From: Oscillospiraceae bacterium
GTDB taxonomy: Bacteria; Bacillota; Clostridia; Oscillospirales; Acutalibacteraceae
Direction of reading: 5' to 3'
Assembly (NCBI GenBank): GCA_015066325.1
Contig: SVOP01000008.1
Coordinates: 1 to 33,859 of the forward strand
Length of the DNA stretch: 33,859 bases
Made by a program: the position numbers and the translations under genes
The notes under the pieces: generated by a model
The model's database searches: none
The model's input: the letters and a program-made list of their open reading frames with translations, nothing else
What the model was told of the DNA's origin: nothing
Part shown: positions 1-33,859 of the stretch, one piece after another
Position numbering within the stretch: position 1 is the first letter of the stretch
Layout of the letters: every line of letters begins with the position of its first letter

Positions 1-1
1 C

Positions 2-1807
2 AAATGGCTTCTTACTGATGTTCTCCGTGATGAATGGGGCTTCAAGGGTATGATTGTTACTGACTGGGGTGCAGAAAATGACCGTGTTGCAGGTCTTCTT
101 GCAGGTCAGGAGCTTGAAATGCCCACTTCAAACGGTCTTGGTAACAGTCAGATTGTTGAAGCAGTTAAGGACGGCAGAATTCCCGAAGAATTCCTTGATA
201 AAATGGTTGATAACGTTCTTACAGTTATTATGAAATCCAAGGAAGTTCTCGGTGATTATACATACGATAAGGACGCTCATCATCAGAAAGCCCGTGAAAT
301 TGCAGGTCAATGTATGGTGCTTCTTAAAAATGATGATGCCGTTCTTCCTCTTAAAAAGAATGCAAATATTGCAGTTATCGGTGAAATGGCTAAAAAGCCC
401 CGTTATCAGGGTGCAGGCTCTTCACTTGTTAACGCAATTAAGGTTGACTGCGCTTATGATGAAATTCTCGCAAAGGGTGCAAAGGTTACTTATGCTCCCG
501 GCTATTCAACCGCAAAGAAAAACAAGATTTCCGACGAGCAGTTTATTGCAGAAGCTGTTGAAGCAGCAAAGGGCAAGGATGCAGTTATTCTCTTCATCGG
601 TCTTACAGAGGAATTTGAATCCGAGGGCTTTGACCGCCGTCATTTAGGTATTCCTGCCCTTCACACAAAGCTTGTTGATGCAGTTACAGCAGTAAACGAA
701 AATGTTGTTGTTGCTCTTTCAGGCGGTTCAGCTATTGAAATGCCCTGGGCGAATAAGGTTAGGGGTATTCTTAACTGTGTTCTCGGTGGTGAAGCTTCAG
801 GCAGTGCTGCAGCAGATATTATCTTCGGTGATGTTAACCCCAGCGGTAAGCTTGCAGAAACATATCCTCTTTCACTTTCCGATAATCCCTCTTATAACTA
901 CTACCCCGGTTACTCTGCATCAGTTGAATACAAGGAAAGCGTTTTCGTGGGTTACAGATACTATGACACCGCAGAAAAGAATGTTCTCTTCCCCTTCGGT
1001 TATGGTCTTTCTTACACCAACTTTGAATACAGCGATATTAAGCTTTCTGCTGATTCTATTAAAGATACAGATAAAGTTACTGTTTCCTTTAAGATTAAAA
1101 ACATTGGCTCTGTTGACGGTGCAGAGGTTGCTCAGGTTTACGTAACAGATAATGAAAGCACAATTTACAGACCCAAGCAGGAGCTTAAAGGCTTTAAGAA
1201 GGTATTCCTTAAAGCAGGTGAAGAAAAGGAAGTTTCCATTGAGCTTTCCAAACGTGCGTTCGCTTACTATAACGTAAACATTCACGATTGGCACGTTGAA
1301 AGCGGTAAATTCACCATTAATGTTGGTTCATCAAGCCGTGATATTAAGCTCACTGCTGAGCTTAATGTTGAATCAACAGTTGAAGCAGTAATCCCCGATT
1401 ACAGAGCAACTGCTGCTAAATACTACACAGCAGATATTATGGACATTAAAGACGAGGAATTCGTTGCAGTTCTCGGAAGAGAGCTTCCTCCTCGCGAAAT
1501 CAAGGCTTATCCTAACCTTACTCTTGTTAACACAATTGAAGATTCTGCTGCTGGTAAAAACGGTGGCAAAATCGTAAGACTTATCAAAAAGCTTGTTGGT
1601 GAAGAGAGTATGGCTTCAGGTATTGCTTTACAGCTCCCAATCAAGAACCTTATTTCAATGAGCTTTGGTATTTTCAGTCCAAAAATGGCTGAACAGCTTC
1701 TTGACATTCTTAATGACAAGAAACCTCTTGTTCGCGGTATTACTGTAATGATTGTTAAAGCAATCCCATCCGTTATCAAAGGTATTCCCAATCTTATGAA
1801 GATATAA
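2..1807 (+). CDS. Glycoside hydrolase family 3 beta-glucosidase-like protein, 5'-truncated by the window edge, with fibronectin-III-like C-terminal domain and an extra hydrophobic C-terminal tail
   Basis: The frame is open from position 2 (KWLLTDVLRDEWGFKGMIVTDWGA, a GH3 motif). FPFGYGLSYTNFEYS and the following Fn3-like region are typical of GH3. Confidence 0.93.
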   Translation, partial: KWLLTDVLRDEWGFKGMIVTDWGAENDRVAGLLAGQELEMPTSNGLGNSQIVEAVKDGRIPEEFLDKMVDNVLTVIMKSKEVLGDYTYDKDAHHQKAREIAGQCMVLLKNDDAVLPLKKNANIAVIGEMAKKPRYQGAGSSLVNAIKVDCAYDEILAKGAKVTYAPGYSTAKKNKISDEQFIAEAVEAAKGKDAVILFIGLTEEFESEGFDRRHLGIPALHTKLVDAVTAVNENVVVALSGGSAIEMPWANKVRGILNCVLGGEASGSAAADIIFGDVNPSGKLAETYPLSLSDNPSYNYYPGYSASVEYKESVFVGYRYYDTAEKNVLFPFGYGLSYTNFEYSDIKLSADSIKDTDKVTVSFKIKNIGSVDGAEVAQVYVTDNESTIYRPKQELKGFKKVFLKAGEEKEVSIELSKRAFAYYNVNIHDWHVESGKFTINVGSSSRDIKLTAELNVESTVEAVIPDYRATAAKYYTADIMDIKDEEFVAVLGRELPPREIKAYPNLTLVNTIEDSAAGKNGGKIVRLIKKLVGEESMASGIALQLPIKNLISMSFGIFSPKMAEQLLDILNDKKPLVRGITVMIVKAIPSVIKGIPNLMKI

Positions 1808-1821
1808 AGTTTTATTGAAAT

Positions 1822-1861
1822 CACCCCAACAGATTTAACATCTGTCGGGGTGTTGCTTTTT
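1822..1861 (+). terminator. Rho-independent terminator after the GH3 gene
   Basis: CACCCCAACAGAT-TTAAC-ATCTGTCGGGGTG stem-loop (one mismatch), then TTGCTTTTTAT. Confidence 0.8.
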
Positions 1862-1909
1862 ATATCATTATTTATATTGCTTGTTTTCAGATTTTCACAT
1901 TTTTGTAGC

Positions 1910-2629
1910 CTATGCTTCCTTTACGGTTTTATTTATGTACACCGCATACAAAAAGGGAACTATCATCAGAAACACGGGTACAACGTAAAGAGAAAGCTTA
2001 TTTTCTACGTTGAATATTGAAATTGCGTTGTTAACGGAATGTGTCACTATGCAAGGCACAAGAGATTTACTTTTATAAAATATAATTACAAAAAGATAGC
2101 CTAATGCCGTAGCGTAGCCTATCTGCATTAACGTAGGTACTAAATCCGCACCGTTGAACAGATTGATGATATGACCTACACCAAAGGTAATTGTGCTGAC
2201 TACTATAGCAAGCTTTACGTTATCCTTTGCCATCATTTTAAAAAGAAAGCCTCGGAAAACAACCTCTTCTATAAAGCCTACGTTAAGCATAATAAGAATG
2301 TGAAAAATTATTTCACTGTAAGAGTGATTTATGTTGATTCCGTTCCATAAATTAACAGAAACAATTAAAACCAAGGGTATAAAGAATAAATATTTTTTCG
2401 GATTTTTCACCCTTGTCAAGCCATAATATGAAACTCTTTTCAAGCATATCATCAATACAATTAACCCGAGTGATAAAATAGTATTTACAATAGCAGTTCT
2501 GTAATCATTAGAGCCAAAACTTTGTAAGCATAATGAGTTAGTTACCAGATATAAAGCTATCAGCAAGATACAAAAAAGCGGTTCATATTTTTCAAAAATT
2601 CTTTTCATATTGTGCACCCGACAAACCAT
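1910..2629 (-). CDS. CPBP family intramembrane glutamic endopeptidase
   Basis: Multi-TM protein with EEVVFRG, FGVGH and HSVNNA motifs. Start may be the internal ATG at 2608. Confidence 0.88.
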   Translation of the reverse strand: MVCRVHNMKRIFEKYEPLFCILLIALYLVTNSLCLQSFGSNDYRTAIVNTILSLGLIVLMICLKRVSYYGLTRVKNPKKYLFFIPLVLIVSVNLWNGININHSYSEIIFHILIMLNVGFIEEVVFRGFLFKMMAKDNVKLAIVVSTITFGVGHIINLFNGADLVPTLMQIGYATALGYLFVIIFYKSKSLVPCIVTHSVNNAISIFNVENKLSLYVVPVFLMIVPFLYAVYINKTVKEA

Positions 2630-2647
2630 ACTTTACGGAAATTTCAA

Positions 2648-3949
2648 TCACTTTATTATACCCCATACCAAAGTCTTTTCACTTACGGGCTTTTCTGAAA
2701 AATCCAAAGCTGACAAAAACTTTTCTTTTGAAGAATTAAATGACTTTTCGTTACAGGAATAAAGTGTTGCAAGGATATCACCTTTCTCTACTTTATCACC
2801 TGTTTTTTTATTGAGCACAATTCCTGCACTCATATCGATTGTATCTTCTTTTGTTTCTCTGCCTGCACCGAGAATCACGGAAGCTATACCTATTTTTTCC
2901 GCATCCATTTTAGAAATATAGCCGTCATTCTCTGCTTTTATTTCATAAGTATGTTCTGCTTTCGGGAAAAGGTCGGTATTTTCAATCCATTTTGCATTTC
3001 CGCCTTGAGAAGAAATCCACTCTTTGAATTTTTCAAAGGCTTTGCCTGAAACAAGTACCTCTTCCGTTAATTTTCTTGCTTCATCAACGGAAATGTTTTT
3101 TGAAAGGGAAACGATTTCCGAAGAAAGAGTAAGGCAAACCTCTTTTAAATCCTCAGGACCGTTATTTTTGAGAACATCAATTGCTTCAATAACCTCAAGG
3201 GAATTGCCGATATTGTTACCCAAGGGTCTGTCCATATTTGTAATAACTGCCGCAGTATTTCTTCCACAGTTATTTCCGATTTTAACCATTGCCTCTGCTA
3301 ATTCCTTTGCATCCTCGGGAGTTTTCATAAATGCACCCGAACCACATTTAACATCGAGAACAATTGTATGTGACCCTGCGGCAAGCTTTTTGCTCATAAT
3401 GCTTGAAGCAATAAGTGAAAGATTATCAACAGTTGCGGTAACATCGCGAAGGGCATAAAGCTTTTTGTCGGCAGGGGTAAGATTCCCTGTTTGGCCAACA
3501 ACCGCAACACCGTTTTTCTCCACCTGACTGAAAAATTCGTCGGGTGAAAGAGCGGTATTAAAGCCCTCAATGGATTCAAGCTTATCAATAGTTCCGCCTG
3601 TGTGACCTAAGCCACGACCACTCATTTTCGCCATAACGCAACCGAGAGCTGAAACAATGGGCGCAACAATTAATGTTGTTTTATCACCAACTCCGCCCGT
3701 ACTGTGTTTATCAACAGTCAAATCGCCAAATCGGGATAAATCAACCGTATCTCCTGAATGTGCCATTGCCAGAGTCAAATCTGCAGTTTCTCTTTCATTC
3801 ATACCTTGAAAGAAAATCGCCATGCAAAGTGCAGACGCCTGATAATCGTGAATGCTGCCATCAACATAGCCTTTTATAAAAAACTCTATTTCCTCTTTTG
3901 AAAGAGCAAAGCCATCACGTTTCTTTTTAATAATATCGTAAATTCTCAT
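2648..3949 (-). CDS. pdp: Pyrimidine-nucleoside phosphorylase / thymidine phosphorylase
   Basis: MRIYDIIKKKRDGFALSKEEIEFFIKGY, DKHSTGGVGDKTTLIVAPIV and KMSGRGLGHTGGTIDKLESI are family signatures. Confidence 0.95.
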   Translation of the reverse strand: MRIYDIIKKKRDGFALSKEEIEFFIKGYVDGSIHDYQASALCMAIFFQGMNERETADLTLAMAHSGDTVDLSRFGDLTVDKHSTGGVGDKTTLIVAPIVSALGCVMAKMSGRGLGHTGGTIDKLESIEGFNTALSPDEFFSQVEKNGVAVVGQTGNLTPADKKLYALRDVTATVDNLSLIASSIMSKKLAAGSHTIVLDVKCGSGAFMKTPEDAKELAEAMVKIGNNCGRNTAAVITNMDRPLGNNIGNSLEVIEAIDVLKNNGPEDLKEVCLTLSSEIVSLSKNISVDEARKLTEEVLVSGKAFEKFKEWISSQGGNAKWIENTDLFPKAEHTYEIKAENDGYISKMDAEKIGIASVILGAGRETKEDTIDMSAGIVLNKKTGDKVEKGDILATLYSCNEKSFNSSKEKFLSALDFSEKPVSEKTLVWGIIK

Positions 3950-3965
3950 AATTACCTCGTTTTTA

Positions 3966-4116
3966 GATGCCAGTTACCAGATGCCGGATGCCAGACTTTA
4001 TGCATCAGCAACTGTTATCGTCTAAATGTTTACCACCCTACAATTAAGCCAAAAACAATTAGAAAAATAAAACTGTTATGACAATTCTGGTATCTGGGAT
4101 CTGGCATCTGGAATCT
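3966..4116. repeat. Inverted pair of heptad-repeat arrays (ATNCCAG-type) flanking a core of about 90 bp, between cdd and pdp
   Basis: Left 3966-3996: GATGCCA GTTACCA GATGCCG GATGCCA GAC. Right 4086-4116: TCTGGTA TCTGGGA TCTGGCA TCTGGAA TCT. The right array is the reverse-complement type of the left. Confidence 0.8.
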
Positions 4117-4120
4117 TACA

Positions 4121-4528
4121 TTATTTCACATTCTCCGGACTGAATGACAACGGTAAAAGGTCCTTCAATGTAACAGTTTTATAACTATCTGCCGTTTCGC
4201 CTAAGAGGATTTCAAAATCATCCTTACAAAATTCTCTTAAAACCTGTCGGCAAACTCCGCAGGGAGCAAAAATGCCGTTGATTATTCCGCCTTTTCCGCC
4301 AACAACAGCGATTTTTGAAAACTCTTTTTCTCCCTCGGAAACCGCCTTGAAAATTGCAACTCTTTCCGCACAGATTGTCGGGCCAAAAGCGGCATTTTCA
4401 ATATTTGTTCCCGTAAAAGCCTTACCGTTTTTACAAAGAAGCGCCGCACCCACCTTGCAGTTTGAATAGGGTGAATATGAATTTTTCATAGCAGCTTTTG
4501 CTAATCCGTATAATTCTTTATCCGTCAT
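4121..4528 (-). CDS. cdd: Cytidine deaminase
   Basis: SPYSNCKVGAALL, TGTNIENAAFGPTICAERVAIFKAVSEG and APCGVCRQVLREF zinc-deaminase motifs. Confidence 0.96.
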   Translation of the reverse strand: MTDKELYGLAKAAMKNSYSPYSNCKVGAALLCKNGKAFTGTNIENAAFGPTICAERVAIFKAVSEGEKEFSKIAVVGGKGGIINGIFAPCGVCRQVLREFCKDDFEILLGETADSYKTVTLKDLLPLSFSPENVK

Positions 4529-4532
4529 AAAA

Positions 4533-5657
4533 TCACTCTTTTATAAGATTTTCTTTAACTGTTTTTGAAATATAATCAAAACCATTTATTGTACCGAGAT
4601 TTTCGGGTTCAATATTTTCACCATAAAGCACAAAGGGCACACATTCTCTTGTGTGGTCTGTGCCTTTATAGAGAGGGTCGCAGCCGTGGTCGGCAGTGAT
4701 TATGAGAGTATCATCTGTTCTCATATTTTTAATAAAACCTCTCAACCATTTATCAAATTCTGCAACTGCTTCAGCATAGCCGTCAACATCTCTTCTGTGA
4801 CCATAAACCATATCGAAATCAACAAGATTTACAAAACAAAGTCCGTTGAACTCTTTATTCTGATACTCGGTTGTTTTATTCATTCCGTCCTGATTATTCT
4901 GAGTAAATACATACTCAGTAAGACCTTTACCTGCAAAAATATCGTGAATTTTACCAACACCGATAACATCAAAGCCTTTATTTTTTAAGGTATCAAGCAT
5001 TGTTTCTTTCGGTGGCTCAATGGAAAAATCGTGACGGTTGGCAGTTCTTTTAAACGGGTATTCAGCCTCAAAGGGTCTTGCGATAACTCTGCCAACACCA
5101 AACTCGCCTTTAAGAATTTCTCTTGCAATTGTGCAGTATTCATATAATTTTTCGGGTGGAACAATACTTTCGTGGGCGGCAATCTGAAAAACGCTATCCG
5201 CAGATGTATAAACAATTAAATCACCTGTTTTAAGATGTTCTTCACCAAAATCTTTAATAACTTCAGTTCCCGAATAGGTTTTGTTGCAGATAACTCCTCT
5301 GCCTGTTTTTTCAGAAAATTCTTTTAATATGATTTCGGGAAATCCGTTTGGGAAAGTGGGTAAGGGCTTTTCGGAAACCACCCCTGCAATTTCCCAATGA
5401 CCGATTGTGGTATCTTTACCCTTTGATTTTTCAGAAAGTCTTGCTACCTTGCTTTTAAGCTCACCGTCACCTAAAAAGGAAAGTCCGTCAATATTGGTAT
5501 AGCCCATTGAACGAAGCGTATCTATATTAAAATTTTTGGATTTTGAAATTGATTTTATGGTGTTTGCGCCATCATCCCCGAAGTCTTTTGCGTCAGGTGC
5601 ATCACCTATACCGCAACTGTCAAGAACGATGAGAAACACTCTTTTTATTTCATTCAT
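4533..5657 (-). CDS. deoB: Phosphopentomutase
   Basis: KRVFLIVLDSCGIGDAPDAKDFGDDGANT, TIGHWEIAG, ADHGCDPLYKGTDHTRECVPF. Confidence 0.96.
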   Translation of the reverse strand: MNEIKRVFLIVLDSCGIGDAPDAKDFGDDGANTIKSISKSKNFNIDTLRSMGYTNIDGLSFLGDGELKSKVARLSEKSKGKDTTIGHWEIAGVVSEKPLPTFPNGFPEIILKEFSEKTGRGVICNKTYSGTEVIKDFGEEHLKTGDLIVYTSADSVFQIAAHESIVPPEKLYEYCTIAREILKGEFGVGRVIARPFEAEYPFKRTANRHDFSIEPPKETMLDTLKNKGFDVIGVGKIHDIFAGKGLTEYVFTQNNQDGMNKTTEYQNKEFNGLCFVNLVDFDMVYGHRRDVDGYAEAVAEFDKWLRGFIKNMRTDDTLIITADHGCDPLYKGTDHTRECVPFVLYGENIEPENLGTINGFDYISKTVKENLIKE

Positions 5658-6393
5658 TCGCTAATCTTACCGCCGTTTCAAGTGAAAGCTTCATCATATC
5701 TGTAAATGAATTCTGTCTGTCATCAGAAGAAAGAGCTTCCCCTGTTACAAGGTGGTCGGAAACTGTAAGAATGGCGAGAGCTCTCTTACCGCTTCTTGCG
5801 GCATTCATATAAAGAGCAGCCGCTTCCATTTCCACACCTAAAACACCCATTTTTCTCCATAAATCCGCAGAGGTCATACCCTCGGGAACGTTCTCGTTAT
5901 CATTATAGAATGTATCGGAAGAAATAACATTACCAACAACAAAGGAAAGCTTCATTTCTTCTGCAATATCAGCGGAGGTGTTGAGAAGCTTATAATCTGC
6001 AATGGGGGCAAAGGTGCCGGGGAGATTAAAGGTATGAGCATAGTTTGAGTCGGTGCAAGCACCCTGAGCGATTATAATATCTCTTACTTTAACCTTTTCG
6101 CACATACCCCCTGCAGAACCAACACGAATGATATTTTCAACGCCGAAAAAGTTGAAGAGCTCATAACTATAAATCCCTATTGAGGGCATACCCATTCCCG
6201 AAGCCATAACGGAAACAGGAGTACCCTTATAAGTACCCGTATAACCGTGAATACCACGGACATTATTAACTAATTTTGCATCCTCGAGAAAGTTTTCTGC
6301 AATAAATTTTGCTCTCAAGGGGTCACCGGGCATAAGCACGGTTTTAGCAAAATCCTCAGGGACTGCATTAATGTGTGGAGTTGGATAATTCAT
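5650..6393 (-). CDS. deoD: Purine-nucleoside phosphorylase (DeoD type)
   Basis: TPHINA, LMPGDPLRAKFIAENFL, IRVGSAGG, GVEMEAAALY. Overlaps deoB by 8 nt. Confidence 0.96.
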   Translation of the reverse strand: MNYPTPHINAVPEDFAKTVLMPGDPLRAKFIAENFLEDAKLVNNVRGIHGYTGTYKGTPVSVMASGMGMPSIGIYSYELFNFFGVENIIRVGSAGGMCEKVKVRDIIIAQGACTDSNYAHTFNLPGTFAPIADYKLLNTSADIAEEMKLSFVVGNVISSDTFYNDNENVPEGMTSADLWRKMGVLGVEMEAAALYMNAARSGKRALAILTVSDHLVTGEALSSDDRQNSFTDMMKLSLETAVRLANE

Positions 6394-6424
6394 AACTTTT
6401 TTCTCCTAAATAAATTTAATTGTA

Positions 6425-6447
6425 TTTAATTCGGAATTAGGAATTGG
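6425..6447. repeat. Short period-7 array upstream of deoD
   Basis: TTTAATT CGGAATT AGGAATT GG. Confidence 0.45.
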
Positions 6448-6496
6448 CTTCGCAAGGTGTGAAGATAAGAGAATGAATTTGCGGTGTTTTGAACCT

Positions 6497-6776
6497 GCCT
6501 TCGAAGGCGGGGGGACCGTCTTAAAAAGAATAAAAGCTTTGTGTTTTGTACCAAGCGAGCCTATCGTAAAGGTAAAGAATAAAGTATGGCGGAACGGTGG
6601 GTGGTTCTTGACGCGACCTTAGGAGCGTCATTGAAGCGTAAGCTTCGACTGTAATAAACTAACTTTCATAATAACTTTATTACAGTTTCACCTTACGGTG
6701 AAATGTTGCTTTGCAACAAAGAACCTTTCGTCACGAAAAATCAAGAATTTTCGTGCCACCTTCCTTTGAAGGAAGG
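6497..6776. repeat. Multi-hairpin intergenic element
   Basis: GCCTTCGAAGGC (6497-6508); GAAGC-GTAA-GCTTC (6633-6646); ACTGTAATAAA (6648-6658) with TTTATTACAGT (6676-6686); TTTCACC-TTAC-GGTGAAA (6686-6703); TGTTGC-TTT-GCAACA (6704-6718); CACGAAAA (6732-6739) with TTTTCGTG (6748-6755); CCTTCC-TTTGAA-GGAAGG (6759-6776). Confidence 0.7.
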
Positions 6777-6854
6777 CTAAAACTACGGTAACTGTATTCA
6801 ACTAATTATATTTATGCTAAATCTCTGGCATCTTTTATAATTGCGACCACACCC

Positions 6855-6882
6855 GAAGCTTGCCACTTGCAACTTAAACTTT
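6855..6882. repeat. Period-7 array overlapping the stop codon of the ABC transporter gene
   Basis: GAAGCTT GCCACTT GCAACTT AAACTTT. Confidence 0.45.
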
Positions 6883-8643
6883 ATACATTTTGTACATTGT
6901 CGAATATAGTCCGCCTTGAGCAACAAGCTCTTCGTGGTTACCGCTTTCGGCTATGCCGTCCTTTGTAACAACAAGTATTTTATCTGCATTTTTAATTGTT
7001 GTAAGTCTGTGGGCAACGGTTATGGTTGTTCTGCCCGACGCCAGTCTTTCCAAGGACTGCTGAACAAGATATTCGCTTTCGTTATCGAGAGCACTTGTTG
7101 CCTCGTCAAGAATAAGTATTTTCGGATTTTTAAGGAATACTCGTGCAATGCTGATTCTCTGCTTCTGACCACCTGAAAGCTTAACACCTCTTTCACCCAC
7201 ATAGGTATCAAAGCCGTCCGGGAGCTTATCAATGAATTCTTCTGCACCTGCAAGGCGAGCAGCCTCTCTGATTTCCTCTTCAGTTGCACCGGGTCTGCCG
7301 TATTCAATGTTTTCTCTTACAGTACCGGAGAATAAATACACATCTTGTTGTACTACACCAATATTCTCACGAAGACTTTTAAGTGTTACATCGCGGATAT
7401 CTGTTCCGTCAATTTTTATACTACCCTCAGTAAGCTCATAAAAACGGGGTATAAGATTGCAAATTGTTGTTTTACCGCCACCTGAGGGACCAACAAGAGC
7501 ATAACTTTCGCCACTGCCTATACTGATATTTATATTATCAAGAATTTCATCCGTATCATCGGAATATTTAAAGGTCACGTTCTGAAAATCAATTGTACCC
7601 TCTTTAACAACAAGCTCTTTTGCGTTTTCTTTATCCTTAATGGTGGGCTCAGTATCCATAATTTCAGCAAAGCGCTCGATACCTGTCATACCTCTCTGGA
7701 ACTGCTCAGCAAAGTCTATAATTTTTCTGATAGAGGTAAGAAGAGTTGAGATATAAAGAAGATATGCAATGTAGTCCGCCGCACTGATTTTTCCGCCAAC
7801 AAGAGCAAAGGCACCTGCAACAACTATGAGAATATACATTACACCCTCAAAAACTCTGTTAATGGAGCTGTGAGAGCCCATATATTTGTAAACTCTGGAC
7901 TTTATTTCAAGGAATTTTTCGTTACCCTTTTTGAATTTCTTTTCTTCAATATTTTCGTTTGCAAAGGACTTTACAACGCGAACACCTAAAAGAGAATCCT
8001 CAATCTGTGAGTTTAATTCACCAACAATCACACGGGATTCACGGAAGCCGTCCTTCATACGCTTTCTGAAATATCTGAGACAAACCGCCATAACGGGAAT
8101 AACCGCAAAAAGAAGAAGAGTAAGAGGAAGATTTATAAAGCTTAAAATTGTGAATGACACAACAATTTTAATACCTGCAATAAAAAACTCTTCGGGGCAA
8201 TGGTGGGCAAACTCCGTAACATCAAATAAATCGCTTGTGATACGTGACATTATTGTTCCCACTTTTGTATTGTCATAATAGGAATAGGAAAGCTTCTGCA
8301 GATGCTCGAATAAATCCTTTCGCATCTTCGTTTCCATTTTTGTTCCCATAATATGACCAACTGATGCCATATAATAGTTTGCAACCGCATCAATTATTCT
8401 CATAACAAGATATGCACCACCCACACCAAGAATAATTGCAGGGGTCAGCTTGGATATATCTGTTGTTACCGCATCCGTTATAAAACGAACTATCAAAGGA
8501 AGTGCAAGCTCACAAACAGTTGTAAGCGAAGCACAGAACAAATCGAATATTAAGGTTTTTATATGTAATTTATAGTATGGCAAAAAGCGTTTTATAAGCT
8601 TACTCGTACCTGTTTTTCTCTCTTGATTTTTTCCTCTTTTCAT
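6874..8643 (-). CDS. ABC transporter, fused permease and ATP-binding protein (MsbA/multidrug exporter type)
   Basis: N-terminal six-TM region; Walker A GPSGGGKTT, signature LSGGQKQRISIARV, Walker B ILILDEATSALD. Confidence 0.93.
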   Translation of the reverse strand: MKRGKNQERKTGTSKLIKRFLPYYKLHIKTLIFDLFCASLTTVCELALPLIVRFITDAVTTDISKLTPAIILGVGGAYLVMRIIDAVANYYMASVGHIMGTKMETKMRKDLFEHLQKLSYSYYDNTKVGTIMSRITSDLFDVTEFAHHCPEEFFIAGIKIVVSFTILSFINLPLTLLLFAVIPVMAVCLRYFRKRMKDGFRESRVIVGELNSQIEDSLLGVRVVKSFANENIEEKKFKKGNEKFLEIKSRVYKYMGSHSSINRVFEGVMYILIVVAGAFALVGGKISAADYIAYLLYISTLLTSIRKIIDFAEQFQRGMTGIERFAEIMDTEPTIKDKENAKELVVKEGTIDFQNVTFKYSDDTDEILDNINISIGSGESYALVGPSGGGKTTICNLIPRFYELTEGSIKIDGTDIRDVTLKSLRENIGVVQQDVYLFSGTVRENIEYGRPGATEEEIREAARLAGAEEFIDKLPDGFDTYVGERGVKLSGGQKQRISIARVFLKNPKILILDEATSALDNESEYLVQQSLERLASGRTTITVAHRLTTIKNADKILVVTKDGIAESGNHEELVAQGGLYSTMYKMYKV

Positions 8644-8707
8644 TTTCTGTTTCTCTCTTCTCTCTGAAAACCAAAATTTTACATATACATTTTATCACAT
8701 AATTTTT

Positions 8708-8741
8708 TCAAAAAAAAGAGGTATAGCAAAAACTATACCTC
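8708..8741 (-). terminator. Rho-independent terminator of the histidine kinase / response regulator transcript
   Basis: GAGGTATAG-CAAAAA-CTATACCTC stem (8718-8741). Read on the minus strand it is followed by TTTTTTTTTGAAAAAATT. Confidence 0.85.
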
Positions 8742-8749
8742 AAATTAAT

Positions 8750-10075
8750 TTATATATTCTCCATTGTAACTGTGGCAGTTGCTTTGGAATACTTTTTCTC
8801 TTCCGGCAAAGCCTCTTTTGTAAGTGTATATTTACCATTGTATTTTTTTGCAATTTCTTTGATTATGCCTGTTCCATTTCCGCGGTCAGTGCCTGTTTTA
8901 ACATCTTTTGTATTGCATATGTTTGATACTGTGATTTTTACGTTATCTACATCAGCAAAAATTTCAATTTCGCAAACTTTTGATTTATCACAGTTTTCAA
9001 GTGCTTCAATTGAATTATCAAGGAGATTGAAAAGAATACGCGATAAATCATAATCACTTGTTTTTATAACAAAAGTTTCGTTAACAGTCGCTTTGATTTC
9101 TATACCGGAATCAGTAGCTTTTTTGTTTTTTATATTAAGAATAGTGTTAATTGTATCGTTATTACTGAAAGGTAATTTGGATACTGATGACAAATCATCA
9201 ATGGTTTCGTTTATAACTGTAGTTGCTTTTTCTGTTTGTTCTATTTCAAGAAAGCCCTTAACTGTTGATAAAAGGTTTATGTAATCGTGCTTTGTTTTTC
9301 TTAATTTTGCTCGCTCTTCTTTTGTGGTCTGAATCAAAGCATAGTCCAATTCATTTTGTAAAAGCTTTTGCTGATAAAGTCTGTTGTTTTCTTCAACGTT
9401 CTGGAAATGGTCGATAATGAAAATAAAGGCAACATCAAAAATTACACATGCACCCAAAAGAATGCATTGAATGTTGGTGAGTGCATTTTCAGTTGCTGAC
9501 ATAAATCCAAATACTATATGAGTCAGGGGTGTAATGAGGAAGAAAAGGTATTTGGCGTTTGCTTTATCTGATTTTTTGAAAATCAGTTTATATGCTCTGA
9601 GTATGAAAACAAAAGCATAGCTAAGAACAATTGTTATAAGTAACTCGAAAAGGAATGTCACAAGGTAATCCTGATTTATGGTAGAAAAATCTGATTGTTC
9701 TTCTATTGTTTGCCCATACACATTAGTTCGAATTGCAGTTAAAATTGCACCACCGATAGCTGAATTTAAAAGCTCAAGGCAAAGTGTAACAACATAAACA
9801 AATATTTTTTTCAATACCTTTCCCTCATAGAAAAGGAACACTGTAAGACTCATGAGTCCATAATAACTAAACACACTTAGCATGATATTAGCTTCTGTGC
9901 GCTCAATTCCCCAAGTTGTAAGCGAGGTTGCAATTTTTAAAAGAATCATAAAAACCATTGCAAAAGGAAATTTGCTTTTAGGCTTTAAAAGCTCTTTCTG
10001 GCAGTTATAAAAAGCGAAGCAACGGGCAAAGGTTCTCAGAAAAAACCAATGGAATAAAGATGTATCAATAATCAT
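8750..10075 (-). CDS. GHKL-domain sensor histidine kinase, AgrC-like
   Basis: Multi-TM N-terminus; KLRKTKHDYINLLSTVKGFLE H-box; ILFNLLDNSIEALENC N-box; GNGTGIIKEIAKKYNGKYTL G-box. Confidence 0.88.
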   Translation of the reverse strand: MIIDTSLFHWFFLRTFARCFAFYNCQKELLKPKSKFPFAMVFMILLKIATSLTTWGIERTEANIMLSVFSYYGLMSLTVFLFYEGKVLKKIFVYVVTLCLELLNSAIGGAILTAIRTNVYGQTIEEQSDFSTINQDYLVTFLFELLITIVLSYAFVFILRAYKLIFKKSDKANAKYLFFLITPLTHIVFGFMSATENALTNIQCILLGACVIFDVAFIFIIDHFQNVEENNRLYQQKLLQNELDYALIQTTKEERAKLRKTKHDYINLLSTVKGFLEIEQTEKATTVINETIDDLSSVSKLPFSNNDTINTILNIKNKKATDSGIEIKATVNETFVIKTSDYDLSRILFNLLDNSIEALENCDKSKVCEIEIFADVDNVKITVSNICNTKDVKTGTDRGNGTGIIKEIAKKYNGKYTLTKEALPEEKKYSKATATVTMENI

Positions 10076-10087
10076 TTCAAAAACCCC

Positions 10088-10789
10088 TTAGAGCATTTTT
10101 ATATAGTTTGAATATTCTTCAATAATCGAATTATATTTCTTTGGCGGAATAGGTACAGCTTTACCATTTTTCATTGTGAAGAAATTTCTGTAAAACCCTG
10201 TTATATGGTTCATATTAACAACATAACTTTTATGGCATTTCAGGAAATTAACAGGAAGATTTTTGGCAAAATCCTTCATGGTGGAATAAAGATTGATTTC
10301 CCTATCAATGAGATGAAGTAAAATATTGTTGTTAAAGCTTTCTATGTAAACTATTTCATCTGTGCAAATGGCGTGATTTTTATTTCCGACACTGACTACA
10401 ATCACATTTTTCTTGTTTGTGATATTTTGCAATGCTTTTTGTAAAGCACAAATTAAGGTTTTATCGTCAATGTGGCTTTTAAGTAAAAGAAAACAGGCAT
10501 CTGTTTTTGATAGATTATAAATCTCTCCCGGGAAGCCTGTCATCGCAATAATCTGAGGCTTATCTTTTAATTTGTTTTCTGTTAACCAATCAAGAGAATT
10601 ACCTTCTGCAAGCATAACATCAAGAAAGCATATATCAATTTTATCAGAGTCATAACCTTGCAGTTCTTTAAGGTTGTTAAACGCAACTATTTTGTTCTTG
10701 AGACCTATTTCATTAGCCACTCTTTGTATCTTGGCTTCTAATATTTCTAAAAAAGCTTTATCATCATCACAAATTGCTATTGTTACCAT
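10088..10789 (-). CDS. LytTR-family response regulator, AgrA-like
   Basis: Receiver start MVTIAICDDDKAFLEILEAKI, CFLDVMLAEGNSLDWL; LytTR-like IVYIESFNNNILLHLIDREINLYSTMKDFAKNLP...FLKCHKSYVVNMNHI. Confidence 0.9.
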   Translation of the reverse strand: MVTIAICDDDKAFLEILEAKIQRVANEIGLKNKIVAFNNLKELQGYDSDKIDICFLDVMLAEGNSLDWLTENKLKDKPQIIAMTGFPGEIYNLSKTDACFLLLKSHIDDKTLICALQKALQNITNKKNVIVVSVGNKNHAICTDEIVYIESFNNNILLHLIDREINLYSTMKDFAKNLPVNFLKCHKSYVVNMNHITGFYRNFFTMKNGKAVPIPPKKYNSIIEEYSNYIKML

Positions 10790-10886
10790 TAACCCACCTC
10801 AATAAGCACATAAAAATCCTTTTACATTATACAACAAAATTCGACAGTTGAAAAGATTTTTTGCCACGCGGTTTAAATCCGTAACC

Positions 10887-10924
10887 ACGAACGTATTGAA
10901 AAGTCGTTCTTATGTTTGTATATT
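10887..10924 (+). promoter_or_regulatory. Predicted sigma-A promoter of the accessory cassette, with an adjacent LytTR-type 9-mer
   Basis: TTGAAA (10896-10901), 17 nt, TATATT (10919-10924). ACGAACGTA at 10887-10895 is TACGTTCGT on the minus strand, matching the LytTR consensus form [TA][AC][CA]GTTN[AG][TG]. Confidence 0.5.
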
Positions 10925-10930
10925 GAATTT

Positions 10931-10951
10931 ACATATAATTACATTATATGT
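10931..10951. promoter_or_regulatory. Perfect 21-bp palindrome (9-3-9), candidate operator or 5'-UTR hairpin
   Basis: ACATATAAT-TAC-ATTATATGT, starting 7 bp after the predicted -10 box and ending 34 bp before the ATG at 10986. Confidence 0.6.
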
Positions 10952-10985
10952 GCAAAAAATTGTTTTAATATTCAGGAGGGTTTGT

Positions 10986-12245
10986 ATGAAAAAAAGAAAA
11001 GCAACCAAATTTTTGTCGTTGCTCTGTATTTTGTGCATTATTACTAACTGTTTCTGCGGTTGTTCATCTACACAAAGCATTGTTACTGCTATTGAAACCG
11101 GTGATTATGAAACAGCCGACGAAATATACTTAAAAAAAGTAGAAAACGGCTCTGACGTTTCAGATTTAAGATATGCCGTAGAAGAATTCCTTTGGCAAAA
11201 AGTTGAGGAATATAACGAAAATACTATTTCGGAAAACGAAACTCAAACATTTTTTACAACTGTTGCTTCTTGTTCTTTTTACGATGCTTTCGATATATAT
11301 CCTATAGAAAACGAATTCACATCACTTAGGGAGTCTAAAGGTTCTTTTTCAGAAGCAGAACGCCTCTTTAAACAACAAGAGTATTTTGAAGCCGTTCGAT
11401 TATATGAACAGGTTTCCTCCATTGATACAAACTATGATACATCTCAAAATAAAATAGACGAAATAAAAAAAATTTTATTGTCGAAAGCTAACGATTTTAT
11501 AGATGATGATAATTATTCATCTGGAATTAATTTGTTGAGAGAGTGTAGCGATTTAAATTTCGGAGAAGAATTTGATTCTGCTTATGAAAAATATGTACAA
11601 GAGTATATTAATAAAGCAATTGCATCAGCGAAAGAAGTTTTTAATAATAAAAAAAACTATAAAGGTGCTATTAAAAAATTAAAAGCAGCATTAAAAGACA
11701 TTGAAAATGCTGACGATAATATTTTTAATCCTATTTACGATGAAATTGATAAATACTTAGAATACGAACCAAAACCTCTTTCGTCATTAGAGCCAACTCA
11801 GCAAGCAAATTATATTGAGTTGGATGAATGGGGTTCCACAGATGTAAACGAAAAAGAATACGAAGGCACCATTTTTTCTCCCTGTGGTGGTACATTGCTT
11901 TCCCAAACAGCTCAAAGTGAAGATGAAGCCTATGTGTCATATTACCTGAATGCCAAATACTCAACATTTACAGGCACAATATACCGTCCGTATAGTACTC
12001 TTTCTTGCCCTGACAGTTGGACAGGTAAAACTGTATTTAAAGTTTATGGAGATGGCGTGCTTCTCTATGAGGGTCCACAAATAACCCAGAAAACATATGA
12101 CCCTGTTGCATTTGAAATAGATGTTTCAGGGGTTCGTGAACTAAAAATCGTTATAATGGGGGTTTGGTCACAAAGCGGCGGTTGGCCTGGTCAATATGAC
12201 CGTAATCCAAAACTTTGTGCAGCAAACCTAACACTTGTAAAATAA
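10986..12245 (+). CDS. Lipoprotein with TPR-like middle region and NPCBM-like C-terminal domain
   Basis: RBS AGGAGGG 5-6 nt before the ATG at 10986 (the track start at 10848 is upstream of the likely promoter). MKKRKATKFLSLLCILCIITNCFCGCSS signal/lipobox; C-terminal KTVFKVYGDGVLLYEG...EIDVSGVRELKIVI resembles NPCBM/NEW2. Confidence 0.75.
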   Translation: MKKRKATKFLSLLCILCIITNCFCGCSSTQSIVTAIETGDYETADEIYLKKVENGSDVSDLRYAVEEFLWQKVEEYNENTISENETQTFFTTVASCSFYDAFDIYPIENEFTSLRESKGSFSEAERLFKQQEYFEAVRLYEQVSSIDTNYDTSQNKIDEIKKILLSKANDFIDDDNYSSGINLLRECSDLNFGEEFDSAYEKYVQEYINKAIASAKEVFNNKKNYKGAIKKLKAALKDIENADDNIFNPIYDEIDKYLEYEPKPLSSLEPTQQANYIELDEWGSTDVNEKEYEGTIFSPCGGTLLSQTAQSEDEAYVSYYLNAKYSTFTGTIYRPYSTLSCPDSWTGKTVFKVYGDGVLLYEGPQITQKTYDPVAFEIDVSGVRELKIVIMGVWSQSGGWPGQYDRNPKLCAANLTLVK

Positions 12246-12263
12246 ATTCAAGGAGGTTTCGAA

Positions 12264-12554
12264 ATGAAAAAAAAGATAATTCCGCTTATTATTGTATCGG
12301 TAATCATCGTAGGCGTAATATTATTTACAATAGCCAATAACAATGCTTCTATCAGCTTATTAGAAACGAACAACCCTTGTGAATACTGTTCAAACGAAAC
12401 AGCTTTACGAATCACAATGAGCGATGGTTCCAATTTCTATGTTTGCAGAAAGTGTACAAAAAATTGTTTTTGGTGCGATAACGAAGCAACAACACACTAC
12501 GAAAACCTCTTAGGTATGCCTATGTTTGTGTGTAGTGAATGTTATCCCAATTAA
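12264..12554 (+). CDS. Small membrane-anchored protein with four CxxC knuckles, uncharacterised
   Basis: N-terminal TM (KKKIIPLIIVSVIIVGVILFTIA), then CEYC, CRKC, CFWC, CSEC. RBS AGGAGG upstream. Confidence 0.75.
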   Translation: MKKKIIPLIIVSVIIVGVILFTIANNNASISLLETNNPCEYCSNETALRITMSDGSNFYVCRKCTKNCFWCDNEATTHYENLLGMPMFVCSECYPN

Positions 12555-12651
12555 AAACAGATAGTTATTAGAACATAATCAAATTAAAAGATTATTACAG
12601 ATAAATAGTGACTAATTAAACATATGAACTTTTAGGAACGGTGATATTATT

Positions 12652-13698
12652 ATGAAGATATTTCAGGCAATTTGTTTCGGAATAGGTTGGGTTGTCGGAA
12701 AGCTTTTTTCATTGCTTGTTGATTTGTTTAAGTGGGTTTTCAGAAAAATTGGCGAAGCGATAAAAAACAAAAATTCTGAATCATCTGTAAAGTATACCAA
12801 TCATTCGTATGACAACAGTAATAATACAGATACAGTAGACCAAAACGAAGAATTCAGTATCGTTGAATTTTTTGTAGATAAATACAAAGAAATGGAAACA
12901 AACGGAAAACAAATAAATTGGAATATTGTTGAACAAACATCAAAAGGCGATTATCCATATCCTTGTGCGACAGAAGATGAGTTGGAAATGATGGATAACG
13001 GCAAAAAACCTTTGAAGACGGGTTTTGTGCCCGCTATAGTGAATGCATTGTTTACATATGGATTTGATGATGGCACCGGTTATTATCTCGTTTATCCTGA
13101 TAAAGATAAAGTTGATTTTTGGGTAGGGAATATCACTGCAAGGGCAACCAATGGCGATCGTTGGTGTCAAGCACTCTTAGTAAGCGCATCAGAAAAACGA
13201 AATCATAGTGATTTGTGGTGTACAACAGAGGAAAGCTCTTTGTGGAATGACCTATATAGGAAAAACCTTATTCAAGATGCTGAAAATGGCGACCCGGAAG
13301 CTATGCTTGCTGTAGCAGATATGAAATTGGGAAGAATGGGTAACGACAGAAGAGAACGTGGACCATTTTATCAAGCAGCCGGAGAGGCTGGTCTGGGAGA
13401 TGCATATTTCTTATTAGCAGAAGAATACCGAATGGCTGTGTATGAAGAAAAAGGGAGGCCGTTTGCTTGGGGTGATGATGATTGCTGCGGTTATTATATG
13501 ATGATAGCCGAAGCCGCAAAAACCAACGTTGGACATACTATCGGATGGTGTAAAAACGAAATTGCAGAACTCTTCGTAAATGGTGAATGCGGGTTTATAA
13601 AAAATCTCGATTCAGCAAAATTATTTTACGAATCAGCACTTAAATGCGGGTATGAAAAAGCTGCCGAGGGCTTAAAAAGACTTGAGAATACGCAATAA
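12652..13698 (+). CDS. Sel1-like repeat protein with N-terminal hydrophobic segment
   Basis: C-terminal helical repeats (AENGDPEAMLAVADMKLGRMG..., AGEAGLGDAYFLLAEEY, AKLFYESALKCGYEKAAEGLKRL) and N-terminal FQAICFGIGWVVGKLFSLLVDLFKWVF. Confidence 0.65.
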   Translation: MKIFQAICFGIGWVVGKLFSLLVDLFKWVFRKIGEAIKNKNSESSVKYTNHSYDNSNNTDTVDQNEEFSIVEFFVDKYKEMETNGKQINWNIVEQTSKGDYPYPCATEDELEMMDNGKKPLKTGFVPAIVNALFTYGFDDGTGYYLVYPDKDKVDFWVGNITARATNGDRWCQALLVSASEKRNHSDLWCTTEESSLWNDLYRKNLIQDAENGDPEAMLAVADMKLGRMGNDRRERGPFYQAAGEAGLGDAYFLLAEEYRMAVYEEKGRPFAWGDDDCCGYYMMIAEAAKTNVGHTIGWCKNEIAELFVNGECGFIKNLDSAKLFYESALKCGYEKAAEGLKRLENTQ

Positions 13699-13716
13699 TT
13701 TTTCGAGGTGATAAAA

Positions 13717-14184
13717 ATGCCTATATGCAAAAACTGTAAATACTACGATGATAAAACGAAAAGCGGCTATAAAGGTTACTGCACTACTTACAAAGAATAT
13801 GTTGATCCTGACTCAATATCCTGGGGCTGTACTCGTTATGAAGAAGGCACAGGAACATCTTCGGGTGGTTGTTATTTAACCTCTGCATGTGTGGAATCAA
13901 AAAATCTTCCCGATAACTGCCACGAATTAACTGTGTTAAGACATTTCAGAGATACATACCTGATTTCTCAGAAAAATGGAAGAGAAGAAATACAACACTA
14001 TTATGCTACCGCACCTGCAATTGTAGAAAAAATTAATGCTTCATCGAATTCTACAGATACTTGGAACGAAGTTTATGAAAATATGATTTTGCCTTGTGTA
14101 AAATATATTGAAGCCAATGAACTTGAAAAAGCGCATCAGCTTTACAAAAGCTATAGCTTGAAATTAGAAAAAACATACATGTGA
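13717..14184 (+). CDS. Cysteine-rich protein with CYLTSACV motif (resembles CFI-box-type proteins)
   Basis: ATG at 13717 preceded by GAGGTG. MPICKNCKYYDD...GGCYLTSACVESKNLPDNCHELTVLRHFRDTYL. Confidence 0.7.
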   Translation: MPICKNCKYYDDKTKSGYKGYCTTYKEYVDPDSISWGCTRYEEGTGTSSGGCYLTSACVESKNLPDNCHELTVLRHFRDTYLISQKNGREEIQHYYATAPAIVEKINASSNSTDTWNEVYENMILPCVKYIEANELEKAHQLYKSYSLKLEKTYM

Positions 14185-14215
14185 ATGTAAAATTTACTAA
14201 TTGGAAGTGATAAGA

Positions 14216-16336
14216 TTGATTTGCAAAAACTGCAAAAAAGAAATGCCAGATAACGCCAACTTCTGTAGAGTTTGCGGTTTTTTAAACCAAAACAAGTACA
14301 CAAACAAAACTTTATCCAATATTGGCGATAAGACTGTTACACCCTCTGTAACTCCCACTCCCGTAATTACTCCCCCCGTAATTGCTACTCCCCCAAAAAC
14401 CGATGACACTATGGAATTGCCTTCCGTTCCTATCGAAAGCCCGGATATTGTTGCTGATGAAGAAGAATTACAACCAGATAATCAAAATAAACCTTTCTCT
14501 TTCAACAAAAAGCCGCTGATAATATGTGCAATTGCAATACTTCTTTTTATTATAGGAGTTATTGCAGTTGATTCATCCAAACAGAATAATTTAAAAAATG
14601 ATGACATATACACAGAATACGGCGAAGTAGTCTTTGACGAATCTGATTATTTTGAAGAAGAGTGGGATGAGGAAACAGCTATAGAAACAGAAGAACAATC
14701 AGAGGATGGCGACGTAGAAGTGTTCTCAATGCCTGACGTGGTAGGCGAAAATTACGAGAATGCGGAAAGTATATTAAAGTCAAAAGGGCTTACAGTGTAT
14801 ATTGAATATAACCAGACAGATGATTTTCCGGCGAATAGTGTTATTGGCCAGAGTATAAGTGCAGGTTCTGGCGTAGCTACAGATGATAGTGTTTCATTAA
14901 TTGTTGCTGTAAAACAAGACACAATCAAATCTGTAAATGTTGTCGGAAAAAATAAAAATGTTGCTATTTCTTCTCTTGAAGATCAAGGTCTAAATGTTAT
15001 TGTATTTGATGTTTTTGATTCAGATATTGCAGAGGGTAGGATTATCAGTCAGCATCCGGAGGGCGGTACTGAGCAAATTCCAGGTTCAAATGTACATCTG
15101 TATGTAAGTAAGGGCCCCGATACTGTCAAAATGCCTAATGTTGTTAATAGACATATTGATGATGCGGAAGAAATTTTAACTTCTAAAGGTTTTTTTGTTA
15201 ATGTAGAATATAAAAGGACTGATAATGTTAAAGAAAATCACGTTATCAAGCAAAGTTATAAAAAAGGTGAAAAAGTTGATCGTGGTGCTTGCGTTACTCT
15301 TACAGTTGCTTCAGGTAGAGAGACCATTGACGTTGCTAATGTTGTTGGTAAAATAAGCTCTTCTGCAAACGATATACTTTCAGAGCAAGGTTTCGATATA
15401 GAAATTGCTGAAAAATACGATTCAAATGTAGAAAAAGGATATATAATCAGTCAAAAGCCCGCAGCAAATACAGCCCAGTTACCGGGTTCAACGATCACCA
15501 TTTATGTAAGCAAAGGAAAACAACCGGTTATTGTTTATTTCAATGCAAATGGGGGCAATACAACATCTTCTCAAAAAACGGTATATTTAACTGATATATA
15601 TGGAAGTTTACCAACACCCACAAGAACGGGCTATACATTTAATGGTTGGTACACCGCTACTTCAGATGGCAAAAAAATAACATCATCAACAACAGTTTCA
15701 AGTTCATCTAATCATACTTTATATGCTGTTTGGACAATTAATTCACCAAGTGATTGGGTTCTTGAATCTGAGGTTCCTGCAGGAGCAGAGATATTATCAA
15801 CAAGATACATATACGATAAAACTACCAGAGAAACCACAACGTCCTCAAAATCTTCTCTTTCCGGTTGGACAAGATACGATAAAAAGACAGAAACCATATA
15901 TAAAAATGTAACTTATTACAATTATGTGGTTTATGGACTTTATCATAATGGCGACTATACATATGCTTTTTCGAGCAGTAGAGACGATATTATCAGACAT
16001 TGTAAAAATAGTTTCAACTACGATCCTTATGCAGTTTGTTATAAAATTACCTATAGCACAACTTCCAAATTAACGAATGGTGTTAAGGGAAATTATAGCG
16101 GATGTAAAGCCACTAGTCTTGATGGTAAAAAATCTGCAACTATATCTATAAAAAATACAGTTTTATTTGAAAATGGTACCAGTACCAAGAAAGTTGCTAG
16201 TGGTACAAAAACCACCTATTATTATGAAAGATATCTAACAGAAACAAGTCTTATAAGCACAACAGATCCTACATCATCAGCTTCTAACATTACTATTTCA
16301 AATGTTAGAAAGCAAGTGAAATATCGACCCAAATAA
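14216..16336 (+). CDS. Zinc-ribbon / TM / four-PASTA / InlB-type repeat protein with unassigned C-terminal domain
   Basis: TTG start at 14216 after GGAAGTGA; MICKNCKKEMPDNANFCRVCGF; TM PLIICAIAILLFIIGVIAV; four PASTA-like units; VIVYFNANGGNTTSSQKTVYLTDIYGSLPTPTRTGYTFNGWYT...LYAVWT Listeria-Bacteroides repeat. Confidence 0.82.
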   Translation: MICKNCKKEMPDNANFCRVCGFLNQNKYTNKTLSNIGDKTVTPSVTPTPVITPPVIATPPKTDDTMELPSVPIESPDIVADEEELQPDNQNKPFSFNKKPLIICAIAILLFIIGVIAVDSSKQNNLKNDDIYTEYGEVVFDESDYFEEEWDEETAIETEEQSEDGDVEVFSMPDVVGENYENAESILKSKGLTVYIEYNQTDDFPANSVIGQSISAGSGVATDDSVSLIVAVKQDTIKSVNVVGKNKNVAISSLEDQGLNVIVFDVFDSDIAEGRIISQHPEGGTEQIPGSNVHLYVSKGPDTVKMPNVVNRHIDDAEEILTSKGFFVNVEYKRTDNVKENHVIKQSYKKGEKVDRGACVTLTVASGRETIDVANVVGKISSSANDILSEQGFDIEIAEKYDSNVEKGYIISQKPAANTAQLPGSTITIYVSKGKQPVIVYFNANGGNTTSSQKTVYLTDIYGSLPTPTRTGYTFNGWYTATSDGKKITSSTTVSSSSNHTLYAVWTINSPSDWVLESEVPAGAEILSTRYIYDKTTRETTTSSKSSLSGWTRYDKKTETIYKNVTYYNYVVYGLYHNGDYTYAFSSSRDDIIRHCKNSFNYDPYAVCYKITYSTTSKLTNGVKGNYSGCKATSLDGKKSATISIKNTVLFENGTSTKKVASGTKTTYYYERYLTETSLISTTDPTSSASNITISNVRKQVKYRPK

Positions 16337-16380
16337 AAAACGAATCCGCTATCAAGTTTCAACTTGATAGCGGATTTGCT
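16331..16380. terminator. Bidirectional rho-independent terminator between convergent genes
   Basis: AATCCGCTATCAAGTT-TC-AACTTGATAGCGGATT (16343-16376), a 16-bp perfect inverted repeat. A-rich left flank gives a T-run on the minus strand. Confidence 0.88.
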
Positions 16381-16406
16381 CTTTATAAAAATTTGTGTAT
16401 TTAATT

Positions 16407-17672
16407 TTACATTTTCTCAACAACTGTTTTAACAGCATTCACGAAGATTTCTAAGCCTTTTTTGAGAGTTTCGTCATCTGCTAAAAGACAGGGCATAAGC
16501 TTAACAACGTCGTTATTACGTCCTGCTCTTTCAACGATAAGACCATTATCAAAGCATTCTCTTACAATTGCTCTTGAAACTGCATCGGGTTTGACTTTAT
16601 TACAGTCAACACCCCACATAAAGCCGATACCGCGAACATCGAATTTATCGTTGATTTCTTTAACCTTGCCGAGGTATTCCTTGATAATTTCGCCCTTGCG
16701 CTGAACCTCTTTTTCAACATTGTCTCTGAGCATAATTTCAAGGCCTGCTTTAGCGGCAACAATTGAAAGCTGACTGCCTCTGAAGGTGCCGTTATGCTCA
16801 CCGGGCTTCCACACGTCAAGCTCGGGCTTAAAGAGAACAAGAGCGAAAGGCATACCATAGCCACCGATAGATTTTGAAAGGGTAACAATATCGGGAATGA
16901 TACCTGCTCTTTCAAAGGAGAAATATGTTCCTGTTCTTGCAGAGCCAACCTGAATATCATCGCAAACAAGAAGAATATCGTTTCTTGTGCAGAATTCGCG
17001 AAGACCTTTAAGAAATTCAACACTGAAAACGTGAATACCGCCGTCTGCCTGAACGGGCTCAATGAAAACTGCTGCAGGCTTTGAAATACCTGAATGGTCG
17101 TCATCAAGAAGAGTCTGCATATATTCTATAACATCAAGCTCGGGGAACATATAGGGTGTGGGAATATGCGTTACGTCAGTAAGCACAACTCCTGCGCCCT
17201 CTCTGGAATCTCTGTCGGTAGTCATTGAAAGAGAGCCGAGGGTCATTCCGTGGAACGCACCCATAAATGCGAAAATATTATTTCTCTTTTTAACCTTTCT
17301 TGCAAGCTTGAGAGCCGCTTCAACTGCGTTTGTTCCTGTTGGACCGGGGAACTGAATTTTATAATCGAAGCCTCTGGGCTCAAGAATATTTTTCTCGAAA
17401 TACTCAATGAAATCTCTTTTTGCAGATGTGAACATATCAAGAGAATGAATTATTCCGTCGCTCTCAAGATAGCTGATAATCTGCTCCTTGATATAGTCAT
17501 TGTTATGACCATAGTTCAAAGCACCTGCACCGCAGAAAAAGTCAATATATTCCTTACCGTCCTCAGCAGTAATAATTGAACCCTTTGCTTTAGTGAAAAC
17601 TGCAGGGAAATTACGGCAATAGGAACGGACCTCTGATTCGTATTTGTCAAAAACAGATGTATTCATAAGCAT
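16407..17672 (-). CDS. ectB: Diaminobutyrate--2-oxoglutarate transaminase-like class III aminotransferase (EctB-like)
   Basis: FPGPTGTNAVEAALKLARKVKKRNNIFAFMGAFHGMTLGSLSMT, EPVQADGGIHVFSVEFLKGLREFC, GMPFALVLFKPELDVWKPGEHNGTFRG. Confidence 0.85.
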   Translation of the reverse strand: MLMNTSVFDKYESEVRSYCRNFPAVFTKAKGSIITAEDGKEYIDFFCGAGALNYGHNNDYIKEQIISYLESDGIIHSLDMFTSAKRDFIEYFEKNILEPRGFDYKIQFPGPTGTNAVEAALKLARKVKKRNNIFAFMGAFHGMTLGSLSMTTDRDSREGAGVVLTDVTHIPTPYMFPELDVIEYMQTLLDDDHSGISKPAAVFIEPVQADGGIHVFSVEFLKGLREFCTRNDILLVCDDIQVGSARTGTYFSFERAGIIPDIVTLSKSIGGYGMPFALVLFKPELDVWKPGEHNGTFRGSQLSIVAAKAGLEIMLRDNVEKEVQRKGEIIKEYLGKVKEINDKFDVRGIGFMWGVDCNKVKPDAVSRAIVRECFDNGLIVERAGRNNDVVKLMPCLLADDETLKKGLEIFVNAVKTVVEKM

Positions 17673-17771
17673 TTTCCTTTCAAATGCACCATATTATTCC
17701 ATTATCTTTGTCATTATATCACTTTGTTTTGAATATTCCAATAGATATTTTAAATTTTTAATCTTTAAAAT

Positions 17772-17958
17772 AACAAATTACAAATTAGAAATGCGAAATT
17801 TCAGGGCGCAAAAATGCGCCGTAGAAGAAATGTAAAGTGCAAGACCGTCCCCTACAATTATAATGCATCGCAAACCCGACACTTCTCACCCTTAACTTTA
17901 TAATCGGCTTGCCCCTTAATTTCTAATTTCTCATTTATAATTTATAATTTATAATATT
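17772..17958. repeat. Inverted pair of heptad-repeat arrays (AAATTAN-type) flanking a core of about 117 bp
   Basis: Left 17772-17799: AACAAAT TACAAAT TAGAAAT GCGAAAT. Right 17917-17958: TAATTTC TAATTTC TCATTTA TAATTTA TAATTTA TAATATT. Core contains GGCGCA-AAAA-TGCGCC (17805-17820). Confidence 0.78.
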
Positions 17959-17972
17959 TTCACCTATTTGTA

Positions 17973-18001
17973 TTGAAATTTGCTTTAAATTTTGTTATGA
18001 T
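17973..18001 (+). promoter_or_regulatory. Predicted sigma-A promoter of the glycan locus
   Basis: TTGAAA (17973-17978), 17 nt, TATGAT (17996-18001). Confidence 0.6.
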
Positions 18002-18058
18002 TTATGATGTATAAATTTGGATTTAATTTACTCAAATAATTCGTAAAGGAGAGGTTAA

Positions 18059-19855
18059 ATGGCACAGCCTATTAAACTTTACCCCCAGCTTACAAGGGTA
18101 TCGAGCCATTTTAAAAAGTACGATATTGAAGTACCGAAGGCTCTTTTAGAGATACGTCCTCAAAAGCCCGACTTAACTGATTTCCCCTACCCCCTTCCCC
18201 AGAAAAAGAAGGACTACACCTGCTTCTGCGAAGGCAGAAACGGTGTTATGTGGTACGGTTCAAACGGTGGCGTTACCCGTTACGACCCCAATACAGACAA
18301 TATTTATGATGTTGTTATGTATTTTGGTGCAAGAAGAGACCTTCTTGACAATAACGTTCACGCTCTCGTTCCTGATGACGAAAATGGCGTATGGGTTCTT
18401 ACCGATAAAGGCGTTACTCATATTGCTATGGTTAAAATGACTATGGAAGAAAAGTCCTACAAGCTTCTTGAGGAAACTCTTACATACGTTCAGCGTCACG
18501 GTATGGTAAGCCAGAAGCACCTTGCAGAGCCCGGCAACCTTAAATCAGCTCTCCCTTACGGACATTCTGATAACGACGGTAGCTTCTCCTCAGGCTATGC
18601 TATGGGTGAAATTTTCCGTTATGCAACGCTTAAAAGAGAAAAGGGAGATTATGCTCACGAAACTCTTGAAGCAAGAGATGTTGCTATGAGAGCAAGTGAA
18701 GCAAACCTTCTTCTTATGTATGTTGCAGGCCGTGGCGACGGCTTCGTTGCAAGAACCTATCTTACAAAGGACGAGCCTGTTCCCGATGACGGACTTTTCT
18801 ATAAGAAAAACGGCGCAACTGCCTCCTGCCTTAACACTACTGATGCGAGAAAGAAAAACATTGTAGGTCTTGAAGTTAAAGCAGATGCCCCTATTCCCGA
18901 AAGACTCCGTAAGCACTACACCTGCGATGGTTATGAGGATACTGATATTACATACAAAGGTGACACAAGCAGTGATGAAATTACTCATCATTACATGCAT
19001 CTTCTTGTTGCTCACGAATTTTTAGGCTGCGAAGATCCCGAATATGACGAGCTTCTCAAAACTGCCGCAAGAAACACAATGAATCACATCATTGACAACG
19101 GCTTCCAGCTCCGCGAAGCAAACGGCGAGCCTACAACCTGGGCAAAATGGAATGAGGAGTATTTCAACTCAGGTATGGGCTGGGCAGATGCCTGCCTTAA
19201 CTCTGCTGAGCTTCTTATGTTCCTGAGAGTTACAATGCACATCACAGGCGAAGAGGGCAGATTCCTCGAAACCTACAATATGCTTTGCAACGAAAAGGGT
19301 TATGCTGAATTAACAACAGGTCACTTTGATCGTTTCCATCAGGTTTGTCTTCAGGGCGGAATTGATGACCGTGAGGATATTATGTACGGCGACCATAACC
19401 TTGCAGTTCTTGCACTATGGGGACTTGCAACTCTTGAAACTGACCCTGAAAGAAAGAAATTATTCCTTGAGGGCTTCAGAAGCTGGAGATATTCTCTTGC
19501 TCCCGAATACAACCCCTGCTATGACTTCCCCTATTTCCTCTCTGACCCTGAGGCAAAGCCGGATGAGGAAAGAGTAAGAACCTGGTTCTATCGCTTCAAT
19601 GTTTCCCGCCTTGCAAGTAATGTATCTCTCACATCAAGGCGTGATTACCCCGTCCGCACATATATGGGCGGTTATAAAGAGGTTTCCGCTCTTCCCACTA
19701 ATGACGAAAGATTTATTGCAAAGCTTGACAGAAATCCTCTTGAGTATAAGGATGAGGACAGCGGCGGTGTTTACTGCGTTGAAAGCTGTTATGTTTTCAC
19801 TTTCGGCTACTGGTTAGGAAGATATTTCGGATTTATTGAGGAGGGTGAAGAATAA
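18059..19855 (+). CDS. Uncharacterised protein: short two-component-propeller-like N-terminus plus toroid-like (six-hairpin) domain
   Basis: GRNGVMWYGSNGGVTRYDPNTD and DENGVWVLTDKGVTHI resemble Reg_prop units; the remainder is helical and Trp/Glu-rich (GWADACLNSAELLMFLRVTMHIT). Stop overlaps the next start (TAATG). Confidence 0.65.
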   Translation: MAQPIKLYPQLTRVSSHFKKYDIEVPKALLEIRPQKPDLTDFPYPLPQKKKDYTCFCEGRNGVMWYGSNGGVTRYDPNTDNIYDVVMYFGARRDLLDNNVHALVPDDENGVWVLTDKGVTHIAMVKMTMEEKSYKLLEETLTYVQRHGMVSQKHLAEPGNLKSALPYGHSDNDGSFSSGYAMGEIFRYATLKREKGDYAHETLEARDVAMRASEANLLLMYVAGRGDGFVARTYLTKDEPVPDDGLFYKKNGATASCLNTTDARKKNIVGLEVKADAPIPERLRKHYTCDGYEDTDITYKGDTSSDEITHHYMHLLVAHEFLGCEDPEYDELLKTAARNTMNHIIDNGFQLREANGEPTTWAKWNEEYFNSGMGWADACLNSAELLMFLRVTMHITGEEGRFLETYNMLCNEKGYAELTTGHFDRFHQVCLQGGIDDREDIMYGDHNLAVLALWGLATLETDPERKKLFLEGFRSWRYSLAPEYNPCYDFPYFLSDPEAKPDEERVRTWFYRFNVSRLASNVSLTSRRDYPVRTYMGGYKEVSALPTNDERFIAKLDRNPLEYKDEDSGGVYCVESCYVFTFGYWLGRYFGFIEEGEE

Positions 19856-22320
19856 TGGATAAAACAATCAAGCTTATCGGCAACGCTCACCTTGACCCAA
19901 TCTGGCTCTGGCGTTGGCAGGAGGGATGCGGTGAGGTTCTTCAGACCTTCCGCAGTGCTCTCGACAGACTAAAAGAATATAAAGATTTTGTTTTCACCTG
20001 CTCTTCTGCAGCATACTATCAATGGGTTGAGGAAATTGACCCCGAAATGTTTGAAGAAATAAAAGTAATGGTGAAAAAAGGCAGATGGGTGCCTGTTAAC
20101 GGCTGGTGGGTTCAGCCCGACTGCAATATGCCCTCAGGCGAAAGCTTCGCCCGTCAGGCACTTTACAGTCAGCTTTACTATTACGAAAAATTCGGCATCA
20201 CCTGCAAAACAGGCTATAACGTTGACTCCTTCGGTCACAATGCAAACCTTCCTCAGCTTCTCAAGCAGGGCGGTATGAACACTTATGTTATGATGCGCCC
20301 CGGTATGCATGAAAATGCAGAAATACCCGAAAACCTTTTCTGGTGGGACAGTGCAGACGGCACTCGCATTATGACCTACAGAATTCCTGAAAGCTACTGC
20401 GCTCACGGCAAGGAAGCTTTGGACAAAAGAATTGAAGATGCCAACAACCGTGCTGAAGAAACAGGCCACGGAATGATGATTTTCTATGGCGTTGGCAACC
20501 ACGGCGGCGGACCCACAAAGGGCGATATTGAATATCTCAAAGAAAATCTTGAAAGAGAAGGCTATAACGAGCTTGAATTCTCCTCTCCCGATGAATATTT
20601 CGAGGATATGCTTAATCAGTTCCTTAAAATTCCTGTTTGGCAGGATGAACTTCAGCACCACGCAAGCGGTTGCTACAGCGCAACTTCTCTTGTTAAAGCT
20701 CTTAACCGCAGAGCAGAAAACAATCTTGCAGCGGCAGAAAAATGGGATACAATTTCTTCAATTGTTACCGAATCCGCTCCTAAGACAAAAGAATTTGAGG
20801 ATGCCTGGAAAAAGGTTTGCTTTAACCAGTTCCACGATATTCTTTGCGGCTGTTCCATTATGGAGGCTTATGAGGATGTTAAGGAATCAGAGGGTTATGC
20901 TTTAAATATAGCTTCTGAAAGCTATAACAACGCGGTCCTTAAAATCGCCCGTAAAATCGACACATGGATTGACGGTGTAAGCGATGCAATTCTTGAAACT
21001 CGCCATTATACAGGTGCAGATAACGGCTTCCCCCGTCCCGTTGTTGTTTTCAACCCTCACTCTTACGAAATCAATATGCCCGTAAGAATGTATCATCCCT
21101 CTAAGGCGGTTACAGATTCCGAGGGTAACTCGGTTCTCTTCCAGAATGTTCGCTCCTCCCGTTCAAATGACGAGCATCTCGACACATTGTTTATGGCAAA
21201 GGTTGCTCCCTTCGGCTATGCAACCTATTGGCTCGAAAAAGAAGATGTGCAAGCAGATAAAGAGCTTCCAGGCGAGCAGGATTTCTTTATGGAAAACGAG
21301 TTCATTTCAGTTGAGCTCGACTCTCAGACAGGCTACATCAAGAGCCTTGTTAATAAAGAAACAAATACAGAATATGCAAGTGATAATTTCCTCGCTATTC
21401 CCACAGTTATCAACGATGAAGCAACTGATACATGGGCACACAATGTTTTCAAATTCCACGATATAAAAGGTCTTATGGAGCTTCAAAGCATCGAAAGAGT
21501 TGAAAAAGGTGCTCTTCGTTCAGTAATCAGAACAGTTCATAAATTCAATGAGTCCTATCTTACTCAGGAATTCATTCTCGCTAAAGGTCAGAAAACCTTA
21601 AAGGTTGACTGCAAGGCTATGTGGCAGGAGAAATTCACTCTTCTTAAATTCGCGTTCCCCATTGGCGGTAATGACGAAATATCCACCTATGAAATTCCCA
21701 ACAGCTTTATTAAGCGTCCCTGCGACGGTGATGAAGAACCCGCACTTAGCTGGGCAGATATTACAGTTACCAAGAACTTCAAACGCTTTGGCCTTTCAGT
21801 AATCAGCGATTCAAAATACAGCTACGACTGTCCCGGTGCGGAATTAAGACTTACTGCATTGAGAAATGTTATTTTTGCAGACCACTATTCCTACAGACCC
21901 GCTGCAAACTTCAATTTCACAGACGAAGGCTTGAACCGTTTCTCATACGGCATTTATCTCCACGACGGTGAAGCAGAAAACAGCGATATTGTTAAGGAAG
22001 CACACCTTTTCAACAACAATGTTGTTGCAGTTCCCGAAAGCTATCATAAAGGCTCACTTTCACAGAAGGATTCATTCCTTTACACAAATGCAGATAATGT
22101 TCTCATTACTGCTCTCAAACGCTGTGAGGACGGTAGCGGCGACCTTATTATAAGACTTTATGAAACAAAGGGAATCGACTCCACCCGTTGCTACATTATG
22201 TCAAAGCTCTTCGATAACGGCTTCTGGTTCGATATCGGCAAGCACGAAACAAAAACCTTCCGTGTTGACAGAGAGCTTAATGTTAAGGAAACAAACTTCC
22301 TTGAAGGAATTGTTGAATAA
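19855..22320 (+). CDS. Glycoside hydrolase family 38 alpha-mannosidase
   Basis: IKLIGNAHLDPIWLWRWQEG, RWVPVNGWWVQPDCNMPSGESFARQ, YNVDSFGHNANLPQLLKQGG. Confidence 0.93.
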   Translation: MDKTIKLIGNAHLDPIWLWRWQEGCGEVLQTFRSALDRLKEYKDFVFTCSSAAYYQWVEEIDPEMFEEIKVMVKKGRWVPVNGWWVQPDCNMPSGESFARQALYSQLYYYEKFGITCKTGYNVDSFGHNANLPQLLKQGGMNTYVMMRPGMHENAEIPENLFWWDSADGTRIMTYRIPESYCAHGKEALDKRIEDANNRAEETGHGMMIFYGVGNHGGGPTKGDIEYLKENLEREGYNELEFSSPDEYFEDMLNQFLKIPVWQDELQHHASGCYSATSLVKALNRRAENNLAAAEKWDTISSIVTESAPKTKEFEDAWKKVCFNQFHDILCGCSIMEAYEDVKESEGYALNIASESYNNAVLKIARKIDTWIDGVSDAILETRHYTGADNGFPRPVVVFNPHSYEINMPVRMYHPSKAVTDSEGNSVLFQNVRSSRSNDEHLDTLFMAKVAPFGYATYWLEKEDVQADKELPGEQDFFMENEFISVELDSQTGYIKSLVNKETNTEYASDNFLAIPTVINDEATDTWAHNVFKFHDIKGLMELQSIERVEKGALRSVIRTVHKFNESYLTQEFILAKGQKTLKVDCKAMWQEKFTLLKFAFPIGGNDEISTYEIPNSFIKRPCDGDEEPALSWADITVTKNFKRFGLSVISDSKYSYDCPGAELRLTALRNVIFADHYSYRPAANFNFTDEGLNRFSYGIYLHDGEAENSDIVKEAHLFNNNVVAVPESYHKGSLSQKDSFLYTNADNVLITALKRCEDGSGDLIIRLYETKGIDSTRCYIMSKLFDNGFWFDIGKHETKTFRVDRELNVKETNFLEGIVE

Positions 22321-22356
22321 TAAAACTGTTTTTAACAAAACGAAAGAAGGAAAAAT

Positions 22357-23517
22357 ATGGAAACTTTAATGGATTTCGGCACAAAAATAATGAGCCTTTT
22401 TGAAGCCGTAATGGGAATGGATTTTACTTCTGAAATCGTTCCTATGCTTATTATGTGGGCAATAGGCGGACTTCTTATTTACCTTGCAATTGCCAAGGAT
22501 ATGGAGCCTACACTCCTTTTGCCTATGGGCTTTGGTACAATTCTCGTTAACCTTCCTCTTGCTCTTACAGAGGGCGTTATTTCAGAGCATGGTGCAATTG
22601 AGGTTCTTTACAACGCAGGTGTTGCAAACGAGCTTTTCCCCTTGCTCCTGTTCATCGGTATCGGTGCTATGATTGACTTCGGTCCGCTTCTCTCTAACCC
22701 GAAGCTTATGATTTTCGGTGCGGCAGCTCAGTTTGGTATTTTCTTTACTCTCAGCGTTGCTTCACTCTTCTTCCCCATAAACGAAGCTGCTTCAATTGCT
22801 ATTATCGGTGCAGCTGATGGTCCTACTTCAATTTTCGTTGCAACTGCCTTAGGTTCAAAATACATCGGTGCCATTATCGTTGCGGCATATTCCTATATGG
22901 CTCTTGTGCCCATCGTTCAGCCCCCGGTTATCAAGCTTCTCACAACTAAAAAAGAACGCAAAATCCGTATGAAATACGAAGGTAAGGCAATCTCTAAGAG
23001 AACCAGAATTCTCTTCCCCATCGTTGTTTCTATTATTGCAGGTGTTGTTTCTCCCCAGTCTGCAGTTCTTATCGGCTTCCTTATGTTCGGTAACCTTATC
23101 AGAGAATGTGGCGTTCTCGACTCCCTTTCAGAAACAGCACAGAAGGTTCTCGCAAACCTTATCACAATTCTTCTCGGTATCACCGTTGCAAGAAATATGA
23201 ATGCAGACGCTTTCTTAACATGGGAAACAGCTCTCATTCTCGGTCTCGGTCTTGTAGCTTTCATTTTCGATACTGCAGGTGGCGTACTTTTCGCAAAATT
23301 CCTGAACCTCTTCCTTCCTGAAGGAAAGAAATTCAACCCCATGATTGGTGCGGCAGGTATTTCTGCATTCCCCATGAGTAGCCGTGTTGTTCACAAGCTT
23401 GGTCTTGAGGAAGATAATCAGAACTTCCTTCTTATGCACGCAACAGGTGTTAACGTATCAGGTCAGGTTGCCTCCGTTATCGCCGGTGGTATGATTCTTA
23501 ACTTCTTTGGTAACTGA
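22357..23517 (+). CDS. Sodium ion-translocating decarboxylase beta subunit (OadB/GcdB/MmdB family)
   Basis: Multi-TM; GIGAMIDFGPLLSNPKLMIFGAAAQFGIF, IIGAADGPTSIFVATAL, NPMIGAAGISAFPMSSRVVHKLG. Confidence 0.92.
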   Translation: METLMDFGTKIMSLFEAVMGMDFTSEIVPMLIMWAIGGLLIYLAIAKDMEPTLLLPMGFGTILVNLPLALTEGVISEHGAIEVLYNAGVANELFPLLLFIGIGAMIDFGPLLSNPKLMIFGAAAQFGIFFTLSVASLFFPINEAASIAIIGAADGPTSIFVATALGSKYIGAIIVAAYSYMALVPIVQPPVIKLLTTKKERKIRMKYEGKAISKRTRILFPIVVSIIAGVVSPQSAVLIGFLMFGNLIRECGVLDSLSETAQKVLANLITILLGITVARNMNADAFLTWETALILGLGLVAFIFDTAGGVLFAKFLNLFLPEGKKFNPMIGAAGISAFPMSSRVVHKLGLEEDNQNFLLMHATGVNVSGQVASVIAGGMILNFFGN

Positions 23518-23531
23518 TAGGGGGAAAAACT

Positions 23532-23717
23532 ATGTTAAATATACTTTTACAGGCAACTGCTCAGGCAGGCACAGTTGAAGGTCTTCACTTCACAACAGAA
23601 AATATCGGCGAAGCTCTTCTTTGCTCAGGCGCAGGTATGATTGGTATCTTCATCGTTGTCGGTATCATCATCGGTAGCGTTTCAGTGCTCAACAAGGTTG
23701 GGTCTTCTAAGAAATAA
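23532..23717 (+). CDS. Small single-TM protein, OadG-like
   Basis: GAGMIGIFIVVGIIIGSVSVLNKVGSSKK directly downstream of the OadB-like gene. Confidence 0.6.
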   Translation: MLNILLQATAQAGTVEGLHFTTENIGEALLCSGAGMIGIFIVVGIIIGSVSVLNKVGSSKK

Positions 23718-23729
23718 TAGAAAATTTTA

Positions 23730-23763
23730 AAGTAGAGGTGAGTTTTTACTCGCCTCTACTTTT
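23730..23763 (+). terminator. Rho-independent terminator
   Basis: AAGTAGAGGTGAGT-TTTT-ACTCGCCTCTACTT followed by a short T tract. Confidence 0.75.
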
Positions 23764-23804
23764 CCTATCTGCTAACCGCTATTTGCTAACCGCTATCCGC
23801 TAAT
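23763..23804. repeat. Period-7 tandem array (YGCTAWY-type), six degenerate units
   Basis: TCCTATC TGCTAAC CGCTATT TGCTAAC CGCTATC CGCTAAT. Confidence 0.8.
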
Positions 23805-23851
23805 ATATTTTTTGCACATAAATATATTATAAATTTCATTAATGTTGTTAC

Positions 23852-23880
23852 TTGAATTTGATTTGGTAAAGTATTACAAT
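23852..23880 (+). promoter_or_regulatory. Predicted sigma-A promoter for the GPH transporter
   Basis: TTGAAT (23852-23857), 17 nt, TACAAT (23875-23880). Confidence 0.5.
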
Positions 23881-23918
23881 ATAATATAACTTATTGTCGC
23901 TTATTGGAGCGTGATGTT

Positions 23919-25358
23919 TTGACAAAAGAAAAAGTGAATAAAAATCCCCTATGGCAAACCACAAATAAGGAAAGAAAAAGTTATTACATATACTTTACCG
24001 GTCAGAATATGATTTACACCCTTGTAACAACAATTCTGACAACGGCTCTTCTCTTCCAGGGTATTGATGTTGAAAAAGCTGCAGGAATAACCCTGCTTAT
24101 AAAAATCTGGGATGCTGTTAACGATGCTATTTTTGGTTGCATCTTCGATAAGGTTCGTTTCAGAAGCGGTAAGAAATTTATGCCTTGGCTTAAAATTTCT
24201 TTGATTGCCATTCCCGTTTCGACGGTATTGCTTTTTTCAATGCCAAAGGACGGTAGTGAGGCATTCAAGCTTGCTTGGTACGCAATAACTTATATTCTTT
24301 GGGATACTGCTTACACCCTTTGTGATGTTCCCATTTACGGTATGGTTACTGCTATGACAGAACGTCTTGACGAAAGAACTGCTCTTCAGTCTTATAAGAG
24401 CATCTGGGGCGGTGCAGGTTCAGGTCTTTCAACCATTCTTGCAACAATTCTTGCAGGTGAAGGCGTGGGCTTCAGCTACAGCACAGTTTCAATAATCATC
24501 GCGGTTGTAGCTCTTATCACAATGAGCTTCATCTGCAAAAACGGTGTTGAACGTTGCGGTGGTGAGCAGGACGAAGCATTTACCGTCAGAAAAATGTTTA
24601 AATACCTGTTCTCCAATAAGAACCTGCTTATTTATTACGGCGGTATTTTCTTCTACAGTGGTGCTAATATAGCAGGTCAAATGACTTTGATTGTAGCCTT
24701 CTATCTTTTCAAAAATTCGCAGTTCAGTCTGGTGGTTATGGCTCTTTCTGCAGTTCCTGCTCTTATCTTCTCGTTGCTTGTTCCCAAAATGGTAGAAAAA
24801 TTCGATAAGATGAAGATTTTTATGTTCTGTGGATTTATAACAGTCGCTTTGAGCATAGTTATGTGGCTCTTAGGCTACAGCAACATCTGGCTCATAGTTG
24901 CGCTTTATGTTATCCGCGCAGTTCCTCAGAGCATTATGGGTGTTATGATGTTTATGTTCACACCCGACTGTGCAGAATACGGTAAATTCAAATCCGGTAT
25001 TGAGGCAAAGGGTATTACCTTCTCAATCCAGACCTTTATGACAAAGCTTACAGGTGCGATTTCATCAGCACTTTACTTATTCCTTTTAGGTGTTATCAAA
25101 TGGAAGGATGTTTCTGCTGCAGAAAACTTTGATCAGCTGAAGGAAATGGGAATCACTCAGACACCTGAAACGCTTGACGGCCTATGGTTCCTCTTTATAA
25201 TGGTTCCCGCTATCGGTGTTGCTTTAGGTTGCGTTTTCTGGGCATTCTACAAGCTCCGTGACCACGATGTTCAGCTTATGACAGATGCTAACAACGGCAA
25301 AATAACCCGTGAAGAAGCTCTTCAGAAGCTTATAAATAAAAAAGAATTTATTAAATAA
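23919..25358 (+). CDS. GPH-family (MelB-like) sugar:cation symporter, MFS
   Basis: About 12 TM; IKIWDAVNDAIFGCIFDKVRFRSGKKFMPWLKIS and GMVTAMTERLDERTALQSYKSIWGGAGSG. Likely TTG start at 23919 after GGAGCGTG. Confidence 0.88.
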   Translation: MTKEKVNKNPLWQTTNKERKSYYIYFTGQNMIYTLVTTILTTALLFQGIDVEKAAGITLLIKIWDAVNDAIFGCIFDKVRFRSGKKFMPWLKISLIAIPVSTVLLFSMPKDGSEAFKLAWYAITYILWDTAYTLCDVPIYGMVTAMTERLDERTALQSYKSIWGGAGSGLSTILATILAGEGVGFSYSTVSIIIAVVALITMSFICKNGVERCGGEQDEAFTVRKMFKYLFSNKNLLIYYGGIFFYSGANIAGQMTLIVAFYLFKNSQFSLVVMALSAVPALIFSLLVPKMVEKFDKMKIFMFCGFITVALSIVMWLLGYSNIWLIVALYVIRAVPQSIMGVMMFMFTPDCAEYGKFKSGIEAKGITFSIQTFMTKLTGAISSALYLFLLGVIKWKDVSAAENFDQLKEMGITQTPETLDGLWFLFIMVPAIGVALGCVFWAFYKLRDHDVQLMTDANNGKITREEALQKLINKKEFIK

Positions 25359-25379
25359 TGCAAAGAAAGGTGATAAACA

Positions 25380-26885
25380 ATGAAAATGACAAAAAAAGTT
25401 ATTTCTGTCATCTGCGTTGTTGCTATGCTTGCAGGCGTACTTTCAACTGTTGGTTATGCCGCACGTGCAGACAGAGATTTCACAATTGTAAACCCCTATG
25501 CAGATGTTGACTGGTCCTGGGACCAATACAAAACCGACCTCCACACTCACACAACTGCATCCGACGGTAGAGACTCACTCAAGGATATGCTCGAAATCAA
25601 CTATAAATATGGTTTTGATGTATATGCAGTTTCTGATCACGGTCTTACCAGCTATTCCTGGACAGAGCAGCAGGTTATTCCCGCTCTTAAGGTTTTCGTT
25701 GATATGAGAAACCCCGGCACAGAAATGGTTGCTCTCAATCCCGAGGGCGGTCTTACATTCGAGGGCGACCGTTACGATGTTGTTACAGAAAATGGTGGAG
25801 ATTATTACTACCAGACATTTGAGGATGGCTCAGTAGGGCAGAAAATGCTCCGTGTTCCTTTTGCTAATGAGCAGAATCCCTCTTCACTCAATAATGCCCA
25901 TGTAAACACATGGTTCGTTGACTATGGTAATGGTCTTCTCGGCGGTACAAGTGACTATGAAACACCTATCAAGGCTGTTGATGAGCTCGGCGGTCTTTCA
26001 GTAATCAATCACCCCGGTGAATATACAAATGCCCGTGATGAAGACTGCACTGCAGATGCTTACGATTACACCGACACAATGTACAAATACTACATTGATA
26101 AATTCACTAATCTTCTCAGAGAATACCCCTCTTGCATGGGTATTGATATGAACAGTAAGGGCGACTCCAGAACCCGTTTCGACAGAAAGCTCTGGGATAT
26201 TCTTCTTATGAACCTTGCTCCCGAGGGAAGAAACGTTCTCGGCATTGCAACCAGTGATGCTCACAGCGTTGATGCAGCATACACAGGCTACACAATGATG
26301 CTTATGCCCGAAAACACAGTTGATAACCTTAAAACTGCAATGAGCACAGGTGCTTTCTTTGCTGCAAGTAAAAAGCTTGGTAACAATGAAGAGCTTAAGG
26401 AAATCTGTAATTACCTTCTTGAAAATGGTGATGAAGAAGCAAAGGCAATCGCAGAGGATGTTCTCGCTCGTCAGGTTGATGATTACGATGCAAAATATGA
26501 AGCTCCTCTCGATATTGAAGCACCTTATGTTGACTCTGTAATCGTTGATGACGCTGAAGACAGAATCACTCTCAACACTACTGACGACCTCTGCATCCGT
26601 TGGATTGCTAACGGCAACACAATTGCATACGGCAATTCCATTGACCTTGATGACTATGCAGCAAACATCGGTAGCTATGTTAGAGCTGAAATCTTCGGTG
26701 TTGGCGGTATCGTTTATACTCAGGCATTCCTTCTTGAATATGACGATGCTCCCATTGATACAACAGAAGAGGATGCTGACTTCAGAGATTTCTGGGAATT
26801 TGCAAGCTTCATCCCCGATAATCTTGTAAGATTCCTCGGTTCTCTTGATATTTTCAGAATCATCTGGGAAGCACTTAATGGCTAA
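25380..26885 (+). CDS. Secreted PHP-domain phosphoesterase-like protein
   Basis: Signal peptide MKMTKKVISVICVVAMLAGVLSTVGYA; KTDLHTHTTASDGRDSL, YAVSDHG, INHPGE, IATSDAHS. Confidence 0.83.
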   Translation: MKMTKKVISVICVVAMLAGVLSTVGYAARADRDFTIVNPYADVDWSWDQYKTDLHTHTTASDGRDSLKDMLEINYKYGFDVYAVSDHGLTSYSWTEQQVIPALKVFVDMRNPGTEMVALNPEGGLTFEGDRYDVVTENGGDYYYQTFEDGSVGQKMLRVPFANEQNPSSLNNAHVNTWFVDYGNGLLGGTSDYETPIKAVDELGGLSVINHPGEYTNARDEDCTADAYDYTDTMYKYYIDKFTNLLREYPSCMGIDMNSKGDSRTRFDRKLWDILLMNLAPEGRNVLGIATSDAHSVDAAYTGYTMMLMPENTVDNLKTAMSTGAFFAASKKLGNNEELKEICNYLLENGDEEAKAIAEDVLARQVDDYDAKYEAPLDIEAPYVDSVIVDDAEDRITLNTTDDLCIRWIANGNTIAYGNSIDLDDYAANIGSYVRAEIFGVGGIVYTQAFLLEYDDAPIDTTEEDADFRDFWEFASFIPDNLVRFLGSLDIFRIIWEALNG

Positions 26886-26891
26886 AAATCA

Positions 26892-26923
26892 AAGCAACTC
26901 GGGGTTACTCCGAGTTGCTTTTT
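26892..26923 (+). terminator. Rho-independent terminator
   Basis: AAGCAACTCGG-GGTTACT-CCGAGTTGCTT then TTT. Confidence 0.85.
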
Positions 26924-26947
26924 AATATTATATTGGGAGTGTTATTT

Positions 26948-28045
26948 ATGAGTAACGAAACAAAAAGAACTTATATACCCTTTAACGAATGGAAAGAACC
27001 CTCAAAGCAAACGGAATATACTGAAAGAACACCGCTTCTCTCATCTGATGGCACACTTCTTGCTAAAGGCTGGGCAAGACATAATGTTTTTGACTACGAG
27101 CGTTCCTTCTCAAAACCCAACAAAAGAAAAAAAGAATGGGATTTCTACCAATTAGGTAACAAGGATTATTCCGTTCAAATCAGTTTTGCAAACATCTCTG
27201 TTGGTGGCTATGCTGCCGCAAAGCTCATTGACATTAAAAACGGCAAGGTTCTTGCAGATGCTTTCGCTCTTTTCTTAGGCGGAGACAACAAATATATTCT
27301 CCCTGCAAGAGGTGATGCACCCAACAGATTTAAAGCAAAGGTTGGCAAAGCAGAGCTTGATTTTGACACAAAAGAAAACAGCAGAACTCTTTACTTTAAA
27401 ATGCCTGTTAAGGGAAAAATGGTTGAATGTAATTTCCAGATGGACATTATGCCCGGTCTTGAAAACATCACAACTGTTCTTCCTTTCCCCGATGCACCTA
27501 CAAAGTACTTTATGACAACAAAGCAGAACTGTATGCCTTGCGGTGGCACCTTCAAATATGGTGACGAGGTCTGGGAATTCAGTAAAGAAAACACCTTCTG
27601 CGCTCTCGACTGGGGCAGAGTTAACACTCCTCACAGAATGGTATGGTACTGGGGTAACGGCTCAACCTATATAACCGATAATGAAGGCAAAAAGCACATC
27701 TTTGGCTTTGAAATTACCTGGGCTATCGGTGATGAAAGCAACGCAACCGAAACCTGCCTTTTCTTTGACGGCAAAGCTCATAAATTCGGCGCTGTTGATG
27801 TTGAAGTTTTCCCGAAGCCCGATAAATATATGGAGCCTTGGAAATTTATTTCCGAGGATGGCAGATTTAACCTTACAATGACCCCCTTCTTTGACCAGCA
27901 CTCCGATATGAATGTTGGTGTTGCAAGAATGCACACCCATCAGGTGCACGGTCTCTGGAACGGTGATGTAACCTTGGATGACGGAACAAAGCTTGAAATT
28001 AAAGATATGTACGCATTCTGCGAATATGTAGAAAACAGATGGTAA
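26948..28045 (+). CDS. DUF2804-like protein
   Basis: CALDWGRVNTPHRMVWYWGNGSTYITDNEGKKHIFGFEITWAIGDESNATETCLFFDGKAHKFG...YMEPWKFISEDGRFNLTMTPF. Start at ATG 26948 after GGGAGTG. Confidence 0.72.
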   Translation: MSNETKRTYIPFNEWKEPSKQTEYTERTPLLSSDGTLLAKGWARHNVFDYERSFSKPNKRKKEWDFYQLGNKDYSVQISFANISVGGYAAAKLIDIKNGKVLADAFALFLGGDNKYILPARGDAPNRFKAKVGKAELDFDTKENSRTLYFKMPVKGKMVECNFQMDIMPGLENITTVLPFPDAPTKYFMTTKQNCMPCGGTFKYGDEVWEFSKENTFCALDWGRVNTPHRMVWYWGNGSTYITDNEGKKHIFGFEITWAIGDESNATETCLFFDGKAHKFGAVDVEVFPKPDKYMEPWKFISEDGRFNLTMTPFFDQHSDMNVGVARMHTHQVHGLWNGDVTLDDGTKLEIKDMYAFCEYVENRW

Positions 28046-28048
28046 AAA

Positions 28049-30280
28049 ATGAAAAAAAGATTATTATCAATCGTACTCGCTATGATTTTAACTACACTTT
28101 GTGTTACCCCTGCATTTGCAGCAGTACCGCAAATACCACCGTACCTTCTCAGTTTTTATACAGATAATATGCTCTTTAAGCAAAAAGATGAGGTTGTTAT
28201 TGCAGGTACGGGTACCGAAAAAAAAGAAATATCTGTTGAGCTTATCAACAGTAAAAAAGAGGTCGTTTCAAGAGCTTCCGAAAAAGTCGATAAAACCGGT
28301 AATTTTGAAGTTTCTTTCACTGCTCCCGAAGGCAGTTATGAAGAATATACCATTATTGTAAAGGAAGCCGGTAAAAAATTTGCAACACTGAAAAATGTTG
28401 TTTTCGGTGAATTGTGGTTGGCTTCAGGGCAAAGCAATATGCAATACCCCTTGGGTCAAGCAAAAATCGCAAGAAAATGGATGGAAGAAAAAAAGCCTCT
28501 CTCCAAAAATCTGAGAGTTCTTATTACTCCTTTTTATCAAGAGCTTGACGGAACTAAAGAAATTCCCTCCTCACCTCTTAAAGATATTCCCGATTCCAAA
28601 TGGATCACCGGCGAAAGTGAAGAAATTTACGGTATGAGTGCGGTAGCATATTTCTTTGCGGATAAGCTTCAAAAAGAAATTGATATGCCCGTTGGTGTTC
28701 TCAATATTTCTTTGGGTGGCACATCAATTGCCTCCTGGCTTTCAAGAGAAGCAATTGACTCTGACAAAAAGGTAAAGGATGACCTTGTAGCCCGTGAAAG
28801 ATATATAGAAAAGGATAAATGGCGTGATGATAACCGAAGCCTTTATCACGATATGACCGTAAACTATAACCTGAGAATTGAAGCACTTAAGCATTTCAGA
28901 CTATCAGGTATGGTTTGGTATCAGGGTGAAACCGATTTAATGTTCGGCTTAACCGATGAGAACTATGCAGCCGCCTTCTCGCTTTTGCAAAAATCCTATA
29001 CAGAGCTTTTCTCTTACAAAAACGGATTATTGCCCATTGTATATACTCAGCTTGTTTCATATAATTATGGTGACAACAATTATTTCCTTAACAGAAACAT
29101 CGCCTTTACCGAAATGCAGAAACAGGAAAAAGACTCCCGTGCGGTAGTTTCTGTTTATGATATACCGATAACATACCTTAAGGAAACAGGCTATATTCAC
29201 CCAGAAAGCAAGAAAGAGGTCGGCGAAAGAATGACCGCTGCCGCATTGGGCCTTGTTTACGGAAAAAGTGATACATACACTATTGCTACACCAAAGAAAA
29301 CAGAAATTAAAGATAGTAGCATCTATGTAACATTCGAAAACATCGGTGACAAGCTCACTTCAAACGGTGAAGTTTTAGAAGGCTTTGCAATATGCGGTTC
29401 AGATGGTATTTATGTTAAGGCGAAGGCAAAAATAATTGATAAAGATACCGTAAGGGTTTGGAGCGATTCCGTTAAAGAACCCAAATCCGCAACCTATGCC
29501 TACTATTTAACTAACGGAAACGCTAATCTTTACTCCTCATTAAATGGTAAAGCTCTTTTCCCTGTTTGCCCCTTTGTTACAGATAAAGCTATCGGTACTC
29601 ATTATTGGGTGGAAAAGCCTTGGGCAGAGTGTGAAAACGAAACCGTTTGGCACAATGAGGATGATACGTATACAGATTACTATCCCACCTGGGATGCGGA
29701 GAATGCAGGTATTGAATTTAATAAAGAGGGCTTCATCGATATAAAAGGCTCTGCTTCCGAATTCTGTGTTAAGCCCGTTCTTACATTTGAAAATGCAAAT
29801 GAAAAGAATAAGGTTTTCAGCTTCAAGGATGTTGATACAGATTACAGCACTTATGGTACCGTAACATTTTCTGTTATCAACAAAGGAACCGAAGACATCA
29901 CCTTTTCCGGCTTGAAGCTATATAAAAGCTCTTTTACGTGGTATTCTGCCGCTGTTTCCGAAACAAAGGGAAATTTTGCGGTAATCCCTGCGGATAATCA
30001 ATGGCACACCATAACCCTTGACCTCAACAGACTTTATTTCAGAGGTAACGACTGCGGTATAGGTTACGGAAACGAAAAGCTCGAGGAGGTAAAGGAAATT
30101 AAATTCTGCTTCACCTCTCCCGAAGGTACCGACGGTAATATCGGCTTGGATTCTATTGAATTCACTGCCTGTGCAACCTCCTCGGAAAAGCATTTTGACC
30201 CCGAAAAAGAAAATGCAGATAACATCTTCGAGAAAATCTCCTGCTTCTTCGTTAGCGGATTGGGAAAAATTCTTAATTAA
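28049..30280 (+). CDS. Secreted sialate O-acetylesterase-like (SGNH/SASA) protein with C-terminal carbohydrate-binding-like region
   Basis: Signal peptide MKKRLLSIVLAMILTTLCVTPAFA; FGELWLASGQSNMQYPL, MPVGVLNISLGGTSIASWLS, GMVWYQGETD. Confidence 0.88.
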   Translation: MKKRLLSIVLAMILTTLCVTPAFAAVPQIPPYLLSFYTDNMLFKQKDEVVIAGTGTEKKEISVELINSKKEVVSRASEKVDKTGNFEVSFTAPEGSYEEYTIIVKEAGKKFATLKNVVFGELWLASGQSNMQYPLGQAKIARKWMEEKKPLSKNLRVLITPFYQELDGTKEIPSSPLKDIPDSKWITGESEEIYGMSAVAYFFADKLQKEIDMPVGVLNISLGGTSIASWLSREAIDSDKKVKDDLVARERYIEKDKWRDDNRSLYHDMTVNYNLRIEALKHFRLSGMVWYQGETDLMFGLTDENYAAAFSLLQKSYTELFSYKNGLLPIVYTQLVSYNYGDNNYFLNRNIAFTEMQKQEKDSRAVVSVYDIPITYLKETGYIHPESKKEVGERMTAAALGLVYGKSDTYTIATPKKTEIKDSSIYVTFENIGDKLTSNGEVLEGFAICGSDGIYVKAKAKIIDKDTVRVWSDSVKEPKSATYAYYLTNGNANLYSSLNGKALFPVCPFVTDKAIGTHYWVEKPWAECENETVWHNEDDTYTDYYPTWDAENAGIEFNKEGFIDIKGSASEFCVKPVLTFENANEKNKVFSFKDVDTDYSTYGTVTFSVINKGTEDITFSGLKLYKSSFTWYSAAVSETKGNFAVIPADNQWHTITLDLNRLYFRGNDCGIGYGNEKLEEVKEIKFCFTSPEGTDGNIGLDSIEFTACATSSEKHFDPEKENADNIFEKISCFFVSGLGKILN

Positions 30281-30292
30281 AACAAATTAAAA

Positions 30293-30338
30293 ATCAGGTG
30301 GTTAAAATTCCTCGAAATTTTAACCACCTGATGTATTT
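30293..30338. terminator. Bidirectional rho-independent terminator between convergent genes
   Basis: ATCAGGTGGTTAAAATT-CCTCGA-AATTTTAACCACCTGAT (30293-30332), 17-bp perfect stem with A/T tracts on both sides. Confidence 0.88.
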
Positions 30339-31205
30339 TTATTCTGCTTTTGCTGCTTTTCTTTCAGCTTTCTTCTTTCTTGTCTTATATGTGTTAAGCT
30401 CTTGAACACATTCATCGGGTAAATCGCAGTCACCAACGGAAACCACCATTTTATTGTAAAGTCCCTTGAAGTTTGAACCGCCTGTTGTAAGAATTTTATT
30501 TTTCTTTGCGTATTTAATAAACTCTGCTTTTTCTTCATCAGAAAGCTCAGGAGAGTAAACCTCAATACCGTCAAGACCTGCAGAAACCAGCTCGTCCACA
30601 AGATTTTTATTTTTGCAACGCTGAGGATTAGCAAGAACTGCTATACCGCCTGCCTCGTGAATTTGCTTGAGAACCTCAAAAATATCTTCATATTCGGGAA
30701 CATTATTAATATTTCCCTCAACATCTGAAGAGAAAAGCTTTTTATAAAGGTCACCGTAAATTCTATCAGTATATCCAACCTCCATAAGAGCCTGCATAAT
30801 ATGAATCTTGAAAATATTGGTTGAACCTGATGCACATTTAACAACAAACTCAGGTGTTATGGGGTAACGCTGAGCCGCTTTGAGCATCATAATATGAGAT
30901 GATTTTTTTCTTATAAGCGAACTGCGACGGCAAAGACCTTCAAGTCTGTCAGGGAAATCGGGCTTATAGCAAAGCATATGTATTTCCTGACCCGTAGTCT
31001 TGTCCGTTCCCGAAAGCTCAACTCCGGGAATAACAGTAACTCCGTGCCTTTCACCGATAACCTTACCTCTTACCGTACCCGCAAGACAGTCGTGGTCGGT
31101 AATGGCAATTGTTGAAATACCGCGTTTTTTAGCAAGTAAAATCAAATCTTCAATACCGAGAGAGCCGTTTGACAATCGAGTATGGCAATGCAAATCCGCT
31201 GACAA
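30339..31205 (-). CDS. Cytosolic PHP-domain phosphoesterase (TrpH-like)
   Basis: ADLHCHTRLSNGSLGIEDLILLAKKRGISTIAITDHDCLAG, GVELSG, GIAVLANPQR, GIEVYSPE. TTG start after AAAGGATGG. Confidence 0.85.
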   Translation of the reverse strand: MSADLHCHTRLSNGSLGIEDLILLAKKRGISTIAITDHDCLAGTVRGKVIGERHGVTVIPGVELSGTDKTTGQEIHMLCYKPDFPDRLEGLCRRSSLIRKKSSHIMMLKAAQRYPITPEFVVKCASGSTNIFKIHIMQALMEVGYTDRIYGDLYKKLFSSDVEGNINNVPEYEDIFEVLKQIHEAGGIAVLANPQRCKNKNLVDELVSAGLDGIEVYSPELSDEEKAEFIKYAKKNKILTTGGSNFKGLYNKMVVSVGDCDLPDECVQELNTYKTRKKKAERKAAKAE

Positions 31206-31443
31206 AAAAATCCATCCTTTCGTACTTCCGCTGATGCGGAATTCATTTCCACATTTACCCTAAATCTATTGATATATCTGCAATCAGGCAAAGCATAAGA
31301 ACCGCTTTTTCATAAAACAGCACATATACCCCGAATATATCAATGGTATTATTTTACACTAATTTTCAAAAAAATGCAAGTAGATTTTCCTTCTCTTTTT
31401 TTGCAAAAAAGAAATATTTTTTACAAATAATAATACATACAGT

Positions 31444-31472
31444 TTGATTTTTTTATATGCGTATGTTATTAT
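31444..31472 (+). promoter_or_regulatory. Predicted sigma-A promoter for mnmA
   Basis: TTGATT (31444-31449), 17 nt, TATTAT (31467-31472). Confidence 0.45.
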
Positions 31473-31503
31473 TTTTAAGCAGACACTAATCAGGAGTATT
31501 TAT

Positions 31504-32538
31504 ATGTCGAAAACAGTTTTTGTAGCCATAAGTGGTGGTGTTGATTCTGCTGCCGCGGCAATAATTTTAAAGGAACGCGGGTACAATGTCCGTGGTGTTA
31601 CCTTGCGCCTCAAACCCCATAATCTTGCAGATAAAGATATTGAAGATGCCAAAGCCGTTGCAGACACGTTGAATATTCCTCTTGACATTCTTGATATGAG
31701 GGAAGAATTCAAAAAGATTACCGATTATTTTTGTACTGAATATCTTGAGGGCAGAACCCCTAACCCCTGTGTAATGTGCAACCCTAATGTTAAATTGGGA
31801 AAGCTTCTGGAATACACTCTTGAGCAAGGCGGTAACCTTTTAGCAACAGGTCACTATGCAAACATCGTAAAAGATGATAAGGGCATTTACTATATAAAAA
31901 GGAACCCGTCAAGCAAGGACCAGAGCTATTTCCTATGCGGTCTTAATCAGCACATTCTCTCTCACGTTATTTTCCCTATTGCAGATTTGTCAAAACCCGA
32001 AATTCGTCAGTTGGCTTGTGAAAACAATATCCCTGTTGCAGATAAAAAGGACAGCCAGGAGGTTTGCTTCATTCCCGATAACGACTATATTTCTTTTATA
32101 GAGCGTGAGTTTAGTCCCAAAGCAACTCCGGGTGATTTTCTTTCTTCAAGCGGTGAAAAATTAGGAACACATTCGGGTATTTATAAATACACTATCGGTC
32201 AAAGAAAAGGCTTGGGTGCATTCGGAAAGCCTATGTATGTGCTTTCAATTGATGCAAAAAGCAATGCTGTAATCATCGGTGATAACAACGAGCTTTTCAA
32301 GGAAGAAATATATATAAAGGATATTAATTTTTTAGCAGGTAAGGCACCAAATAACGAGCTTCAATGCGAGGTTAAAATCCGTTGTGCCGCAAGGCCTGCA
32401 AAAGCAATGCTCACCCTTTCGGGCGATATGGGAAAAATAGTTTTCCAGGAACCCCAAAGAGCTGCCGCACCCGGTCAGACGGCAGCAATTTATATTGATG
32501 ATATTCTTATTGGCGGAGGTACAATATGCAATCCTTAA
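31504..32538 (+). CDS. mnmA: tRNA-specific 2-thiouridylase
   Basis: AISGGVDSAAAA PP-loop, GRTPNPCVMCNPNVKLGKLL, ATGHYANIV, SKDQSYFLCGL, SQEVCFIPD, YTIGQRKGLG. ATG at 31504 preceded by CAGGAG. Confidence 0.93.
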   Translation: MSKTVFVAISGGVDSAAAAIILKERGYNVRGVTLRLKPHNLADKDIEDAKAVADTLNIPLDILDMREEFKKITDYFCTEYLEGRTPNPCVMCNPNVKLGKLLEYTLEQGGNLLATGHYANIVKDDKGIYYIKRNPSSKDQSYFLCGLNQHILSHVIFPIADLSKPEIRQLACENNIPVADKKDSQEVCFIPDNDYISFIEREFSPKATPGDFLSSSGEKLGTHSGIYKYTIGQRKGLGAFGKPMYVLSIDAKSNAVIIGDNNELFKEEIYIKDINFLAGKAPNNELQCEVKIRCAARPAKAMLTLSGDMGKIVFQEPQRAAAPGQTAAIYIDDILIGGGTICNP

Positions 32539-33731
32539 AAATGCTTTATAAAATCGGTAAAGGTCCCTCGAGTTCACATACTATGGGTCCTCAATATGCC
32601 GCAGAATATATTAATGAAAACTATCCCGACGCAGCATTTGTTAAAGTTATTCTTTACGGCTCACTTGCCCTTACCGGAGAAGGTCACGGCACGGATAAGG
32701 TTTTAAAGGAAACTCTTGCTGCCCCTAATGAAATTGTGCTTAACACAGAAGAAAAGGACTTACCCCACCCCAACACTCTTGATTTTGTAATTTTCGATAG
32801 CGATAAAAATGAAATCGAAAAAGTTCGTGCAATGAGTATCGGTGGCGGTGAAATCAGAATAGAGGGCGTTCCTGCAGTTACTGCTCCCGAGGTTTACCCG
32901 CAGAAGAATTTTGACGAAATTAAAGAATACTGCCTTATGCACCATCTTCGTTTAAGCGATTATGTGGCAAATTATGAAGGCGAAGGCATTTTTGTATTCC
33001 TTAAATCAGTCTGGGAGCAAATGAAAATGACAGTCAGAGAAGGTCTTTCCATGGAGGGCATTCTTCCCGGAGGTCTTGAGGTTGAAAGAAAGGCAAAATA
33101 TCTTTATGCTCAACGTCACATGGATGAAACTCCCGAAACCCGTGAAAACAGACTTGTCTGTGCTTATGCTTATGCGGCAAGCGAGCAGAATGCAGGTGGC
33201 GGAACAATCACAACCGCTCCTACCTGCGGTGCATCAGGTGTTCTTCCTGCAGTTCTTTTCTATATGCAGGAGAAAAAAGGTTTTACTGATTTTGAAATCG
33301 CAAAAGCACTTGCAGCGGCAGGTATTGTAGGAAATGTCGTAAAACAGAACGCAAGCATCAGCGGTGCGGAAGCAGGCTGCCAGGCAGAAATCGGCACAGC
33401 TTGTTCAATGGCGGCGGCAGCACTCGCAGAGCTTCATTTTATGGATTTAGACCAGATTGAATATGCCGCAGAAAATGCAATGGAGCATTATCTTGGTCTT
33501 ACCTGCGACCCTGTTTGCGGACTTGTTCAGATACCCTGCATTGAAAGAAATGCAGTTGCGGCAATGAGAGCAATCAACGCTCTTTCACTTGCAAACTTCC
33601 TCACATCAACAAGAAAAGTTAAGTTTGATACCGTTGTTGAAACAATGTATCAGACCGGCAAAGACCTTAAGCATCACTATCGTGAAACAAGTGAAGGCGG
33701 TCTTGCAGTAAATTATCAGGCCTTGGATTGA
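32526..33731 (+). CDS. sdaA: L-serine ammonia-lyase, iron-sulfur-dependent (beta and alpha regions in one chain)
   Basis: IGKGPSSSHTMGPQ; PTCGASGVLPAVLFYMQ; ISGAEAGCQAEIGTACSMAAAALAEL; GLTCDPVCGLVQIPCIERNAVAAMRA. Confidence 0.93.
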   Translation: MQSLKMLYKIGKGPSSSHTMGPQYAAEYINENYPDAAFVKVILYGSLALTGEGHGTDKVLKETLAAPNEIVLNTEEKDLPHPNTLDFVIFDSDKNEIEKVRAMSIGGGEIRIEGVPAVTAPEVYPQKNFDEIKEYCLMHHLRLSDYVANYEGEGIFVFLKSVWEQMKMTVREGLSMEGILPGGLEVERKAKYLYAQRHMDETPETRENRLVCAYAYAASEQNAGGGTITTAPTCGASGVLPAVLFYMQEKKGFTDFEIAKALAAAGIVGNVVKQNASISGAEAGCQAEIGTACSMAAAALAELHFMDLDQIEYAAENAMEHYLGLTCDPVCGLVQIPCIERNAVAAMRAINALSLANFLTSTRKVKFDTVVETMYQTGKDLKHHYRETSEGGLAVNYQALD

Positions 33732-33767
33732 TATTCTCAAACTAAAATATTTTTAGGAGTTGAAAAT

Positions 33768-33859
33768 ATGGCAAAGGAAAACACCGTTTCAACAGAAAAC
33801 GTAAAACAGGAGCATCCCAATAAAATCGGTATCCGCGAGGGTATCGGCTACATGCTGGG
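33768..33859 (+). CDS. 5' end of a further gene, 3'-truncated by the window edge (possibly an MFS/GPH transporter)
   Basis: RBS AGGAGTTG then ATGGCAAAGGAAAACACC...; MAKENTVSTENVKQEHPNKIGIREGIGYMLG. Too short to assign. Confidence 0.5.
   Translation, partial: MAKENTVSTENVKQEHPNKIGIREGIGYML

Follow-up and report, generated by a model that had tools for sequence, protein, structure and literature searches.

The window is a 33,859-nucleotide stretch of DNA from an Oscillospiraceae bacterium. The element under study occupies a divergent spacer, with a class-III aminotransferase gene (16407-17672, minus strand) on one side and, on the other, an operon that starts at 18059 and has a GH38 alpha-mannosidase further on. 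Gut MAGs of ruminants and other herbivores labelled Clostridia, Oscillospiraceae, or Ruminococcaceae contain relatives of the downstream gene. The element consists of inverted heptad arrays around a core of about 113 bp and spans 17768-17950. Its parts, the neighboring promoter-like sequence, and two other period-7 arrays of the window are as follows.

17768-17802, plus strand: left arm, five heptads AAATAAC AAATTAC AAATTAG AAATGCG AAATTTC running towards the cap, with the register set by the cap hairpin.
17803-17820, plus strand: left cap, AG plus the hairpin GGCGCA-AAAA-TGCGCC; at other loci of the genome, this cap also stands behind arms built of other unit families.
17805-17820: the GGCGCA-AAAA-TGCGCC hairpin itself.
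17857-17864, no strand assigned: ATTATAAT palindrome, a motif usually located 2-4 nt inside a cap, from direct reading and the cap survey.
17865-17898, minus strand: probable half-element remnant in the core, AAGTTAA GGGTGAG AAGTGTC then GGGTTTGCGATGC, from direct reading.
17899-17915, minus strand: right cap, GGGGCAAGCC (a GGC-AA-GCC mini-hairpin) then GATTATA.
17916-17950, minus strand: right arm, five heptads AAATTAT AAATTAT AAATGAG AAATTAG AAATTAA.
17973-18001, plus strand: promoter-like TTGAAA-N17-TATGAT of the downstream operon, outside the element (-35-like sequence 17973-17978, TATGAT 17996-18001).
3965-4116, no strand assigned: second element, inverted CAGATGC-type arms without a GGG cap, absent from the orthologous spacer of the sister species G020.
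23765-23803, minus strand: solitary heptad array TAGCGGA TAGCGGT TAGCAAA TAGCGGT TAGCAGA.

The right array is exactly as the sequence-only reading had described it. The left array is also present and GGCGCA-AAAA-TGCGCC does lie inside the core, but that reading had counted four left units where the register gives five, the extra one being AAATAAC, and had put the core at about 117 bp. The lag-7 score of the right arm was reached by 0 of 2000 dinucleotide shuffles of the spacer, and none of 2000 such shuffles had two separated windows at the left-arm score. The caps differ at the two ends, GGCGCA-AAAA-TGCGCC on the left and GGC-AA-GCC on the right. The window copy appears to be a longer composite than the minimal element described below, and its core seems to hold what is left of another half-element. 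The segment at 17865-17898 is probably this remnant, and its GGGTTTGCGATGC resembles the GGGTCTGCGACGC cap. Elsewhere in the core, GACCGTCCCC at 17843-17852 resembles the GGGGACGGTTC-type repeats around a RAYT-like gene of G020. The right array ends upstream of the -35-like sequence, as had been claimed; the distance is about 22 bp, or 17 bp if counted from the last A/T-rich partial unit, and not about 15 bp. A similar TTGAAM-N17-TANAAT is readable by eye in several sister species that lack the element, which suggests that the promoter is probably older than the insertion at this spacer. The solitary array at 23765-23803, of the TAGCGGA/TAGCAAA family, directly follows a terminator-like hairpin.

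The genome measures 1.88 Mb, of which about 0.92 Mb was covered in stretches. Periodicity was measured in 271 kb, comprising the window and 20 stretches of other contigs picked regardless of hits. This sample gave 12 intergenic lag-7 hits compared to a mean of 0.15 in shuffles, and one hit in coding DNA. By far the leading intergenic period was 7, and besides it only its multiples 14 and 21 clearly stood out. The enrichment of intergenic DNA at lag 7 over shuffled sequence that had been anticipated is present.

Arms oriented to a GGG junction fall into one register, (N-A-R-T-K-R-N)n, across many loci, and arrays with a single neighboring GGG share one register, different unit families included. 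The CAGATGC arms of the second element fit this common register, with A or T at position 4, so the earlier description of their heptamer as unrelated to AAATTAN holds only in part. Among 86 distinct arms, A occupies position 2 of the heptad in 87-90% and T occupies position 4 in 74-84%, and position 3 is mostly A or G. In 61 of these 86 arms, ART is found at only one phase with respect to GGG, the one adjoining the unit start. Exactly five units are present in 39 of the 69 arms that pass the grammar; five is the mode, rather than the variable unit number expected of a slippage locus. The selection of grammar-passing arms favors the grammar, and the independent check was therefore a genome pattern search with a reversed-pattern control. 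The arm-cap pattern has 74 matches in the window's genome compared to 0 for the reversed pattern, and the corresponding counts in other genomes are 152 and 3 (G005), 131 and 0 (G020), and 104 and 0 (G011). Matches are present in 18 of 22 genus genomes. The 152 matches in G005 are largely of one dialect (AATTGAA), often in plus/minus pairs about 150-250 bp apart, and these copies are a recent burst. AAATTAN arms are found at more than ten other loci, which refutes the idea that the unit is specific to this locus, and near-identical cassettes occur at several loci of G020. The idea that the arrays are all-frame stop cassettes was dropped because the AAGTGGC family contains no stop codons.

A hairpin of at least three pairs is present in 90 of 105 distinct caps compared to 27% of shuffled caps. 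The stems have many sequences, mostly with a TNC triloop (GNA on the opposite strand), and the hairpin is commonly followed by ATTATAA(T) and often by ATTATAAT. Unit families and cap hairpins combine freely, in many combinations. Most elements have similar arms and some have different unit families on the two sides; left/right arm similarity is 0.62 compared to 0.55 for permuted pairs (p = 0.009). Simple arm pairs enclose cores of 36-170 bp. The minimal element is about 110 bp long and consists of an arm of about five N-A-R-T-K-R-N units (about 35 bp), GG, a mini-hairpin, a few bases, ATTATAAT, and the mirror image of these parts. In compact copies, the two caps meet at the ATTATAA(T)/ATTATAAT palindrome. 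DNA folding z-scores are -3 to -6, well below shuffles, and a single strand of a compact copy could form a heptad stem with two small hairpins. Larger composite repeats lie beside or inside heptad elements at L163:9280-9930, L165:4456-5106, and L071:12699-13052. They contain nested hairpins whose layout is kept while the stems change (GGACC-stem-GGTGGTGGGT, GGGAGGGGGACC).

Comparison with sister species shows whether individual sites are occupied. None of the 11 sister species compared has the window element in its orthologous spacer. Fifteen loci are comparable between the window's genome and G020, and 13 of them are occupied in one species only, nine in the window's genome and four in G020; the other two are occupied in both, by different arrays. 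Nine of ten sisters have heptad arms in the spacer upstream of a gene whose product starts with MPIKLPDELPAV; in six of them both arms are present, and the units and caps usually differ between species. The units there are AAATTAN in the window's genome, AAGTGGC in G020, and TAATTAC/GAATTAC-like in G008, and G005 has GAATGCA on one arm and GAATTAA on the other. At L189:6834-7917, G020 has an IS200-like insertion where the window's genome has a heptad array. In five sisters (L114, L117-L120), the orthologous spacer upstream of the aminotransferase gene contains two GAAGCAGCGTCTTGCCGGTTTGCAAGACCTTCTC-like copies separated by about 110 bp, a pair that was either lost from the window's genome or never in it. 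The GAAGCAGCGTCTTGCCGGTTTGCAAGACCTTCTC-carrying sister spacers gave no Rfam match in the three loci scanned.

These data bear on the origin first proposed for the element, in which an arbitrary 7-mer expands locally by slippage and then undergoes inversion or strand switching. The units in an arm are imperfect copies of each other and the dialects are species-specific, so slippage or conversion probably homogenizes the arms. The text of PMC4679880 where it deals with such repeats cites Mrazek et al. 2007 for the finding that, in most bacterial genomes, heptanucleotides outnumber the other long simple repeats. As the source of the elements themselves, however, local expansion is very improbable. 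It does not account for the five-unit mode, the single register across families with a common phase to the GGG-hairpin cap, the common caps and same units at many loci, or the complete empty sites, which include all 11 orthologous spacers. The companion argument of the sequence-only reading is sound: period and layout are conserved while the unit varies between loci, and copy-and-paste of one invariant sequence fails to explain this. The units differ between species even at orthologous sites.

The elements are not evenly distributed among spacers. Their density per kb of spacer is 1.17 in convergent, 0.60 in tandem, and 0.41 in divergent spacers (two genomes sampled, simple ORF calls). Of 94 arms that face a gene end, 37 start no more than 5 bp from the stop codon, compared to the 5-8% expected from random placement in array-free spacers. 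Two accounts are compatible with this bias: insertions may be tolerated at gene ends, or the elements may have a role in mRNA ends. The latter would make the element a bidirectional terminator or an mRNA 3'-end stabilizer whose sequence drifts while its pairing holds, and occupation of the MPIKLPDELPAV-gene spacer by differing sequences in most species is in line with such a function. We nevertheless regard a structural function as unlikely. The orthologous sites of the sister are mostly empty, the spacer of the window copy is divergent with a promoter downstream of the element, and neither the window nor three loci with orthologous-site elements gave an Rfam match at the gathering threshold. 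The heptad grammar, the GGG junction, and ATTATAAT are also more specific than pairing needs, and insertions purged from genes can yield the same hugging of stop codons. The bias to stop codons and convergent spacers probably reflects tolerated insertion sites.

A search for the enzyme that moves the elements did not find an autonomous partner or transposase linked to the arms among the RAYT/Y1 and IS630 types tested. Arm pairs with a spacing above 600 bp number only three, of which one contains no long ORF and two span ORFs. IS630 (DDE_3) was tried because of the possible TA ends and was rejected as the mover, with 0 of 22 genomes positive. The first base of the outermost unit is enriched for T (p = 8e-6), which is consistent with, and not proof of, a TA target. 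A TA target-site duplication is possible, and it could not be fixed because the flanks are A/T-rich and the junction alignments ambiguous. Mobilization as single-stranded DNA by a Y1 (HUH) transposase such as RAYT, as in REPINs, would suit the inverted pairs of hairpin units, and the small hairpins, intergenic location, and convergent/tandem preference recall the REPs of PMC3733652. GTAG also follows one cap type, and this is GGCGCA-AAAA-TGCGCC only. Against this, the caps start with GG and most carry neither the GTAG nor the CGTC tag of REPIN/RAYT palindromes. The window's own genome, which is 76.5% complete, gave no Y1_Tnp match, and only seven of the 22 genus genomes scored above the cut-off, whereas arms are present in 18. 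The RAYT-like Y1 transposase gene of G020 (L181:2787-3534) is flanked by GGGGACGGTTC repeats and not by heptads. Y1/RAYT was rejected as the mover on the lack of a match in the own genome and the setting of the G020 gene amid other repeats, and we judge a REPIN-like identity to be quite unlikely.

With moderate confidence, we read the window element as a member of a dispersed, non-autonomous, MITE-like foldback family whose ends diverge and homogenize within a fixed grammar. The elements have inverted terminal arms, modally of five heptads, with unlike arms in some. They are small, non-coding, multi-copy, and polymorphic for insertion, as the core lengths, the 74 matches, and the 11 empty spacers indicate. 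In this mechanism, the element would insert as a unit and be moved in trans by a putative enzyme that reads a folded or periodic end and not one fixed sequence. After insertion, the units and both arms may be homogenized by conversion or slippage among copies, and such homogenization would give every species its own heptad dialect. Several points speak against the MITE-like reading. Neither a transposase linked to the arms nor a definite target-site duplication was found. The unlike arm families of some elements are odd for a classical terminal inverted repeat that is recognized by sequence. To explain the MPIKLPDELPAV-gene spacer, occupied with different units in nine of ten sisters, insertion would have to be repeated or the element replaced wholesale.

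The grammar is not confined to the genus. In other families of the phylum, grammar and reversed matches number 18 and 1 (G062), 10 and 0 (G094), and 14 and 0 (G131). The pattern is absent from most of the 300 genomes sampled, and a few genomes match the reversed control too and were therefore left out of the grammar-positive count. Plasmids of Trichormus variabilis have 7 as their commonest period (10 hits, the next period having 4), and ART is present in about 7 of 10 arrays, which in this small sample is not above the rough chance of about 0.47 per array; the plasmid result is no more than suggestive. Heptanucleotide arrays in bacteria have been noted for years as slippage products or possible regulatory repeats, and to our knowledge they have no clear origin. 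A much more tentative proposal is that the elements belong to a class of mobile or self-propagating intergenic DNA, with ends defined by a period-7 grammar and a structure-conserved mini-hairpin instead of a fixed sequence, in which dialects shift while recognition persists. The grammar recurs in other families, and this class might underlie the long-noted bacterial excess of heptanucleotide repeats. If many heptanucleotide arrays prove to be the termini of a single type of insertion element with a common grammar, their origin becomes testable. Such a mobile element would be recognized by periodicity and structure while its sequence turns over, and sequence-based repeat finders would miss it.

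A search of the literature on repeats of this clade found nothing relevant. Like MITEs, the elements are short, non-coding, and dispersed, with inverted terminal arms of about 35 bp and presence/absence polymorphism between species. Unlike MITEs, their arms are period-7 arrays with a sequence that varies between copies and sometimes between the two ends, their hairpin caps are swapped among unit families, and a partner transposase and target duplication are not established. Cyanobacterial STRRs are heptamer direct repeats. Direct repeats of the heptamer TAACTGA occur in Beggiatoaceae, Cyanobacteria, and Bacteroidetes, according to the sections of PMC4679880 on these arrays. Those are likewise intergenic 7-nt arrays, and TAACTGA, reverse-complemented and rotated to CAGTTAT, fits N-A-R-T-K-R-N, a fit of letters that could be due to chance. 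In contrast to the elements here, the same sections present the Beggiatoaceae repeats as nearly all direct, with one inverted case, and do not describe a capped inverted-pair architecture or a grammar. The REP/REPIN and RAYT systems (PMC3733652, PMC3116915) share the inverted pairs of hairpin units and the intergenic location between convergent or tandem genes; the present elements differ in having heptad arms, no consistent GTAG/CGTC tag, and no cognate RAYT near the arms. The MITE with a minisatellite in Porphyromonas gingivalis, as outlined in PMC4596501, is similar in combining tandem repeats with a small mobile element. The minisatellite of that outline lies within the MITE, whereas the heptad arrays described here are the ends themselves.
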